This document shows, piece after piece, positions 1 to 64,000 of a stretch of DNA of 64,000 nt. The translations under genes and the position numbers were made by a program. The DNA lies in contig NZ_JAOYTH010000010.1 of the NCBI RefSeq assembly GCF_025847205.1, positions 124,001-188,000 on the forward strand, in the 5' to 3' direction. The stretch comes from Pararhizobium sp. YC-54. Its GTDB lineage: Bacteria; Pseudomonadota; Alphaproteobacteria; Rhizobiales; Rhizobiaceae. Position 1 is the first letter of the stretch, and the number at the start of each line of letters is the position of its first letter. The notes beneath the pieces were generated by a model. It ran no database searches. It saw only the letters and a list, made by a program, of their open reading frames with translations, and had not been told where the DNA came from.

Positions 1-363
1 GATACGGGATCGGGCCATGTGTTGCTTGCCTTCCGCACCGAAGAGGAGCGCCAGATGATGATTTCCGAACACGTCAAAAGCCAGTCGGAACCGCCGCTGT
101 CGGATGATTTTTTCGAGCGGCTCGACCGGATCCGTCAGCGTGGCTACGAAATGATGGCCAGCGCCCAGACCGCCGGCGTCTACAATCTGTCTGCACCTAT
201 CCTGGGGCCGGACGGACGCGGCATTGCGGCGCTGACCTGCCCCTACATCGCGCTGGTTAATGCCCCCTCGGCACCCGATATCACCGAGAGCATCGCGCTG
301 CTGCAAAAGACAGCTGCACAGCTTTCGCTGCTGGCCGGATCGGACGTCAATCATGCGGAATGA
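1..363 (+). CDS. IclR-family transcriptional regulator, C-terminal part (cut by window edge)
   Basis: The reading frame is open from base 1, so the gene begins upstream of the window and only about 120 C-terminal residues are seen. The stretch GSGHVLLAF followed by the acidic/basic run RTEEERQ, and later an AAL(S/T)-like strand before a helix ending near a hydrophobic LL, match the ligand-binding domain of IclR regulators. The DNA-binding winged helix is not in view. It lies 116 bp before an amidohydrolase on the same strand and faces a CoA-transferase operon, so it probably controls one or both. The effector cannot be read from the sequence. Confidence 0.8.
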   Translation, partial: DTGSGHVLLAFRTEEERQMMISEHVKSQSEPPLSDDFFERLDRIRQRGYEMMASAQTAGVYNLSAPILGPDGRGIAALTCPYIALVNAPSAPDITESIALLQKTAAQLSLLAGSDVNHAE

Positions 364-479
364 GCCTGTTTCAGCGGCTTACTCCACATTGGCTTGAGGG
401 AATTTCCCGAAAATTCTTATTTGAATGACATCTTCTTGTGTGAAATAGTTGTCCGCAGTGCCGGGGAGGGGCCTAGAGG

Positions 480-1316
480 ATGATCATCGACACCCATTTG
501 CATCTGATCGACAGGACAGCGCTTGCCTATCCGTGGCTGTCGGGCGTACCGGCGCTCAATCGCGATTTTCTCTATGAAACCTACGCAACCGAGGCAAAGC
601 GCTGCGGGATCGGATCAGCTCTCCACATGGAAGTCGATGTCGACAGCGCGCAGGTCGAGGCTGAAATCGACTATGTCCAGGCCCTCTCTGGCCGGCCGGA
701 AAGCCTGATTTCCGGCGCGATCGCTGCTTGCCGTCCAGAAGAGGCCGGCTTTGCCGCTTATCTCGAGCGCCAGCAAGCGAACCCGTTCGTCAAGGGTTTT
801 CGCCGCGTGCTGCATGTCGTGCCCGATGACGTCTCGGAAGGCGGCCTGTTTCGCGAGAACATCAAGCGGCTCGGCGGAACCGGCCTGACATTCGATCTTT
901 GCGTCCTGCCGCACCAGATTCCGAAGGCGATTGCGCTTGCTGACCTCGCGCCGGACGTTCAGTTCATCCTCGATCATTGCGGCGTCCCGGCAATCGCCTC
1001 GGGTGCGGTGCAGCCGTGGCGGGACAATATGACCGAGATCGCCAAACGCCAGAACGTGACCGCCAAGATTTCCGGCGTCGTCGCCTATGCCAAGGCGGAG
1101 AGCTGGTCAGTTGAAACGCTGCGTCCCTATGTCGAACACACGATCGCGCAGTTCGGCTGGGATCGCGTCGTCTGGGGCAGCGACTGGCCAGTCTGCACGC
1201 TTGGCGGCGGCCTGTCGACCTGGGTGGCGGCGACCCATGCACTGCTGGCCGGATGTTCGCAAAGTGAGCGCGACAGGCTGCTGTCGGGCAATGCTCAACG
1301 GCTTTGGCGCCTCTAA
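480..1316 (+). CDS. Amidohydrolase-2 family hydrolase (COG3618; lactonase/PDC hydrolase-like)
   Basis: A 278-residue protein starting MIIDTHLHLID, the first metal-binding HxH of amidohydrolase TIM barrels, with LDHCG in the middle and WGSDWPV near the end supplying the other metal or catalytic residues. These are hallmarks of the COG3618 group (2-pyrone-4,6-dicarboxylate hydrolase, L-fuconolactonase and similar lactonases). A purine-rich GGGGAGGGG ribosome-binding site precedes the ATG. It follows an IclR gene and converges with a CoA-transferase operon. It may hydrolyse a lactone or cyclic ester made or used by that pathway; the exact substrate is unknown. Confidence 0.85.
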   Translation: MIIDTHLHLIDRTALAYPWLSGVPALNRDFLYETYATEAKRCGIGSALHMEVDVDSAQVEAEIDYVQALSGRPESLISGAIAACRPEEAGFAAYLERQQANPFVKGFRRVLHVVPDDVSEGGLFRENIKRLGGTGLTFDLCVLPHQIPKAIALADLAPDVQFILDHCGVPAIASGAVQPWRDNMTEIAKRQNVTAKISGVVAYAKAESWSVETLRPYVEHTIAQFGWDRVVWGSDWPVCTLGGGLSTWVAATHALLAGCSQSERDRLLSGNAQRLWRL

Positions 1317-1350
1317 GCCGGCGGCCGGGGGGTATCCGCCGGCCCGCCTC

Positions 1351-2484
1351 TTATCGAAAGCTCTTTTCGAACAACCGATTGATATCGCCGACGACGGTCC
1401 TTGCGGACTGACGCTGCAACAGGCCTTCATTGAGACGATCGGATGCCGATTGCTGGAAGGCCATATAGCCGTCATGGCGGGGCCTGACCCAGGCCGCATC
1501 GAGCGTCGCGCGGGTGGCGCGATAGAAATCGGTCGTTGTCTGATTGACGATGTTGTCTTCCCATGCGTCCGCATGGCCAGGCTGCCCGCCGGCGGTGGGA
1601 TAATCGGCTTTCTGGATATCGCCGCTGGCGACCCAGTAGGCAAAGTCGATGGCAGCATCCGGGTTCTCGGAAAAGGCCGAGACGGCGATGCCGGTTCCGC
1701 CCAGCGCCGAACCGATCGGCCCGCTATTGCCCGCCGGCGGAATATCACCGAAACGGACGAGGCTGGGCCGAAAACCGTTCACGGAATAGCTGACGTAACC
1801 GTAGATCAGCGGCGCTACGGCGGCATTTGTATCCGGTTGCGCCATGTGCTCAAGCACCGCGATCGGATCCATCTCGAAACAGGCCGGATCGACCAGATCG
1901 GCGATCTCGCGTAACATTTCGAAAACCTGAATGCCGGTCTCAACGTCGATCAGTTCGCCTGGGACCTCGACTGCACAAGGCCGCCCGAGATTTCCGCAGA
2001 GCGTGTAAAAACTCATCAGCGAATGGGGCGGGCGCAGCGGAATAAGGACTTTTCCGGCCCGCGCCAGTTCGAGCACCCCGGCCCAGCTGACGGGCGGCGC
2101 GGCCAGCAGATCGGGCCTCCAGGCCTGCACCTGCGTTGCCGCATCGATCGGGAACGCCCATTGGCGGCCCTGCCAGCAATAGCTCGGATAGGATTGCCCA
2201 ATGCTGGCGGCCGCCAATGCGGATCGCTCGCTTTCACGTCCGGCGACATCCAGCGGCAGCAGGCATTTCTCATGGGTGATCTGGCCGACATGCGGGTGGT
2301 CGATGACGATGAGATCGAATTGCCGCGCCAGTTCTTCCACTGGGAACGTCTCGAAATCCTGCAGCGAGCGCTTTTCCCATTCGACCATGACGCCGGTTTG
2401 ATCGAACCAGCGGTGCGCGCAGGCGACCATCGGATCGTAACCGCGCGGGTGGTTCCAGGTCATGCCTTTGAGCGTGATGGTCAT
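1351..2484 (-). CDS. Solute-binding-protein-like protein without signal peptide
   Basis: A 377-residue protein resembling family 1 extracellular solute-binding proteins (Venus-flytrap fold): FDLIVIDHPHVGQ, the WAFPIDAATQ segment and GGTGIAVSAFSENPDAAIDFAYW near the middle are typical of sugar or glycerol-phosphate binding lobes. The N-terminus MTITLKGMTWNHPRGYDP has no hydrophobic signal and no lipobox, and no ABC permease or ATPase lies nearby. Its start overlaps the CoA-transferase stop by 4 bp (ATGA), which fixes the start and implies translational coupling as third gene of the MaoC-CaiB operon. It may be a cytoplasmic binding protein or an enzyme built on this fold. Confidence 0.75.
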   Translation of the reverse strand: MTITLKGMTWNHPRGYDPMVACAHRWFDQTGVMVEWEKRSLQDFETFPVEELARQFDLIVIDHPHVGQITHEKCLLPLDVAGRESERSALAAASIGQSYPSYCWQGRQWAFPIDAATQVQAWRPDLLAAPPVSWAGVLELARAGKVLIPLRPPHSLMSFYTLCGNLGRPCAVEVPGELIDVETGIQVFEMLREIADLVDPACFEMDPIAVLEHMAQPDTNAAVAPLIYGYVSYSVNGFRPSLVRFGDIPPAGNSGPIGSALGGTGIAVSAFSENPDAAIDFAYWVASGDIQKADYPTAGGQPGHADAWEDNIVNQTTTDFYRATRATLDAAWVRPRHDGYMAFQQSASDRLNEGLLQRQSARTVVGDINRLFEKSFR

Positions 2485-3641
2485 AGGCCGAACTCGTCAC
2501 GGATGGCTTGGCTGTGTTCGCCGATACGCGGCGCGGCGCGATCGACCTTGGCCCGCACACCGTTGACGCGGAGCGGCGAGCGGGTCGTCGTGATCGAAAT
2601 ATTGTCCTCGCGGGTGACGGTCTGCAGCATGTCGAGAACCTGAAAACCTTCACTGGCCAGAAGCTCGTTCCAGTTCAGAACGCGGGCGCACCAGATGTCG
2701 GCCGGTTCGAGAATTGCCAGCCATTCGTCGGTGGTTTTGGTGGCGATGCGCGTGGCGATCAGGGCCTTGATCTCGTCGCGGGCGGTAAACCAGCTGGCGG
2801 AGTTGTCGCGGTAGGGCGCCAGTTCCTCCATGTGGAGCAGGTCGGCGAGCTTGGGGATCGGCGTCATGGCGATGGCGAGATAGCCGTCGGCGGCCGCATA
2901 GACGCCGTAGGGCGCCGAGAGATAGGCGTGCGCACTGCGGAAATTCGCGCGCTTCGGCAGCCGCCGGCCATCGTTGAGATGGGTCGTCAGGACCTCGAAC
3001 TGGAAATCGACAAGCGCTTCGAGAAGGCTGGTCTCGACATGGCTGCCGGTGCCCTTGATGCCGCGCCGGACAAGCGCTGCGAGAATACCCTGCGCCAGGG
3101 CGGCCCCCGCCAGCATGTCGCCGATCGCCAGGCCAAACGGCACCGGCCCCTGGTCTTCATCGCCGTTCAGCCACATCACGCCGGAACGCGACTGCGCCAA
3201 CAGGTCCTGTCCCGGCCGTTTAACCCAGGGGCCTTCCTCGCCGTAGCCGCTGATCGAGGCGTAGACGAGACGCGGATTGATCTTCCGGACGGCCTCGTAA
3301 TCGAGCCCAAGCCGTTCGATGACGCCGGGCCGGAAATTCTGGATCAACACGTCGGCCTGGCTCAGCAACGTCCGCAACGATGCGAGATCCTTCTCGTCCT
3401 TCAGGTCGATGGACAGGCTTTCCTTGGCGCGGTTAATCGCATGGAAAATGGTGGAATCGCCGCCGATCTCGGTGTCGCTGAGATAGAGACGCCGCGACAG
3501 GTCGCCGCCGTCTGGCCGCTCGATCTTGATGACGCGGGCGCCGAGATCCATCAAGCGCAGGGAACAATAGGGGCCGGACAGGAACTGGCTGAGATCGACG
3601 ACGATCAGGCCGGCGAGGGGAAGGTCGGTATCGGCTGACAT
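2481..3641 (-). CDS. CaiB/BaiF family (class III) CoA-transferase
   Basis: A 386-residue member of the formyl-CoA transferase/carnitine dehydratase family. Near the start it has LAGLIVVDLSQFLSGPYCSLRLMDLGA with VIKIERPDGGD, the CoA-binding Rossmann-like region, and DVLIQNFRPGVIERLGL further on. The Asp used as acyl carrier by this family is expected in the DLL(A) segment around GQDLLAQ. It moves CoA between carboxylates. It overlaps the MaoC gene by one base (TAATG) and the next gene by four, so it is a middle operon gene. Acting with a MaoC hydratase it could activate and hydrate an unsaturated dicarboxylate or branched acid; the substrate is not identified. Confidence 0.88.
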   Translation of the reverse strand: MSADTDLPLAGLIVVDLSQFLSGPYCSLRLMDLGARVIKIERPDGGDLSRRLYLSDTEIGGDSTIFHAINRAKESLSIDLKDEKDLASLRTLLSQADVLIQNFRPGVIERLGLDYEAVRKINPRLVYASISGYGEEGPWVKRPGQDLLAQSRSGVMWLNGDEDQGPVPFGLAIGDMLAGAALAQGILAALVRRGIKGTGSHVETSLLEALVDFQFEVLTTHLNDGRRLPKRANFRSAHAYLSAPYGVYAAADGYLAIAMTPIPKLADLLHMEELAPYRDNSASWFTARDEIKALIATRIATKTTDEWLAILEPADIWCARVLNWNELLASEGFQVLDMLQTVTREDNISITTTRSPLRVNGVRAKVDRAAPRIGEHSQAIRDEFGL

Positions 3642-4195
3642 TATTCTTTTTCCGTCTTGCCGGCGAAATCGGCCGGGTTCTTGTATTTCACGGTCTGCAG
3701 ATGCTCGCAGTAGAGCACCAGCTCGCCTTCGCCCTTGAACACTTCGTAGCTGGCGCGGATCAGGCCCATGTCCTTGTAGCGCGGCCGCTTATCGAGGTTG
3801 GTACGGATCGTGTAGATGGTGTCGCCGATGAATACCGGCTTGATGAAGCGCAGCTTGTCGTAACCATAGGAAAAGGCGTTGACGCAGTTGGTGGCGACAA
3901 GGCCGAGGCCGGCGGAAAACACGAGGGCGCCGGCGATCAGCCTCTTGCCGAAGATGCCTTCGCGCTCGGCAAACATCTGGTCTTGCACATAGGGGTGGAT
4001 GTCCGTCACCAGCATGTTGAACATATGGCTGTCACCCTCGGCCATCGTGCGCCGCAAGGAGCGGATGCGCTGGCCGACCGGCCAATCCTCATAGAGCCAG
4101 TTTTCAGCGTTCCAGACCGGAAGCGCGGCGTGGTCGGCCGGCATGTCCGAAGGGTGGGTCGAGGAAACGCCCACGGTTGGTGCAGCGGCACTCAT
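3641..4195 (-). CDS. MaoC-like (hot-dog fold) enoyl-CoA hydratase/dehydratase
   Basis: A 184-residue protein with the MaoC hot-dog domain: [28 protein letters not shown] corresponds to the hydratase motif in which Asp and His residues normally polarise the substrate, and the later FIGDTIYT strand is the usual family signature. The first 30 residues are a low-complexity extension. It is the first gene of a three-gene operon (MaoC, CaiB, solute-binding-like). The combination points to a CoA-thioester pathway for an organic acid. The operon promoter should lie in the region up to about 4320, which contains a perfect 12-bp palindrome. Confidence 0.8.
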
Positions 4196-4556
4196 GGCAT
4201 CCTGCTCGCGCGGATTGTTGCGGCCTGACTGGTATGCATCGGCGTCCTCCAGTTTTCTTATTTAAAGAACATTTTCACATATGGATTATTTTTGCAAGAA
4301 CGATCGTTCAATTGCAGCTCATCGAAACGGCGTCCGTCAGAGATGCAGAACGGCCCAGTGGGGAAAGTTGGCGCGGTCGCCACGGCGCGATCGATTCGCT
4401 TTAAGCCGGTTTCGACAGAATGGATGCGATCAAGGGACTTGCCGTTTGGCTCGGATATCAGCTTTTCGGCGCTAAAATCGGCAAAGCCCGGCTCTGGATA
4501 CGAAGCGTTAACTATATGCTTTGTAAATCAGAATCACCAACATGGAGAACCGCCGG
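4196..4556. other. Divergent intergenic region
   Basis: About 360 bases between the MaoC operon (leftward) and a small conserved gene (rightward). Apart from the palindrome at 4298-4309 I see no gene, RNA or repeat. An AT-rich stretch around 4255-4295 is the likely promoter area for the leftward operon. Confidence 0.5.
4298..4309. promoter_or_regulatory. Candidate operator: 12-bp palindrome GAACGATCGTTC
   Basis: A perfect 12-bp palindrome about 100 bp upstream of the MaoC start, flanked by TTGCAA on the left and TTGCA on the right, which gives a longer imperfect dyad. It lies in the only long intergenic stretch of this locus (4196-4556). The IclR regulator or an unlinked TetR-type protein are possible binders; no promoter boxes were assigned with confidence. 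Confidence 0.35.
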
Positions 4557-4871
4557 ATGAGTGCTGCGTTGATGGATGTGCGTTTTTCGGAAACGGAAGA
4601 ACGGGTCGTACCGTTTCCCTTGTCGGGACAGGCAAGCACCATCAGGCGTTGCGCCCGCGAGCTGGAAAATGTCCATGGTGACGAGGCTTTGCAGTACTGG
4701 AAAACCGAGTGCCGCGTTCTGGCGGAAGGCTTGAGAAGGCTGGGATGCTCGGAAGACGCTATCCGCACGCAAGTGATGGCCTTCCAGACCGAAGTCCAGG
4801 TGGAAATGATGCGCCGCTATTCGGACCGCCTCGCCGCAGAGGCTCAGGACGGTTACACCCTCAATTCTTGA
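4557..4871 (+). CDS. Small conserved protein resembling DUF6074
   Basis: About 104 residues. The run RVVPFPLSGQASTIRRCARELE resembles rhizobial DUF6074 proteins, which share a short (V/I)(I/V)PFP motif followed by a charged helix and a Trp-containing segment (here YWKTEC). The ATG at 4557 is preferred because GGAG lies nine bases before it; an in-frame ATG at 4542 lacks a good site. The function is unknown, and it stands alone between divergent and convergent neighbours. Family assignment is from memory of the motif and is moderate. Confidence 0.65.
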   Translation: MSAALMDVRFSETEERVVPFPLSGQASTIRRCARELENVHGDEALQYWKTECRVLAEGLRRLGCSEDAIRTQVMAFQTEVQVEMMRRYSDRLAAEAQDGYTLNS

Positions 4872-4965
4872 ACTCTAAAGGTGCTCTGCCCTCGGGCGGA
4901 AGACACAGGTTTGTGCGGTCACCGGGACGCCGGCGCGATGTGTCCAAACACCAAAGCAGATACCA

Positions 4966-4992
4966 AAAAGGGCAGCCGCGAGCTGCCCTTTT
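4966..4992. terminator. Bidirectional rho-independent terminator
   Basis: Perfect 11-bp stem AAAAGGGCAGC/GCTGCCCTTTT with a 5-base loop, with T runs on both strands. It sits between the convergent DUF6074-like gene and the aspartate decarboxylase gene, whose stop is 24 bases away. Confidence 0.85.
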
Positions 4993-5015
4993 GTCGTTGT
5001 GAAGCTTCGGCCCCG

Positions 5016-6608
<1,593 letters not shown>

Positions 6609-6626
6609 TTACTAAATCGAATGAAG

Positions 6627-8312
6627 TCAGACGAAGGCAACGACGAGCGGGCCAAGCAATGTCAGGAAGACGTTGGCCAGCGCGTAGGTAATGGCGAAGG
6701 GCGTGGTGGGGACGGTGTTTCCGGCCTTGTCGAGAATTTCGCCGAACGCGGGATTGGCACTGCGCGATCCGGAAAGCGCGCCGGCGAAGATGGCGGTGTT
6801 GTCGTAGCGCAGGATATAGCGCCCGACGAGCATGGTGATGAGCAGCGGCAGGATCGTCACGACGACGCCGATCAGGAAGATCGAAATGCCGTTTTCAGCG
6901 ACCGTTTGGACGGCCTGCTGCCCGGATTGCAGCCCGACGACGGCGACGAAGCCGGCAAGGCCGAGATCGCGCAGGAGTGTCGAGGCCGCTGTCGGCATGT
7001 TGCCGAGCGTCATGTTGCGGCTGCGGTACCAGCCGAAGGCGAGACCGGCGAGCAGGGCGCCGCCGCCGCTGCCGAGCGTCAGCGGAATGGAACCGATGCG
7101 AATGACCGCAAGTCCGACGAGCAGGCCGACGACGATACCGAGGCCATGGAAGACGAAGTCGGTCTTGTCGCTGGGCATGATCACCGCGCCGACCCGTTTG
7201 GCGATGCGCTGCAGATCTTCCTGCAGGCCATACGCGGTCACGACATCACCAGCCTCGATGCGGGTGTCGGCTACAAGCGTCAGCGGATTGCCGCCACGCT
7301 TGACCTGAAGAACAAAGACGCCGTGGCGCAGTTCTTTGGTCGCCTCGATGATTTCGGCGACCGTTTTGCCGGCAAACTCCTTGTTGCCGATGACAACGTC
7401 ACGCGTCGCGACAACCATGTCCATGCCATCGGAAGACTGTGTCTCCGGGCCGATGGTGTTCGCCATGCCGACAACGCTGGCACGCCGCCCGACAATGAGG
7501 ACGATATCATCCTGCTGCAGTTTGAGATCGGGTTCGACGCCAATGATCTCGCCCGCCCGTTTCACCCGCTCGATGGCAATGGTTGCATTCGTGACGCCAG
7601 CCTCGATTTCCCTGACCGTGCGGCCGGCGGCCTGGCCGACCTGGAAGAGGCGCCCGACGAGATCCGGCAGGGCAGGGGTTTCGCCAGGGCCATAGACCTT
7701 GGCGCCGGCCAGCATCTCGGCCTCGGCCTTGACGGCGTCGTCGCGAATGCTGCGGCCCATGAACCAGGGCAGGATGTTGACGCAGACGATGATGGCGCCG
7801 AAGGAGCCGAAAATATAGGTGACCGCATAGCCGATGGCGACATTCGCCTGCAGGCGCTGCACTTCGTCGGCGGCCAGGCCGAGCTTGCCGATTGCCGAGC
7901 TTGCGGTGCCGATGATCGCCGATTGGGTGAGGCCACCGGCGGCGATGCCTGCGGCCAATCCCTTGTCGAGGCCGAACATCTTGGCCAGAACAACCACCGT
8001 CACGAGCCCGCTGATGGCGAGCACAGCGGCCATGACGATCTCGCGGATCGACTTGCGCCCAAGCGAGCGGAAGAATTGCGGGCCGCTTTCGAAGCCGACC
8101 GCATAGATGAACAGTGCAAAGAGAACCGCTTTGATGCCGTTATCGATTGTAATGCCGATCTGGCTGAGCACGACTGCAACCAGAAGCGAGCCGGCGACGC
8201 CGCCCAGCTGGAACTTGCCGAACTGGAACTTGCCGATCCAATAGCCACCCGCCAATGACAAAAACAGAGCGATTTCAGGAGATTGGTGAAAAATAGACTG
8301 CAGGAACGACAT
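6627..8312 (-). CDS. aspT: Aspartate:alanine antiporter (AAE family)
   Basis: A 561-residue inner-membrane protein with hydrophobic segments at both ends and a soluble middle containing two RCK_C (TrkA-C) type domains, roughly residues 200-370, the arrangement of the AAEX/YidE family. TM signatures include GLAAGIAAGGLTQSAIIGTA and GSGGGALLAGLAFGW. In this family AspT exchanges external aspartate for internal alanine. The gene precedes asdA by 27 bp in one transcription unit, as expected for a functional pair. The unit is bounded upstream by the terminator of the isomerase operon. A related dicarboxylate/amino acid exchanger cannot be excluded, but the neighbour makes aspartate/alanine by far the likeliest. 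Confidence 0.9.
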   Translation of the reverse strand: MSFLQSIFHQSPEIALFLSLAGGYWIGKFQFGKFQLGGVAGSLLVAVVLSQIGITIDNGIKAVLFALFIYAVGFESGPQFFRSLGRKSIREIVMAAVLAISGLVTVVVLAKMFGLDKGLAAGIAAGGLTQSAIIGTASSAIGKLGLAADEVQRLQANVAIGYAVTYIFGSFGAIIVCVNILPWFMGRSIRDDAVKAEAEMLAGAKVYGPGETPALPDLVGRLFQVGQAAGRTVREIEAGVTNATIAIERVKRAGEIIGVEPDLKLQQDDIVLIVGRRASVVGMANTIGPETQSSDGMDMVVATRDVVIGNKEFAGKTVAEIIEATKELRHGVFVLQVKRGGNPLTLVADTRIEAGDVVTAYGLQEDLQRIAKRVGAVIMPSDKTDFVFHGLGIVVGLLVGLAVIRIGSIPLTLGSGGGALLAGLAFGWYRSRNMTLGNMPTAASTLLRDLGLAGFVAVVGLQSGQQAVQTVAENGISIFLIGVVVTILPLLITMLVGRYILRYDNTAIFAGALSGSRSANPAFGEILDKAGNTVPTTPFAITYALANVFLTLLGPLVVAFV

Positions 8313-8483
8313 GGGTCCTCCGTATCAATGCTGCTTTGCTCGCGGATATTGGGATTAAGTCAAAAAGGAGGGTTGCGTCGGGGTCAAGAAAAAACTTCTA
8401 CGGGTAGATTAAATAGTGCTTTGGCTTTGTTCAAATTTGAGACTCGCCGCACAAAAATGAGGCAAGATGGCCGAAACAAAAAA

Positions 8484-8509
8484 AACGCCCGGCATTTTTG
8501 CCGGGCGTT
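8484..8509 (-). terminator. Rho-independent terminator of the isomerase operon
   Basis: An 11-bp perfect stem (AACGCCCGGCA and its complement) with a T-rich loop; on the minus strand it is followed by eight U residues (8485-8478). It lies 60 bases past the stop of the rpiB-like gene and before the aspT start region. Confidence 0.88.
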
Positions 8510-8568
8510 CATTCTGCAGGACATGAGGGAGGATCTACATATTCTGCCGAAAAGGTTCGATCAGATCG

Positions 8569-9006
8569 TCACTTGCCGGCGTCGAGGCGGTCGATCGCCT
8601 CGACATTGCCGGCGGAGGAGCCGTTCGGATCGAATTCGGATTCCAGCCACCGGTCGACGATGGCCTTGGCCAGTTCCGGCCCGACGACGCGGGCGCCCAT
8701 CGTGATGATCTGCGCGTTGTTGGACTTGGCGGCGCGCTCGGCCGAATAGGTGTCGTGCGTCAGCGCCGCGCGGATGCCGGGCACCTTGTTGGCGGCGATG
8801 GAGACGCCGATGCCGGTGCCGCAGATCAGGATGCCGCGGTCGTTCTCACCACGGACGATGGTTTCAGCCAATCCCTTGGACAGGTCGGCATAGAAGCCGG
8901 ACTGGCTGAGATTTTTGACGTCAAGGCCGCTCTTGGTCATGAGATGGGCTTCGATAATGTCGAGAAGCGGCTTGCCTGCGCTGTCGGCGCCGATTGCGAT
9001 TTTCAT
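8569..9006 (-). CDS. eryI: RpiB/LacAB-family isomerase, probable D-erythrulose-4-phosphate isomerase
   Basis: A 145-residue sugar-phosphate isomerase. Cys62 lies in [14 protein letters not shown], the conserved catalytic loop, and His84 in LTHDTYSAE. The usual GxDHxG phosphate/base motif near the N-terminus reads GADSAG here, so the family His is Ser, suggesting a substrate other than ribose 5-phosphate. It is third in the operon after a DeoR regulator and a TIM-like isomerase. The same trio in Brucella and Sinorhizobium acts in erythritol breakdown, forming D-erythrose 4-phosphate from tetrulose phosphates; the equivalent DerI acts in tetrulose pathways. The erythritol kinase and dehydrogenases are not in the window. 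Confidence 0.8.
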
Positions 9007-9033
9007 GGCTGTATCCTTGTGTTGGCGGTGTTT

Positions 9034-9801
9034 TCAGAGCGCCGAGGCGGCGCGTTCGAGGATGTCGAGATAGCCGGCCACATCCCAGGCCGAGCGGCCG
9101 ATGAACAGGCCGTCGATATGCGGCTTGGCAATCAGTTCCTCGCAATTGCCGGGGTTGACGCTGCCGCCGTAGAGAACCGGCACGGATAGGCCAAGGCTCG
9201 CTTGCGCCCATTGCGCGATCAAGGCATGGCGCTCGTCGGCATAGTCGGCCGAAGCCGGAATGCCGTTGACGCCGATTGCCCAGACCGGCTCGTAGGCCAA
9301 CAGCACTGGTTTTGCCTTGTCTGCGCCCTCAAGCATCGCAAGGGCGCCTTCGACCTGCCTCCGCAGCACAGCGTCAGCCTGTCCGGCTTCGCGCTCGGCC
9401 AGCGTTTCGCCGATGCAGATCAGCGGGATCAGGCCGTGCCGGACGGCTGCCGCCGTCTTCAGTCCGACGGTGCGGTCCGTTTCGCCAAAATGTTCGCGCC
9501 GTTCGCTATGGCCAAGCTCGACGATATCGAGATTGCAGTCCTTGAGCATGACCGGCGAGATTTCACCAGTCCAGGCGCCGGCGTCGTCCCAATGCATGTT
9601 CTGCGCGCCGACCTTGACGCTTGTTTCGGCAAGCCGCTCCTTCACCTGCCGCGTGGCTGTGAACGGCGGAATGACAAAACGCTGAATACGGGCATCCCTT
9701 GCCGCATCGGCCTCGGCCAACCCTTCGGCAAAGGCCATCGCCTCGGCGAGCGTCTTGTTCATCTTCCAGCTGGTTCCAACCCAGACGGATGTCTTTGTCA
9801 T
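9034..9801 (-). CDS. eryH: Triosephosphate-isomerase-like protein, probable L-erythrulose-1-phosphate isomerase
   Basis: A 255-residue TIM barrel with Lys13 (SWKMNKT), His98 (ELGHSERR), Glu171 (AYEPVWAIG) and the phosphate-gripping LYGGSVNP. Residue 11, Asn in glycolytic triosephosphate isomerases (GNWKMN), is Ser, as I recall for the EryH/LerI/TpiA2 subgroup. The ATG start overlaps the regulator stop by four bases and has AAGGAAA ahead; the frame stays open upstream, but that extension lies inside the regulator gene. In Brucella the equivalent TpiA2 isomerises L-erythrulose 1-phosphate to D-erythrulose 4-phosphate. A plain TpiA role is less likely given the context. Confidence 0.82.
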   Translation of the reverse strand: MTKTSVWVGTSWKMNKTLAEAMAFAEGLAEADAARDARIQRFVIPPFTATRQVKERLAETSVKVGAQNMHWDDAGAWTGEISPVMLKDCNLDIVELGHSERREHFGETDRTVGLKTAAAVRHGLIPLICIGETLAEREAGQADAVLRRQVEGALAMLEGADKAKPVLLAYEPVWAIGVNGIPASADYADERHALIAQWAQASLGLSVPVLYGGSVNPGNCEELIAKPHIDGLFIGRSAWDVAGYLDILERAASAL

Positions 9802-10583
9802 GCTGTTTCCTTCGCGGTTTTCCCGCTGATTTTTTGAAGCTTGATGCCGGCGTCCTTGAGACCCTGTTCGTAGGACGGTTCGATTTCCGCGCCGGTCAGA
9901 ACCGTGTCGAACACATCGAGTTCCGTCAGGAAATGCAGCGCGGATTTGCCAAACTTGCCATGATCGACGAGCAGGATGGTGCGCGCCGCCGACTTGATCA
10001 TTTGCCGCTTGGTCTGGACGACTTCCTGGTCCTGATGGAAGGCTGACGCACCATGGATGGCCGAGCTTGACAGGAAGGCAATATCGGCCCTCAGCGAACG
10101 CAATGCCTCTTCCGTGGTGATGCCGAAGAACCCGTTGAATTTTTTCGAATACTGGCCACCGAGCGAGATCACGTCGATGCCGGCGACGGCTGCCAGCTTG
10201 TTGATCACGCCAAGATTGTTGGTGATGACCGTCAGCGGCCGGATGTCCTTGAGATAGTCCGCCACGCCGCCCGCCGTCGAACCGTCGTCGATAATGATGA
10301 TCTGTCCGGGCTCGATCAGCGTTGCGGCGTGCTGCGCCAGCCGCCGTTTTTCTTCCGCGGCGATCTTCTCGCGATAGCGGAAATCGCTTTCGAACTGCGG
10401 GCTCGACTGGATCGAGGCGCCGCCATGCACCTTGCGCAAAAGGCCGGCCTGCTCGAGATCGTCGAGGTCGCGATGCACCGTCATCTTGCTGACACCGAAA
10501 CGGCTGGCGAGATCCTCGACGGACGCCGAGCCGACCTCCATGAGGATATCCATAATTTCCTGCCGTCGATCGTCCGGTTTCAT
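9798..10583 (-). CDS. eryR: DeoR-family transcriptional regulator (EryR-like)
   Basis: A 261-residue DeoR repressor. The N-terminal helix-turn-helix spans about residues 5-55 (DRRQEIMDILMEVGSASV, then SKMTVHRDLDDLEQAGLLRK with the family HGGA). The C-terminal sugar-phosphate sensor has IIIDDGSTAGGVADYL and LLVDHGKFGKSAL, the phosphosugar-binding signature. It is first in the operon with the TIM-like and RpiB-like isomerases. Like other DeoR proteins it is expected to repress until a phosphorylated intermediate binds. The sequence just upstream contains TTTCGATAAAAAC, of the T-rich type these regulators bind. Confidence 0.85.
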   Translation of the reverse strand: MKPDDRRQEIMDILMEVGSASVEDLASRFGVSKMTVHRDLDDLEQAGLLRKVHGGASIQSSPQFESDFRYREKIAAEEKRRLAQHAATLIEPGQIIIIDDGSTAGGVADYLKDIRPLTVITNNLGVINKLAAVAGIDVISLGGQYSKKFNGFFGITTEEALRSLRADIAFLSSSAIHGASAFHQDQEVVQTKRQMIKSAARTILLVDHGKFGKSALHFLTELDVFDTVLTGAEIEPSYEQGLKDAGIKLQKISGKTAKETA

Positions 10584-11102
10584 CGCGGTGTTCTCTTCTA
10601 CGGCCAGGCCACGAGGAGAGAAATATCACATAAGTTTCGATAAAAACAATCTTATTGATGAGATTTTGTTACTTTTAAATGAGTTTATTGCGGCATTTAG
10701 TGGCTGACGACGGTTTAACGAGCTGTTTTCGCTTGCGATTCCCCGTTTCTTGCAAGGCTTGCGTCTCGCCAGCCCGGCTTGAAGCCAGTGCGGCGGACGA
10801 CATAGAGCAGGTCCGACCGTTCAGCAGCAGACGGTCATCCAGTTGCGGAGAATATTGGGACACTGAACCTTCAAGCGCACAGATGATCTGCCAAAACTCG
10901 CTGTTCACGCCGTGCCTTTTCTTATGCGCTATTTTCCGTGACATGTTGAAAGAGCCGGTCGACACAGGCCTTGACTGAGGATTGGCAACGCTCGGTTAGC
11001 CCTGTCTCTTCATGCCGGCGCGGGTGGAAATGATTTTTATTGTTAAGGGTATGGGGAACGCGATATAATACTACAGTTAATCTTCAGACTTGGAGGTCTG
11101 TC
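10584..11102. other. Divergent intergenic region of about 520 bases
   Basis: Holds the leftward promoter of the eryR operon (AT-rich, about 10620-10690, with a TTTCGAT element and an AATCT/AGATT dyad) and the rightward promoter of the SPW-repeat gene at 11040-11069. Open frames of just under 100 codons on both strands between 10675 and 10980 overlap each other, show no recognisable motif and are not called as genes. Confidence 0.5.
11040..11069 (+). promoter_or_regulatory. Probable sigma-70 promoter of the SPW-repeat gene
   Basis: TTGTTA at 11040-11045 and a perfect TATAAT at 11064-11069, separated by 18 bases, about 35 bases before the GGAGG ribosome-binding site and the ATG at 11103. Confidence 0.6.
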
Positions 11103-11459
11103 ATGGCTAACATGATGCAAGGAACAAAGGGACGGGACTGGGCAAACGTGGTTCTGGCCCTTTGCGTTTTCTTCTCGCCGTGGGTCATCGGCTTTGCGGC
11201 CGATGTCGTGCCGAGCTGGAACGCATGGATCGTCGGGTTCGCGCTCGGTGCACTGGCGGTTGCAACAATATCGGCTTTCGCCGAATGGGAAGAATGGGTC
11301 GATCTGGCGCTCGGACTCTGGCTGGCCGCTTCCCCCTGGCTGCTCGGTTTCACAGCCAACGTGAACGCGATGTGGACCAGCGTGGTGCTGGGACTGATCG
11401 TCGCCGCCGTATCCCTGTGGGCGGTCTGGGATATCCATCACCCCCACGCTCACGCTTGA
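11103..11459 (+). CDS. SPW-repeat membrane protein
   Basis: A small 118-residue inner-membrane protein with four predicted membrane spans in two repeats, each beginning with the SPW signature: FFSPWVIGFAAD and AASPWLLGFTAN, each followed by a second helix starting at a Trp-rich turn (WNAWIVG, MWTSVVLG). The ATG at 11103 has GGAGG correctly placed and a good promoter upstream, so an in-frame start further upstream is not needed. The C-terminus HHPHAHA is His-rich. The SPW family is common in rhizobia but has no established function. It is a single-gene unit before pncB. Confidence 0.85.
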   Translation: MANMMQGTKGRDWANVVLALCVFFSPWVIGFAADVVPSWNAWIVGFALGALAVATISAFAEWEEWVDLALGLWLAASPWLLGFTANVNAMWTSVVLGLIVAAVSLWAVWDIHHPHAHA

Positions 11460-11488
11460 GCTGAGGCATGGAACTATCGCTGCAAGGA

Positions 11489-11509
11489 CCCGCCGCGCGG
11501 AGCGGCGGG
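11489..11509. terminator. GC-rich hairpin after the SPW-repeat gene
   Basis: Perfect 8-bp stem CCCGCCGC/GCGGCGGG with a 5-base loop, 30 bases after the stop codon. The T run follows only after nine further bases, so it is a weak terminator candidate. Confidence 0.4.
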
Positions 11510-11704
11510 GATGCCGCGCTTTTTCTCCACGCACGTTCTAAAGACTTTTTCCTACCCTGTTTCTCGCATCGGCGGTTGCGGCGGAGTGGAAGGACGTGCC
11601 ATGTGTTTCGGCACAGAAATTCCAAATGCGCATGCCATTGGAATCGCAAGGAATGAACCACATATGCAGGCGACGTTGACGGGCGGCGCAAGGGGAGTTT
11701 TTGC

Positions 11705-13009
11705 ATGACCAAGACGGACATCGCCCGCCGGGTCTACGACAACGCCTGGAAGCTCGATCCGGTCGTGCGCAGCCTGCTCGATACGGATTTCTACAAGCTC
11801 CTGATGCTGCAGATGATCTGGCGCCTCTATCCGGACGTCGATGCGACGTTCTCGGTGATCAACCGCACCAAGACCGTGCTGCTGACCGACGAGATCGACG
11901 AGCAGGAACTGCGCGAACAGCTCGATTACGTGCGCGGCCTGCGTTTTACCAAGAAGGAAATGATCTGGCTCGCCGGCAATACGTTCTATGGCCGCAAGCA
12001 GATATTCGCGCCTGATTTCCTCGCCTGGCTCGCCGATTTCCAGCTTCCCGACTACGAACTGTCGCGCCGCCATGGCCAATACGAACTGACCTTCCCGGGT
12101 AAGTGGACCCACACGAGCATGTGGGAAATTCCGGCGCTGGCCATCATCAACGAACTGCGCTCGCGCACCGCCATGAAGGACATGGGCCCGTTTGCGCTGG
12201 ATGTGCTCTATGCGCGCGCAAAAGCCAAGATGTGGTCGAAGGTCGAGCAGCTCAAGGCCTATCCGGAGCTGCGCATCTCCGATTTCGGCACCCGCCGGCG
12301 CCACAGCTTCCTGTGGCAGCGCTGGTGCGTCGAGGCGCTGAAGGAGGGCATCGGCAAGTCCTTCTCCGGCACCAGCAACGTGCTGCTCGCCATGGACACC
12401 GATCTCGAAGCGCTCGGCACCAATGCGCATGAACTGCCGATGGTGGTGGCGGCGCTTGCGCGCAACGACCAGGAACTCGGTCTGGCGCCCTACAAGGTTC
12501 TGCAGGACTGGAACCGGCTTTATGGCGGCAACCTGCTGATCGTTCTGCCCGATGCCTTCGGAACGGCGGCGTTTCTGCGCAATGCCCCGGATTGGGTTGC
12601 CGACTGGACGGGCTTCAGGCCGGACAGTGCGCCGCCGATCGAGGGGGGCGAGAAGATCATTGCCTGGTGGCAGAAGATGGGACGCGACCCCAAGGAAAAG
12701 CTGCTGATCTTCTCGGACGGACTGGACGTCGAAACGATCCTTCAGACCTACCGGCATTTTCAGGGGCGGGTGCGCATGAGTTTCGGCTGGGGTACCAATC
12801 TGACCAACGACTTTGCCGGATGCGCGCCGACCCAGATCGGTGGGCTCAACCCGATTTCCATTGTCTGCAAGGTCAGCGACGCAAATGGCCGCCCGGCTGT
12901 CAAGCTATCCGACAATCCGCGCAAGGCGACCGGCGAGCCTTCGGAAGTCGAGCGCTACCTGAAGTTCTTTGGAACGGAAGATTTTGCCGAGCTGGCCGTC
13001 AAGGTCTGA
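11705..13009 (+). CDS. pncB: Nicotinate phosphoribosyltransferase
   Basis: A 434-residue enzyme of NAD salvage that joins nicotinate to PRPP with ATP use. [11 protein letters not shown] near the N-terminus, [14 protein letters not shown] in the middle (holding the region of the autophosphorylated His) and GTNLTNDF with ISIVCKV toward the end are family signatures. The length matches alphaproteobacterial PncB proteins. The ATG follows a GGGGAG site. It is monocistronic and ends at a strong terminator at 13046-13076. Confidence 0.95.
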
Positions 13010-13045
13010 GGGGGGCATCCGCGGCGGGCAACCTTTACAAACAAA

Positions 13046-13076
13046 AACCCAGCCGGCGGAGGCGTCCGGCTGGGTT
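13046..13076 (+). terminator. Rho-independent terminator of pncB
   Basis: Perfect 11-bp stem AACCCAGCCGG/CCGGCTGGGTT with a 9-base loop, 37 bases after the pncB stop, followed by AGTTTG. An A run precedes the stem, so it may also act leftward on the convergent small gene. Confidence 0.75.
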
Positions 13077-13121
13077 AGTTTGCGCATTCTTTTGAGGGAT
13101 GCGCCGGGAGAACTGGTTTCG

Positions 13122-13385
13122 TTACGCGCTCATGCGTAAGCAGTCCGAGCGCGAAGCGAGCGGATGGACCATCGACAGCAGGCGGCGCTTGGGAGCCGCG
13201 AGCAGGTTGGCCGTATGATTTTTGGCGCTTACCGTCCCCGGCTGCATCTGGCGAAGCGCGCTGGCAGCGGAGTAGAGAAGCGTTTTCATTTCATTGGTCG
13301 TGACGCCGTCCGCACGCATAACGGCACGGATCATCGGGTCTGTCAGAACCTCATGGATGGTCAGATCGCTGTTTGCCTGGTGCAT
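13122..13385 (-). CDS. Small conserved hypothetical protein (87 aa)
   Basis: An 87-residue soluble protein beginning MHQANSDLTIHEVLTDPMI with a helical RAVMRADGVTTNEMKTLL segment; the composition and the DPMIRAVMRADG run look like a small family seen in Rhizobium genomes, with no assigned function. AAGGA lies upstream of the ATG. It is transcribed away from a TetR regulator and shares a 126-bp intergenic region with it, including candidate operators, so it could be a target of that regulator. Confidence 0.65.
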   Translation of the reverse strand: MHQANSDLTIHEVLTDPMIRAVMRADGVTTNEMKTLLYSAASALRQMQPGTVSAKNHTANLLAAPKRRLLSMVHPLASRSDCLRMSA

Positions 13386-13491
13386 TGGGTATTCCTTCGG
13401 TTCATCGTCTTTTCCGGCGGGCGGATCCCGGCCGGTGTCTTAAACTTGACATCGTTTTCTTGCGGTGTTACCAGTAAGTAACATTCGAATA

Positions 13492-13507
13492 GTTACCGAC
13501 CGGTCAC
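13492..13507. promoter_or_regulatory. Candidate TetR operator with GACCGGTC core
   Basis: A perfect 8-bp palindrome GACCGGTC (13498-13505) inside an imperfect GTTACC...GGTCAC dyad, immediately before the TetR start. A second dyad GTTAC-6-GTAAC lies 20 bases upstream (13467-13482). GACCGGTC-type sites are frequent for TetR proteins. Confidence 0.5.
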
Positions 13508-13511
13508 ACCT

Positions 13512-14195
13512 ATGTCAAGAAGCCTTGTCAATAAAAATTCGAAATCCGTATCGTCCCCGAAACCGGCAGATGTAAGGCTGGAAAAAGGTGACTGTGTGCA
13601 GGTGCGTCAGGCGCCGAGAGATCGTATTGTTTCAACGGCTTGTGAGCTGTTTCGGCAACACGGCATTCGCGGTATCGGCGTCGATGCGATCGCCGAAGCC
13701 GCCGAAACCAACAAGATGACGCTCTACCGTCATTTCGGCTCGAAAGACGACCTGATCTGCGAGACATTGCGGTTCACCTCCGAAAAAGCCGCCGCCTTCT
13801 GGGACCAACTCGAAGCCTCCTACCCGAACGATCCGATGGCGCAGCTTCACAGTTGGGTGAAGGCCAGGGCACAGTGTCTTGCCGACAATAAATATGGCTG
13901 CGATCTCGCCAATGCGGCCGTTGAATTGAAAGAGCAGGGCCATCCGGCCCATGCGGTGATCGAAAACTTCAAGCTTGCCCAGCGCCGCCGCCTCGAAAAG
14001 CTCTGTCGCGATGCGGGCGTGAGCGAACCGGAGCTGCTCTCCGATACCCTCTCGATGCTGATGGAGGGCGCCCAGGTGAGCAAGCTTGCGACCGGCAGCG
14101 AAGGCCCGTCGATGCGGTTCATGCGGGCATGCGAGGCTGCCATCGCCTCGTTCTGCCAGCCGGCAAAACGGACCGTCGAAACCGTCGGTTCCTGA
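13512..14195 (+). CDS. TetR-family transcriptional regulator
   Basis: A 227-residue TetR repressor. After a 30-residue basic leader, the DNA-binding domain runs about residues 35-85: RDRIVSTACELFRQHGIRGIG, then IAEAAETNKMTLYRHFGSKDDL, the classic TetR signature. The C-terminal part has LHSWVKARAQCLADNKYGCDLANAAVEL, as in regulators with a TetR_C domain, and EGAQVSKL near the end. The operator-like palindrome just upstream suggests autoregulation and possibly control of the divergent 87-residue gene. The ligand is unknown. Confidence 0.88.
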   Translation: MSRSLVNKNSKSVSSPKPADVRLEKGDCVQVRQAPRDRIVSTACELFRQHGIRGIGVDAIAEAAETNKMTLYRHFGSKDDLICETLRFTSEKAAAFWDQLEASYPNDPMAQLHSWVKARAQCLADNKYGCDLANAAVELKEQGHPAHAVIENFKLAQRRRLEKLCRDAGVSEPELLSDTLSMLMEGAQVSKLATGSEGPSMRFMRACEAAIASFCQPAKRTVETVGS

Positions 14196-14342
14196 AGTTT
14201 AAGGCTTGGCCTGCGGCAGCCTGCCGTACGGCCGATTGGCGGCAGCATCGAAGCTCTCGATGGAACAAACGCGCCTCGCGTCCATTTACTTGTTGATTGA
14301 AAAAGCGCTGCTCTGCAGCCGCCTGTCAACAAGAAGGACGGC

Positions 14343-15164
14343 ATGTCCCCTTTCCAGGAATTCATTGTCAATCCAGACCCTGCGGACTGGTGGTCGGCGC
14401 ATCGCGGTGCCTCGCCGATTATCGGCACAGCCATTCACAACGGTCATCATATCCGAAGCGACCTTGAGGATTTCCTCGGCCTCAGCGGCGACCAGCGGCT
14501 GCGGGAGGAGGACCCTTTTACCGAATTTTTCATCCGCGATCTGCCCAACCGCATCGTCTTCCACCGTTCCCGCTTCGAGATCGACATCAACCGTGCCCGC
14601 GACGGCGCCATCTATCTGAAACCGGAACAGGCCTGGGGACTGAAGGTCTGGGCGCAGCAATTGCCTGACGATGCCATCGCGTCTTCTCTCGGCATTCACG
14701 ACGCATACTATGCCATGCTGGAAACCTGCCTGCGCGGCCTTGAGCAGCAATACGGCGCCTTCGTCCTCCTCGACATCCACAGCTACAATCACCGCCGCGA
14801 TGGGGCCGAAGGTCCCGAAATGCCGTTCGAAAAAGCACCGCAGATCAATATAGGCACCTCCTCGATGGATCGTCTGCGCTGGGCGCCGGTGCTCGATGCC
14901 TTCATCGAGCAATTGCGCAGTTTCGAATTTCGTGGCCAGCGCATGGACGTTCGCGAAAACATCGCCTTTCAGGGCAAGGGCGAGCAGACGCGTTTTGTCC
15001 ACGAACGGTTCCCGGCCAGCGGCTGCGCCATTGCCGTCGAATTCAAAAAGTTCTTCATGGACGAGTGGACGGGGGAACCGGATATCGAGGCGCTGACGGC
15101 GATGCGGGAGATGATCCGGCTGTCGCTGCCGGTTCTCACTGAAGCCTTGCGGAAACGGCCATGA
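14343..15164 (+). CDS. N-formylglutamate amidohydrolase-family protein
   Basis: A 273-residue protein of the FGase/HutG family (PF05013). HNGHHIRSDL near residue 30 and LLDIHSYNHRRDG near residue 145 carry the metal-binding and catalytic His/Asp residues; RFEIDINRARDGAIYL is the arginine-rich substrate loop, and AVEFKKFFMDE near the end supplies a conserved Glu. Canonical members deformylate N-formylglutamate in histidine breakdown, but no hut genes are nearby. Instead its stop overlaps the next gene by 4 bp in an operon with a metallopeptidase and an ATP-grasp ligase, so the true substrate is probably an acyl-amino acid or peptide. Confidence 0.85.
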   Translation: MSPFQEFIVNPDPADWWSAHRGASPIIGTAIHNGHHIRSDLEDFLGLSGDQRLREEDPFTEFFIRDLPNRIVFHRSRFEIDINRARDGAIYLKPEQAWGLKVWAQQLPDDAIASSLGIHDAYYAMLETCLRGLEQQYGAFVLLDIHSYNHRRDGAEGPEMPFEKAPQINIGTSSMDRLRWAPVLDAFIEQLRSFEFRGQRMDVRENIAFQGKGEQTRFVHERFPASGCAIAVEFKKFFMDEWTGEPDIEALTAMREMIRLSLPVLTEALRKRP

Positions 15165-17059
15165 CCAACGCCCGTCGCAATCATCGGGATAGCACCGCCA
15201 ACCATCCGGAATGGCTGGAGGACATTCTTGATTGCATCCGGGCGGGCAAGTCCGTGCGTAAGGATTTCGACAATGGCGGCCGCCTTCACATCGATCGGCC
15301 GCTGCCTTTCCTGTCCGTGCATTTAAGCAGGGGCAGGGAGGATCTCGCCGCCCGGGATATTGCCGCTGCCAATGCCTCCTATCTCGTGGTCAACGAGATC
15401 GACGAAGCCCTGCCGGTCATCACGGCGGTCGGCGGCGTTCTTCGGGATCGTTTTAATGCGTTCCTGCTGTTGGATATCGATGAACTCGACCATGACACGC
15501 TGATCACCGACGATGCGGCTTATCTGCCCCCGTTCGAAATCCGGATTGCTTCAACGGCGGATACCGCCGCCAAAGACGCGGCGGAGGCGATGGCCGGGGG
15601 AACCGACATCCGCCCAGTCAAGTTCAGGACGCCGCATGTTGAGCGAATTGAACTGAAGTCCGATCACCAGGCTGCGGCACTGGCCGAGCGGACCGGTTTC
15701 CCGCTGGTCGCCGTCCGGTTCGCCCCGATCTACAGGCAGCCGGAATCGGGCAACACCTATCCCGACCTGCGCGAGCGCCTGGTCGCCAACATCTTCGACG
15801 CCGGCCTGAAGGCATTCGCAGCCTTTGTCGGCGCGACCCAAAGCCTGAAGCTGACGACACACCGGGCGCTCGGCCGCAAAGCCTTCGTCGATGCCGTCAG
15901 CCGTGCCGACCGTAGCTTCGATGATGTTGCATCGAGTTTCGATTTCCTGCTGGCGGTCACGCCGATCAACACGGACGCTGCCTGGCAGGCGTTCAAGGCG
16001 GGCAAATTCAGGCAGGAGCCGCAATTTCTGTACCGGCCACTGTCCGTGCGGGTCGAGGTGGAAAAACGAAAGCTCTTCTCGGTCGCCTTCGACCGCTTCG
16101 AGGATCCCGTCCTCTACCATCTCTACCGCGAGAAGCAGCAGGAACTCGACCTGCAGCTGTCGTTGATTTCAGCGCGCGAAACCAGCCGCTTCGTCGAATA
16201 TGGCCGCGCCCTCTATGGTCCGGTCGAACCGTCGCTCCACCATATGGCCCAGGATATTCTCGCGAAAACGGCAGCGCTTGCCGACGACGGCGATGACAAA
16301 GAGTACGATCCGCAGACGGCGGATTGCCACGAAGTCGAAGCTGCAGCGCGCGTCATGATTGCCGATTACCTTCGGCAATATCGGGGCTTTGCTGCCGAAG
16401 TCGAGTTGCGCGACGACCTGCCGTCCGGAATGCTGGTCTCGGGCGAACGCCTGCTGATCTCACGTCACACCCTGATGCCCAGAGACCGGATCCATGCGCT
16501 TTTGAGCCACGAGATCGGCGTTCATCTTCTCACCTATTTCAACGGCTCGGCGCAGGGGTTGCGGCTCTTCCGCTCCGGCCTTGCCGGCTACGAGGGCATG
16601 CAGGAAGGTCTTGCCGTATTCTCCGAATATATGGCAGGCGGCATGACCGTTAGCCGGTTGCGCCTGATCGCCGCCCGGGTCGTTGCCTGTTCGGCGATGC
16701 TGGAGGGCCGGCCGTTTACCGGGACCTACAACATGCTTGTCGGCGAACACGGGTTCGGGCCGGTCGCTGCCTTCCATCTGGCCATGCGATTGTATCGCGG
16801 CGGTGGGCTCGCCAAGGACGCCATCTATCTGCGCGGGTTGCTGGAACTGCTCAGCCACTTGAAATCGGGCGGTGCGCTCGATCCGTTCTGGATGGGCAAG
16901 ATCTCCGCCTCGCATTTCCGGGTGATGCAGGAATTGAACCTGCGCGGCCTGTTGAAGGCGCCCGTCATTCGCCCTGCTTTTCTTACCCACCCGCAAGCAC
17001 AAGCCCGCCTCGACAAGGCGCGGGCGGGACTGAGCCCTCTGGATATGATCATCAGTTAG
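15161..17059 (+). CDS. DUF1704 (QEGLA-motif) putative zinc metallocarboxypeptidase
   Basis: A 632-residue soluble protein. The C-terminal half carries HEIGVH at residues 450-455 (an HExxxH zinc motif) and QEGLA at 481-485, the defining motif of the flavohemoglobin expression-modulating QEGLA family (DUF1704). Vertebrate members of this family (MATCAP) are tyrosine carboxypeptidases acting on tubulin C-termini with the same HExxxH plus downstream Glu. The N-terminal 300 residues are family-typical but without known function. It is coupled to the upstream amidohydrolase by a 4-bp overlap and followed after 8 bp by an ATP-grasp ligase. A carboxypeptidase role here is inferred. Confidence 0.85.
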   Translation: MTNARRNHRDSTANHPEWLEDILDCIRAGKSVRKDFDNGGRLHIDRPLPFLSVHLSRGREDLAARDIAAANASYLVVNEIDEALPVITAVGGVLRDRFNAFLLLDIDELDHDTLITDDAAYLPPFEIRIASTADTAAKDAAEAMAGGTDIRPVKFRTPHVERIELKSDHQAAALAERTGFPLVAVRFAPIYRQPESGNTYPDLRERLVANIFDAGLKAFAAFVGATQSLKLTTHRALGRKAFVDAVSRADRSFDDVASSFDFLLAVTPINTDAAWQAFKAGKFRQEPQFLYRPLSVRVEVEKRKLFSVAFDRFEDPVLYHLYREKQQELDLQLSLISARETSRFVEYGRALYGPVEPSLHHMAQDILAKTAALADDGDDKEYDPQTADCHEVEAAARVMIADYLRQYRGFAAEVELRDDLPSGMLVSGERLLISRHTLMPRDRIHALLSHEIGVHLLTYFNGSAQGLRLFRSGLAGYEGMQEGLAVFSEYMAGGMTVSRLRLIAARVVACSAMLEGRPFTGTYNMLVGEHGFGPVAAFHLAMRLYRGGGLAKDAIYLRGLLELLSHLKSGGALDPFWMGKISASHFRVMQELNLRGLLKAPVIRPAFLTHPQAQARLDKARAGLSPLDMIIS

Positions 17060-17067
17060 GAGCCGCC

Positions 17068-18114
17068 ATGCGCGTCGCATTCTTCGTCAATTCGATCGAG
17101 ACAGAGGAACCCCGTTTCACCACCACCGCGCTGGCAATGGCCGCGCTCGCCCGTGGCCATGACGTCTGCTATATCACGCCGGGCGATTTCGTCTTGCGTC
17201 CGGACGATAGCCTGATGGTGCGAGTGACCACGGTTGCCGCCGGAAAATACAAGAACGCCCAGGCGTTCCACGATGGTTTTCAGAGCAAGGACGCCAAGGT
17301 CCAGACGATCGACGTTCGCGAGGTCGATGTCATCTTCCTGCGCAACGATCCGTCGCTCGATTCCGACGACCGGCCATGGGCCGCCTATATCGGCGCCATG
17401 TTCGGGCGCCTGGCCTGCGAACGGGGCGCAATCGTCGTCAACGATCCCGGCGGTCTGGCGCTCGCCCAGAACAAGCTCTACTTCCAGGGCTTTCCCGAAG
17501 CGGTGCGTCCGGAAACGCTGATATCCAAGAACATCGAGGAAATCCGCACCTTTGTCGCCGGTCACCGCAAGGGCGTCATCCTGAAGCCGCTGCAGGGCTC
17601 GGGCGGCAAGAACGTCTTCAAGATCGCCACGCCCGACGATGCCAATCTCAACCAGATATTCGAAGCGGTCAGCGGCGAAGGCTACCTGATCGCGCAGGCC
17701 TACTTGCCGGAGGCAAAGGCAGGCGATACCCGCCTCTTCATGATGAACGGCAAACCGCTGGTGCGTGACGGGGTCTATGCCGCTTTCCGCCGTATTCCGG
17801 CCAAGGGCGATCTCCGTTCGAACATGCATGCCGCCGGCACGGCGGAGGCAGCAAAGATCACCGGTGGCATGCTGGCCATCGCCGAGATGGTCCGTCCGAA
17901 ACTGATCGAGGATGGCATGTTCCTGGTTGGTCTCGATATCGTCGGCGACAAGATTTTGGAGATCAACGTCTTCACGCCCGGCGGCCTTCCCGATATTGCC
18001 GGCATGCACAAGATCGATTTCTCCGAGGAAATCATCGAAGCCCTGGAAAACAAGATCGCCATCCGTAAGGTCTATGCCGGCTCCTTGCCCAACCGGGCTC
18101 TGGCCACTCTATAG
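17068..18114 (+). CDS. Glutathione-synthetase-like ATP-grasp ligase
   Basis: A 348-residue ATP-grasp protein with GshB-type layout: an N-terminal Rossmann-like domain (MRVAFFVNSIETEEPRFTTT), VFLRNDPS-type motif (DVIFLRNDPSLDS), then VVNDPGGLALAQNKLYF, the ATP-binding VILKPLQGSGGKNVF and the metal-binding EINVFTPGG near residue 300. These ligases join a carboxylate to an amine through an acyl phosphate. The gene is not next to gshA, sits 8 bp after the QEGLA peptidase and differs in context from housekeeping gshB. It probably makes an amide or peptide bond on a substrate shared with the neighbouring amidohydrolase and peptidase. Confidence 0.85.
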   Translation: MRVAFFVNSIETEEPRFTTTALAMAALARGHDVCYITPGDFVLRPDDSLMVRVTTVAAGKYKNAQAFHDGFQSKDAKVQTIDVREVDVIFLRNDPSLDSDDRPWAAYIGAMFGRLACERGAIVVNDPGGLALAQNKLYFQGFPEAVRPETLISKNIEEIRTFVAGHRKGVILKPLQGSGGKNVFKIATPDDANLNQIFEAVSGEGYLIAQAYLPEAKAGDTRLFMMNGKPLVRDGVYAAFRRIPAKGDLRSNMHAAGTAEAAKITGGMLAIAEMVRPKLIEDGMFLVGLDIVGDKILEINVFTPGGLPDIAGMHKIDFSEEIIEALENKIAIRKVYAGSLPNRALATL

Positions 18115-18134
18115 GCTGTTCTCGGGGCTCATTT

Positions 18135-18845
18135 GTGCTATCGCGGGCGCCTCAACGATTGGATGCGCACGTGATACCCTGGACCCTGATTGACACAGCG
18201 ATAATGCCTGACGGCGGCGGCGAACTGCGCCTGAAGCAGCGCGGCAGCGAATTCTCCATCATGCTCGGCGCGATCGAGCTGATGAACAGCCGGCTGAGCG
18301 GCTCGGAAGAAGCGCTGGCCCGGCTGGCCTATGAGCGTATCCGCAATCATCCGCGGCCGCATATGCTGATCGGCGGGCTCGGAATGGGGTTTACGCTGCG
18401 AGCGGCACTGGCAGCGCTTCCTGGCGACGCCCGGATAACGGTCGGCGAACTGGTGCCCGCCGTTGTCGTCTGGGCGCGCGGACCGATGGCCGAAGTGTTT
18501 GCAGGCTGTCTCGAGGATGAAAGGGTGGCCATCCGCGAGGGCGATGTCGGCCGTGTCATCCAGTCTGCGGCCGGCGAATACGACGCGATCCTGCTGGATG
18601 TCGACAATGGGCCGGAGGGGCTGACCCGCAGGGCAAACGACGCTCTCTACAGCGTTGCCGGTCTACAAGCGGCGCGCAAGGCGCTGAAGCCGAACGGCGT
18701 TCTCTCTGTCTGGTCGTCCGCGCCGGACGCAGGCTTCACGCGCCGGCTGAGGGATGCGGGGTTCGCCGTCGAGGAATTGTCGGTTCGCGCCAGCACCAAA
18801 GGGCGCGGCGCCCGCCATGTCATCTGGATGGCGACCCGCCGTTAA
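18135..18845 (+). CDS. Spermidine-synthase-like (class I SAM fold) protein
   Basis: A Rossmann-fold protein of 236 residues with LIGGLGMGFTLRAAL (SAM/dcSAM binding glycine motif), VGELVPAVVVWA (acidic residue after strand 2), DAILLDVDNGPEGL (strand 4 motif) and SVWSSAPDAGF. This matches the spermine/spermidine synthase superfamily, but it lacks the substantial N-terminal beta domain of SpeE. The start is uncertain: GTG at 18135 gives the full frame, while GTG at 18171 gives a protein starting VIPWTLIDTA, which looks like the family start. It is 20 bp after the ATP-grasp gene and is probably the fourth operon member. It may be an aminopropyl- or methyltransferase. Confidence 0.75.
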   Translation: MLSRAPQRLDAHVIPWTLIDTAIMPDGGGELRLKQRGSEFSIMLGAIELMNSRLSGSEEALARLAYERIRNHPRPHMLIGGLGMGFTLRAALAALPGDARITVGELVPAVVVWARGPMAEVFAGCLEDERVAIREGDVGRVIQSAAGEYDAILLDVDNGPEGLTRRANDALYSVAGLQAARKALKPNGVLSVWSSAPDAGFTRRLRDAGFAVEELSVRASTKGRGARHVIWMATRR

Positions 18846-19225
18846 AAACCTTCGCGCTTCATCAGGATGCGCACCTCGTCGAAGCGGCGCTTGTTTTCCT
18901 GGTTCTTTTCATCTGCCGAATAGCAGGTGCTGGCGAGGCAAAACCGCTTCAGCCCGTAGGGGGCGGCGGCGCTGTCGAATTGGCATTCGAACGTATCGAC
19001 CATATTCTTCTTCTCGACGCCGTCGCGGGTGGAATAGGTCATGCGCGCGCCCGGTGGTTTGAGTTCCGGAAAGGACTGAACGACCCCGGTGTGCAGGGTT
19101 TCGGTCATCAACAGGTGCTTTGCGACTTTCACGCAGAGGTCTTCGATCTTCATCGATTGGGCAGCGGCGGGCGATACGGCCAGCATCGGCGACGCGAGCA
19201 CGAGGGCAAACACGATTTTTCTCAT
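18842..19225 (-). CDS. Periplasmic hypothetical protein with signal peptide
   Basis: A 127-residue protein with a clear Sec signal peptide, MRKIVFALVLASPMLAVSPAAAQ, cleaved about residue 23. The mature part is soluble and has two well-placed Cys residues close together (FECQF and CLAST C), possibly disulfide-bonded. No family recognised. It converges on, and overlaps by 4 bases, the spermidine-synthase-like gene, so the two stop codons interlock. The function is unknown. Confidence 0.7.
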   Translation of the reverse strand: MRKIVFALVLASPMLAVSPAAAQSMKIEDLCVKVAKHLLMTETLHTGVVQSFPELKPPGARMTYSTRDGVEKKNMVDTFECQFDSAAAPYGLKRFCLASTCYSADEKNQENKRRFDEVRILMKREGF

Positions 19226-19543
19226 GGTATACTCCAGAAACGCCGGCCCCCACAGCCGATGCGTCGATCATAACGGCGCCCGCCGCCTTTAGTTCCACAG
19301 AAGATGGTGCAAAACGCGGTCTGCGCCCCTCGACTGTACGTTGATTGAGCGTAGGATCACAATGCGAAATCGTTTTTGACGCGTCCGTTTCGCAATCTTG
19401 GAAACGCATAATCCTATCGTGAAATTCTTGGTTCTGCAGCCCGGACATTCCAGGCGAAACAAAGCATCGCACGGCTGTTTCGAGGCGGAGCCAGGCGCTC
19501 CTGTCGAAGTTATTTTTTGGCCACGTTGCAAAGGGAGAAGCAG
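19226..19543. other. Intergenic region of about 318 bases
   Basis: Divergent spacer between the exported 127-residue protein and the DUF2934 gene. A frame open on the minus strand across 19289-19981 also covers the DUF2934 gene antisense and shows no family features, so I treat it as a shadow. No repeats or RNA structures seen. Confidence 0.45.
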
Positions 19544-19783
19544 ATGACGGATATCAGCGAAGACGACATCAGAATGCGGGCCTACGCGCTGTGGGAGGCC
19601 GATGGCCGCCCGGACGGCAGTCATGACGCACATTGGCTGCAGGCGTTGCGGGAATTGACGGAGGAGGCCATTGCGGCGACCGGCGCCATTCCGTTGACGC
19701 CGGCAAAGACCTCCAAGCTTTCCGTCGTCAAGAATGAGGCGGCAATCGAACCCGTCGCCCGCAAGCGCAGCAAGCCCGCCTGA
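19544..19783 (+). CDS. DUF2934 domain protein
   Basis: A 79-residue soluble protein whose first half, DISEDDIRMRAYALWEADGR then PDGSHDAHWLQA, is the DUF2934 signature (xRAYxLWExxGxPxGxxxxxWxxA). The second half is a low-complexity lysine/alanine tail. The ATG at 19544 has GGGAGA 6-8 bases upstream and gives the family start; an earlier in-frame ATG has none. DUF2934 proteins are abundant in rhizobia and have no known function. It ends at a strong hairpin 14 bases downstream. Confidence 0.8.
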   Translation: MTDISEDDIRMRAYALWEADGRPDGSHDAHWLQALRELTEEAIAATGAIPLTPAKTSKLSVVKNEAAIEPVARKRSKPA

Positions 19784-19796
19784 TTTTTTGATGTTC

Positions 19797-19828
19797 CATG
19801 GAAGTGCCGGACAACCGGCACTTCCATG
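19797..19828 (+). terminator. Strong hairpin terminator after DUF2934 gene
   Basis: A perfect 14-bp stem (CATGGAAGTGCCGG and complement) with a 4-base ACAA loop, followed by CGTTTTGC. It lies 14 bases after the stop. The U tract is short, but the stem is very stable. Confidence 0.7.
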
Positions 19829-20062
19829 CGTTTTGCAGCAAATACAAGTCGCTGCATGGCGTCGTTTCGACATGAGAGCGGATGGAAATCGGCCATTCAC
19901 GGCGGTCAATTTTGCGCCGCAAAATTTTTTACGTCTCCGGTGCGCTTTTCTGCGGACATCGACTACGCTTTGCAACATCATGGAGTTCGCCGACGTTCAT
20001 GCAGCTGCGTCGCGGCGATAACCGGTGATACAAGGCCGGTGGGTACAAGGGATGTGACCTGC

Positions 20063-21541
20063 GTGAAGATACTTTCGGTGACGTCGGAAATCTTTCCATT
20101 GATCAAGACCGGCGGCCTTGCTGATGTCACAGGCTCGCTGCCCAAGGCCCTTGAAGGCTACGACTGCTACACACGCACGCTGGTGCCCGGCTATCCGCAG
20201 CTTTTTGCAAAGCTTCCTGGTGCCCGGCAGGTGCACTTCTTCCCCGACCTGTTCGGCGCCCCGGCCTCGCTTTTGGAAGCCCGCTACGAGCAGCTTGATC
20301 TGCTGATCCTCGATGCGCCTTCCCTCTACAATCGCTCCGGCGGCCCCTATCTCGACGAGACCGGCCACGATCATGCGGACAACTGGAAACGGTTTGCCGT
20401 GTTGTCCTATGTCGCGTCGGCAATCGCCGGGGGGCTGCTTGCCGGCTGGTCTCCGGATGTTGTCCACACCCATGACTGGCAGACGGCGCTGACCTCCGTC
20501 TACATGCGGTATTCGAGCAACGCGAACAAGGTTCCGAGCGTCCTGACCATCCACAACCTGGCATTCCAGGGGCAGTTTCCCACCTCTGTCGTCAGCCAGA
20601 TCGGCCTGCCGCCGGAGACCGTGGCGCTCGATTGTCTTGAGTACTATGGCGACGTCAGCTACCTGAAAGGCGGGATCCGTACAGCTAGCGCCATCACCAC
20701 GGTCAGCCCCACCTATGCGCGCGAAGTCATCGGGCCGGAACTCGGCATGGGCATGGCCGGTGCGCTGAGTTCCCGTCCGCAGACGTTGACGGGCATCGTC
20801 AACGGCATCGACATGGATATCTGGAACCCGGCCAAGGACGCCTATTTGCCGGTCAACTACGACCACAAGAGGATAAGGCTGAGGGGGCAGAACCGCGTAA
20901 GGCTGCTGGAGACCTTTCGGCTGGACGATGGTCCCGGACCGGTCTTTGCCGCCGTGTCGCGGCTGACATGGCAAAAGGGCGGCGACATGCTGGCCGAGGT
21001 GGCGGAGGAAATCGCCGCGCTCGGCGGCAGGCTGATCGTGCTCGGCAAGGGCGAGGAGCATATCGAGACAGCGCTTCTGACTGTTGCCGGACGGCATCCC
21101 GATCGTATTGGCGTCCGGATCGGCTATGACGAGGCCACCGCCCATCTCATTCATGGTGGCTGTGACGTCATCATCCAGCCGTCGCGCTTCGAGCCCTGCG
21201 GCCTCACCCAGCTTTATGCGCTACGCTATGGCGCGGTTCCGGTGGTATCGCGCACCGGCGGCCTGTCGGAAACGATCATCGATGCCAATGATGCGGCGAT
21301 GTCTGCCCGGGTGGCAACCGGCTTCCAGTTCCATCCGGCGACGGCCGAGAACCTGCGGCTCTCCATCCACCGCGCCTTTGCCGCCTATCGCGAGCCGCAG
21401 AAATGGGCCCGCCTTCAGATTCAGGGCATGAAGGCCAATTTCTCCTGGGACCGAAGCGCCGAACAATATGCAGCGCTCTACGCCCAGCTCATTCCCGCCC
21501 GTAAGGCGCTGCCCGTCCGGCGGCCAAAGGCTGCCGAGTAA
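20063..21541 (+). CDS. glgA: Glycogen synthase (ADP-glucose, GT5)
   Basis: A 492-residue GT5 glucosyltransferase extending alpha-1,4-glucan from ADP-glucose. It opens with MKILSVTSEIFPLIKTGGLADV; Lys15 in KTGGL binds the ADP-glucose. VHTHDWQTAL, the AITTVSPTYARE strand, VSRLTWQKGGDML and the C-terminal SRFEPCGLTQLYALRYG are GT5 landmarks. The GTG at 20063 is chosen because it gives the canonical N-terminus and has AAGGGA upstream; the frame stays open 79 codons further but that part has no family likeness. It stands alone, with no glgB, glgC or glgX nearby, so it may be a second glgA copy. Confidence 0.92.
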   Translation: MKILSVTSEIFPLIKTGGLADVTGSLPKALEGYDCYTRTLVPGYPQLFAKLPGARQVHFFPDLFGAPASLLEARYEQLDLLILDAPSLYNRSGGPYLDETGHDHADNWKRFAVLSYVASAIAGGLLAGWSPDVVHTHDWQTALTSVYMRYSSNANKVPSVLTIHNLAFQGQFPTSVVSQIGLPPETVALDCLEYYGDVSYLKGGIRTASAITTVSPTYAREVIGPELGMGMAGALSSRPQTLTGIVNGIDMDIWNPAKDAYLPVNYDHKRIRLRGQNRVRLLETFRLDDGPGPVFAAVSRLTWQKGGDMLAEVAEEIAALGGRLIVLGKGEEHIETALLTVAGRHPDRIGVRIGYDEATAHLIHGGCDVIIQPSRFEPCGLTQLYALRYGAVPVVSRTGGLSETIIDANDAAMSARVATGFQFHPATAENLRLSIHRAFAAYREPQKWARLQIQGMKANFSWDRSAEQYAALYAQLIPARKALPVRRPKAAE

Positions 21542-21857
21542 CCGCGCGAGCGGGGGGCGCCGTCCGCGTTCATCCACCGACTGCGGCCGAATCATGCGGG
21601 CCGAAACCGTGCAAGGCTGCAGGCCGGACGCTGAAAGGTATGGACAGGTTCAGACGGCGCCCGATCTATCAACTGCCAGACAAGCAACGAGCACCAGCAA
21701 CACTTCTGAGCTGAAGAAAACAACCGACACAATGTAAAACGCCATACCTTTGGTTTCACTGCGTGGAGGCAGGTGACAAAGGCGCTGCTCAATGCTCTAA
21801 CTCTCCAAATTGCATGAAAACGTATTTAGGACGATATGAGCTGAGGGGGTTCGGCGC
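21542..21857. other. Intergenic region of about 316 bases
   Basis: Spacer between glgA and the mechanosensitive channel gene. I see no gene, hairpin terminator or repeat. The last 15 bases hold the GAGGGGG ribosome-binding site of the channel gene. Confidence 0.4.
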
Positions 21858-24026
21858 GTGAAAAAGGCTTTTGATATCCGGTTGTTGGCTTTCCGCATCT
21901 GGTTTCTGGCGGCAGTGGCGTTTGGTGGTGCAATCTATTCTATCCAGCCCGTCCTCGCCCAAACGGCCATCCCGACCGCATCGGCTGAAAAGGTCGATCA
22001 GCTGATCAAGCTGCTCGATGATCCGGAGATACGCGCGCTGCTGAACAAGCCGGCGGCCCTCCCGGCTGCCGGGCCTGCCACCAACGAGCCTGCGACCGAA
22101 ATGTCTGCGACCGCGTTCCACGCCTGGGGAAACAGGATCCGTGAACATCTGCGCGATGTCGGCCGGGCCATTCCGCAGGTTCCCTCCGATTTCATGCGCG
22201 CCGGCCAAACCATCGCGGCCGACATCAATGGCCACGGCCCGTTCGGCGTGTTCGTTCTGTTCCTGACGATGGTTCTGATCGGTCTTGGCGCGGAGTGGCT
22301 GTTTTATCGCATCGGCCGCCGCAGCGAGGTACATGCGGCGGTAGCGGAGGCGGAGGGAGCGGACGAAAACCTCCTGCAAACCGCAGGCCGACATCTGTTC
22401 GCCTTGCTGGCGCCGCTGGTTGCTTTCAGCCTTGCAAGCCTCGGCCTTTTCATGGCGATGACCTGGCCGCCGCTTCTCGACGCCATCATGCTGCCCCTGC
22501 TGCTGGGGGTCATTGCCTGCCGTTTCGTCATTCGCATTGCCAGGGTTTTGCTCGTTGGACCGAGCAGCGCAAAAGGTCTCGACGGGGCACCGGGTCTGGT
22601 CCCGATCGACCGAGCCGCCGGTGTTTTCTGGTACAAGCGTATTTTCTGGTTGTCCTGCATCCTGTTTGCCGGCTGGGCGATGGTGGGCGTGATGGAGGCG
22701 TTGAGCATTACACCTGCCGTGAGGCAAGTGGTTGTCTATGCGCTCGGTCTCGGCCTGCTTTTGGTTGGCATTGAAACCGTCTGGAACCGGCCAGCAGCGA
22801 TCGCCCGGCCCGACGGCCGCGGCGCCATGGAATGGGCGCTGACATTCTATCTTTGCCTGCTCTGGGCGCTCTGGGTCGCAGGTCTCGTCGTCGTCCTCTG
22901 GCTGGGTATCTATGCGCTGATTTTGCCGGGCCTGCTCAAAGCAACCACCGCGATGGCGAAAAACGCTTTCGCAGGCCGGCCCGACATGCCTGGTAGCGGC
23001 AATCCCGTCGTCGAGGTTCTGGTGGAACGCGGCGCGGCGGCGGGTATCATCACGCTCGCCGTGCTCTGGCTTGCCTTCATTGTCAACAGGCGATCGTCGA
23101 TGTTTACCGGCGAGGCGATGACCGATCGTATCATCCAGGGTGTTCTGGCGGGTGCGGTCATTCTGCTTGTCGCCGACATCCTCTGGCAGATCGTCAAGGT
23201 GGTAATCAACCGTACGCTGGAGCAGGCGCGCACTTCCGCCACTGCTGACTCGGCACATGCGGCGCGAAACGGGCGGCTTTTGACGCTACTACCGCTGCTG
23301 CGCACCGTACTGGCCGTCGTCATCGGGCTGATCGCGATCCTGATGGTGCTCTCTGGCCTTGGGGTTCAGGTGGGCCCGCTGATCGCGGGTGCCGGCATCT
23401 TTGGTGTGGCGATCGGTTTCGGCTCCCAGACCCTTGTCAAGGATGTGATCAGCGGCGTCTTCTACATGATGGACGATGCCTTCAGGGTCGGGGAGTATAT
23501 TCAGAGCGGCAGCTACAAAGGAACGGTGGAATCTTTTAGCATCCGCTCGGTCCGGCTGCGCCACCACCGTGGCCCGGTCTTCACCGTACCTTTCGGCACG
23601 CTGGGCGCGGTCCAGAACATGAGCCGCGACTGGGTGATCGACAAGTTCACGATCTCGGTCGGTTACGATACCGACATCAACAAGGTCCGCAAGATGGTCA
23701 AGGGCGTTGGCGCCGCACTTCTGGAGGACGAGGAGTACGGGTCGATGATACTGGAGACGCTGAAGATGAAGGGCGTCGAACAGTTCGGTGACTATGGCAT
23801 CAATCTGAGCTTCGCGATGATGACCAAACCGGGCTACCAGACGACGATCCGCCGCAAGGCCTATATGATGATCCGGGAAGCATTCACGAAAAATGGCGTG
23901 GTCTTTGCCTCGCCGACCGTTCAGGTCGCCAGCAACGACGCATCGTCGGCGGCCGCAGCTGCCGCGACCGTCAAGACGGCGATGGACCAGAAGAAGTTGG
24001 CCGAGGGCGGGGAGGAGGGCGCCTGA
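21858..24026 (+). CDS. MscS-family mechanosensitive ion channel (large, multi-TM)
   Basis: A 722-residue inner-membrane protein, much longer than MscS. It has an N-terminal signal segment ending in VLAQ, a periplasmic helical stretch (about 40-120), then about ten membrane spans and a C-terminal MscS core: the pore helix LIAGAGIFGVAIGFGSQTLVKD, then VISGVFYMMDDAFRVGEYI and the beta domain with GTVESFSIRSVRLRHHRGPV. It should open under hypo-osmotic stress. It starts at a GTG preceded by GAGGGGG. The C-terminal 30 residues are Ala-rich. Convergent with the downstream toxin-antitoxin genes. Confidence 0.9.
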   Translation: MKKAFDIRLLAFRIWFLAAVAFGGAIYSIQPVLAQTAIPTASAEKVDQLIKLLDDPEIRALLNKPAALPAAGPATNEPATEMSATAFHAWGNRIREHLRDVGRAIPQVPSDFMRAGQTIAADINGHGPFGVFVLFLTMVLIGLGAEWLFYRIGRRSEVHAAVAEAEGADENLLQTAGRHLFALLAPLVAFSLASLGLFMAMTWPPLLDAIMLPLLLGVIACRFVIRIARVLLVGPSSAKGLDGAPGLVPIDRAAGVFWYKRIFWLSCILFAGWAMVGVMEALSITPAVRQVVVYALGLGLLLVGIETVWNRPAAIARPDGRGAMEWALTFYLCLLWALWVAGLVVVLWLGIYALILPGLLKATTAMAKNAFAGRPDMPGSGNPVVEVLVERGAAAGIITLAVLWLAFIVNRRSSMFTGEAMTDRIIQGVLAGAVILLVADILWQIVKVVINRTLEQARTSATADSAHAARNGRLLTLLPLLRTVLAVVIGLIAILMVLSGLGVQVGPLIAGAGIFGVAIGFGSQTLVKDVISGVFYMMDDAFRVGEYIQSGSYKGTVESFSIRSVRLRHHRGPVFTVPFGTLGAVQNMSRDWVIDKFTISVGYDTDINKVRKMVKGVGAALLEDEEYGSMILETLKMKGVEQFGDYGINLSFAMMTKPGYQTTIRRKAYMMIREAFTKNGVVFASPTVQVASNDASSAAAAAATVKTAMDQKKLAEGGEEGA

Positions 24027-24036
24027 TGGCGCTCTC

Positions 24037-24357
24037 TTATTCTTCGTAAAGCTCTCGCAGCGTCCTCAGCGTCTGTTTGAGGACGCTCGCGGGTACGCTT
24101 CCCAGTCGCTTGACAAGCCGTCTTTTGTCGAGCGCGCGGGATTGCTCCAGCAGGATCAACCCATTGACACCCTGGAAAGCGATGGGCACGCGAAAGCCTG
24201 CCGGATGGCTGCCCGACGTCATGGGCGCCGCGATGACGGTGCGAAGATGATCGTTGATGTCGTCCGGTGATACGATGAGGCACGGCCGGGTTTTCTGGAT
24301 TTCACCGCCGATTGTGGGGTCGAGTGCGGCAAGCCAGACCTCGCCGCGCTTTACCAT
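24037..24357 (-). CDS. MazF/PemK-like mRNA interferase toxin
   Basis: A 106-residue endoribonuclease toxin. It opens with VKRGEVWLAALDPTIGGEIQKTRPCLIVSPD, the PemK/MazF core: Arg in RGEVW and the TRPCLIVS strand with the catalytic Arg/Thr region. Later VIAAPMTSG and LLEQSRALDKRRLVKRLG are typical. It should cleave mRNA when freed from the antitoxin. Its start overlaps the antitoxin stop by 7 bp, the usual coupling in such pairs. The length matches full-size family members, so it looks intact. Confidence 0.9.
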   Translation of the reverse strand: MVKRGEVWLAALDPTIGGEIQKTRPCLIVSPDDINDHLRTVIAAPMTSGSHPAGFRVPIAFQGVNGLILLEQSRALDKRRLVKRLGSVPASVLKQTLRTLRELYEE

Positions 24358-24605
24358 GTGAGTGTGGCGTCCTCTTCATTGCCAAATTCCGGCCAATCGA
24401 GCATGTCATCCCCGGTCGAGGTCAGCCGCTTGGCATCGTCTGCCCAGCCTTGACGCGGGGGATTGATCACCCGCTCGATGACGATCCGCCCAGCTTCAAC
24501 CTTGAGCTCGACGCTGTCGCCCGCTTCCACACCAAATTCGGCGAGCAGCGGCTTGGGAATGATGACGCCTGCAGAATTGCCGAATTTCTTCACCGCGCTC
24601 AACAT
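24351..24605 (-). CDS. MazE/AbrB-like antitoxin
   Basis: An 84-residue antitoxin with an N-terminal SpoVT/AbrB DNA-binding swapped-hairpin: VKKFGNSAGVIIPKPLLAEFGVEAGDSVEL. The acidic C-terminal tail (DDMLDWPEFGNEEDATLTW) is expected to wrap the toxin. It precedes the toxin and overlaps it. A perfect 21-bp palindrome 46 bases upstream is a likely autoregulatory operator. Confidence 0.9.
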   Translation of the reverse strand: MLSAVKKFGNSAGVIIPKPLLAEFGVEAGDSVELKVEAGRIVIERVINPPRQGWADDAKRLTSTGDDMLDWPEFGNEEDATLTW

Positions 24606-24651
24606 CGCACTCTCCTGTTCGCTGGATCGATGTATACCATCCAGACGTTTC

Positions 24652-24672
24652 CGTTACAACAATGTTGTAACG
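24652..24672. promoter_or_regulatory. Candidate operator of the MazEF-like pair: 21-bp perfect dyad
   Basis: Two perfect 10-bp arms (CGTTACAACA and its complement) around a single A, 46 bases before the antitoxin start. A second dyad, CTGGAT-11-ATCCAG (24622-24644), lies between it and the gene with a GTATAC core. Toxin-antitoxin complexes commonly bind such sites to repress their own promoter. Confidence 0.65.
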
Positions 24673-24718
24673 TGCTTTAGGGAAAGGGTGCGGAGTTTCG
24701 GCTGTCGCGCCAAGGAGG

Positions 24719-24740
24719 AGGCCGGACGCCTGTCCGGCCT
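24719..24740 (-). terminator. Hairpin after the DUF6481-like gene
   Basis: Perfect 9-bp stem AGGCCGGAC/GTCCGGCCT with a 4-base loop, 10 bases past the stop. No clear U run follows on the minus strand, so terminator strength is uncertain. Confidence 0.5.
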
Positions 24741-24750
24741 TCACTCTTAA

Positions 24751-25131
24751 TCAGCGCTGGCGGGCCTTGCGGGCCGCATAGCGGCGATCACGTTCGGCCT
24801 TGCGTTCAGCCTCGTCAGCGACAACGCGGGCGATGCGGTCGCGCTCGGCCTGTTCGCGCGCTGTTGCTTCGGCCTTCGCTTCGACTTCTGCAGCGGCCGT
24901 CAGGGCTGCGGCTTCTGCGAGCTGGCGTTCGTTTTCTTCCTGTTTCAACCGGTCGCGTTCGGCGCGGCGGGCTTCGCGCGCTGCCGCATTGGCCTGCCGT
25001 TCGGCAAGCTTGGCTGCCAGTTCCGGGTCGTCAGCCTTCGGTGCCGATGCAAACTTCTTCAAAAGCTGCTGCTTGGCTTCGGCCGCTGCCTTGCGCCGAT
25101 CGGCAAAGCCATTATCGGATGCGTGTCTCAA
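24751..25131 (-). CDS. DUF6481-like, highly charged helical protein
   Basis: A 126-residue protein opening with DNGFADRRKAAAEAKQQLLKKF, which resembles the start of rhizobial DUF6481 proteins, followed by about 90 residues of Glu/Arg/Ala-rich sequence predicted as one long helix or coiled coil. Very low hydrophobicity and no Cys. The function is unknown. It lies in a group of small genes (with the 71-residue protein and the cold-shock gene) all read leftward from separate promoters. Confidence 0.75.
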   Translation of the reverse strand: MRHASDNGFADRRKAAAEAKQQLLKKFASAPKADDPELAAKLAERQANAAAREARRAERDRLKQEENERQLAEAAALTAAAEVEAKAEATAREQAERDRIARVVADEAERKAERDRRYAARKARQR

Positions 25132-25339
25132 TCTTCGTCGTCCTTGTTTGCAGATTTATCGTTGGTCGCTACTGGCCGGGAAAGATTTCGTCGCCGTGCC
25201 AGCCGACATTTGTCTCGTTTCGCATTTTGCGCATTCTCAAGATAGTGCGAAAACGTCAAAAAAATAGGGAGAGCGTTGCCTTTTCCGTCCTATTCCACGG
25301 GGACGGAAAGAACAGACGGCGTGTCGCGGCGCCATCGGC

Positions 25340-25555
25340 TCAGCGTTTGGCGGATTTCCCTGTTACGGCAGCCTTGACGGTTGCCGCAGCTTCCTTTTCC
25401 AGCCGCAACTCGCGCAGCCGCCGGGTCTTTGCCTCGCGCTCGGCGGCAACGGCATCGATTTCCGAAATCGTCCGGTTGCGGGCCATGAACTGGGTCTGTG
25501 TTCTGCTGAATGCCGATTCCGCCTGGTCGCGGGCTTTGGTCGAATTCTCGGTCAA
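25340..25555 (-). CDS. Small conserved hypothetical protein (71 aa)
   Basis: A 71-residue basic helical protein, with KARDQAESAFSRTQTQFMAR and then a heptad-like charged helix. I recall similar small proteins in Rhizobium genomes, often near stress genes, but no function. It is in the same direction as the downstream DUF6481-like gene, 208 bases apart, and as the cold-shock gene upstream. The coding call rests on composition and conservation-like pattern, not on a named domain. Confidence 0.6.
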   Translation of the reverse strand: MTENSTKARDQAESAFSRTQTQFMARNRTISEIDAVAAEREAKTRRLRELRLEKEAAATVKAAVTGKSAKR

Positions 25556-25697
25556 AATGATATCCTAGTGCATAAATTGCTACAGCGACCTTTGCGCGTC
25601 ATGAATGACGCACGGCGCTGTCGTGCTATCGCACCGGCGTTTCGTTCAGATCATTCTGTCGGATACGGTGCGTCTATTGGCTGTTCAGCCAAGAAAA

Positions 25698-25721
25698 AAG
25701 GCCAGGCGATTGCCTGACCTT
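25698..25721 (-). terminator. Rho-independent terminator of the cold-shock gene
   Basis: A 10-bp stem AAGGCCAGGC/GCCTGACCTT (one G-U type mismatch) with a GATT loop, followed on the minus strand by a run of U residues (25699-25694). It is 65 bases after the cold-shock stop. Confidence 0.8.
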
Positions 25722-25786
25722 CCATTGGATTTCACCTCGTCAACGATGCCAGTACATCCGTGGTCACCGGAGAGGTTGCGTCCGAT

Positions 25787-25996
25787 TTAAGCAGCCTGGA
25801 GCTGGCAAGCGGACATTTTGCCCGACTTGTTGTCGCGTTCCATCTCGTAGCCGATCTTCTGGCCTTCGACGATTTCGCGCATGCCGGCCCGCTCGACAGC
25901 GGAGATGTGGACGAAAACGTCCGGACCGCCGTTGTCAGGCTGAATGAAGCCGAAGCCCTTGGTGGAATTGAACCATTTAACTGTGCCAGTGGTCAT
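25787..25996 (-). CDS. Cold-shock-domain protein (CspA family)
   Basis: A 69-residue single cold-shock domain: [16 protein letters not shown] is RNP1-like and [13 protein letters not shown] is RNP2, the single-stranded nucleic acid binding motifs. The ATG at 25996 gives the canonical [10 protein letters not shown] start; an in-frame ATG 24 bases upstream only adds MLLLKGFV. A well-formed promoter at 26143-26171 implies a leader of about 140 bases, as in cold-induced csp genes where the leader controls translation. Confidence 0.95.
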
Positions 25997-26428
25997 AACG
26001 AACCCTTTCAATAGCAACATGTATCCATCACCGTACGACGCACGGCGATCAGTAGTCTCGATTTTTGAAGGGGGAAGTTCGTCAGAGACGCGGCAAGCGC
26101 GGGCAGAAACAAATATCGGTCAAACAACTATCGATGAACGTTGATATAAGCCGTCCTTTCCGGTTTGTCAACTTTTAGTTTTTCTGTTGATCGTGATTGT
26201 ACCCAATGGTTGCATTTCTTTTTTCTTCCCGCGGATTAGATAACCGGCCAGCGTCGATTTTGCGTGGGAACCCGGGACTGGTGGATCATTCGTTCTCTGA
26301 ACAGTTTCTTTTGTTTGTTTACTATTCAGAGACAATCCGTCCAGCCCCTCGCGTCTATCGCCGCCACCGAAAGTGGCACATCTATAACGGCGGCACGAAG
26401 CCCGGCTTGGGCAGAAAGGGATCAGATC
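25997..26428. other. Divergent intergenic region of about 430 bases
   Basis: Contains the long leader and promoter of the cold-shock gene (leftward) and the control region of the dioxygenase gene (rightward). An 8-bp inverted repeat TCTCTGAA/TTCAGAGA (26294-26301 and 26325-26332) with a 23-base spacer is a possible regulatory site for the rightward genes. No coding sequence seen. Confidence 0.5.
26143..26171 (-). promoter_or_regulatory. Sigma-70 promoter of the cold-shock gene
   Basis: On the minus strand TTGACA (26171-26166), a 17-base spacer and TATATC (26148-26143). The expected transcription start near 26136 leaves a leader of about 140 bases before the ATG at 25996. Confidence 0.75.
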
Positions 26429-27361
26429 ATGCTCACTCAGATCAAGGGACTGCACCACGTCACCTCGATGGCGGCAGACGCCCGTACCAACAACCGGTTC
26501 TTCACCGATGCTCTCGGCCTGCGCCGCGTCAAGAAGACGGTCAACTTCGATTCGCCCGATGTCTACCATCTCTATTACGGCGACGAGACCGGCGCTCCGG
26601 GCACGGTGATGACCTATTTTCCGTTTCCCGACATGGGGCCCGGCCGCCCGGGAACCGGCGAAGTCGGCACCACGGTGTTCTCCGTTCCCGAAGGCTCGCT
26701 CGGTTTCTGGAGCGACCGGCTGTCCAAGCGCGGCGTTTCGGGGATCAAGGCGGAAGAGACCTTTGGCGAAAAGCGCCTGAACTTTGCCGGTCCGGATGGC
26801 GACGGCTTTGCACTGGTGGAGGTCCGCGACGACAACCGCCCGGTCTGGACCGCCAACGGTGTGGCCGAGGATCACGCGATCCGTGGCTTCCATTCGGTTG
26901 CCATGCGCCTTCGCGACGAAGGGGCCACCGCCGAGCTGTTGAAGTTCATGGGCTACGAGACGCTCGATGCCAAGGACGGTGTCACCCGGCTGATCGTGCC
27001 CGGGGGCAATGGCGCCGGTCTGATCGACCTTGAGACCATGCCGAATATCCAGCGCGGCCTGCAGGGCGCCGGCTCCGTCCACCACGTCGCCTTCTCGGTC
27101 GAAAACCGGGAAAAGCAGCTGGAAGTACGCAAGGCCCTGATGGACACGGGCTACCATGTGACACCGGTGATCGACCGCGACTATTTCTGGGCGATCTATT
27201 TCCGCACGCCGGGCGGCGTCCTGTTCGAGATCGCCACCAACGAACCGGGCTTCGACCGCGACGAGGACACCGCGCATCTCGGCGAAGCACTGAAACTGCC
27301 GCAACAGCACAAGCATTTGCGGCCGATCCTCGAACAGCATCTGCAGAAGCTGGAAGATTAA
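26429..27361 (+). CDS. Ring-cleaving dioxygenase of the glyoxalase (VOC) superfamily, MhqO-like
   Basis: A 310-residue protein made of two VOC modules. It opens with IKGLHHVTSMAADARTNNRFF, where His is a metal ligand; GSVHHVAFSVEN begins the second module and GGVLFEIATNEPGF near residue 265 has the Glu ligand. This is the pattern of MhqO/MhqE-type hydroquinone dioxygenases and related extradiol enzymes using Fe(II). The ATG at 26429 gives the canonical start; the upstream open frame lacks similarity. It is 12 bp before an MhqD-like hydrolase, the same pairing as in Bacillus quinone-resistance operons, so a role in quinone or electrophile detoxification is likely. Confidence 0.82.
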   Translation: MLTQIKGLHHVTSMAADARTNNRFFTDALGLRRVKKTVNFDSPDVYHLYYGDETGAPGTVMTYFPFPDMGPGRPGTGEVGTTVFSVPEGSLGFWSDRLSKRGVSGIKAEETFGEKRLNFAGPDGDGFALVEVRDDNRPVWTANGVAEDHAIRGFHSVAMRLRDEGATAELLKFMGYETLDAKDGVTRLIVPGGNGAGLIDLETMPNIQRGLQGAGSVHHVAFSVENREKQLEVRKALMDTGYHVTPVIDRDYFWAIYFRTPGGVLFEIATNEPGFDRDEDTAHLGEALKLPQQHKHLRPILEQHLQKLED

Positions 27362-27373
27362 GGGAGAAACAGC

Positions 27374-27973
27374 ATGACCGACTATGGCTATGTGCACCGG
27401 TTGAAAGCCGGTGCACCCGGACATCCGATCTTTTTCGTTTTCCACGGGACCGGCGGCGACGAGCGGCAGTTCTTCGATTTCGGCGGCGATGTCCTGCCGG
27501 ACGCGACGATCGTTTCGCCACGTGGCGACGTTTCCGAACACGGCGCGGCGCGCTTCTTCCGCCGCACCGGCGAGGGCGTCTACGACATGGCGGACCTTGC
27601 GCGGGCAACCGGCAAGATGGCCGAGTTCGTCGCCCGGCTGGCTTCCGAGCACAAGGCCTCCGGGATCATCGGCCTTGGCTTTTCGAACGGCGCCAACATT
27701 CTCGCCAACCTGCTGATCGAGACGAACCTGTTTGACAAGGCGATCCTTCTGCATCCGCTCATTCCCTTCAAGCCGAAGGACAATGCGTCGCTTGCGGGCA
27801 AAAGGATCCTGATCACCGCCGGCCAGCGCGACCCGATCTGCCCGGCCCCGCTGACGCAGGCCCTTGCCGACTATTTTGCGTCACAAAAAGCGAGCGTGGA
27901 AACTGAATGGCACACCGGCGGCCACGACATCCGCCCGAACGAGGTCGAGGCGATCAAGCGGTTTCTGGGGTGA
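27374..27973 (+). CDS. Alpha/beta-hydrolase, MhqD/phospholipase-carboxylesterase type
   Basis: A 199-residue hydrolase. FFVFHGTGGDERQF is the oxyanion-hole HG motif, GLGFSNGANILANLL is the nucleophile elbow (Ser in GFSNG) and HTGGHDIRPNEV supplies the catalytic His; the Asp is in AGQRDPICP. Size and motifs fit the COG0400 carboxylesterases, including MhqD. It is coupled to the preceding dioxygenase, ending 24 bases before a large palindromic repeat. It probably acts on an ester or the ring-cleavage product in quinone detoxification. Confidence 0.82.
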   Translation: MTDYGYVHRLKAGAPGHPIFFVFHGTGGDERQFFDFGGDVLPDATIVSPRGDVSEHGAARFFRRTGEGVYDMADLARATGKMAEFVARLASEHKASGIIGLGFSNGANILANLLIETNLFDKAILLHPLIPFKPKDNASLAGKRILITAGQRDPICPAPLTQALADYFASQKASVETEWHTGGHDIRPNEVEAIKRFLG

Positions 27974-27996
27974 GGGCTTATTGCGGGCGCGTGGCA

Positions 27997-28138
27997 CCCC
28001 CCTCTGTCGGCGACGCCGACATCTCCCCCTCAAGGGGGGAGGTTAGCCGTTGACCCCAGTGCTCTCTTCGTAACGAAGCCATATCGGCTGCGGTGATCCC
28101 CCCTTGAGGGGGAGATGTCACGGAGTGACAGAGGGGGG
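27997..28138. repeat. Intergenic inverted repeat (rhizobial palindromic element type A)
   Basis: Two arms, about 46 and 41 bases, starting CCCCCCTCTGTC and ending GACAGAGGGGGG, read as imperfect inverted copies: CATCTCCCCCTCAAGGGGGG on the left mirrors CCCCCCTTGAGGGGGAGATG on the right, around a 55-base unique spacer. Short internal hairpins occur in each arm. It lies between the MhqD-like gene and the convergent ggt gene, where it could also act as a terminator. Similar elements are abundant in Rhizobiaceae intergenic DNA. Confidence 0.8.
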
Positions 28139-28180
28139 TAAGCCACACCCGATCTCGGACTGGCGATCCTGGATCGCAAC

Positions 28181-29926
28181 TCAATACCCTCGTGCAGCCC
28201 CCGATGTCGCGCGGCTGTCCATGGCGCCGTTGTAGCGGGCGCCGCCGCCTTCCTCGATCTCGGTGAGATTGCGGCCACCGACCAGGATGCCTGCAGCCTG
28301 GCCCCAGACCGGCCAGCTGGCGTCGATGCCGACGTCGTGGCCCATGTCCGTCAGCAATTTCAGCGTATCGGACGAGAGGGCGAAGGGCTCCATATAGACC
28401 TTGTCGGGCAGCCATTGATGATGGATGCGCGGGGCGTCGATGGCTTCCTGGATGCTCATGCCATGATCGATGACGTTGACGATCGTTTCCAGCGTGATGG
28501 TGATGATGCGGGCACCACCGGGACTGCCGATGACCATGAACGGCTTGCCGTCCTTCGAGACGATCGTCGGGCTCATTGACGACAGCGGCGTCTTCTTCGG
28601 CGCGATCGCATTGGCCTCACCCTGCACCAAGCCGTAGAGGTTGGGGGAGCCGGGCTTGGAGGTGAAATCGTCCATCTCGTTGTTGAGCAGGATGCCGGTT
28701 CCGGGCGCGACGACGCCGGCGCCAAATGAGCCGTTCAGCGTATAGGTGACGGCCACCGCATTGCCGTCATTGTCGATGATCGAATAATGTGTCGTCTCGG
28801 TACTTTCGCCCATGCCCTTCGGCATCAGGTCCTTCGAGATGCCGGCCTTGAACGGATTGATCTTTTCGCGGATTTCCTTGGCATAGGCCTTGCCGGTCAG
28901 CTTTTCGACCGGGTTTTCGACGAAATCCGGATCGCCGAGCGCCGAGTTGCGGTCGACATAGGCATGGCGCATGGCCTCGATCATCGCATGCACGGTCTCC
29001 GCCGAGCCAGAACCCAGATAGGACAGCGGATAGCCTTCCAGTACATTGAGGATTTCGCAGATGATGACGCCGCCCGAGCTTGGCGGCGGCGAGGAGGCAA
29101 TCTCGTAGCCACGATAAGTGCAGCTCACGGGCTTGAGTTCGCGGACGGCATACTGCTCGAAATCGCTTTTGGCGAGAATGCCGCCGGCGGCAGCACTTGC
29201 CTTGACGATATCGTCGGCGATGGCGCCCTTGTAGAAGGCGTCAGGGCCTTTTTCCGAAATGCTGGTCAGGCTTGCGGCCAGCTCCGGCTGGACCAGGGTT
29301 TCTCCGATCGAAAAGGTCTTGCCGTCCGGTTTGAGGAAAATCGCGGCGGCGGCCTTGTCTTTCGAGAGCTTCTTGGCGCTATTGCCAAGCGAGGCAACAT
29401 CGCCCTGGTCCAGCGTGAAGCCCTCCCTGGCAAAGCGAATGGCCGGCGCCATCAGCTCCTCGCGCGGCAGCGTCCCGTATTTCTCGCGGGCCGTCTCCAA
29501 GCCCATGACGGAGCCGGGAATGCCGACCGCCAGATAGCCGGCGGTGCTCGCACCTTTGACGATCTCGCCCTTGCCGTCGAGATACATAGTCTTGGTGGCG
29601 GCAAGCGGCGCGCGTTCGCGGAAATCGAGGAAGGTGGTCTTGCCGTCCTTCAGCCGGATGGTCATGAACCCGCCACCGCCGATATTGCCAGCTGTGGGGT
29701 AGACGACGGCCAGCGCATAACCGACGGCAACCGCGGCATCGACGGCATTGCCGCCTTTTTTCAACACCTCGACGCCGACATCGGAGGCGAGATGCTGGGC
29801 GGTGACGACCATGCCATGCTCGGCCTTGACCGGTTCGGGCGAGGCGGCGAGCGCTGAGGGCAGAGGCGTGAAGGCGACGGCGATGACGAGGGCGGCGATG
29901 GCGCCGCGACGGGCAACAGGCAGCAT
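28181..29926 (-). CDS. ggt: Gamma-glutamyltransferase (periplasmic, glutathione hydrolase)
   Basis: A 581-residue precursor with a Sec signal peptide (about residues 1-27, ending SALAA). It self-cleaves before Thr378 in ETTHYSIID, giving the large subunit and a small subunit with the Thr nucleophile. Other signatures are GGNAVDAAVAVGYALAVVYP, ASSPPPSSGG and MSPTIV with GSPGGARI, which binds the gamma-glutamyl group. It breaks down periplasmic glutathione and gamma-glutamyl compounds. It is monocistronic, read leftward from a region holding an inverted repeat, and ends 42 bases before a palindromic repeat. Confidence 0.95.
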   Translation of the reverse strand: MLPVARRGAIAALVIAVAFTPLPSALAASPEPVKAEHGMVVTAQHLASDVGVEVLKKGGNAVDAAVAVGYALAVVYPTAGNIGGGGFMTIRLKDGKTTFLDFRERAPLAATKTMYLDGKGEIVKGASTAGYLAVGIPGSVMGLETAREKYGTLPREELMAPAIRFAREGFTLDQGDVASLGNSAKKLSKDKAAAAIFLKPDGKTFSIGETLVQPELAASLTSISEKGPDAFYKGAIADDIVKASAAAGGILAKSDFEQYAVRELKPVSCTYRGYEIASSPPPSSGGVIICEILNVLEGYPLSYLGSGSAETVHAMIEAMRHAYVDRNSALGDPDFVENPVEKLTGKAYAKEIREKINPFKAGISKDLMPKGMGESTETTHYSIIDNDGNAVAVTYTLNGSFGAGVVAPGTGILLNNEMDDFTSKPGSPNLYGLVQGEANAIAPKKTPLSSMSPTIVSKDGKPFMVIGSPGGARIITITLETIVNVIDHGMSIQEAIDAPRIHHQWLPDKVYMEPFALSSDTLKLLTDMGHDVGIDASWPVWGQAAGILVGGRNLTEIEEGGGARYNGAMDSRATSGAARGY

Positions 29927-30060
29927 GGTGTTCTCCCGGTTCCGGTTTTCGGATCAGCCATCTTTGCCGAGATCGGCCGGCAATACCACCGATTTCACCT
30001 TCAACGGCCGATAGCCACGCCCGGAAAATCCGCCGTGGGTTTGCTTTCAGTTCACTTGGC

Positions 30061-30118
30061 CGGGGCGCTGGAAAGTGCCGGGACAAAGTGAGTTTATATG
30101 ACGCCTTCCAGCGCCCCG
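30061..30118. repeat. 13-bp perfect inverted repeat upstream of ggt
   Basis: Arms CGGGGCGCTGGAA (30061-30073) and TTCCAGCGCCCCG (30106-30118) separated by 32 bases, extended on the outside by CACT and AGTG. It lies about 135 bases before the ggt start. It could be a palindromic repeat element or a structured leader. Confidence 0.6.
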
Positions 30119-30594
30119 TTCAGTGTTGGTCGATGGGCAACTCCGGTTTCTCTGCGGGGTTGGCGGCACCCTTTTTAGACGGGGTGGCACTGACGGTTTT
30201 CGCCGCCGCGCCACGAAAGGATTTGCTGATCGCAAGCCCAGTCGCCGCTCCTCATGTGTGCCTCACAAGCACGCCCCGCCATTTTGCAGACGAGAGGGAA
30301 ACCATTTTCTGACCATCCACCGGGCAAAGGCTCACGTCTGTCCTTCACCCGGCACCGGCTCCGTCTCACTGCCACGCCTGGCAGCGTATCCAATGACGGA
30401 ACGCTGGGAATGATGGCACAGGTTTTGACGGCGGGGATTTGCGGGGATGATCTTTTTGGGTGGTGAGGGCGGCGATCGCGGGCGGGGTGGGAGCGATAAG
30501 TGCTTGATATAGAATGAAAGCTGCCCGGTATGGCTCGCCAGTACGGGAGTTGATCACATGAATGGCTCGGCATTGAGGAGGCACATATTGTCCT

Positions 30595-30627
30595 CCGTCA
30601 TCCTCGGGTCAGGCCCGAGGATGACGG
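30595..30627. repeat. Palindromic repeat (CATCCTCGGG type) with 20-base fragment shared with 61.3 kb
   Basis: Perfect 14-bp arms CCGTCATCCTCGGG/CCCGAGGATGACGG with a 5-base spacer. Related copies are at 54313-54467. Forty bases on, CCCCGCCACAAGGGCGAGGA (30664-30683) is identical to a segment at 61339-61358 in another element, so this is a mosaic of repeat pieces. It lies just downstream of the apnL stop and may act as terminator for the apiose operon. Confidence 0.75.
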
Positions 30628-30761
30628 GGCAGGGGGCGTGCGGCTCCTGCCTTGTGGCTGGGTCCCCGCCACAAGGGCGAGGAAGGGATATCCACGTGCT
30701 CGGGGAACAGGACATCCGAAAAAGCTCGATTTCCGAGCCGGGAACCCGTTCCCGCAGGCTT

Positions 30762-32624
30762 TCAAACACCGATGTGGACCGTTTCGAATGGAGCGAGGCG
30801 CGTCTGTCCGGAGGGTGTGCCGAGTTGCCCCGTGTCAACGGACTGTTCCGCAGCGGTGAGATTGACGATCCAGACAGTGCCGCCGGTCTCCGTCTCTACC
30901 GTGAATGCCAGCACCTTGCCCGGCTCCGACGACGCGATGGCCTGCCATTCAAGTCCGGAAATCTCGGCCAGTCCCTTGACGATGGCATGCAGCGGCCGCT
31001 TGCCGCCTTCTTCGACCGGCTCATTCTTGCCGGCATAAAGCCCGAACGGGCCGGTCAGCGCCGACAGCGTCAGGGTTTCAAACCCGGCATCCAGAATAGA
31101 GGTGACATAACCGGTTGCGAAGGCAGCGGCGAACTGGCCGTTGTGGCGGGGGTCGCGGTTGGCCATCGGGATGCGGGCGCCATCTGGGTTTTCCATCGTG
31201 CGGCTGCCATAGGGGTTTTGGCGCATCGGGATGGTGGAGGGGCCGAGGCGGTAGGGTTTTTCGCCATAGATGGCGCGCACGGACCTTGTGATGAAAGGCA
31301 GGGCTTCGAGCGTCTGCATGACGCTGACATCGTCGGCGGCGTGGACAATCGGATTGGTGCCGTGGCTGATGAAGGCGAGGTTTTCACCCGGCACGCGCTT
31401 GCGGTTGAGTTCGGTGAAATAGGACAGCATGCCGCCGCCGAGGCGCTTGCCGGGGAAGGCGTTTGCGGCTGCTGCGTAGATGTCTTCCAGCGGCGGGCAA
31501 TCGGGCCACAGGCTGCCGGGCGGGGTCGATTGCCGATCGATGGAGGGTGAGACCATGATGGCGTCGGGCGTGAACCTTGCAGCGCGCATCCAGGCGGCGA
31601 TTTCCTGCATTTCCTCGTCCAGCGGACGCTGGCAGGGGACGGCGATTTCGAGCGTCGTGGTGCCGGTGTGAATGGCGGTGATTTGGGCGAAATCCCCGAA
31701 GGCGGCCGCACCATGGCCCGCCGCCGGGTCGAAATGGAAGAGCAGGTCCTGAACCTTTGGGGCATCCGGTTGCTGGAGGGCGGCGAAGCTGGCTTTTGCT
31801 TCTTCAGGTGTGATCAAGAGGCCGATGGCGGGCATGATGCCGGTGGCGGTTGCGGGGGCGAGGCGGATGACGCCGGTGTTTCCGGTGGAGGTGTTCGGAT
31901 TGTCCGAGGCAGTACGGCTGCCGGTGATCGTCAGGGTGATCTGCTGGGAGACCGGCTCGTTTGCCGCGATGCGATAGGGCCAGGGCAGGGCGAGCGGGCG
32001 GACATAGGTCTTGTAGGAGGCATCCGACCAGTTGCGCTGGTCTTCCATCTCGAACGTATCGCCTTCCATCCGGCATTCGACGCTGACGCCGGCAAGTGCT
32101 GTGTGGGTGATGGCCCGCATGTCCTTGAAGGGCTGCCAGGGCTCGATCAAGTCAGGCAGCTTGGTGTCTTCGATCGTGCCGTCGACATGCTCGACGGTGA
32201 CGGGCGTTCCGGCCACGCCGACGATCGGGTGGAGGATGCAGAAGCCGCAGCGGTTGGTCTCGAAACCGGTGGCCGAGCGGGCCGTGGCTTTGAACGTCAG
32301 CCTGCCCTCGGCGGTGGCTTCGATTGCGGCGGATATGTCGAGAATGGCGCCGTCCGGGCCGTTGCAGCGGGCGGTGTAGGCAATGGTAAAGCCGGCCCCG
32401 GTTTCCGTGACCGTGAGGTTCGACAGCGCGGGATCGTAGGTGCCCCAGTCGCGATCGCGGACCAGATAGGAGATGGCGCGCAGTACCTCGACGCCGTCAT
32501 AGGTGATGGCCCGCAGATTGCCGCCGGCGAGTTGCGCCGTCAGTTTTCCGCACTTCAGGAGCCGCGGAGCGGGCTCGGCCTGTCTTGTGCCGTAGAGCCG
32601 GAAGGCGAGGTCGGCGTCCCTCAT
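30762..32624 (-). CDS. apnL: D-apionate lactonase-like protein
   Basis: A 620-residue protein without signal peptide. I recognise it as the large D-apionate lactonase type of the D-apiose pathway, by size, sequence feel (LRAITYDGVEVLRAISYLVRDRDWGTYDP; RMEGDTFEMEDQRNWSDASYKTY) and position beside an apiose dehydrogenase-like gene. The enzyme opens D-apionolactone to D-apionate. The ATG overlaps the dehydrogenase stop by 4 bp, so the two are translationally coupled. The N-terminal half has a galactose-mutarotase-like beta character, and the C-terminal half a glycosidase-like barrel. No catalytic residues can be named with certainty. Confidence 0.78.
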   Translation of the reverse strand: MRDADLAFRLYGTRQAEPAPRLLKCGKLTAQLAGGNLRAITYDGVEVLRAISYLVRDRDWGTYDPALSNLTVTETGAGFTIAYTARCNGPDGAILDISAAIEATAEGRLTFKATARSATGFETNRCGFCILHPIVGVAGTPVTVEHVDGTIEDTKLPDLIEPWQPFKDMRAITHTALAGVSVECRMEGDTFEMEDQRNWSDASYKTYVRPLALPWPYRIAANEPVSQQITLTITGSRTASDNPNTSTGNTGVIRLAPATATGIMPAIGLLITPEEAKASFAALQQPDAPKVQDLLFHFDPAAGHGAAAFGDFAQITAIHTGTTTLEIAVPCQRPLDEEMQEIAAWMRAARFTPDAIMVSPSIDRQSTPPGSLWPDCPPLEDIYAAAANAFPGKRLGGGMLSYFTELNRKRVPGENLAFISHGTNPIVHAADDVSVMQTLEALPFITRSVRAIYGEKPYRLGPSTIPMRQNPYGSRTMENPDGARIPMANRDPRHNGQFAAAFATGYVTSILDAGFETLTLSALTGPFGLYAGKNEPVEEGGKRPLHAIVKGLAEISGLEWQAIASSEPGKVLAFTVETETGGTVWIVNLTAAEQSVDTGQLGTPSGQTRLAPFETVHIGV

Positions 32625-33655
32625 TTCAACAGGGTTCCGATATCGACGGTGGCCTTGGAAGCGGCGCTTTGGTAGGCGGCCTCGACCAGTGCGAAGGTCT
32701 TCAGATTGTCGGCACCGGAGGTGGAGGTTTTCGTGCCGGCCTTCAGGCTGTCGGCCCAGTGCTGCTGGATGGCGAAAACGCTTTCCTGGATATTGTGCCA
32801 GGGGCGCGACGCCCAGGGGAGAAGCGCCGGGGCAACGTCCCTGTTGACAGTGCCCTCGGCATTGGTGACCTGCAATTCGTAACCCTGCGACAGGCGCAGC
32901 GAGCCTTCCGTGCCGTCGATTTCGATCAGCGTTTCCGGAAAAGGCTCTCTTGCCTGCTTCGTGGCATAGCTGACATCGACGATGGAGGTTGCGCCGTTTT
33001 CATGGTCGAGCAGGATGGTGGCGACGTCCTCGCCGTTGATCTTCGGATTGACGCGTTTGATGCGGGCCGCAAGCGAGGTGACATCGCCGAGAATGTAGCG
33101 GGCGATGTCCAGCGTATGGATGCCGAGATCCTCGATGATGAAGCGCTTGCCTTCAGCGAGATAGGGCTGGCCGGAGAAGACATCGTAGCCCGAGCGGAAG
33201 GAGAAGCGACCCCAGAACGGTGTGCCGACCGCGCCGCTATCGAGCGCCTGGCGAACGGCCTGGATCGGCGTCTGCCAGCGGAAGTTTTCGTGGATCATCA
33301 GCGCAATGCCGGCCGCATCGCAGGCGGCGACCATGGCCTTGGCATCAGCAAGCGTCGGGGCGAACGGCTTCTGGCAGATCGCCGGGACCTTGTGGGCGGC
33401 GGCCATTTCGACCAGCGCGCGGTGGCTGTTCACTGTCGTTGCGATATCGACGAAATCGAAGCCGCCGTCAGTGAACATCGCGGCGGCATCGCCATAACGC
33501 CGCTCGACGCCGAACTGATCGCCGACGATCTTCAGCCGCTCGGGATCACGGTCGCAGATGGCGACGATGGATGCTCCCTTGACGTCCTTCCAGCCGTGCA
33601 TCTGGTTGACGGCGAAGAAGCCGCAGCCGATCAGGGCGCCCTTGAGGTCTGGCAT
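32621..33655 (-). CDS. apsD: D-apiose dehydrogenase-like Gfo/Idh/MocA oxidoreductase
   Basis: A 344-residue NAD(P)-dependent oxidoreductase. GALIGCGFFAVNQMHGW is the Rossmann motif, AICQKPFAPTLADA carries the EKP-like motif (QKP here) with the catalytic Lys, and EDLGIHTLDIARY supplies the catalytic His. In the apiose pathway this enzyme oxidises D-apiose to D-apionolactone. The ATG at 33655 has AAGGA upstream; an in-frame TTG lies 15 bases earlier. Coupled to apnL by a 4-bp overlap. It is separated from the importer genes by a repeat of about 145 bases, so it may have its own promoter. Confidence 0.8.
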   Translation of the reverse strand: MPDLKGALIGCGFFAVNQMHGWKDVKGASIVAICDRDPERLKIVGDQFGVERRYGDAAAMFTDGGFDFVDIATTVNSHRALVEMAAAHKVPAICQKPFAPTLADAKAMVAACDAAGIALMIHENFRWQTPIQAVRQALDSGAVGTPFWGRFSFRSGYDVFSGQPYLAEGKRFIIEDLGIHTLDIARYILGDVTSLAARIKRVNPKINGEDVATILLDHENGATSIVDVSYATKQAREPFPETLIEIDGTEGSLRLSQGYELQVTNAEGTVNRDVAPALLPWASRPWHNIQESVFAIQQHWADSLKAGTKTSTSGADNLKTFALVEAAYQSAASKATVDIGTLLK

Positions 33656-33734
33656 TTTGTTTTCCTTCAAGACTTAGAAGCTCCGCCCACAGGGGATGGG
33701 GATCATTGCATAAATCGGCCGCCTGCGTCGGTTT

Positions 33735-33879
33735 CCCTCTTCTCCCCGGCGGGGAGAAGTGCCGAACGCAGTGAGGCGATGAGGGGGGCTTCGGCGAAGC
33801 CGGAGCCAGACAGAGGTGGCCTTCGGCCCCCCTCATCCGGCCCTTTCGGGCCACCTTCTCCCCGCTGGGGAGAAGAGGG
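33735..33879. repeat. Intergenic inverted repeat (palindromic element type B)
   Basis: Two imperfect inverted arms of about 55 bases: CCCTCTTCTCCCCGGCGGGG... on the left and CCCCGCTGGGGAGAAGAGGG at the right end, with GATGAGGGGGGC and GCCCCCCTCATC inside, plus internal hairpins. It sits in the apiose cluster between the ABC permease gene and the dehydrogenase, and differs in sequence from the element at 27997-28138. Such elements are frequent in Rhizobiaceae and may end or process the transporter transcript. Confidence 0.8.
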
Positions 33880-33942
33880 TGGCCGCCGAAACCTCTCACC
33901 AACACAGTCTAATCACAAGTTCAGAGGAGGCACCTCGAAACC

Positions 33943-35007
33943 TCAACCCTTCTTCGCCAGCTGCATCAAAGTCACCTGCTGCTGCAACCGGCGCTGGGCC
34001 TGGTCTACCACCACGGCGACGATGATGACGATACCCTTGATGACCATCTGCCAGAAGGAGGAAACGCCCATCATCACCAGGCCATCGGAAAGGATGCCGA
34101 TGACGAAGGCGCCGATGATGGTACCGCCGATCGTGCCGCGGCCGCCGGACATCGAGGTGCCGCCGAGCACGGCTGCGGCAATGGCATTGAGTTCGAACGA
34201 ATTGCCGGTGGCCGGGTGCGAGGCCATCAGTTCCGAGGAGATCACGATGCCGACGATGGCGGCGCAGAAGCCGGAGAACATGTAGACGAACATCTTGACC
34301 CGGTCGACGCGGATGCCGGACATGCGGGCGGCGCGCTCATTGCCGCCGACCGCGAAGATCTGGCGGCCGATCGGCACATATTTGGCGACATAGGCAGCGG
34401 CGAGCGCCACGACGATCAGGATCCAGATCGACACCGGCAGGCCGACGATACGGCCGGACCCGAGAAAGCCGAAGCCGGTAGTGGCAAGCTCGGGCTTGCC
34501 AACGAGGTTGGGGAAGGTCTGGCCGTCGGAGGAGAGCAACGCGAAACCACGGGCGACATAAAGCGTGCCGAGCGTGGCGATGAACGGGGCGACGTTGAGC
34601 CTGGTGATCAAAAGCCCGTTGACCGCACCGATGACGACGCCGACGAAAAGCGTGATCAGGCAGACCTCGACGACGTTGAAATACATCGTGTAGCCGATCT
34701 GCAGGTCGATGCCGTTGAGGATCAGGCCGCCAGCCACCATGCCGCAGAGGCCGACGATCGAGCCGACCGAAAGATCGATACCGCCGGTGATGATGACGAA
34801 GGTCATGCCCATCGCAAGGAATGCGTTCAGCGCCACATGCTTCGACATCAGGATGATGTTGGCCGCAGACAGGAAGTTCGGCGCAAAGACCGAGAAGAAG
34901 GCGATGACGGCAAACAGCGCGATGAAGGTTCTGAGCTTCATCAACGTCAGGAGAATGGAGCCGCCATCGGCTGCCGGTGCTTTTTCGGTCGCGGTTGCGG
35001 TGGTCAT
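33943..35007 (-). CDS. Sugar ABC transporter permease (RbsC/XylH family), apiose cluster
   Basis: A 354-residue inner-membrane permease with about ten spans. The cytoplasmic loop NGLLITRLNVAPFIATLGTLYVARG and the VGGNERAARMSGIRVDRVKMFVY segment are signatures of the BPD_transp_2 (ribose/xylose) permeases. LGGTSMSGGRGTIGGTIIGA follows. It forms the channel with the neighbouring double-domain ATPase for import of D-apiose or a similar sugar. ATG at 35007 is used (a GTG three bases upstream is possible); both overlap the ATPase stop, indicating coupling. Confidence 0.9.
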   Translation of the reverse strand: MTTATATEKAPAADGGSILLTLMKLRTFIALFAVIAFFSVFAPNFLSAANIILMSKHVALNAFLAMGMTFVIITGGIDLSVGSIVGLCGMVAGGLILNGIDLQIGYTMYFNVVEVCLITLFVGVVIGAVNGLLITRLNVAPFIATLGTLYVARGFALLSSDGQTFPNLVGKPELATTGFGFLGSGRIVGLPVSIWILIVVALAAAYVAKYVPIGRQIFAVGGNERAARMSGIRVDRVKMFVYMFSGFCAAIVGIVISSELMASHPATGNSFELNAIAAAVLGGTSMSGGRGTIGGTIIGAFVIGILSDGLVMMGVSSFWQMVIKGIVIIVAVVVDQAQRRLQQQVTLMQLAKKG

Positions 35008-36557
35008 CACGCAAGTTCCCCAATAATTTTGTGTTCGGCCGATTTGTGTCCCTCGGACGCGGCCTTGACGATCAGCTCTTCAGTGGCGTCTGCCCGATCA
35101 AGGATCGTCGTAACCTTGCCGTTGCTCATCACCGCGATCCGGTCCGAGAGCGCCATGACCTCTTCGAGGTCGGAGGTGGAAAACAGGATGGCGAGGCCTT
35201 GGCCGGCGAGCTTGCGCATGGTGCGGAAGACATCCGCCTTGGCGCCGACATCGATGCCGCGGCTCGGTTCGTCCATCAGAAGAACCTTTGGATTGGTCAT
35301 CAGTGCCTTGCCGATGACGACCTTCTGCTGATTGCCGCCGGACATCGAGGTAACGTCGAAATCCGGGTTCGGCGCCTTGATCGAGAGATTGCGGATGGCT
35401 TCCTTGATTGCGGATTGTTCGCGGTCGCCGGCAATGTGGAAACCGAATTTCACGAATTTTTCCAGGCTGGCCAGGGTCAGGTTGGAGGCTATCGACAGGA
35501 CCTGGACGAGCCCCTCCCGCTGCCGGTCCTCCGGGATGAGGGCAAGCCCCTTGCGGATGCGGGTGGAGGTATCCTTCGCCACGATCTCCTCGCCAGCGAC
35601 GAATATCCTGCCGGTCGAGTGCCCGTGCTGGCCGATGACGCATTCGAAGAACTCGCTGCGGCCAGCGCCCATCAGGCCGTATATGCCGAGCACTTCGCCG
35701 GCTTTTACGCTGATCGACAGGTGATCGACGGCAAAACCCCCGGTCTTGCGCGGCAGGCAGATGTCTTCGGCGCGGAAGGCTTCTGCGCCCAGCTTGTGAT
35801 CGACGGATTTGGCGAAATCCTTGGCATCGGACCCGATCATCGAACGGACGATCCATTTGGTGTCGATGTCCCTGACCATTGCCTGGCCGGTGATCTGTCC
35901 ATCGCGCAGGACGGTGATGTAATCGCCGATGCGCATCAGCTCTTCAAGGCGATGCGAGATATAGACGATGGCGACGCCATGTGCCTTCAGCTCGCCGATC
36001 ACCTTGAACAGGATGTCGACTTCGGCGGCCGACAGCGCCGAGGTCGGCTCGTCGAGAATGAGGATGCGGGTGTCGAGCGAGATCGCCTTGGCGATTTCGA
36101 CAAGCTGCTGCTGGCCGATCGGCAGGTCCTCGACCATCGTTTCGGCGCTGATGCCGGCGTCGAGCTTGTCGAGGAAATGATTGGCCTTTTCGACCTGCGC
36201 CTTGTGGTCGATACCGCGAATGCCGCGGGTGATTTCGCGGGTGGCAAAGATGTTTTCGGCAACGGAGAGATTGCCGAACAGATTGAGCTCCTGAAACACC
36301 ATGCCGATGCCGTGCTTCTGCGCGTCGGCCGGGGAGTTGAACTCGACCTCCCTGCCGTCGATGAGGATGCGGCCGAGCGATGGTTTCTCGACGCCGGCGA
36401 TCATCCGCATCAGCGTCGACTTGCCGGCGCCGTTTTCGCCGACCAGCACGTTGACCGCGCCGCGCTTCAGTTCCAGGCTCGCATGCTTGACCGCGACGAT
36501 GCCCGAATAGACTTTCGTGACATCGTCGAGTTTGAGGATGGTATCGTGGGCCGCCAT
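35007..36557 (-). CDS. Sugar ABC transporter ATP-binding protein (duplicated RbsA type), apiose cluster
   Basis: A 516-residue protein with two ABC domains. The N-terminal domain has a Walker A GENGAGKSTLMRM, signature motif ...LPIGQQQLVEIAKA and Walker B ILILDEPTSALS. The C-terminal domain has a degenerate P-loop (GLMGAGRSEFFE) but an intact MSGGNQQKVVIGKAL signature and VLLMDEPSRGIDVG, as usual for RbsA/XylG proteins. It powers import with the adjacent permease. Its start is only 1 base past the upstream lipoprotein gene stop, and its stop overlaps the permease start. Confidence 0.93.
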   Translation of the reverse strand: MAAHDTILKLDDVTKVYSGIVAVKHASLELKRGAVNVLVGENGAGKSTLMRMIAGVEKPSLGRILIDGREVEFNSPADAQKHGIGMVFQELNLFGNLSVAENIFATREITRGIRGIDHKAQVEKANHFLDKLDAGISAETMVEDLPIGQQQLVEIAKAISLDTRILILDEPTSALSAAEVDILFKVIGELKAHGVAIVYISHRLEELMRIGDYITVLRDGQITGQAMVRDIDTKWIVRSMIGSDAKDFAKSVDHKLGAEAFRAEDICLPRKTGGFAVDHLSISVKAGEVLGIYGLMGAGRSEFFECVIGQHGHSTGRIFVAGEEIVAKDTSTRIRKGLALIPEDRQREGLVQVLSIASNLTLASLEKFVKFGFHIAGDREQSAIKEAIRNLSIKAPNPDFDVTSMSGGNQQKVVIGKALMTNPKVLLMDEPSRGIDVGAKADVFRTMRKLAGQGLAILFSTSDLEEVMALSDRIAVMSNGKVTTILDRADATEELIVKAASEGHKSAEHKIIGELA

Positions 36558-36558
36558 G

Positions 36559-37203
36559 TCAGCCTCCGATCGTGATGGTGGCGGGCGTCAGAAGCGCCGG
36601 CTGACCGGTGGAGGGCAGCGGATAGGCGCCGAGCGCTTCCACTTTTTTGCCTTCGAGGCCTTCGCGCGACAGCTTTTCGAGCGTCAGGCCATTGACGTGA
36701 ACGTTGAAAGCCTTGCCGAATTCGGCCCACTGGATCTGGTTCTTGAATTCGTTGAAATTGACGAAATCGAGGCTGTCGCGGATCGCGGTGCCCTTGATGA
36801 CCGGGCCGATCTGGATACGCACATCCGCCTTGCCGTCGCCATCGACATCGGTGTCGAGATAGGCGGCGCGCGATTTCGTTTCGGCCTTGACGATCGTGCC
36901 CGACACCTTGGCGGCGAAGGTCCATGGAGCCGTGCCGTCCTTTTCCTTGTGGCCGTATTTTGCCGCGGCGGCATCAAGATCGGATGCGGCGAGGCTCGAA
37001 ACCTCCTGGAAGGGACCGGCGCGTTTTTCGAGGAACGGAATGACTTTCTGAGCCCAGATCCCGGCGACCTGGCGATCGGGGTTGAACCCGCCGCTCGCGG
37101 CTTCGGCGGCCTCGTCGGCTGTCGGTGTCCTGATGATCTTGCAGCCCGGCAAGGCCAGCGCGATGGCAAGTGTGAAAAAGGCTGCGGCCCGGAAGTTCGG
37201 CAT
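36559..37203 (-). CDS. DUF2291 lipoprotein linked to sugar ABC importer
   Basis: A 214-residue exported lipoprotein: signal peptide MPNFRAAAFFTLAIALALPGC with lipobox LPGC, then a soluble domain. The DVDGDGKADVRIQIGPVIKGT region and NFNEFKNQIQWAEFGKAFN are typical of DUF2291, a family found beside ribose-type importers. DTDVDGDGKADV has the spacing of an EF-hand-like calcium loop. The ATG at 37203 has GGAG upstream; an in-frame GTG at 37221 is less likely. The function is unknown; it is a probable accessory part of the importer, between the binding protein and the ATPase. Confidence 0.82.
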   Translation of the reverse strand: MPNFRAAAFFTLAIALALPGCKIIRTPTADEAAEAASGGFNPDRQVAGIWAQKVIPFLEKRAGPFQEVSSLAASDLDAAAAKYGHKEKDGTAPWTFAAKVSGTIVKAETKSRAAYLDTDVDGDGKADVRIQIGPVIKGTAIRDSLDFVNFNEFKNQIQWAEFGKAFNVHVNGLTLEKLSREGLEGKKVEALGAYPLPSTGQPALLTPATITIGG

Positions 37204-37276
37204 AAAGTTCTGCTCCGTCACATGGAAATAAACGCAGGGCGGAGAATGTCCGCCCCGCGCGCATCCTTTGGGAGGA

Positions 37277-38272
<996 letters not shown>

Positions 38273-38296
38273 TCAGGCTTTGAAGCCTGATGGCGG

Positions 38297-39124
38297 TCAG
38301 GTGATGCGCCGGATGCTTTCGGCGATCTCCTTGGGTTCGAAGACTTGTTTCCAGTCGTCGCGCATCAGCGCGGGGATGCCGAATTCGATCGCCTTGTTGC
38401 AGGCATCGGAGAACACGCCCTGGACTTCGCCGAAAATCACGGCGCCGAGCACGTTCATGTGGCCGAGCAGGAAGTCGCGGGCAGCCTCTTCCGGCACACC
38501 GCGTGCGACGCATTCGTCCATGGCCTGTTTCATGACCACCAGCAGCGAGGCGGCAACGGTTTCCGACAGGCCGGGCTCCAGTATCGCCATCTGCTCGACG
38601 GTGACGCGGTGCGAGCGCATCACCGGCGCCCAGATAACCTTGGCGATTTCCTCGCCGAGGCCGTAAGCCTCGTCCGGCCCCTGCATCAGGGCGGAAACGA
38701 TGTGCTGCTTGGCGAACAGGCCGCCGAAATGGTCTTTCTTCGCGGCCATGTCCGTTTCATCGTTGAAGATCGGCGGATGGCAGGGATGGGTGACGAAATA
38801 GGTGAGATCGGCGCGAACCGGCAGATGGCCTGCAAAGGGAGCCGCCGCGTCGAGCGCCACGACCATGGTGCCGGCTGCGAGCTTGTCGACGATGCCGGCC
38901 GCGACCTTGCCGATCGCCGTATCCGGCACGGCGAGGATGACGACGTCAACGCCGGACAGCGCCGCATCGGCATCGACGCAGGACAGGCCGAGATCGCCCT
39001 GAAGCCGCGCCTTGCCGGCGTCGCTTACTTCCACATGGCGCACGTCGAAGCGCGAGCCCTTGAGGTTCTTGGCCAGCCGGTAGCCCATTTTGCCACCAGC
39101 ACCGAAGAGTGCGATCGAAGTCAT
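38297..39124 (-). CDS. apnO: D-apionate oxidoisomerase-like protein
   Basis: A 275-residue NAD-binding protein: IALFGAGGKMGYRLAKNLK is the nucleotide-binding motif and VILAVPDTAIGKVA is typical of the ketol-acid-reductoisomerase/6-phosphogluconate dehydrogenase-like fold. FVTHPCHPPIFND and the helical C-terminal half match my recollection of D-apionate oxidoisomerase, which oxidises D-apionate and moves a hydroxymethyl group to give 3-oxo-isoapionate. GAGG precedes the ATG. It heads the transcript that continues into the importer genes. Its upstream region shares a 17-base motif with the oiaK/RLP promoter. Confidence 0.8.
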   Translation of the reverse strand: MTSIALFGAGGKMGYRLAKNLKGSRFDVRHVEVSDAGKARLQGDLGLSCVDADAALSGVDVVILAVPDTAIGKVAAGIVDKLAAGTMVVALDAAAPFAGHLPVRADLTYFVTHPCHPPIFNDETDMAAKKDHFGGLFAKQHIVSALMQGPDEAYGLGEEIAKVIWAPVMRSHRVTVEQMAILEPGLSETVAASLLVVMKQAMDECVARGVPEEAARDFLLGHMNVLGAVIFGEVQGVFSDACNKAIEFGIPALMRDDWKQVFEPKEIAESIRRIT

Positions 39125-39163
39125 GTTTCCTCACCTGCGCGGTTGTTTCGCAGTGGTGTATGG

Positions 39164-39180
39164 CAACTGGTATGATGAGT
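39164..39180. promoter_or_regulatory. Candidate regulator box upstream of apnO
   Basis: CAACTGGTATGATGAGT, matching 16 of 17 bases with the sequence at 41973-41989 upstream of the RuBisCO-like gene. It lies 40 bases before the apnO start. The likely binder is the cluster's GntR protein. Confidence 0.6.
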
Positions 39181-39250
39181 CAATCAGTATGTCACATGGT
39201 GAGGTGATTTTTTGAACTGCAGTGGTCGGCGGGAAGAGCGCCTCAAACAG

Positions 39251-39281
39251 CATCATTCCTGTGAAAGGCACAGGAATGATG
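39251..39281. terminator. Perfect hairpin between oiaK and apnO
   Basis: A perfect 13-bp stem (CATCATTCCTGTG and complement) with an AAAGG loop, 28 bases past the oiaK stop. Only a short U-poor CTGTTTGAGG follows on the minus strand, so it may be a terminator or an mRNA-stabilising structure. Confidence 0.55.
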
Positions 39282-39308
39282 GAAAACTGATGCGAACTGC
39301 TAATTGGG

Positions 39309-40652
39309 TTATCCCTGCAACCCATCCCTGATCTGCGAGAAGTACCCGTCCGATCCGACCTGTCCGCCCTTGAGCGCGATCTGCAGGCCGTTCGTCGGGG
39401 CATGGGTTCCATGCGCGGTGCAGAGCGGAGAGCCGGGTGTCTGGGGGAGCGGCAAGAGGGTGGTCAGCGCCTGGACATGCAGTTCCCTGAGCGCATGGCT
39501 GGACGTGTCGCCGCCTGCAATGACGGCCCGGGTCAACTGCTGCTCCTCGACGAGGCGGCGCAGGATCGTGCCGAGCAGGCGGCCCAGCCGATGGCGGCTG
39601 CCGGGCATGCGGTCGATATCGCCGCCGCGATCGGCAGAGGGCCCGAGCGCCGTATTGAGGATGACGCTTTTGCCGTGCTTGAGGCTGTCGAGACCGGCGA
39701 TGATTGCCCGTTCCAAGGCGGCGTTGCCGTTTTCGCCGAGCAGTTCCAGCGGATCGAGATTGATACCCGCAAAGCCATTTTGCGTCGCATGGCGGATCTG
39801 ACGTTCGGTCGTCGGCGAGACGCTGCCGGAGACGACGGCGATGCGATCGGCCTTGCCGGGCAAGGGGAACGTTTTTTTCCCTTCGGTGAGGCCGCAGGCA
39901 CTCCACGCGGTCAGCAGCGCATATTCGATGCCGGAGGAACCGGTGACGAACCAGCCGCCCTCACTTGTCAGGCGCCAGAGTTGACGGCCAGCTTGGAGCT
40001 GGCTTTCCGGGCTATCAACATCGAACAGCACCATGCCATCCGCATCCCGGCAGAGATCGTCGACCCTACCATCCGCATCCGCGGCAGCCAGCATGGAGAG
40101 ATTGGCCAGTTTGGTTTTCAACGCGGTCTGTGCGCTCAGGTGCAGGCGAAGGTCTGCCTCGGCCATCGGCGTCACCGGATGGCGGCTCATCACCGGGTGA
40201 CGGTCGATGCGGTAGACTTCGCCCTGGTATGCGGCGAAGAGATGACCGAAGGCGGTGTAGCGCTTGAGCTGCGGCGCGCCGACCAGAACAGGGACATAAG
40301 GCTGATTGAACAGCGCCCTGCCGATTTCGATGGCCTTGCCGATATTGCCGATCTTCGGGCTGGAATCGAAGGTCGAACAGACCTTGTAGTGGCAGATGGC
40401 GGCATTCAGGCCCTTCAGCCAGCGGAAGGCCGGCGTCAGGTTTTCCTCCATCCAGTCCGGCGTCTCGCTGCGGCTGGTGCCGGCAAGACCGATGGCGCGG
40501 CAATGGCCGAAGCGCTGCAGGAGGGTTTCATCCGGCACATTCATGAACAGCACCGTCTCGACGCCATTGGAGGCAAGCGCTTCCATGACGTCGGTGGAGC
40601 CCGTCAGGTCGTCGCCATAGTAGGAGAGGAGGGGATTGTTTTGTGCGGTCAT
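39309..40652 (-). CDS. oiaK: DUF1537 four-carbon acid sugar kinase, probable 3-oxo-isoapionate kinase
   Basis: A 447-residue kinase of the DUF1537/OtnK family: LLSYYGDDLTGSTDVMEALAS at the N-terminus (the YGDDLTG signature), FDSSPKIGNIGKAIE in the substrate domain, and IAVVSGSVSPTTERQI with RAVIAGGDTSSHAL for ATP binding in the C-terminal half. It phosphorylates sugar acids at the terminal hydroxyl. In apiose clusters with a RuBisCO-like gene the family member is 3-oxo-isoapionate kinase. Its ATG overlaps the RuBisCO-like stop by 4 bp, strongly linking the two steps. Confidence 0.82.
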   Translation of the reverse strand: MTAQNNPLLSYYGDDLTGSTDVMEALASNGVETVLFMNVPDETLLQRFGHCRAIGLAGTSRSETPDWMEENLTPAFRWLKGLNAAICHYKVCSTFDSSPKIGNIGKAIEIGRALFNQPYVPVLVGAPQLKRYTAFGHLFAAYQGEVYRIDRHPVMSRHPVTPMAEADLRLHLSAQTALKTKLANLSMLAAADADGRVDDLCRDADGMVLFDVDSPESQLQAGRQLWRLTSEGGWFVTGSSGIEYALLTAWSACGLTEGKKTFPLPGKADRIAVVSGSVSPTTERQIRHATQNGFAGINLDPLELLGENGNAALERAIIAGLDSLKHGKSVILNTALGPSADRGGDIDRMPGSRHRLGRLLGTILRRLVEEQQLTRAVIAGGDTSSHALRELHVQALTTLLPLPQTPGSPLCTAHGTHAPTNGLQIALKGGQVGSDGYFSQIRDGLQG

Positions 40653-41911
40653 GAATTCTGCTCGCTGGCACTGCCGAATTTCCTGAGGGAGGCGGCAAGC
40701 TCAAGGTGATCCTTGGCGTAGGTTTCAAGCGGGATATCGGCGACGGCCGCCTGCCAGGCCTGTTGTACTGCGCGCACGCCGGCCGCCGGGCCGTCGGGAT
40801 GGCTGACAATGCCGCCGCCACAGAGATAGAGCAGATCGGTGGTGCGGCCGGTGCGGCGATAGGTTTCCGGCGCCTGGCCGCCCCACTGGCCGGAGCCGGC
40901 GACGGGAAGGGCGCAATCGGCGGATTCGAACAGCGGCGTGGTGACGGCCTTGAAGCTTTCGACGAAGCTGTCGTCCGGTTCCCAGTATTTGACGCCGATG
41001 CCGTTGATCTGGAACTGATCGACGCCAAGCAGCCGCCAGAACTGCTGCCAGACCTTGAAATCGAAGCCGATGCCGGGATGGCGGGTCAGCACGTCCCAAC
41101 CGTTGCGATGGGCGTGCAGGACAAGGCCGGAGCGCTTGCGCAGGAAGGCGATGCCGCCCATGCCGATGGAATTGATGTTGACGACGGCACAGTTGCCGCC
41201 GGCTTCCAGAACGAGATCATGGTTGCGCATCATCTCATCGGGATCGGTCGCCGAAATGCCGAAGGCATACATCACCTTCTTGCCGGTCTTCTGCTCGTGA
41301 TCAAGGATTTTTGGCATGATGGCGGCGACGCGTTCGCTCAGGTGAGAATAGGCCGGGCTCATCAGCTTCTCGTCGTCCTTGATGAAATCGACGCCGGAAC
41401 CGATCAGTTCGCCGACAAGCTCCGCGGTTTCATGCGGACGCAGGCCGAGTGCCGGTTTGACGATGGTGCCGATGATCGGCCGGTCATAAACGCCGGTGAG
41501 CTTGCGGCTGCCGGAAAGGCCGAATTGCGGGCCGGGATAGGCGGATCTGTATTCCTGCGGCAGTTTCAGGTCGACGACGCGCAGGCCGGTCATGCCACGG
41601 ATGGAAAAGATGCCGCCGACCGCGATGGTCATCAACGCCGACAGGTCCGTGCCGATCGCGTCGAGCGGAAAGGCGATATCGACGTCGGCGCGGCGGATCG
41701 GGCCGTGGGCGAGCGGCGCTTCGGGCCAGCTCGGATGTTCGGCATCAGCAAGCGGGCGAACGGCGAGCACACGGGCGGCAACGCGCGCTTTCAGTTCCGG
41801 TGTCTCGCCGGGAACAGGTACGAATGTCCCGGTCGACTGGTCGCTGGCGATCTTTTCCGCCATGGCTTCGACGCTGCCGGTTGTTTCAATTCTGTAGGTG
41901 ACGACGATCAT
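40649..41911 (-). CDS. RuBisCO-like protein of the apionate pathway (3-oxo-isoapionate-4-phosphate-acting)
   Basis: A 420-residue form IV RuBisCO homologue. Key residues remain: Lys152 in TIVKPALGL, the carbamylatable Lys178 and metal ligands Asp180/Glu181 in DFIKDDE, His in LHAHRNGWD, and phosphate-binding VAGSGQ and LCGGGIVSHPDG. Loop 6 reads GIGVKYWE, unlike true RuBisCO. Two known RLPs act in apiose breakdown, OiaX (hydrolysis to 3-phosphoglycerate and glycolate) and OiaC (decarboxylation to L-erythrulose 1-phosphate). Sequence inspection alone does not decide; I lean to OiaX as the rhizobial type. First gene of the two-gene unit with oiaK. Confidence 0.85.
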   Translation of the reverse strand: MIVVTYRIETTGSVEAMAEKIASDQSTGTFVPVPGETPELKARVAARVLAVRPLADAEHPSWPEAPLAHGPIRRADVDIAFPLDAIGTDLSALMTIAVGGIFSIRGMTGLRVVDLKLPQEYRSAYPGPQFGLSGSRKLTGVYDRPIIGTIVKPALGLRPHETAELVGELIGSGVDFIKDDEKLMSPAYSHLSERVAAIMPKILDHEQKTGKKVMYAFGISATDPDEMMRNHDLVLEAGGNCAVVNINSIGMGGIAFLRKRSGLVLHAHRNGWDVLTRHPGIGFDFKVWQQFWRLLGVDQFQINGIGVKYWEPDDSFVESFKAVTTPLFESADCALPVAGSGQWGGQAPETYRRTGRTTDLLYLCGGGIVSHPDGPAAGVRAVQQAWQAAVADIPLETYAKDHLELAASLRKFGSASEQNS

Positions 41912-41972
41912 GATCGTGCAAAATCCTCCCGGCTTGGTAATTCCCGGCCAGTTTCAGCTGGCACGTTTTCAC

Positions 41973-41989
41973 CAACTGGTATAATGAGT
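41973..41989. promoter_or_regulatory. Candidate GntR operator in the RLP/GntR divergent promoter
   Basis: CAACTGGTATAATGAGT, 16 of 17 bases identical to the box upstream of apnO. Here it extends into a dyad, TGGTATA-5-TATATCA (one mismatch), of the kind bound by FadR-type GntR proteins. It is placed 62 bases before the RLP start and about 110 before the divergent GntR start, fitting control of both. Confidence 0.65.
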
Positions 41990-42101
41990 ATATCAATTAA
42001 GCAAGGGGAGGCTTGCATCAGCAACGATGAATGTGGACGGTGAGCGGCGCAAGGCTATGCGTGCATTTCCTTCACAGGCGTAGCGGTGCATAAAGGTTGC
42101 G

Positions 42102-42830
42102 ATGATGAACCAGCGAGAAACCATGGGCCAGCAGACCGAACAGATCGTCCGTCGCAAACTGTCCGACGAGGTTTTCGCGCGGCTGAAGGCGATGATCACT
42201 TCCGGCGAGCTGCAGCCGGGCGACGAGATGCCGTCGGAACGCGAACTGATGGAACGCTTCGGCGTCGGCCGTCCGGCGATCCGCGAGGCAATGCAGGCGC
42301 TGGCGGGCATGGGGCTGGTGGTGATCTCGCATGGCGAGCGGGCCAAGGTGCTGGAACTGACGGCGCAGTCGATCTTCCGCCAGATGGACATGACCGCAAA
42401 GATCATGCTGGCCAAATCGTCGGATTCACTGGAACACCTGAAAAGCGCCCGCATCTTTTTCGAGCGGGGCATGGCGCGCGAGGCGGCATTGAAGGCCGGA
42501 GCGGACGACATCGCGGGCCTGCACGAAATCCTCGACCGGCAGCGCTCATCCCTTGGCGACGCCGAAGCCTTCATCGCGGCCGATATGGAGTTCCACACGC
42601 GGATCGCCCGGATTTCGCGCAACCCGATCTATGTCGCCGTCAGCGAGGCGATGCTTGCCTGGCTGAAGGAGTACCACACCGAAATGCTGATCTGGACCGG
42701 CAAGGAAAAGTTCACGCTGGCCGAGCACGAAGAGATCATCGCCTGTCTGGAAGCCGGCGACCCGGATGCCGCCGAACAGGCGGTGCTGAAGCATCTGGAA
42801 CGGTCGCGGGCGCTCTACGCTGCGAGGTAG
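42102..42830 (+). CDS. GntR-family (FadR/FCD) regulator of the apiose cluster
   Basis: A 242-residue regulator. The winged helix is at residues 15-80: SDEVFARLKAMITSGELQPG, then PSERELMERFGVGRPAIREAMQAL. The C-terminal FCD domain has metal- or ligand-binding His/Asp residues in ADMEFHTRIARIS and EHEEIIACLEAGD. It is read divergently from the RuBisCO-like gene. It probably represses the cluster until a pathway acid (apionate or similar) binds, acting through the shared boxes at 41973 and 39164. Convergent with the FAD oxidase gene downstream. Confidence 0.88.
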   Translation: MMNQRETMGQQTEQIVRRKLSDEVFARLKAMITSGELQPGDEMPSERELMERFGVGRPAIREAMQALAGMGLVVISHGERAKVLELTAQSIFRQMDMTAKIMLAKSSDSLEHLKSARIFFERGMAREAALKAGADDIAGLHEILDRQRSSLGDAEAFIAADMEFHTRIARISRNPIYVAVSEAMLAWLKEYHTEMLIWTGKEKFTLAEHEEIIACLEAGDPDAAEQAVLKHLERSRALYAAR

Positions 42831-42883
42831 TCGACGTTCGCCCGGTTCGTTGTATTCTCGGGAAGCGTTGATCGAAGCATGGT

Positions 42884-44266
42884 TTAACCTTCTTCTATGG
42901 GCAACACCTTGCCGGGGTTCATGATGCCGTTGGGGTCGAGCGCCGCCTTGATCCGGCGCATGACGCCGATTTCGGCCTGGCTGCGGGAATGATCGAGGAA
43001 ATCGCGCTTCAACGTGCCGATACCGTGTTCGGCCGAAATAGAGCCTTTGAACTGGCGCACCAGATCATAGGCGATGGCATCGATCTCGTGCAGGTCGTGT
43101 TCGCCAGCCCTTTCGGTCCAGACGGCCACATGCAGGTTGCTGTCGCCGACATGGCCGAAGAACGAGACATGGGCTGCGGGGAAGCGGGCAAGCAGGGCTT
43201 TCTCGCAATCGCTTGCGAAATCGTCGAGCTGGCCGACCGGCAGGCTGACGTCGAGATTGATCAGGCCGGGTAGCAGCTGATCCATCATGTGCCCCTCGCG
43301 CACCGACCAGAAGGCACGGGCCTCCTTTTCCGACTGGGCGATCAACGCGTCCGTGACCAGGCCATCTTCGAAGGTCTGGGCGAGAAAGGCTTCGAAACGC
43401 TCCTTGTCTTCGTCGGTGCCATCGACATCCTGCTCGATGATGACAATGAACGGGTGGGCTTTGTCGAAGAAATTGAGGTTCAGCGCCTCGGCGTTGAAAC
43501 GGAAATAGCTTTGCCACATCGCCTCGAAGGCCGACAGGCCGGGCAATCCGCGCTGGGCGGATTTCAGCAGCGTGACGACATGGGCGTAGCTTTCGATGGC
43601 GCACAGCGCCGTTAGCCGGGCGGCGGGCAGGGGCCGCAGGCGCAGCACCGCGCGGGTGACGATGCCGAGCGTGCCTTCCGAGCCGATGAACAGCTGGCGC
43701 AGGTCATAGCCGGTATTGTTCTTGGTCATCCGGTTGAGCGACGACAGCACCGTGCCGTCGGCGAGCACGGCTTCGAGGCCGAGTACGTTGTCGCGGGTGA
43801 CGCCATGGCGGATGACGCGGATGCCGCCGGCATTGGTCGCGATATTGCCGCCGATCTGACAGGAGCCGCGGGCGCCGAGATCGATCGGCAAAAGGAAGCC
43901 GGCGGTTTCGGCCACCAGTTGCGCCACTTCCAAAGGCGTGCCGGCCAAAACGGTCATGGTGCCGGCGGCCGTATCGACATCCTCGACGCCGGACATGCGC
44001 TCCAGCGAAATCGCGATGTCGCCGCCCCGCGCATTGGCGCCGCCGGCAAGGCCGGTGAGGCCGCCCTGCGGCACGATGGGCTGGCGGTGGCGATCGCAGA
44101 TGGCAAGCGCGGCTGAGACCTGCTGCGTGCTTGCGGGACGCAGCACGGCCAGCGGCAGGGATTTGCCGGTACCGCTGGCGTCGCTGCGGTACCGGCCGCC
44201 GATGGCTTCGCCGGTGAGCACCACGTCTGCACCAAGGGTTTCGATCAGGTCGTCGATGACGATCAT
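42884..44266 (-). CDS. FAD-linked 2-hydroxyacid oxidase/dehydrogenase (GlcD family)
   Basis: A 460-residue flavoprotein with a PCMH-type FAD-binding domain: VPQGGLTGLAGGANARGGDI and QIGGNIATNAGGIRVIRHG (FAD phosphate loop). The C-terminal FAD-oxidase domain has FFGHVGDSNLHVAVW and SAEHGIGTLKRDFL, family metal-binding His residues. The length fits D-lactate dehydrogenase or glycolate oxidase GlcD. The ATG at 44266 overlaps the LldD stop by 4 bp; an open frame continues upstream inside that gene and is not used. No glcE or glcF nearby, so it is a single-subunit type. Next to the apiose cluster, glycolate is an attractive substrate but unproven. Confidence 0.83.
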   Translation of the reverse strand: MIVIDDLIETLGADVVLTGEAIGGRYRSDASGTGKSLPLAVLRPASTQQVSAALAICDRHRQPIVPQGGLTGLAGGANARGGDIAISLERMSGVEDVDTAAGTMTVLAGTPLEVAQLVAETAGFLLPIDLGARGSCQIGGNIATNAGGIRVIRHGVTRDNVLGLEAVLADGTVLSSLNRMTKNNTGYDLRQLFIGSEGTLGIVTRAVLRLRPLPAARLTALCAIESYAHVVTLLKSAQRGLPGLSAFEAMWQSYFRFNAEALNLNFFDKAHPFIVIIEQDVDGTDEDKERFEAFLAQTFEDGLVTDALIAQSEKEARAFWSVREGHMMDQLLPGLINLDVSLPVGQLDDFASDCEKALLARFPAAHVSFFGHVGDSNLHVAVWTERAGEHDLHEIDAIAYDLVRQFKGSISAEHGIGTLKRDFLDHSRSQAEIGVMRRIKAALDPNGIMNPGKVLPIEEG

Positions 44267-45438
44267 GTCTGGTGTCTCCCATAGGTTTGGACAGGAGCAT
44301 GGAGGAAGGAAGACAGCCCGGCAATCGTCCGGCAGCCGAGCTGGGCCATCGCGCCGGACAGTTCGGCCTTGAGGATGGTCATCAGGTGATCGCCGCCGGC
44401 AGCGCCCATCGCGGCGCTGGCAAAGACGAAGGGACGGCCGATCAGGACGAAATCGGCGCCGAGCGCCAGCAGGCGGGCGACATCGAGGCCCGAGCGGATA
44501 CCGCCATCGGCGGCGATCAGCACATCGGGGCCGAGCGCACGGCGGATACCGGGCAGGACGGAGACGGCGGTCGGAGCGGCATCGAGCTGGCGGCCGCCGT
44601 GATTGGAGACGACCAGGCCATCGGCGCCCATTGCCAGATAGGCCTGCGCTTCCGAAACATCGAGCACGCCCTTGATCAAAAGCCGGCCTTTCCAGGCATC
44701 GCGGATACGGCGGACGCGGTCTGCGCCAAGATGACCGGTCATGACGCGGCCGACGAACTCCGCCGACTGCTTCAGCGACGAACCCTTCGGATAATAGGGC
44801 GACAGGTTTTCGAAATCGGGAATGCCATGACGCAGGACATGGCTCGCCCAATGCGGATGGGTGGCAATCTGGAACAGCGTCTTCAGATCGAGGATCGGCG
44901 GCACCGACATGCCGTTGCGGATATCGCGCTCGCGGCGGGTGGGAGCAGGGATATCGACGGTCAGCACCAGGGTCTGATAGCCGGATCGTGCGGCGCGCGC
45001 GATCATATCGGCTTCCATGGCCGGATCGTTGGGCGGATAGAACTGGAACCAGCCGTTGTCGCCGGTGACCGGGCCGATGGTTTCCATGGCACGGTTGGCG
45101 AAGGTCGAGAGCACATGCGGGATATTGTGGGCCTTGGCAGCTTTGGCCAGCGGCATTTCGCTGCCGGGCCAGAGCAGGCCGGCAAGACCGAGCGGGGCGA
45201 CGCCGAACGGCGCGTCGAAGCGTTTGCCGAACAGGGTGACGCCTATATCCGGCGAAGGCGCCTCCGACAGGTAGCGCGGCATCAGCTCAACCGTGTCGAA
45301 ACTTTCAACATTGCGCCGGACACCGCTTTCCCGGCCGAGGCCACCGATCAAATAATCATGCACGAACCCCGGCATGCGCCGCGCGGCCGCCGCCTCCATA
45401 TCGGCAACGCAGGGAAAACGTCTGTTAAAGTCTGTCAT
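44263..45438 (-). CDS. FMN-dependent alpha-hydroxyacid dehydrogenase (LldD/GOX family)
   Basis: A 391-residue TIM-barrel flavoenzyme. VAPLGLAGLLWPGSE binds FMN, LVLTVDIPAPTRRERD supplies FMN/substrate contacts, and VVSNHGGRQLD carries the catalytic His, followed by ADGGIRSGLDVARLLALGAD for the FMN phosphate. The family oxidises L-lactate, glycolate or related acids to ketoacids. The ATG at 45438 gives MTDFNRRFPCVADMEAAA, the family start. First of a two-gene unit with the GlcD-like oxidase, which it overlaps by 4 bp. Either stereoisomer-specific pair for lactate or a glycolate system. Confidence 0.86.
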   Translation of the reverse strand: MTDFNRRFPCVADMEAAAARRMPGFVHDYLIGGLGRESGVRRNVESFDTVELMPRYLSEAPSPDIGVTLFGKRFDAPFGVAPLGLAGLLWPGSEMPLAKAAKAHNIPHVLSTFANRAMETIGPVTGDNGWFQFYPPNDPAMEADMIARAARSGYQTLVLTVDIPAPTRRERDIRNGMSVPPILDLKTLFQIATHPHWASHVLRHGIPDFENLSPYYPKGSSLKQSAEFVGRVMTGHLGADRVRRIRDAWKGRLLIKGVLDVSEAQAYLAMGADGLVVSNHGGRQLDAAPTAVSVLPGIRRALGPDVLIAADGGIRSGLDVARLLALGADFVLIGRPFVFASAAMGAAGGDHLMTILKAELSGAMAQLGCRTIAGLSSFLHAPVQTYGRHQT

Positions 45439-45671
45439 GCTTGGTCCGGATGCTCTTCGATTCGGCCGGTACCTTAGCGCTTTCGGCGCCGGAACAGAAA
45501 GTCCCGGAACCTGGCACCGGTATGCAAGGGGCTGTTGGGCGTGCGCGGCACAAGTGTCCGGGCCCGACGCGCTGTGTTTTGCCTGAAATCCCGAAGGTCG
45601 AGGCCGGAATTTAACTTGACTGTTATATTCATAAAATCTAACGAGGCACCGGTTCCCCCCGTTTCGATTTC

Positions 45672-48302
45672 GTGAGTTTGTCAGTGATACCGCCAGCCTT
45701 TTTATCCGCAATTGCTGAAGGGGGAGACCGGATCGCTCTTCGGTTTCCGGGCTCTGCGGCCGTGACCTATTGCGAGCTCGATGACCGGATGACGCGCTTT
45801 GCCGCCCGCATCGGCAATGAGCGCAAAAAGCTGATCGCGATTGAAGCGTATTCTTCCGATATGGCGATCGTCGCATATCTGTCGGCGCTGCGCGCCGGGC
45901 ACGCGGTTGCGATGCTGCCACCGGGCGCCCCGGACGTTCTGGCCGACTTCGAGGCCCGATTTTCCCCTGATCTGGTCTTTCGAAGAGATGGCGAACGCTG
46001 GCGCCTGACCCAGACGGGCGGTGGTTCATCGCATCCCGGTCTCCACGATGATCTTGCCCTTGTCCTCATGACATCCGGCAGTTCGGGCAAACCAAGAGCG
46101 GTGCGGCTGTCAGCGGCAAACCTGACGGCCAATGCGAACTCGATCGCGGAATATCTGACGCTCCAACCCGGTGATTGCGCCTGCTGCATCTTGCCGCTGC
46201 ATTATTCCTATGGGCTTTCGGTTCTCAATTCGCATATGAGAGCCGGCGCGACCGTCTGTCTTCCCGACGTGTCGGTTCGCGATCCGGCCTTCCTCTCAAT
46301 GCTGGAGGAGGCGGGTTGTACGAACTTCGCAGGCGTGCCCTATTCCTACGAGCTTCTGGAGAAAGCGGGCTTCCGCAAAAGGCGCTTCTCAAATCTCCGG
46401 CTCATGACGGTTGCCGGTGGCCGCATGTGTCCCGATCTCGTTCGAAAATACAATCGCCATATGGGTGCAAACGGCGGCGCGTTCTTCGCCATGTATGGCC
46501 AGACCGAGGCAACGGCGCGGATTGCCTACGTGCCGCCGGACCGCCTGGAAGGCAATGAAGATCGTATCGGCGTTGCCATCCCCGACGGCGAGCTGTCGCT
46601 GCTTGACGAGAGCGGCAGGCCCATCCCGGCAAGCGGCGCGGAAGGCCAGCTCGTTTATACTGGCCCCAACGTCATGATGGGTTATGGCGAGACACGCGAA
46701 GACCTCGCCCGCGGACATGAGCTTTCGAGGTTGAAAACCGGCGACCTGGCCATGCGGGATGAAAACGGCCTCTACCGTATAAGCGGGCGGATCAGCCGCT
46801 TCTCGAAAATTGCCGGCATCAGGACCGGTCACGATTTTCTGGAAGCCGCGCTTGCCGCAAAGGGCATTAAAGCCGCTGTGGTCGGCGATGACCGGTTCAT
46901 TCAGGTGTTTTTCCGCGGCGATTTCGACAGCGATCATGTCTGCCGCCTGCTGGTCGAGGCAAGCGGCCTGACGGCCACGCATTTCAGGGTGTGCAGGATG
47001 CGGGAGCTGCCGCGTCTTTCGTCGGGCAAAGTGGACTACGCGGCGCTCCGCCAAAACGTCGAGGCAGACACTTCTAGCGAAACTGTCCGCTCGGTCGAGG
47101 AGGCGTTCGCGCAGGTGTTTTATCCGAGGCGCGTCACGGGGCGGGACAGCTTCATCACACTCGGCGGCGACTCCCTGCGTTTCGTCGAGCTCTCGCTGGA
47201 GCTCGATCGGCTGATGGCGGCGGTCCCCCAGGGGTGGGAAAACATGCCCGTCGATGCTCTTTCGGCGGGTTTAGGGAAAACGTCGACGCGGAAACCCATG
47301 ATGCGATCGGTCGGCATCGACATTTTGCTTCGGACCCTGGCAATCCTTCTAGTCGTCGTCCATCACGAAACGTTATGGCCGATACCGGGCGGCTCAAGCG
47401 TGATGATGTTGCTTGTCGGATACAGTCTGGCGCGGTTTCAGTCACAGGCTCTGTTTGCCGGTCGCTGGGAAGCGCTGGTTCACCCGCTGCTGCAGGTTCT
47501 GGTGCCATATTTCGCTGTTGTCGCAGCCTACGCGCTTGCCTGGGGGGAAATTCCCTGGGCGTCCGTGACGCTCACCGGCAATTTCGGATATGCCGATCCG
47601 GTACGACACACCATGATCCCTTATCTTTATTGGTTCGTGGAGGCCTATGTTCAGACGATCGCCGTCGTCGCCGCCCCCTTTTTCCTGCCGCGCTTTCGGC
47701 GCTGGGCGCGGACATATCCCTTTGAAGCGGGGCTGGTTTTCCTGGCCTTCGGGGTACTGGCGCGATTTGCGATTCCTCCGCTGATCGACATCGGAAACCG
47801 GCAGATATTCACACTGCCGTGGGTATTTCATGGCGCTATGTTCGGCTGGTGCGCTGCCTTTGCCGACACGGCCTTAAAGCGGGCAATCCTCCTGTCGATT
47901 GGGGCGCTCGTTATCGGCTACCTCGGGTTTGTCGAAAGCGTATGGATCGGGACCGCGATCAAGTATGCGACGCTGTTCACCGCGCTGGCGGCCTTGCTGT
48001 TTGTGCCAAGGATAAGGCTTCCAAAAAGGTTGGCGGCGCTTGTCCTGACGATTTCGGCGGCGAGCTTCCCGATTTACCTCTTTCACCGTTTGGTGCCCGA
48101 GGTGCTGATGCTGCCCATCGTCGGGCACCTGCCGCCGGCGCTCAGTCAAATCCTGTCCATTGCCGGGGGCATCGCAATCGGGTTGTTGATGCGATCGGTA
48201 CAGCAGGGCAGTTTGCGATTTCTCTCGGCAAGGTCGAAGAATTTCACATCGTTACAGGAGGATCGCTCCTCGTATGGGGAAAAATTGGAATTCCAGCGCT
48301 GA
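45672..48302 (+). CDS. NRPS-like fusion: adenylation domain, carrier domain, acyltransferase-3 membrane domain
   Basis: An 876-residue multidomain protein. Residues 1-455 form an AMP-forming adenylation domain: TSGSSGKPR at 134-142, YGQTEATAR near 275, TGDL at 356 and the catalytic Lys453 in LSSGKVDY. Residues 470-540 form a carrier domain with the phosphopantetheine Ser501 in LGGDSLRFVEL. From about 545 the protein is membrane-bound with about ten spans and VVVHHETLWPIPGGSS, the His-rich start of acyltransferase-3 (OafA-like) domains. It probably activates an acid, loads it on the carrier and transfers it across or at the membrane. The start is GTG with a weak site; no phosphopantetheinyl transferase nearby. 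Confidence 0.85.
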   Translation: MSLSVIPPAFLSAIAEGGDRIALRFPGSAAVTYCELDDRMTRFAARIGNERKKLIAIEAYSSDMAIVAYLSALRAGHAVAMLPPGAPDVLADFEARFSPDLVFRRDGERWRLTQTGGGSSHPGLHDDLALVLMTSGSSGKPRAVRLSAANLTANANSIAEYLTLQPGDCACCILPLHYSYGLSVLNSHMRAGATVCLPDVSVRDPAFLSMLEEAGCTNFAGVPYSYELLEKAGFRKRRFSNLRLMTVAGGRMCPDLVRKYNRHMGANGGAFFAMYGQTEATARIAYVPPDRLEGNEDRIGVAIPDGELSLLDESGRPIPASGAEGQLVYTGPNVMMGYGETREDLARGHELSRLKTGDLAMRDENGLYRISGRISRFSKIAGIRTGHDFLEAALAAKGIKAAVVGDDRFIQVFFRGDFDSDHVCRLLVEASGLTATHFRVCRMRELPRLSSGKVDYAALRQNVEADTSSETVRSVEEAFAQVFYPRRVTGRDSFITLGGDSLRFVELSLELDRLMAAVPQGWENMPVDALSAGLGKTSTRKPMMRSVGIDILLRTLAILLVVVHHETLWPIPGGSSVMMLLVGYSLARFQSQALFAGRWEALVHPLLQVLVPYFAVVAAYALAWGEIPWASVTLTGNFGYADPVRHTMIPYLYWFVEAYVQTIAVVAAPFFLPRFRRWARTYPFEAGLVFLAFGVLARFAIPPLIDIGNRQIFTLPWVFHGAMFGWCAAFADTALKRAILLSIGALVIGYLGFVESVWIGTAIKYATLFTALAALLFVPRIRLPKRLAALVLTISAASFPIYLFHRLVPEVLMLPIVGHLPPALSQILSIAGGIAIGLLMRSVQQGSLRFLSARSKNFTSLQEDRSSYGEKLEFQR

Positions 48303-48394
48303 TCCGCCGGTTTAAAATCTCCGCGGATGACGAACTGGAACAACCATGCCCTCCCCGCGGGGAGGACATGCGGCCGGGCAGGGGACTTCGGCCG

Positions 48395-49318
48395 TTACGC
48401 CGCCTCGCGCACCAGCGCCTGCGCCATGCAGTGGATGCCGCCGCCGGTCTTGGAGATTTCGCTCATGTCGATGGCGGCGACTTCGAAGCCGCGGGCGCGG
48501 AGTTTTTCGATCAGGGTTTTTGACGACGTGGGCGCAATCACCCGATCCTTGCCGAGCGACATGAAATTGCAGCCGAGCGCCATCGTGTCCTGGAAGGGCA
48601 CGTCGATGATCTCGTGACCCTTGGCTTTCAGCCAGTCGACGATGCCCGGCTCGGTGCAGGCGAGACACACGGCCGTCAGTTTCGGGGCGATCGGCACGAC
48701 CATCAGGTCGATATGGACGTAATACTCGTCGATGAAGGCAAGCCGGGTTTCCCAGCCCTCCTTCTTGAACCAGTCCTCGACCTGCCGGGCGCCTTCCTCC
48801 TGGGTGCGGGCGCCGCCGCAGCCGATCAGGACGACGCCATCCTCGATGACGTTGAAATCGCCACCTTCGAAGGTGCCGGCCGTGACCATGTCGTAGATGG
48901 GAATGCCGAGCTTTTCATAGGTGCGGATGGCGGCATAATTTTCGCCGCGCCGCCACCAGTTGGCCATGGCGGTGATGATGGCGCCATAGGGCGTCATGAC
49001 GCTGGAATCGCGGGAATAGACCTGCATCGGCAGTTCCGGCGTCGGCTCGTGCCAGTGGATCTTGACGCCGAAATGCTCGTAGGCCGAGACCAGTTCCTTA
49101 TGCTGCGATTGCGCCACCTGGATATTGCAGGGTGCCTCACGCAGGTGCTTGCGCGATAGCGAGCTGGTGGAGAGGTGCCTGAGATGCGCCGGCGAGCCGA
49201 GCAGCACGTCGGTCAGCGGATCGGTCTCGTTCTTGAAGCCCCAGCGGGTAAGCGGCGCGGTGCCGCCCTTCGGGTTGCGGCGCTGAAGCGAAAAGGGCTC
49301 GTTAAACTGCATGATCAT
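48395..49318 (-). CDS. Amidinotransferase/dimethylarginine dimethylaminohydrolase-like enzyme
   Basis: A 307-residue protein of the guanidino-group-modifying superfamily (pentein fold). MQVYSRDSSVMTPYGAII carries the conserved RD(S) region, GTFEGGDFNVIEDG the EGGD motif binding the guanidinium, and GGGIHCMAQAL the nucleophilic Cys near the C-terminus. Family members hydrolyse or transfer the amidino group of arginine derivatives, for example DDAH making citrulline. The ATG at 49318 overlaps the stop of the M20 amidohydrolase by 4 bp, so it is second in that operon. A GC palindrome (48350-48365) follows the stop and separates it from the convergent fusion gene. Confidence 0.82.
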   Translation of the reverse strand: MIMQFNEPFSLQRRNPKGGTAPLTRWGFKNETDPLTDVLLGSPAHLRHLSTSSLSRKHLREAPCNIQVAQSQHKELVSAYEHFGVKIHWHEPTPELPMQVYSRDSSVMTPYGAIITAMANWWRRGENYAAIRTYEKLGIPIYDMVTAGTFEGGDFNVIEDGVVLIGCGGARTQEEGARQVEDWFKKEGWETRLAFIDEYYVHIDLMVVPIAPKLTAVCLACTEPGIVDWLKAKGHEIIDVPFQDTMALGCNFMSLGKDRVIAPTSSKTLIEKLRARGFEVAAIDMSEISKTGGGIHCMAQALVREAA

Positions 49319-50901
49319 GCCTCCGGGGTTGAGGGTTTGGGGATCCACCAGTCGCGGCCGCGGGCGGTGGTCACATATTCGGGCCAGCGGAAATGGATGG
49401 GCGGTGTGTAGTCGCAAAGCGGCGGTAACCATTTGGAGCCGCCAATGCCACCGCCGGTACGCTCGTTGAATTCGGTTTTGACGGCGGTGCGAATTGTTTC
49501 GTCTTCCAACAGCCGGAGGGCGGATATGGCGATGGTCCTGGCGGCGCAGAGCACGGTCGGGTCGATGGTGGCCGGGATGCCGCCGAGCGCATTGGCGACC
49601 CAGACCGGATAGGTATAGCCGGCGGGGGCTTTCAGCGCCGGGCGAGCGATGTAGAAACGGGCCGTCGGGGCGTGCCAGCTCATATCGGTGTAATCGTCGG
49701 AGGTGGAATTCAGCTGCGAGGGTGCGAGATCGCGGCGCAGGATGGCTTCGGCGTCTTGCGGGGAGATCAGCGTTTCCATCGCCTCGATGAACGGCTCATC
49801 CATCGCCGCCACGCCGAGATTGGTCTGGATTTCGCGGGCGACAGTCTTTGCGTCCTCATCCCAGCGCGGCGGGCCGACGGTTTGCAGCGCGTCCCAGACG
49901 AGGTTTGCCATCGCGTGGTTGGCAAGGCCGGGACGGGACTTCGACACCCAGTGGCGCTCGGTGCGGCAGCCGGTCATGGTGGCTGCGGCAGTGGCGTTGC
50001 GGTCAAGAACCGAGGTCACCTGTTCGGCCATGGCGATGGCCGGCACGCGGATCATGTACTGGATTTCTGCAAGACCCGCCGGGAGATTGTCAGCGGTCGC
50101 CTGTCCGGCGGTCAGGATCGCCTCGCTGATCGACCAGCCGCCCTGGTGGGTGAGCATGGAGTCCCGCAACGCTTTCGAGGCCATGTACATGGTCATCAAC
50201 GCATCGTTGGCGCCCGGCGCGCGCACGGCCGAGTGCGATTGCGGGATCGGCGCGCCGTCGCTGCGGCCCCAGGCTTCCGGCTGGTCGCAGATGAAGCGGT
50301 AGATCATCGAATAGGCCGCGCCGCAGTGGGTGTCCCAGCGCACGGTGTTGCACATCGGCAGCATGTAGAACGGATGGAACGAGAACATGCCGGCGAGACC
50401 ATCATAGTAGCCTTTGGCGGCATGGATCGGCTTGGAGCCACGCACTTTTTCAGCCGGTTCGCCGGTGAAGCGCAACGTGCCCCTGATGCCGTGCCGTTCC
50501 ATCGCCGCCTTGGTGGCGAGCAGGCCACCGAGCGAGCCGACGCCAAGCGCCGAATGCGGATCGGTATGGCCGCCGGCCTCGTAGCTCAAGCGGTCACGCG
50601 GCTGTCTGCGCGTCGTTGGAGCCTGGCAGTTTCCGGGCACGGCGTCGTATTCTGCGTACATGCCGATCACCGGGCCGGGGCCGTTGCTCCATTCGGCGCA
50701 AAACGCCGTCGGCATGCCGGCGGAGCCTTCCTCGACCGAAAAGCCCTGTTTGCGCAGGAGATCGACATACCAGGCGGCGGATTCGTATTCGCGCCATGCG
50801 GTTTCGCCAAACGAGAAGATCCGGGCCGTCCAGTCCGACAGGCCGGCCCGGATGGTCTCGACATAGGTCAAAGCAGATGACTGGGCTGCGGATATCGGCA
50901 C
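49315..50901 (-). CDS. M20-family amidohydrolase (AbgB-like)
   Basis: A 528-residue M20D metallopeptidase homologue. GMYAEYDAVPGNCQ contains the D/E metal region and GGHTDPHSALGVGSLGG the next metal ligands, while GEPAEKVRGSKP gives the catalytic Glu and SFHPFYMLP a His. The size and NSTSDDYTDMSW near the C-terminus match aminobenzoyl-glutamate hydrolase subunit B-type proteins, which cleave amide bonds of N-acyl amino acids. It is divergent from a LysR gene and followed by the amidinotransferase-like gene. A partner AbgA-type subunit is not present, so it may act alone. Confidence 0.82.
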   Translation of the reverse strand: MPISAAQSSALTYVETIRAGLSDWTARIFSFGETAWREYESAAWYVDLLRKQGFSVEEGSAGMPTAFCAEWSNGPGPVIGMYAEYDAVPGNCQAPTTRRQPRDRLSYEAGGHTDPHSALGVGSLGGLLATKAAMERHGIRGTLRFTGEPAEKVRGSKPIHAAKGYYDGLAGMFSFHPFYMLPMCNTVRWDTHCGAAYSMIYRFICDQPEAWGRSDGAPIPQSHSAVRAPGANDALMTMYMASKALRDSMLTHQGGWSISEAILTAGQATADNLPAGLAEIQYMIRVPAIAMAEQVTSVLDRNATAAATMTGCRTERHWVSKSRPGLANHAMANLVWDALQTVGPPRWDEDAKTVAREIQTNLGVAAMDEPFIEAMETLISPQDAEAILRRDLAPSQLNSTSDDYTDMSWHAPTARFYIARPALKAPAGYTYPVWVANALGGIPATIDPTVLCAARTIAISALRLLEDETIRTAVKTEFNERTGGGIGGSKWLPPLCDYTPPIHFRWPEYVTTARGRDWWIPKPSTPEA

Positions 50902-51060
50902 GAGGGCTTCGTTTCGCTGGAGAGATCGGCTGGGTTGCTGCGGTCAGTTAAGCGCCGATCGGTTTTTTGAAAAAGTGAAATGTTTTCCCGCCTTCGACAA
51001 ATTAAGTTCGCCAATGCTCAAAATCCGGACTAGCTTTTCGGCCAGATCAGGAGAGCGCCC

Positions 51061-51957
51061 ATGCAGAGAATTCCATCGACACAGGCTTTGCGCGCGCTGG
51101 AAAGCTTCGCCCGGCACGGCACGGTGTGGAAAGCGGCCGACGAGCTCAACCTGACACGTAGCGCCATCAGTCATCAGTTGCGGCTTTTGGAGCGGGAGCT
51201 CGGGTTCCAGATCTTCAATCGCGTCGGAACACGGATCGAACTGACGGAGCAGGGGCTGGGTTATGCCGCAGATATCCGTCAGGCGCTCAATGCCATTGCC
51301 GGGTCCGCTTCGCGCCATGCCAGCCGCGGCGTCAGCGGCTCGATCACGGTCAGCTGCCCGCCGGGTTTCGCCTCGAACTGGCTGTGCAACTATATCTCGC
51401 ACTTCCGCGAGGCCTATCCGGATGTGCGGATTTCCATCGTCACGCCGCGGCGGCTCGACGATATCAGCAATCCCGACGTCGATGTCTTCATCGCGTTCGG
51501 CACGGGAAACTGGCCGTCGATGCAGGTGGAACTGATCGTCGAAGTGGAGTTTGCGCCGCTCTGCAGCCCGGCCTTGCTCAACAAGATCGGCGGTCTCAAC
51601 GGACCGAACGACATCAAGAAGATGTGTCTGCTGCACCTCACCGACTACGAGGACTGGGAGACCTGGCTGGCGCTGGCGGGGGTCGACCAGAGTTATGCCT
51701 CGACCGGGATTATTTTCTCCGACATGAACCTGGTCTTTGCTGCGACCCTCTCCGGACAGGGCGTGGCCGTCGGCGATCGCTTCACCTGCCGGCACGCGAT
51801 GAACAGCGGGCAACTGGTGCAGCCGTTCGATATCAGCATCAATTCCAGCCGCTCCTACTATCTGGTGACGTCGGAGGCCAAGGCCGACAATCAGGCCGTT
51901 GTGGCATTCAGTTCGTGGCTGCGCTCGGAGATGCTTAATAATGACGCAGACGCCTGA
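51061..51957 (+). CDS. LysR-family transcriptional regulator (GcvA-like)
   Basis: A 298-residue LysR protein. The helix-turn-helix is at residues 8-60 (TQALRALESFARHGTVWKAA, TRSAISHQLRLLERELGFQIF) and the periplasmic-binding-like effector domain follows. It is transcribed away from the M20/amidinotransferase operon across a 159-bp gap and towards the ABC importer genes, so it probably regulates both. A GTG/ATG ambiguity is absent; the ATG sits after GAGAGCGCCC. The inducer may be the imported guanidino or polyamine-like compound. Confidence 0.88.
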   Translation: MQRIPSTQALRALESFARHGTVWKAADELNLTRSAISHQLRLLERELGFQIFNRVGTRIELTEQGLGYAADIRQALNAIAGSASRHASRGVSGSITVSCPPGFASNWLCNYISHFREAYPDVRISIVTPRRLDDISNPDVDVFIAFGTGNWPSMQVELIVEVEFAPLCSPALLNKIGGLNGPNDIKKMCLLHLTDYEDWETWLALAGVDQSYASTGIIFSDMNLVFAATLSGQGVAVGDRFTCRHAMNSGQLVQPFDISINSSRSYYLVTSEAKADNQAVVAFSSWLRSEMLNNDADA

Positions 51958-52076
51958 GCATTCGCCCATTCGGCAGGCGATGCTTGGCAAATTTTATTTG
52001 TCCAAGCGGGGAAAAGATTTCGTTTGTTCTGTTGCTAAAACGCCCCTACGATTTCCGGGTTGAAAAGGGAGCGTCG

Positions 52077-53150
52077 ATGCACAGCGGACACGAGGCGGCC
52101 GAAATCACAGCGCGCGGAATTGGCAAGGCCTATGGTGATTTCCATGCCTTGCGCGACATTTCGCTGACGATCGGCTCGGGCGAATTCCTGACACTTCTGG
52201 GGCCATCGGGATCCGGAAAAAGCACCTTCCTGATGATCCTTGCGGGGTTCGAGACGCCGACCACCGGCAGTCTGATGAAAAACGGCGCCGACATCACCAC
52301 CGTCCCGGCCGAGAAGCGCGCCTTCGGCATGGTCTTCCAGGGCTATGCGCTGTTTCCGCATATGACGGTCGAGCAGAATATCGCCTTTCCGCTGCAGGTT
52401 CAGGGGCGCCCGGACAACGATATCAAACGCAGCGTCAATACGATCATCGATCGTGTCGGTTTGCGCGGGCATGAAAAGAAGCGGCCGGCCGGTCTCTCGG
52501 GCGGGCAGCAGCAACGCGTTGCACTGGCGCGCGCACTGGTGTTCGAGCCCTCCGTGCTGCTGCTCGACGAGCCGTTTTCGGCGCTCGACAAGAACCTGCG
52601 ATCCTCGATGCAGGAGGAGGTTCGCAGGCTGCATCAGGAGACCGGAACGACCTTCGTTTTCGTGACGCATGACCAGTCCGAGGCGCTGGCGCTTTCGACC
52701 CGCATCGGCATCTTCAATCAGGGACAATTGCAGCAGATCGGCACGCCGAAGGATGTTTACGAGCGGCCGGCCAACCGGTTCGTCGCGGAATTCCTGGGCG
52801 ATGTGAATTTCCTGTCGCTTTCCGGCGTCAAGGCAACGGCAGATGGTGCCGAGGGGATTTTCGAAGGGCATCCGATGCGCATCTCAGCGCCGGGCCAGAC
52901 CGTCAGCGAGCATTTCGCCATCCGGCCCGAGCATATGGTGATGTTCGAGCAGGCGCCTGCCGAGGGCAACATGCTGAAGGCGGAAATCGGCGAAGTCACC
53001 TATCTCGGCGCGGAAACGCGCTTTGGCCTGAAGACGGCTGGCGGCATCGGGCTGGTGCTGCAGATGCCGACGCGCGAGGTGAAGAGCGCTTTCCAGCCGG
53101 GGCGTCAGGTCTGGGCCGGATGGCCGGCCAACCAGGGTTTCTTTCTGTAA
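52077..53150 (+). CDS. ABC transporter ATP-binding protein (polyamine/PotA type)
   Basis: A 357-residue ATPase. Walker A is LLGPSGSGKSTFLM, the signature LSGGQQQRVALARAL and Walker B VLLLDEPFSALD, with H-loop VFVTHDQSEAL. The C-terminal TOBE domain (about residues 280-355) with AIRPEHM marks the spermidine/putrescine and iron-type subfamily. The ATG at 52077 has AAGGGAG upstream; an in-frame ATG 93 bases earlier lacks similarity. First of a four-gene importer, followed 56 bp later by the binding protein. Confidence 0.93.
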   Translation: MHSGHEAAEITARGIGKAYGDFHALRDISLTIGSGEFLTLLGPSGSGKSTFLMILAGFETPTTGSLMKNGADITTVPAEKRAFGMVFQGYALFPHMTVEQNIAFPLQVQGRPDNDIKRSVNTIIDRVGLRGHEKKRPAGLSGGQQQRVALARALVFEPSVLLLDEPFSALDKNLRSSMQEEVRRLHQETGTTFVFVTHDQSEALALSTRIGIFNQGQLQQIGTPKDVYERPANRFVAEFLGDVNFLSLSGVKATADGAEGIFEGHPMRISAPGQTVSEHFAIRPEHMVMFEQAPAEGNMLKAEIGEVTYLGAETRFGLKTAGGIGLVLQMPTREVKSAFQPGRQVWAGWPANQGFFL

Positions 53151-53206
53151 GTGCGTAAACGAGCGACGCCGATAAAGGCGCGCCGCAAAAACCAGAGGAG
53201 AACGGC

Positions 53207-54286
53207 ATGAGCGAAATAGTGGCAACAGGCGGCATGTCCCGCCGCAGATTCACCCAGCTGGCGGCACTGTTGCTGTCGGCAAGCCCGATCGCGCTTGGCG
53301 CGACGCGCGGCTGGGCTGCGGAAGGCGAGCTCGTCTTCGTCAACTGGGGTGGCGATGCGGGTCCGGCCTATGACAAGGCCTACGGCGCACCCTTCAAGGA
53401 AGAGGCTGGCATTACCGTCAAGCAGGATGGCTCCGGCCCGACGGAAGGTGCGGTCGCAGCGCAGTTCGAAAGCGGCAAGCCCGCCTGGGATATCGTCGAC
53501 ATCGATCCCTTCTCGGCGCAGGCGCTCGGCAAGAAGGGCATGATGGAGCCGATCGACTATGCCGTCGTCGACAAGAAGAAAATGCGTGAGGGCTTTGGCT
53601 GGGAATTTGCCGCTTCGACCTATTTCTTCTCCTATATCATCGCCTATGACGCCTCGAAATTCGGCGACAAGGTGCCGACCGGCATGGCCGACTTCTTCGA
53701 CGTCGAGAAATTCCCCGGCAAGCGCTCGCTCTACAAATGGGGTGCCGGCATGTGGGAGGCAGCCCTTCTGGCCGATGGTGTCGAGCCGGCAAAACTCTAT
53801 CCGCTCGACCTCGACCGCGCCCACAAGAAGATCGCGGCCTTCAAGGACAATGTCGTCTCCTACTGGGGCGGCGGCGCCGAAAGCCAGTCGGTCCTCCTGA
53901 ACGGCGAGGCCTCGATGGCGCTGATCTGGTCGACCCGCGCCGGGCTGATCGAGAAGGATTCCGGCGGCTCGATCAAGTTCGTCTGGGACCAGGGCCTGAT
54001 TTCGCCCGGCGCCATGGGCGTGATCAAGGGCAATCCGGGCGGCAAGGACAATGCGATGAAGTTCATTGCCTCGGCGCAGGACCCGAAGAAGCAGGTGATC
54101 ATGTTCGAGATGCTCGGCCAAGGCCCGGCCAACCCGGCCGCCGATGCGCTGCTGTCGCCGGAACAGGCCAAGCTCAACCCGGTCGATCCGGCCAATATGT
54201 CAAAGCAGATTCCACTGGATATGGCCTGGTACGAGACCAATTACGGTCCGGCGCTGGACGAATATACGAAGATCATTTCGGCGTAA
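53207..54286 (+). CDS. ABC transporter substrate-binding protein, Tat-exported (PotD-like)
   Basis: A 359-residue binding protein with a twin-arginine signal (SRRRFTQLAALLLSAS) and cleavage near WAAEG. The mature part, GELVFVNWGGDAGPAYDKAY and WDIVDIDPFSAQALG, is the polyamine/spermidine-type fold (family 1). It has CASTYFFSYIIAYD-like aromatic residues that could hold a cationic ligand. It delivers substrate to the two permeases downstream. A repeat of about 155 bases separates it from the first permease gene. The ligand is unknown; guanidino compounds or polyamines are plausible by context. Confidence 0.88.
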   Translation: MSEIVATGGMSRRRFTQLAALLLSASPIALGATRGWAAEGELVFVNWGGDAGPAYDKAYGAPFKEEAGITVKQDGSGPTEGAVAAQFESGKPAWDIVDIDPFSAQALGKKGMMEPIDYAVVDKKKMREGFGWEFAASTYFFSYIIAYDASKFGDKVPTGMADFFDVEKFPGKRSLYKWGAGMWEAALLADGVEPAKLYPLDLDRAHKKIAAFKDNVVSYWGGGAESQSVLLNGEASMALIWSTRAGLIEKDSGGSIKFVWDQGLISPGAMGVIKGNPGGKDNAMKFIASAQDPKKQVIMFEMLGQGPANPAADALLSPEQAKLNPVDPANMSKQIPLDMAWYETNYGPALDEYTKIISA

Positions 54287-54312
54287 GCCGGCTCGCTCAA
54301 CGGAGGTGGCGT

Positions 54313-54467
54313 GGATCCTCGGGTCAAGCCCGAGGATGACCCCGTGGTTGATGTCGGTTCGGAGGCCGATGGGACACGCGGGGTGTGGCACGCGGGGGCC
54401 GACCCCGTCCTCCGTCATCCTCGGGCTTGACCGTCCTCCGTCATCCTCGGGCTTGACCCGAGGATCC
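54313..54467. repeat. Mosaic palindromic element inside the importer operon
   Basis: Two perfect 28-bp inverted copies (54313-54340 and 54440-54467, starting GGATCCTCGGGTCAAGCC) flank about 99 bases. Next to the right copy, a 26-base unit starting CCGTCCTCCGTCATCC is duplicated exactly in tandem (54405-54430 and 54431-54456). Related to the palindrome at 30595-30627. It sits between the binding-protein and permease genes. Confidence 0.85.
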
Positions 54468-54533
54468 AAACCACGGGCGCCCCGGACCGGACGAAGGCCC
54501 GGGCTTCCAGCTGAAACAGAAAGGAGAGCCGCC

Positions 54534-55361
54534 GTGAAATCCGATATGCTGAAACCGGTACTCCTGCTTGGACCTCTCGTACTGTTTCTCGGCCTTGCCT
54601 ATCTTGTTCCCTTTCTCGGCGTCATGCAGTGGAGTGTCACGCTGCCGGAACCCGGGCTTGGGCAGTATGGCAGGGCGGTAAGCGATCCGCTGATCCAGTC
54701 GGTGTTTTTCCGAACCTTCCGCATCTGCCTGATCGTCACCGTCTCAGCGGTCGCGGCGGCTTACGCGATTGCCTATGTCTGGGTGCGCGGCACGCCGATG
54801 CAAAGGCTGGTGACGGAGCTCTGCATTCTCATTCCCTTCTGGATATCGGTGCTGACCCGCGCCTTTGGCTGGGTGGCGCTTCTGTCCAATCGCGGGCTGA
54901 TCAATACCTGGCTGCAATCGGCAGGCATCATTTCCGAGCCGCTGACGATGGTGCGCAACGAATTCGGCGTCGTGCTCGGCATGATGCATTTTCTTATTCC
55001 GTTTGCCGTTTTCCCGATCGCATCCGCCATGCGCAGCCTCGACGAGCGGGTATTCCTGGCGGCGCGGGGCATGGGCGCGTCGCGGCTTCGGATTTTCTGG
55101 TCGATCTTCGTGCCGATGACGATGCCGGGGATTCTGGGGGCCGGGCTGATGGTCTTCGTCTTCGCGCTCGGCTTCTTCATCACGCCGGCCATTTTGGGCG
55201 GCGGCCGCAGCGTCATGATCGCGGAACTCATCTATCTGCGCATCTTCCAGAGCCCGGACTGGGGGCTGGGCGCTGCCGTCAGCGTCATCCTCATGGTCTT
55301 TGTCGCGTTGCTTCTGGTGCTGATGCTGCGCTTCGTGCGGCCAAACAAGATGCTGGGTTGA
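54534..55361 (+). CDS. ABC transporter permease 1 (PotB type)
   Basis: A 275-residue permease with six spans and the coupling segment SLDERVFLAARGMGASRLRIFWSI (EAA loop). A GTG at 54534 preceded by AAGGAGAG is taken as start, giving MKSDMLKPVLLL; an open frame continues upstream through the repeat but has no similarity. It pairs with the next gene, whose start is 5 bp after this stop, in a PotBC-like heterodimer. Confidence 0.9.
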   Translation: MKSDMLKPVLLLGPLVLFLGLAYLVPFLGVMQWSVTLPEPGLGQYGRAVSDPLIQSVFFRTFRICLIVTVSAVAAAYAIAYVWVRGTPMQRLVTELCILIPFWISVLTRAFGWVALLSNRGLINTWLQSAGIISEPLTMVRNEFGVVLGMMHFLIPFAVFPIASAMRSLDERVFLAARGMGASRLRIFWSIFVPMTMPGILGAGLMVFVFALGFFITPAILGGGRSVMIAELIYLRIFQSPDWGLGAAVSVILMVFVALLLVLMLRFVRPNKMLG

Positions 55362-55365
55362 GCCG

Positions 55366-56172
55366 ATGTCGATGAAACCCACGCCGATTGCCGTCATCCT
55401 CGCCTTTGCGGTGGCGCTGTTCCTGCTTTTGCCGCTGATCGCAGTCGTGCCGGTATCGTTCACCCCGGCACGGTTCCTGTCGATGCCGGCGGGTGTCTGG
55501 TCGCTGCGGCACTATCAGGCGCTTATCGACAATCCGGCCTGGCTGCAGAGCATCTGGCTCAGCCTGCGCATCGGGATATTAAGTTCGGTGATCGCGACGC
55601 TCCTGGCGCTGGCCTTCAGCCTCGGCATCTGGATGTTCCGGCCGTGGTTTGGCAGCATCTTGTTCGGTTTCGTGCTTTTGCCGATGGTGGCGCCGCCGGT
55701 CGTCTCAGCAATCACGCTGTATTTCTTCCTGACGACGCTTTCGAAGGTCAACGATATCGTCGCCTATGACACATGGATTGGTGTCGCCATTGCCCATGCC
55801 GTGATGATTGCCCCTTTCGCGGTGGTGATGGTGACAGTCGCGCTGGCGCAGGTGGACCGGCGGATCGATCTGGCGGCCCGCGGTTTCGGCGCGACCGTCA
55901 GCCAAAGGATCTTCAAGGTCATTTTGCCGAACATCAAGTTCGGCGTGCTCACCGCCTTCTTCCTGTCCTTCGTGCTTTCCTGGGAAGAAATCGGTGTGAC
56001 CTTGTTCATCACCAGCGTCGATGCGGTGACGCTGCCGCGAATGATGTGGATGGGGCTGCGCGACAATATCGATCCGGCAATCGCGGCGATCTCGGTGATC
56101 CTGATCGGCATTGTCATTGCGGTCATCCTCGTAAAGACCGCCGTCACCTTCAAACTATCGCGAAAAACCTGA
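55366..56172 (+). CDS. ABC transporter permease 2 (PotC type)
   Basis: A 268-residue permease with six predicted spans, the EAA loop VDRRIDLAARGFGATVSQRIFKVIL, and a C-terminus LVKTAVTFKLSRKT. It partners permease 1 in a spermidine/putrescine-type importer. It begins 5 bp after the upstream stop and is followed 81 bp later by the ThDP enzyme gene, all in one direction, suggesting one operon for import and breakdown of the substrate. Confidence 0.9.
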   Translation: MSMKPTPIAVILAFAVALFLLLPLIAVVPVSFTPARFLSMPAGVWSLRHYQALIDNPAWLQSIWLSLRIGILSSVIATLLALAFSLGIWMFRPWFGSILFGFVLLPMVAPPVVSAITLYFFLTTLSKVNDIVAYDTWIGVAIAHAVMIAPFAVVMVTVALAQVDRRIDLAARGFGATVSQRIFKVILPNIKFGVLTAFFLSFVLSWEEIGVTLFITSVDAVTLPRMMWMGLRDNIDPAIAAISVILIGIVIAVILVKTAVTFKLSRKT

Positions 56173-56253
56173 CAATCTTCCGGTGCGGGGCCTGCTGGCG
56201 CGCGGATTATACAGATGTATAACAACAAGAAACGAAAACGAGAGGACACCCCC

Positions 56254-57867
56254 GTGATCAGCACCGGTATGTATCTGACGAAACTGCTCACATCCTATGG
56301 CGTCGACACCGTCTTCGGTATTCCCGGCGTCCATACGGTCGAGCTCTATCGCGGTCTGGCTGGCAGCGATATCCGCCATGTGACGCCGCGCCACGAGCAG
56401 GGGGCGGGGTTCATGGCCGACGGCTACGCGCGCGCCACCGGCAAGCCGGGCGTCTGCCTCATCATCACCGGACCTGGCATGACCAATATCGTCACGGCGA
56501 TGGGCCAGGCCTATGGCGACAGCATTCCGATGCTGGTGATCTCGACCGTCAATGCACATGGCCGCATGGGATCGGGCGAAGGCTGGCTGCATGAACTGCC
56601 CAACCAGCAGGCGCTGGTGAGCGGCGTGTCGGCCTTCAGCTGCACCGTCAACCGGCCGGAGGACTTGGCGCCGGCCTTGGCGCGGGCGTTCGCCATCTTC
56701 GACAGCGCCCGGCCGCGGCCGGTGCATATCGAGCTGCCGATCAACGTCATGCTGGCATCGGCGGATCATCTGGCGGTTCCCGAAAAACCTGCCCGTCTGA
56801 CGCGGCCCGCCGGAGATCCAGACGCATTGAAGGCGGCGGCGGCGCTGCTCGATGCGGCCAAGATGCCGGTGATCCTTGCCGGCGGCGGCGCGATCGGTGC
56901 GGCTTCGCAGATCCGGGCGCTGGCAGAAAGACTCGACGCACCTGTCGTGATGACCACCAACGGGCGGGGCATTTTGCCGCCGGGACACACGCTGGCCGTC
57001 AATCTTTCCGCCAGCATCAAGGCGACGCGGTCGCTGATCGAGGCTGCCGACGTCGTGCTGGGGATCGGCACGGAACTCGGGCCGACCGACTACGACTTTT
57101 ATGAGGACGGGTTCTTTTCCATTCCCGGTACCTTCATCCGCGTCGATATCGATCCGGCTCAGCTGGTGCGGACGCGCCCGCCGGAGATCGGCATCGTCGG
57201 CGATGCGGCGCGTTGCGCGGCCAGCCTGCTAAACGCGGTGTCAACGGCTTCACGGGACGGTGCGGTGCGGGCGGCGGAAGTCGAAACGCTCGTGCACCGG
57301 GACGTGTCATCCGCCATGCTGGACGATCTCATCATCCTCGAAACAATCCGCGATACGCTGCCGGACGTGCTGATTGCCGGGGATTCGACACAACTCGTCT
57401 ATGCCGGCAACACGGCCTATGAGGCGGCGTCACCCGGCTCCTATTTCAACTCGGCGACCGGCTACGGCACGCTCGGCTACGGGCTGCCGGCCGGTATCGG
57501 TGCCAAGGTGGGCCGGCCGGAACGTCCGGTGGTGGTGCTGGCCGGCGACGGAGGCGTGCAGTTTTCTCTGGCCGAGCTTGCCTCGGCGATGGAGGCGAAG
57601 GCGCCGGTGATCCTGATGCTGCACGACAATGGCGGCTATGGCGAGATCAAGTCCTACATGGTGGCCAAGAACATTCCGCCGCTTGGCGTTGATCTGCATA
57701 CGCCCGATTTCATCGCCATCGGCCGGGCCTATGGCTGGCATGCCGAGCGGCTGGAAAGCTATGACGGGCTGAAGCCGGCACTGGAGGCGGCGCAGGCACG
57801 CAGCCTGCCGACGATGCTGGTCTTCGGCGACGATGTTCGTGCGCAGGCGGCAGGCGGGAAACGGTGA
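56254..57867 (+). CDS. aruI: Thiamine-diphosphate enzyme, probable 5-guanidino-2-oxopentanoate decarboxylase
   Basis: A 537-residue acetolactate-synthase-like enzyme. Catalytic Glu lies in RHEQGAGFMADGYAR, VIVLAGDGGVQFS...HDNGGYGEIK is the ThDP/Mg motif (GDG ... N), and the middle domain has IELPINVML. Size and start (MISTGMYLTKLLTSYGVDTVFGIPG) resemble AruI, which decarboxylates 2-ketoarginine to 4-guanidinobutanal. The GTG at 56254 has GAGAGG upstream and gives this start. Beside an amidinotransferase-like enzyme and a polyamine-type importer, a guanidino substrate fits; an acetolactate or oxo-acid decarboxylase of other specificity is possible. Confidence 0.72.
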   Translation: MISTGMYLTKLLTSYGVDTVFGIPGVHTVELYRGLAGSDIRHVTPRHEQGAGFMADGYARATGKPGVCLIITGPGMTNIVTAMGQAYGDSIPMLVISTVNAHGRMGSGEGWLHELPNQQALVSGVSAFSCTVNRPEDLAPALARAFAIFDSARPRPVHIELPINVMLASADHLAVPEKPARLTRPAGDPDALKAAAALLDAAKMPVILAGGGAIGAASQIRALAERLDAPVVMTTNGRGILPPGHTLAVNLSASIKATRSLIEAADVVLGIGTELGPTDYDFYEDGFFSIPGTFIRVDIDPAQLVRTRPPEIGIVGDAARCAASLLNAVSTASRDGAVRAAEVETLVHRDVSSAMLDDLIILETIRDTLPDVLIAGDSTQLVYAGNTAYEAASPGSYFNSATGYGTLGYGLPAGIGAKVGRPERPVVVLAGDGGVQFSLAELASAMEAKAPVILMLHDNGGYGEIKSYMVAKNIPPLGVDLHTPDFIAIGRAYGWHAERLESYDGLKPALEAAQARSLPTMLVFGDDVRAQAAGGKR

Positions 57868-59076
57868 TCAGTCCGCCGGTTGCGACCGGACGAACGACAT
57901 GACGGCATAGCCGCCGGTCATCAGCAGGACAATCGCAAGGACATAGATATCCGCGGTCATGGCAAGCCCCACGGCACGCGACAGGAAACCGGCGCAGATG
58001 GCGGGAATGCTGAAGGCGAGATAGCTCTGGATGTAGTAGGCTGAGAGCAGACCGGCGCGTTCCTCCGGCTTGGCAAGCGGCATGATCGTGCTGACGGCAC
58101 CGAGAAAGCAGGAGCCAAAGCCGACGCCCGTTATGATCGTGCCGGAAAACAGGAGTGCAACCAGACCGGAATGCGTGCCGGCTGTGACGATCAGCAGGCC
58201 GGTCACCATGGAAAAGACGCCAAGTGTCAGGTTGCTGCTGGCCGGCTTCTGCCGTCGCAGGAAGACCGCAAGCGCGCCGCTCACGGTCAGCGCTGCTACC
58301 GTCAGGCCGCCGATTATCGGTGAATGGCTGCCTGTTGCAGCGCCGACGACCGAGGGCATCAGCGAGAGGTAGAAGCCGCCGAGCGACCAGCCCGCGATGT
58401 TGATCGGCGTGATTGTTATCAGCGAGGGGCGGACTTGCGGCGGAACGCCGACATGCGGCCGCAGCGATGCAAGCGCTCCGGCTTTTGTCTCGGCGGTTTC
58501 GGGAACGCTCCAGATGAAAGCGGACTGCAAGAGCAGGGCGGCGAATAGGACGAGGTAGACGAGACGCATCGGATCGGGTGCGAACTGAACCAATGCACCG
58601 GCGCCCAAGGCACCCGCCGCCATGCCGAGGAGTGGCGAAATGCTGTTGACGATCGGACCTGTCGTCTTGTTGACGTCGACAAGTGCGGCGCCGACGGCGC
58701 CGCTGGCGGCACCTGTGGCAATGCCCTGGACGACGCGGGCGGCGACGAGCCACGAGGGGCTGTCGGCCAGTATGAACAGCAGCATGGCTGCAGCCTGCAG
58801 AAGGATAGCGACGAAAATGACGGGGCGGCGGCCGATATGATCGGACAGCGAGCCGACGATCAGAAGCGTCGTCAGCAGGCTGAACGCATAGACGCTGAAG
58901 ATGAAAGTCAGGAGGATGGGCGAGAAGTTCCAGCTCTCCTGATAGAGATGATAGAGTGGCGTCGGTGCTGCGGATGCAGCGAGGAACGTGATCAGGGTCG
59001 TCGCGTGAAAGCTCAGAGCCCAGCGCCGCTTGGCGGGTGAAAGGCCGCCGGAAAGATGTTCACTTTTGCTCGACAT
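57868..59076 (-). CDS. MFS transporter, probable efflux pump
   Basis: A 402-residue major-facilitator protein with twelve predicted spans. The loop GSLSDHIGRRPVIFVAILL is the MFS motif A and RVVQGIATGAASGAVGAALVD the motif B region. It stops one base after the ThDP gene in convergent orientation. It is divergent from a TetR regulator; the gap holds a perfect 19-bp palindrome, the classic layout of a regulated drug or metabolite exporter. The substrate is unknown. Confidence 0.87.
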   Translation of the reverse strand: MSSKSEHLSGGLSPAKRRWALSFHATTLITFLAASAAPTPLYHLYQESWNFSPILLTFIFSVYAFSLLTTLLIVGSLSDHIGRRPVIFVAILLQAAAMLLFILADSPSWLVAARVVQGIATGAASGAVGAALVDVNKTTGPIVNSISPLLGMAAGALGAGALVQFAPDPMRLVYLVLFAALLLQSAFIWSVPETAETKAGALASLRPHVGVPPQVRPSLITITPINIAGWSLGGFYLSLMPSVVGAATGSHSPIIGGLTVAALTVSGALAVFLRRQKPASSNLTLGVFSMVTGLLIVTAGTHSGLVALLFSGTIITGVGFGSCFLGAVSTIMPLAKPEERAGLLSAYYIQSYLAFSIPAICAGFLSRAVGLAMTADIYVLAIVLLMTGGYAVMSFVRSQPAD

Positions 59077-59136
59077 CGCGCTATGGTCCTAAAGGCTAAA
59101 ATGTTGCGTTAGCTTTTGTAGCGCGAAATTCAACTA

Positions 59137-59155
59137 AAAGCAAATTATTTGCTTT
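59137..59155. promoter_or_regulatory. Candidate TetR operator between MFS and TetR genes
   Basis: AAAGCAAAT, one central T, then ATTTGCTTT: perfect 9-bp arms, with CTAA/TTAG extensions (one base offset). It lies 61 bases before the MFS start and 39 before the TetR start, well placed to control both. Confidence 0.7.
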
Positions 59156-59193
59156 AGTGACTTTGCGATGGGCGGAAAGCGAATACGGGTTCG

Positions 59194-59766
59194 ATGAACA
59201 TACGGGAAAATATCAGGCCGGGTGGGCGTAGCGCCAGGGTACAGGCGTCAGTGCACAAGGCGGTGCGCGACCTCTTGTCGAAGATGGACCGCAACGACGT
59301 GACCATTCCGCTGATTGCGACCGAGGCCGGCGTTACACCCTCGACCATCTACCGGCGCTGGGGCGACCTGCAAGAACTGCTGGCCGACGTGGCGGTCGAG
59401 CGCCTGCGTCCGGATGCGCCGCCGAAGGATACCGGGTCGGCGCGCACGGACCTCGAGCAATGGGCCGAGCAATATGCCGACGAAATGGCCTCCGGGCCGG
59501 GCCGGGCGATGATCCGCGACGTTCTCTCCAGCGTTGGTGCGGACACACGCAACGCCGGAAAATGCTGCGGCTACACTCGCGAACAATTGCAGGTGATCGC
59601 TGACCGCGCGCGCGACCGCGGCGAGGTGTTTCCCGATGTGGAAGCCGTGATCGACGAGGTTGTTGCGCCGATCATGTACAGAATCCTTTTCGACCAGGCT
59701 CCGCCGACCTCCGCGAAGGTCCTGTCATTGGTCGAGCGCATGCTGCCGGCGCGGCGCGCGACTTGA
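59194..59766 (+). CDS. TetR-family transcriptional regulator
   Basis: A 190-residue TetR protein. The DNA-binding part spans about residues 10-58: RVQASVHKAVRDLLSKMDRN, then PLIATEAGVTPSTIYRRWGD LQ, the YRRWG signature of the TetR subfamily with a C_16-type ligand domain. It is divergent from the MFS transporter and very probably represses it through the palindrome at 59137-59155. The ligand is likely the compound exported. Confidence 0.88.
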   Translation: MNIRENIRPGGRSARVQASVHKAVRDLLSKMDRNDVTIPLIATEAGVTPSTIYRRWGDLQELLADVAVERLRPDAPPKDTGSARTDLEQWAEQYADEMASGPGRAMIRDVLSSVGADTRNAGKCCGYTREQLQVIADRARDRGEVFPDVEAVIDEVVAPIMYRILFDQAPPTSAKVLSLVERMLPARRAT

Positions 59767-59864
59767 ATGCGCTGCCTCTGGATTGACGGAATCGGTAAGA
59801 CACTGCTGCTAATGCTGAGTTTCAAAAGGCGAAATCGGATCGTCCGGTGAAATCAGGAGCGTCG

Positions 59865-60494
59865 ATGCTGCAGGTTGAGGTCCAGCGAGAGACGACACTG
59901 CGCGAGGCGCTGACGATTGCGCGCATCGTCAAGGTCAATCATGCCGGCGAATTCGGTGCGATCCGGATCTACTCGGCGCAGGTTCTCGTCGCCCGCAGGC
60001 TCTGGCCGGATTGCGTCCCGGCGCTATCGGAAATGCTTGCGGACGAACGGCGGCATTGCACACTCTTTCGCGGCGCTATGTCCGCCCGGAAATCGCGGCC
60101 TTGCCGCGTCATGCAGTTCTGGAGTTACGGCGGCTGGATGCTCGGATTTCTGACGGCGCTGCTTGGTCGGCAGGGCATATGGGCCTGCACGGCAGCTGTC
60201 GAAGCCGTAGTGCATCGCCATCTCGATGATCAATTGCATTTTCTGAAAGAGCGCGATCCGGAGTTGGCCGGTATCATCCTTTCCATTCGCGACGAGGAGA
60301 TCGCACATCTGCGGCATGCGGAAGAGCGGCTCGTCTCGCGAAATGTTGCTTCCCGCTCGCTGAGGGCTGTCATTTCCATGGCGACGGATTGCCTGATCTG
60401 GTTATCGACCTGGGGAGACTCGACCCGGATGGCACGCGCGCTGAAGAGAGAAGCCGCCAGGCTGGCGGACGATATGCATGCGTCCAGCCGCTGA
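59865..60494 (+). CDS. Coq7-like di-iron protein (2-nonaprenyl-3-methyl-6-methoxy-1,4-benzoquinol hydroxylase family)
   Basis: A 209-residue Coq7/UbiF-replacing hydroxylase homologue. Di-iron ligands look complete: Glu in KVNHAGEFGAI, EMLADERRHC (ExxH), the AAVEAVVHRHLDDQ helix (Glu and His) and IRDEEIAHLRHAE (ExxH). It would hydroxylate demethoxyubiquinone in ubiquinone synthesis. The ATG at 59865 has AGGAG five bases upstream; an in-frame GTG 18 bases earlier is less likely. It stands alone between a TetR regulator and a toxin-antitoxin pair. Confidence 0.85.
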   Translation: MLQVEVQRETTLREALTIARIVKVNHAGEFGAIRIYSAQVLVARRLWPDCVPALSEMLADERRHCTLFRGAMSARKSRPCRVMQFWSYGGWMLGFLTALLGRQGIWACTAAVEAVVHRHLDDQLHFLKERDPELAGIILSIRDEEIAHLRHAEERLVSRNVASRSLRAVISMATDCLIWLSTWGDSTRMARALKREAARLADDMHASSR

Positions 60495-60584
60495 TGTCCG
60501 ATTTTTGGCGGTGAAGCACTCGGTTCTTGAAGTCGATCGCGTAAAGTAATACCTTCATGGAAATATTCCTTACCGAGGTGCGAG

Positions 60585-60818
60585 ATGAGCGCGACAGTGA
60601 CGACGAAAGGCCAGGTGACCATTCCAAAGCCGGTGCGGGACTTTCTCGGCATCGTCCCGGGGACGCGGGTGGATTTTCAGCGTGCAGCGGACGGCACCGT
60701 GGTTTTGACGCGGGCGGATGAGAAACGGCCTGTCAGCCGCTTCAGCAAGCTGCGCGGCCATGCCGGAAAAGGATTGAGCACCGATGCCATCATGGCGCTG
60801 ACGCGCGATGACGAGTGA
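60585..60818 (+). CDS. VapB-type antitoxin (AbrB/SpoVT domain)
   Basis: A 77-residue protein with an N-terminal AbrB swapped-hairpin: TVTTKGQVTIPKPVRDFLGIVPGTRV. The C-terminus (about residues 50-77) is the toxin-binding tail. It is preceded by GAGGTGCGAG and ends overlapping the PIN-domain gene by 4 bp. It probably neutralises the toxin and represses the operon. Confidence 0.88.
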   Translation: MSATVTTKGQVTIPKPVRDFLGIVPGTRVDFQRAADGTVVLTRADEKRPVSRFSKLRGHAGKGLSTDAIMALTRDDE

Positions 60819-61219
60819 CGCTGGTCGATACCAACGTGCTGCTTGACGTGGTGACGGACGACCCGGCCTTTGCGGACTGGTCGATCGAACAACTGGAAGC
60901 GGCGGCATTGCGCGGGCCGCTTCTGATCAATGATGTCGTCTATGCCGAACTTGCGGTGCGCTACGAGCGGATCGAGCGGCTGGACGCGTTTCTCGCCGAG
61001 GCCGGGATCGAGATTGCCATGATGCCGCGACCGGCACTTTTTCTGGCTGGCAAGGTGTTCCAGAAGTATCGCAAGGCAGGCGGCTCGCGCACCGGCGTTT
61101 TGCCGGACTTCTTCATCGGTGCGCATGCTGCCGTCGCCCGGCTGGACCTGTTGACGCGGGATACAGCGCGATACCGGACGTATTTTCCGACGGTGACGTT
61201 GATCACGCCGGACCGGTAG
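60815..61219 (+). CDS. VapC-type PIN-domain ribonuclease toxin
   Basis: A 134-residue PIN-domain protein: LVDTNVLLDVV at the start has the first conserved Asp, NDVVYAELAVRY the Glu, and GVLPDFFIGAHAAV the later acidic residues, with LLTRDTARY near the end. These four acidic positions form the metal site. Its GTG overlaps the antitoxin stop by 4 bp. Full length, so it looks intact. Confidence 0.9.
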   Translation: MTLVDTNVLLDVVTDDPAFADWSIEQLEAAALRGPLLINDVVYAELAVRYERIERLDAFLAEAGIEIAMMPRPALFLAGKVFQKYRKAGGSRTGVLPDFFIGAHAAVARLDLLTRDTARYRTYFPTVTLITPDR

Positions 61220-61247
61220 ACTGGCTGACCGTTGGGGCTAAAACTTT

Positions 61248-61368
61248 CCTCCGTCATGGCCTTGTCCCGGGATCCAGCCACGGCGCGTCTGCGCCGTGAA
61301 AAGAGTCTTTTGCGTTCAAGGACTTGAACGCACTGGATCCCCGCCACAAGGGCGAGGATGACGGGAGG
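61248..61368. repeat. Intergenic palindromic element with internal hairpins
   Basis: Imperfect inverted ends of about 30 bases (CCTCCGTCATGGCCTTGTCC... and ...CAAGGGCGAGGATGACGGGAGG). Inside are two good hairpins: CACGGCGC-GTCT-GCGCCGTG and GCGTTCAAG-GA-CTTGAACGC. It shares 20 identical bases with 30664-30683. It sits between the convergent vapC gene and the RND pump and could terminate both transcripts. Confidence 0.8.
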
Positions 61369-61475
61369 GAGGGGGGCGCTAAACCGCACAAAAATCTGTT
61401 TGAAAGGGTGAAGCCTGTAAAATCCAGCTCAGCCTCCAGTCGCAGACCCGGCAATGTCTGCCCACCCGTCGCTCC

Positions 61476-64000
61476 TCAAATCATGCCGGATTCCGGTGGG
61501 ATGGGCTTTTCCTTTGGCTTGTAGCCGACCGATCTCAGTGCGACGTAGAACACCGGGGTCAGGAACAGGCCGAGGAACGTCACGCCGAGCATGCCGGAGA
61601 AGACGGCGGTGCCGAGCGACTGGCGCATTTCAGCACCGGGGCCTGTGGCGATCATCAGCGGCACGACGCCGAGGATGAAGGCGAAGGCGGTCATCAGGAT
61701 CGGCCGCAGGCGAAGACGGCTGGCCTCGATGGCGGCTTTGACCGGGTTCATTCCGTCGTCCTGCGCCTGGCGGGCGAATTCGACGATCAGGATGGCGTTC
61801 TTCGCCGCCAGGCCGATGAGGACGATCAGACCGATCTGGGTCAGGATGTTGTTGTCCTGTCCCCTCAGATGAACGCCGATTAGAGCCGCAAGCACGGCCA
61901 TCGGCACGACGAGGATGATCGCCAGCGGCAGGATCCAGCTTTCATACTGGGCCGATAGCGCCAGGAAGACGAAGATCACCGAAAGGGCGAAAATGAAGAG
62001 CGCCGTGTTGCCGGTGTTGCGCTCCTGGAAGGCAAGGTCCGTCCACTCGAAGCCTGTGCCCGGCGGCAGAATCTGTGCGGCCAAGGCCTCCATCTTGTCG
62101 AGGGCTGTGCCGGTCGAGACGCCGGGGGCAGGATTGCCCTGCAGGGGCACGGACACATACATGTTGTAGCGTTGGACAAGTGCCGGGCCAGTCGTATCAC
62201 GGATATCGACGAGGGTGCCGAGCGGAACCAGTGCGCCGGTGGCGGAACGGACCTTCAGGTCGAGAATGTCCTCCCGCTCCAGCCGGTACTGCTGGTCTGC
62301 CTGCGCCCGCACCTGGTAGACGCGGCCAAACGCGTTGAAGTCGTTGACGTAGGAGGTGCCGAGGTTGATCGACAGCGTTTCGAAGATGCTGGGGATCGGC
62401 ACGCTCAGTGCCCGCGCCTTGTCGCGGTCGATCGCCAGGAAGTATTGCGGGCTGGAGGCCGAGAAGGTGGTGAAGACGCCAGTCAGGCCTTCCGTCTGGT
62501 TGGCGGCACCCATCATCTGATAGGCGAGGCCCAAAGCCCGGCGCATGTCGGAGCTTTCGCGATCGACGATCTGCATCTTGAAGCCGCCGGAATTGCCGAT
62601 GCCGCGGATCGATGGCGGCGGCACGGCGATGATGAAGGCTTCCTGGATGCTCTGCATCGTGCCGAAGAGCTGGCCGATGATCTGGTCGGCGCTCTGCCCG
62701 TGCTTCAGGCGCTCCTCAAAGGACGCGAAGGGTGTGAAGATGACGCCGGAATTCGAAGCATTGGTGAAGGTCGCACCGTTGAAACCGGCAAAGGCGACGG
62801 CATCCTTGACGCCGGGCACCTTGCGGATGATTTCGGTTGCCTTCTGGATGACCGCATCGGTACGGGCAAGAGAGGCGCCGTCGGGCAGTTGCACGACGAC
62901 GATCGCATAGCCCTGGTCCATCGTCGGCACGAAACCGCGCGGCACGATCTGCGCCATGTACCAGGTGCCCGCCAGCAATCCGAAAAAGACGATCAGGCTG
63001 GCGCCAAGTGCTGCCTTCGTCGAGACGAGGTGATGGACGGCCCAGGAATATCCATGGGTCATGCGGTCGAAACCGGAGTTGAAGCCGTTGGCAAGGCCCC
63101 TGGCGGCACGCGTGAACGGGTTACGGCTTTCGTGGTGTTCCTGGTGCGGGCGCAGGATCAGGGCTGCCAGCGCCGGCGAAAGCGTGAGCGAGTTCAACGC
63201 GGAAATCGCCGTCGCCACCGAGATCGTCACGGCGAACTGCAGGTAGAACTGCCCCGATATGCCGGGAATAAAGGCGGTCGGTACAAACACGGCGATCAGC
63301 ACCAGCGAGATGGCGATGACGGCGGTGCCGACCTCATCCATCGTCATATGCGCCGCCTGTTTGGGCGTCATGCCCTTGGCCAGGTTTCGCTCGACATTCT
63401 CCACCACGACGATCGCATCATCCACCACGATGCCGATTGCCAGCACCAGCCCGAACAGCGTCAGCATGTTGAGCGAGAAACCGAAGGCGAGCAGCAGCGC
63501 GAAGGTGCCGATCAGCGATACCGGAATGGCGATGATCGGGATCAGCGCGGTGCGCCAGGATTGCAGGAAGACAAGCACGACGATGGCAACCAGAATGGCC
63601 GCCTCGAGGATGGTCTTGTAGACCTCGTTGATCGATTCGGCGATGAATTCCGTCGGATTATAGACGATGGTGTATTCGAGGCCGGGCGGGAAATCCTTCT
63701 TCAGGGTTTCCATGGTCGCCTTGATCTGCTCTGCAGCGTCAAGCGCATTGGTGCCCGGCCGCGAGAAGATGCCCATGGCGACCGCGGCTTTGCCGTTCAG
63801 ATAGCTGTTGGTCACGTAATCCTTGGCACCGAGTTCGATGCGGGCGACGTCCTGCAATTGCACCAGGCGGCCGCTTGCCGTCGCCTTGACGATGACATAA
63901 CGGAACTGCCGGGCATCGCTGAAGCGGCCTTCGGTGGTCACGGTATACTGGAAGGCGTTGGTGCCGGCGTTCGGCGGTCCGCCGATCGAGCCGCCGGAGA
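61476..64000 (-). CDS. RND efflux transporter permease (HAE1 family), truncated by window edge
   Basis: The C-terminal 840 or so residues of an AcrB/MexB-like proton-driven pump; the frame is open to the right edge, so the N-terminus lies outside. Proton-relay region VLAIGIVVDDAIVVVENVERNLAKG, the porter domains (VQLPDGASLARTDAVIQKAT) and the late LRPILMTAFAFILGVVPLMIATGPGAEMRQSLG match the family. It should pair with a periplasmic adaptor and outer-membrane channel, not in view. It exports drugs or toxic compounds. The position-one residue of the visible part corresponds to the docking/porter PC1-like region (GGPPNAGTNAFQ). Confidence 0.95.
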   Translation of the reverse strand, partial: SGGSIGGPPNAGTNAFQYTVTTEGRFSDARQFRYVIVKATASGRLVQLQDVARIELGAKDYVTNSYLNGKAAVAMGIFSRPGTNALDAAEQIKATMETLKKDFPPGLEYTIVYNPTEFIAESINEVYKTILEAAILVAIVVLVFLQSWRTALIPIIAIPVSLIGTFALLLAFGFSLNMLTLFGLVLAIGIVVDDAIVVVENVERNLAKGMTPKQAAHMTMDEVGTAVIAISLVLIAVFVPTAFIPGISGQFYLQFAVTISVATAISALNSLTLSPALAALILRPHQEHHESRNPFTRAARGLANGFNSGFDRMTHGYSWAVHHLVSTKAALGASLIVFFGLLAGTWYMAQIVPRGFVPTMDQGYAIVVVQLPDGASLARTDAVIQKATEIIRKVPGVKDAVAFAGFNGATFTNASNSGVIFTPFASFEERLKHGQSADQIIGQLFGTMQSIQEAFIIAVPPPSIRGIGNSGGFKMQIVDRESSDMRRALGLAYQMMGAANQTEGLTGVFTTFSASSPQYFLAIDRDKARALSVPIPSIFETLSINLGTSYVNDFNAFGRVYQVRAQADQQYRLEREDILDLKVRSATGALVPLGTLVDIRDTTGPALVQRYNMYVSVPLQGNPAPGVSTGTALDKMEALAAQILPPGTGFEWTDLAFQERNTGNTALFIFALSVIFVFLALSAQYESWILPLAIILVVPMAVLAALIGVHLRGQDNNILTQIGLIVLIGLAAKNAILIVEFARQAQDDGMNPVKAAIEASRLRLRPILMTAFAFILGVVPLMIATGPGAEMRQSLGTAVFSGMLGVTFLGLFLTPVFYVALRSVGYKPKEKPIPPESGMI

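Follow-up and report, generated by a model that had tools for sequence, protein, structure and literature searches.

A conserved three-gene unit of an FGase-type amidohydrolase, a QEGLA/MATCAP protein and a GshB-like ATP-grasp ligase may make and unmake an amide-linked small molecule

In a 64,000-nucleotide stretch of the Pararhizobium sp. YC-54 genome (the window), three consecutive genes encode an FGase-type amidohydrolase (FGA), a QEGLA/MATCAP protein (QEG) and a GshB-like ATP-grasp ligase (GSL). In every one of 80 loci, the best 80 of 138 found, the three are contiguous and share order and strand. We tentatively propose, as a plausible reading, that they form a cassette for making and unmaking one kind of amide-linked small molecule.

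Results

The conserved unit comprises three genes

The window contains the following genes and domains.

13512..14195, + strand: upstream TetR-family regulator that may act locally; 12 of 80 loci have it
14343..15164, + strand: FGA, free-standing FGase-type (PF05013) amidohydrolase, 273 aa; from ORF, Pfam match and motifs
15161..17059, + strand: QEG, 632-aa long-form QEGLA/MATCAP protein; from ORF and family models
15248..15850, + strand: QEG N-domain, residues 30-230, FGase-related but lacking the motifs H-N-G, SRFE and D-x-H-S-Y
15989..17026, + strand: MATCAP metallopeptidase domain of QEG (residues 277-622), containing HE451xGxH and QE482GLA
17068..18114, + strand: GSL, GshB-like ATP-grasp ligase of the PRK12458 subfamily, 348 aa
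18135..18845, + strand: spermidine-synthase-like protein (Spermine_synth), in 12 of 80 loci; a local neighbour outside the conserved cassette

FGA and QEG overlap by 4 bp, and gaps of 8 and 20 bp precede GSL and the fourth gene. The four ORFs, their motifs and this spacing are as the initial annotation described them. For the fourth gene, the Spermine_synth match is weak (24.2 bits; cut-off 22.9). Convergent with it is a 127-aa gene (18842-19225) that belongs to no known family; this gene overlaps its end by 4 bp and is matched in 14 loci, next to 12 for the spermidine-synthase-like gene (best 80 of 138). Promoter-like sites number 3 (1.3 expected) and terminator-like sites 10 (5.6 expected), counts that are uninformative. 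A PADLOC search for known anti-phage defence returned no matches for the three cassette proteins at E 0.001 and one weak match (27.2 bits) for the spermidine-synthase-like protein.

Scanning genome contigs with GSL yielded 138 confirmed stretches, and we retained the 80 best. Across these 80, the distance from the FGA match to the start of the QEG match is -7 to 95 bp, and that from the QEG stop to the start of GSL is -1 to 19 bp. Such same-strand succession in all 80 puts the three-gene linkage beyond chance. The initial annotation had taken all four genes as one operon. We rejected this unit, because the spermidine-synthase-like gene occurs in only 12 of the 80 loci (best 80 of 138). These are the closest relatives of the window, and the same 12 share its TetR and glgA neighbours. 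Since the gene is limited to them, it lies outside the unit.

The surroundings of the unit vary. By nucleotide similarity over at least 400 bp, the 79 upstream flanks sort into 47 groups and the 79 downstream flanks into 40; these counts are upper limits on distinct contexts, diverged but related flanks being counted apart. For the protein level, ORFs of at least 100 aa were clustered in 68 loci, with the 12 closest left out. Among the top 45 clusters, genes beyond the three reach 10 of the 68 loci at most. The clusters that exceed 10 loci are the three cassette genes or ORFs overlapping them in other frames, and the largest outside cluster (10 of 68) is found on either strand. No family of small carrier or precursor ORFs occurs within 1.2 kb in more than 13 of the 80 loci (best 80 of 138), as judged from the ten largest clusters at a threshold that short peptides can escape. 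All three cassette genes are present, in order, on pSymB of Sinorhizobium meliloti 1021. A TetR relative (42%) also lies upstream of the cassette in locus L188. Outside the window's order, LysR-family regulators stand near the cassette in opposite orientation in L162, L166, L171 and L172; the window has TetR there.

FGA retains FGase motifs that the QEG N-domain has lost

FGA scores 75.7 bits against FGase PF05013 (cut-off 28.9). Its motifs are H32xG34, EEDP, SRF78xxDxNR, D144xH146SYN and E233xKK, and residues H32, G34, D144, H146 and E233, among others, are kept in 88 of 88 aligned rows. Judged by Pfam match and conserved motifs, FGA is a member of the FGase superfamily. It shares the PF05013 motifs with HutG and aspartoacylase but falls far under the cut-off of the HutG model TIGR02017 (25.3 versus 278.75). 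Sequence searches of the PDB with FGA and with QEG gave no match up to E 0.1.

QEG scores 305.1 bits against MATCAP PF08014 (cut-off 27) and 363 against TIGR02421 (338.65), with HEIGVH at residue 450 and QEGLA at 481. With both models over cut-off and both the HExxxH and QEG motifs present, it is by sequence a MATCAP/QEGLA family protein. All 104 aligned long forms keep the peptidase motifs, as do 80 of 80 loci (best 80 of 138). From motif and fold, the MATCAP domain should be a metallocarboxypeptidase. The tubulin carboxypeptidases MATCAP/TMCP (PF08014, 7z5g) belong to the same family; QEG differs in being bacterial, in its extra N-terminal FGase-related domain and in having a ligase partner.

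The N-domain carried by long QEG is related to FGase (hhalign P 2e-8 and 3.2e-10; 40 column-shuffled controls gave P 0.058 or weaker). The folds of N-formylglutamate deformylase and aspartoacylase are both among its relatives in fold comparison. The window-type domain did not match a profile built from canonical FGases of the same genome (P 0.17), which comprised two sequences, one of them partial. None of the three FGase motifs is present in the window-type N-domain at any of the 80 loci (best 80 of 138). This domain is thus predicted to be catalytically empty, a dead FGase-related copy. In the gammaproteobacterial form, the FGase motifs of the N-domain are intact, giving an FGase–MATCAP fusion that adjoins the ligase.

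GSL resembles GshB but groups apart from it

GSL scores 177.8 bits against GSH-S_ATP (cut-off 23) and 475.6 against PRK12458 (408). The window GSL lies below both gshB equivalog cut-offs (225.2 versus 272; 206 versus 299.05) and below that of the RimK-type model TIGR00768 (56 versus 143.4). Type-B relatives come just over one of the gshB equivalog cut-offs in five of six genomes and fail the second model, TIGR01380; two type-B scores against the first are 292.4 and 274.3 (cut-off 272). A tree of 37 chosen rows places GSL type A, GSL type B and GshB in three separate groups.

The ATP-grasp fold, its core residues and an arginine loop (R242, R250, N252) are common to GSL and GshB (E. coli 1gsa; TIGR01380, PRK05246). 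Differences lie elsewhere. Within the GshB motif EINVTSPTG, SPTG is found in 26 of 26 GshB rows (from 28 loci, two having been lost to a motif filter independent of TSPTG). In GSL the corresponding letters are PGG in all six type-B sequences, while each of the 80 Rhizobiales loci (best 80 of 138) has either PGG or PGA. Other positions invariant in 26 alphaproteobacterial GshB rows are also altered: D to N8, F to T20 and E to N135. By sequence, fold and tree, GSL is nearest to GshB, yet set in separate groups.

The window genome has a gshB of its own besides GSL (453.5 bits with the equivalog model), along with a GCS2-type gene and five more FGases. A canonical gshB is also present in 8 of 12 cassette host genomes checked. 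The remaining four, type-A genomes G245, G315, G326 and G269, have no other gshB over cut-off; they do have a GCS2-type gene, and the cassette ligase is their best GshB-like match. In these four, GSL might be the glutathione synthetase. The claim in the initial annotation that the ligase is by context not an ordinary gshB is partly supported: the separate tree groups, the changed SPTG and the window scores under cut-off speak for it, and the 4 of 12 hosts without another GshB weaken it. In G326 the cassette ligase is present in three copies.

The ligase accompanies long QEG in wider genome sets

Within the family, QEG and GSL (the latter called at E 1e-90 or better) occur in the same 16 of 151 genomes and are adjacent in all 16. 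The cassette is patchy, spanning 10 of 106 genera. Two of the 16 genomes have a solitary extra GSL (L184 7989-9035; L185 8124-9164). Across 241 genomes of the class, PF08014 is found in six, and the three top ligase scores (475, 404 and 377 bits; next 236.5), of which only 475 exceeds the curated cut-off, all adjoin a long QEG. Across 397 genomes of the phylum, PF08014 is found in 53; six genomes hold eight type-A GSL places, and all eight adjoin QEG.

We read the surroundings of 25 genes: 15 for long QEG (at least 624 aa as ORFs), nine for short forms (393-482 aa) and one broken. A ligase adjoins on the same strand in 14 of the 15 long cases, none of the nine short and not in the broken one. 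The linkage of ligase and DUF1704 gene, for which the initial annotation had suggested a neighbourhood survey, thus recurs elsewhere. The short bacterial proteins (TIGR02421) share the peptidase domain of long QEG but are without the N-domain, and neither GSL nor FGA is nearby in any of the nine.

Some loci depart from the common arrangement. FGA lies 1.4-2.0 kb away from QEG in L169 and L174 and is absent from the 12.5 kb of L173. At L168 (7658-10610), a long QEG without ligase has an AstE/AspA-type amidohydrolase directly upstream; this is perhaps a variant with another deacylase partner. L176 has a RimK-like ligase (60 bits to GSL) about 5 kb from a short QEG, and the short QEGLA gene at L130 (G067) is split over separate reading frames. 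In Photobacterium sp. DA100 the ligase and QEG matches overlap, and they are of the fused type. A RimK gene stands divergently beside a fused-type cassette at L163 (4748-5653).

Discussion

The linkage, the fusion, the domain identities, the intact and lost motifs and the altered ligase motif are computed observations. From them we infer a cycle, together with its reaction order, substrate class and physiological role. GSL would spend ATP on activating the carboxylate of a small acidic compound, probably a gamma-glutamyl or N-blocked one, to which it would then join an amino acid. The C-terminal residue that GSL had added would be stripped off by the MATCAP domain of QEG. The FGase would hydrolyse the amide on the remaining acidic residue, akin to N-formylglutamate deformylase or aspartoacylase. 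In the window lineage the active FGase would be the separate gene product, and the dead QEG N-domain may hold the substrate or a partner. Both hydrolases form one polypeptide in Gammaproteobacteria, which suggests that they act sequentially. Because no conserved small ORF lies alongside among the ten largest clusters, we favor a metabolite over a dedicated protein substrate, although a protein encoded elsewhere may serve. The loci with FGA apart or absent, the solitary GSL copies and the N-domain's failure to match the profile of canonical FGases speak against the cycle.

Alternatively, GSL may be a second, perhaps stress-induced, glutathione synthetase, with the two hydrolases recycling glutathione or its conjugates. 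Because four of 12 hosts, all type A and with a GCS2-type gene, have no other gshB over cut-off, we take this possibility seriously, and the shared ATP-grasp residues and arginine loop and the type-B scores that narrowly pass one equivalog cut-off agree with it. We nonetheless consider it unlikely, since canonical gshB accompanies the cassette in the window genome and in eight of the 12 hosts, GSL A, GSL B and GshB group apart with SPTG changed to PGG or PGA, and a synthetase would not be expected to come with two dedicated hydrolases.

The substrate could instead be a protein tail. GSL would extend a protein C-terminus by an amino acid, which the MATCAP domain would take off again, as TTL and MATCAP do on tubulin and RimK and RimB on ribosomal protein S6. 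The initial annotation had left room for both a small peptide and a protein tail. Linkage, fusion and motifs fit its small-peptide version. The protein-tail version is improbable: the ligase is GshB-like in sequence, fold and tree, the FGase has no obvious part in it, and small-ORF families beside the cassette reach at most 13 of 80 loci (ten largest clusters; best 80 of 138). It is more improbable by far that QEG modulates gene expression and that its neighbors are incidental. The NCBIfam name of the QEG model is what speaks for such a role; motifs intact in 104 of 104 long forms and three-gene linkage in 80 of 80 loci (best 80 of 138) speak against it.

The proposed make/unmake cycle has parallels in known systems. 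The mammalian NAAG cycle employs a RimK-like ligase, carboxypeptidase II and aspartoacylase. The same three reaction types are involved, namely addition of a C-terminal residue, its removal and deacylation of an N-acyl acid, but the logic alone is common, its ligase and carboxypeptidase belonging to other families than those of the cassette. RimK/RimB and Rlo likewise pair an ATP-grasp ligase with a peptidase, but use retropepsin-like proteases and RimK-type ligases, unlike the cassette; Rlo matters under low osmolarity (PMC12239564). The fold match of GSL includes LysX/ArgX. These enzymes work with the LysW carrier and its carboxypeptidase, whereas the cassette has no carrier ORF beside it among the ten largest small-ORF clusters, a threshold that short peptides can escape.

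COG3930 is a group that we take to be the QEGLA group. Vibrio vulnificus VV2_1203 (COG3930) and VV2_1204 (glutathione synthetase) are consecutive in a table of clade-2-specific genes (PMC3091676). Expression data come from Photobacterium damselae at 1% versus 3% NaCl. There A0J47_RS17020, annotated 'GshB', is up 38.4-fold, and the next tag, RS17025 'QEGLA', is up 27.5-fold in the same low-salt comparison; RimK is also up, 52-fold (PMC10308900). The authors treat A0J47_RS17020 as a glutathione synthetase, and 'QEGLA' appears once, in a table (PMC10308900). Going by genus and consecutive tags, this pair is probably of the same fused type as that of DA100. Strong low-salt induction of this annotated pair makes a role for the cassette in osmotic adjustment possible. 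Searches of open-licence papers gave no description of the cassette; the amidoligase literature may hold an earlier prediction.

We put forward, somewhat more guardedly than the cassette itself, that this is another type of bacterial ligase/peptidase cycle, to be set alongside RimK/RimB and LysW. It would build and dismantle a peptide metabolite, keep a dead amidohydrolase domain as a structural part, and perhaps serve osmotic adjustment. The little-studied bacterial QEGLA/MATCAP proteins gain a strong functional lead in a cognate ligase and an amidohydrolase, partly fused. The results also suggest that PRK12458-group genes annotated as glutathione synthetase, including the GshB of one published transcriptome, need not encode that enzyme. 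What the bacterial relatives of tubulin detyrosinases cut is now directly testable, for example in Sinorhizobium meliloti 1021. If the proposal is true, a peptide cycle draws on a peptidase from the family that includes the animal tubulin-tail carboxypeptidases.
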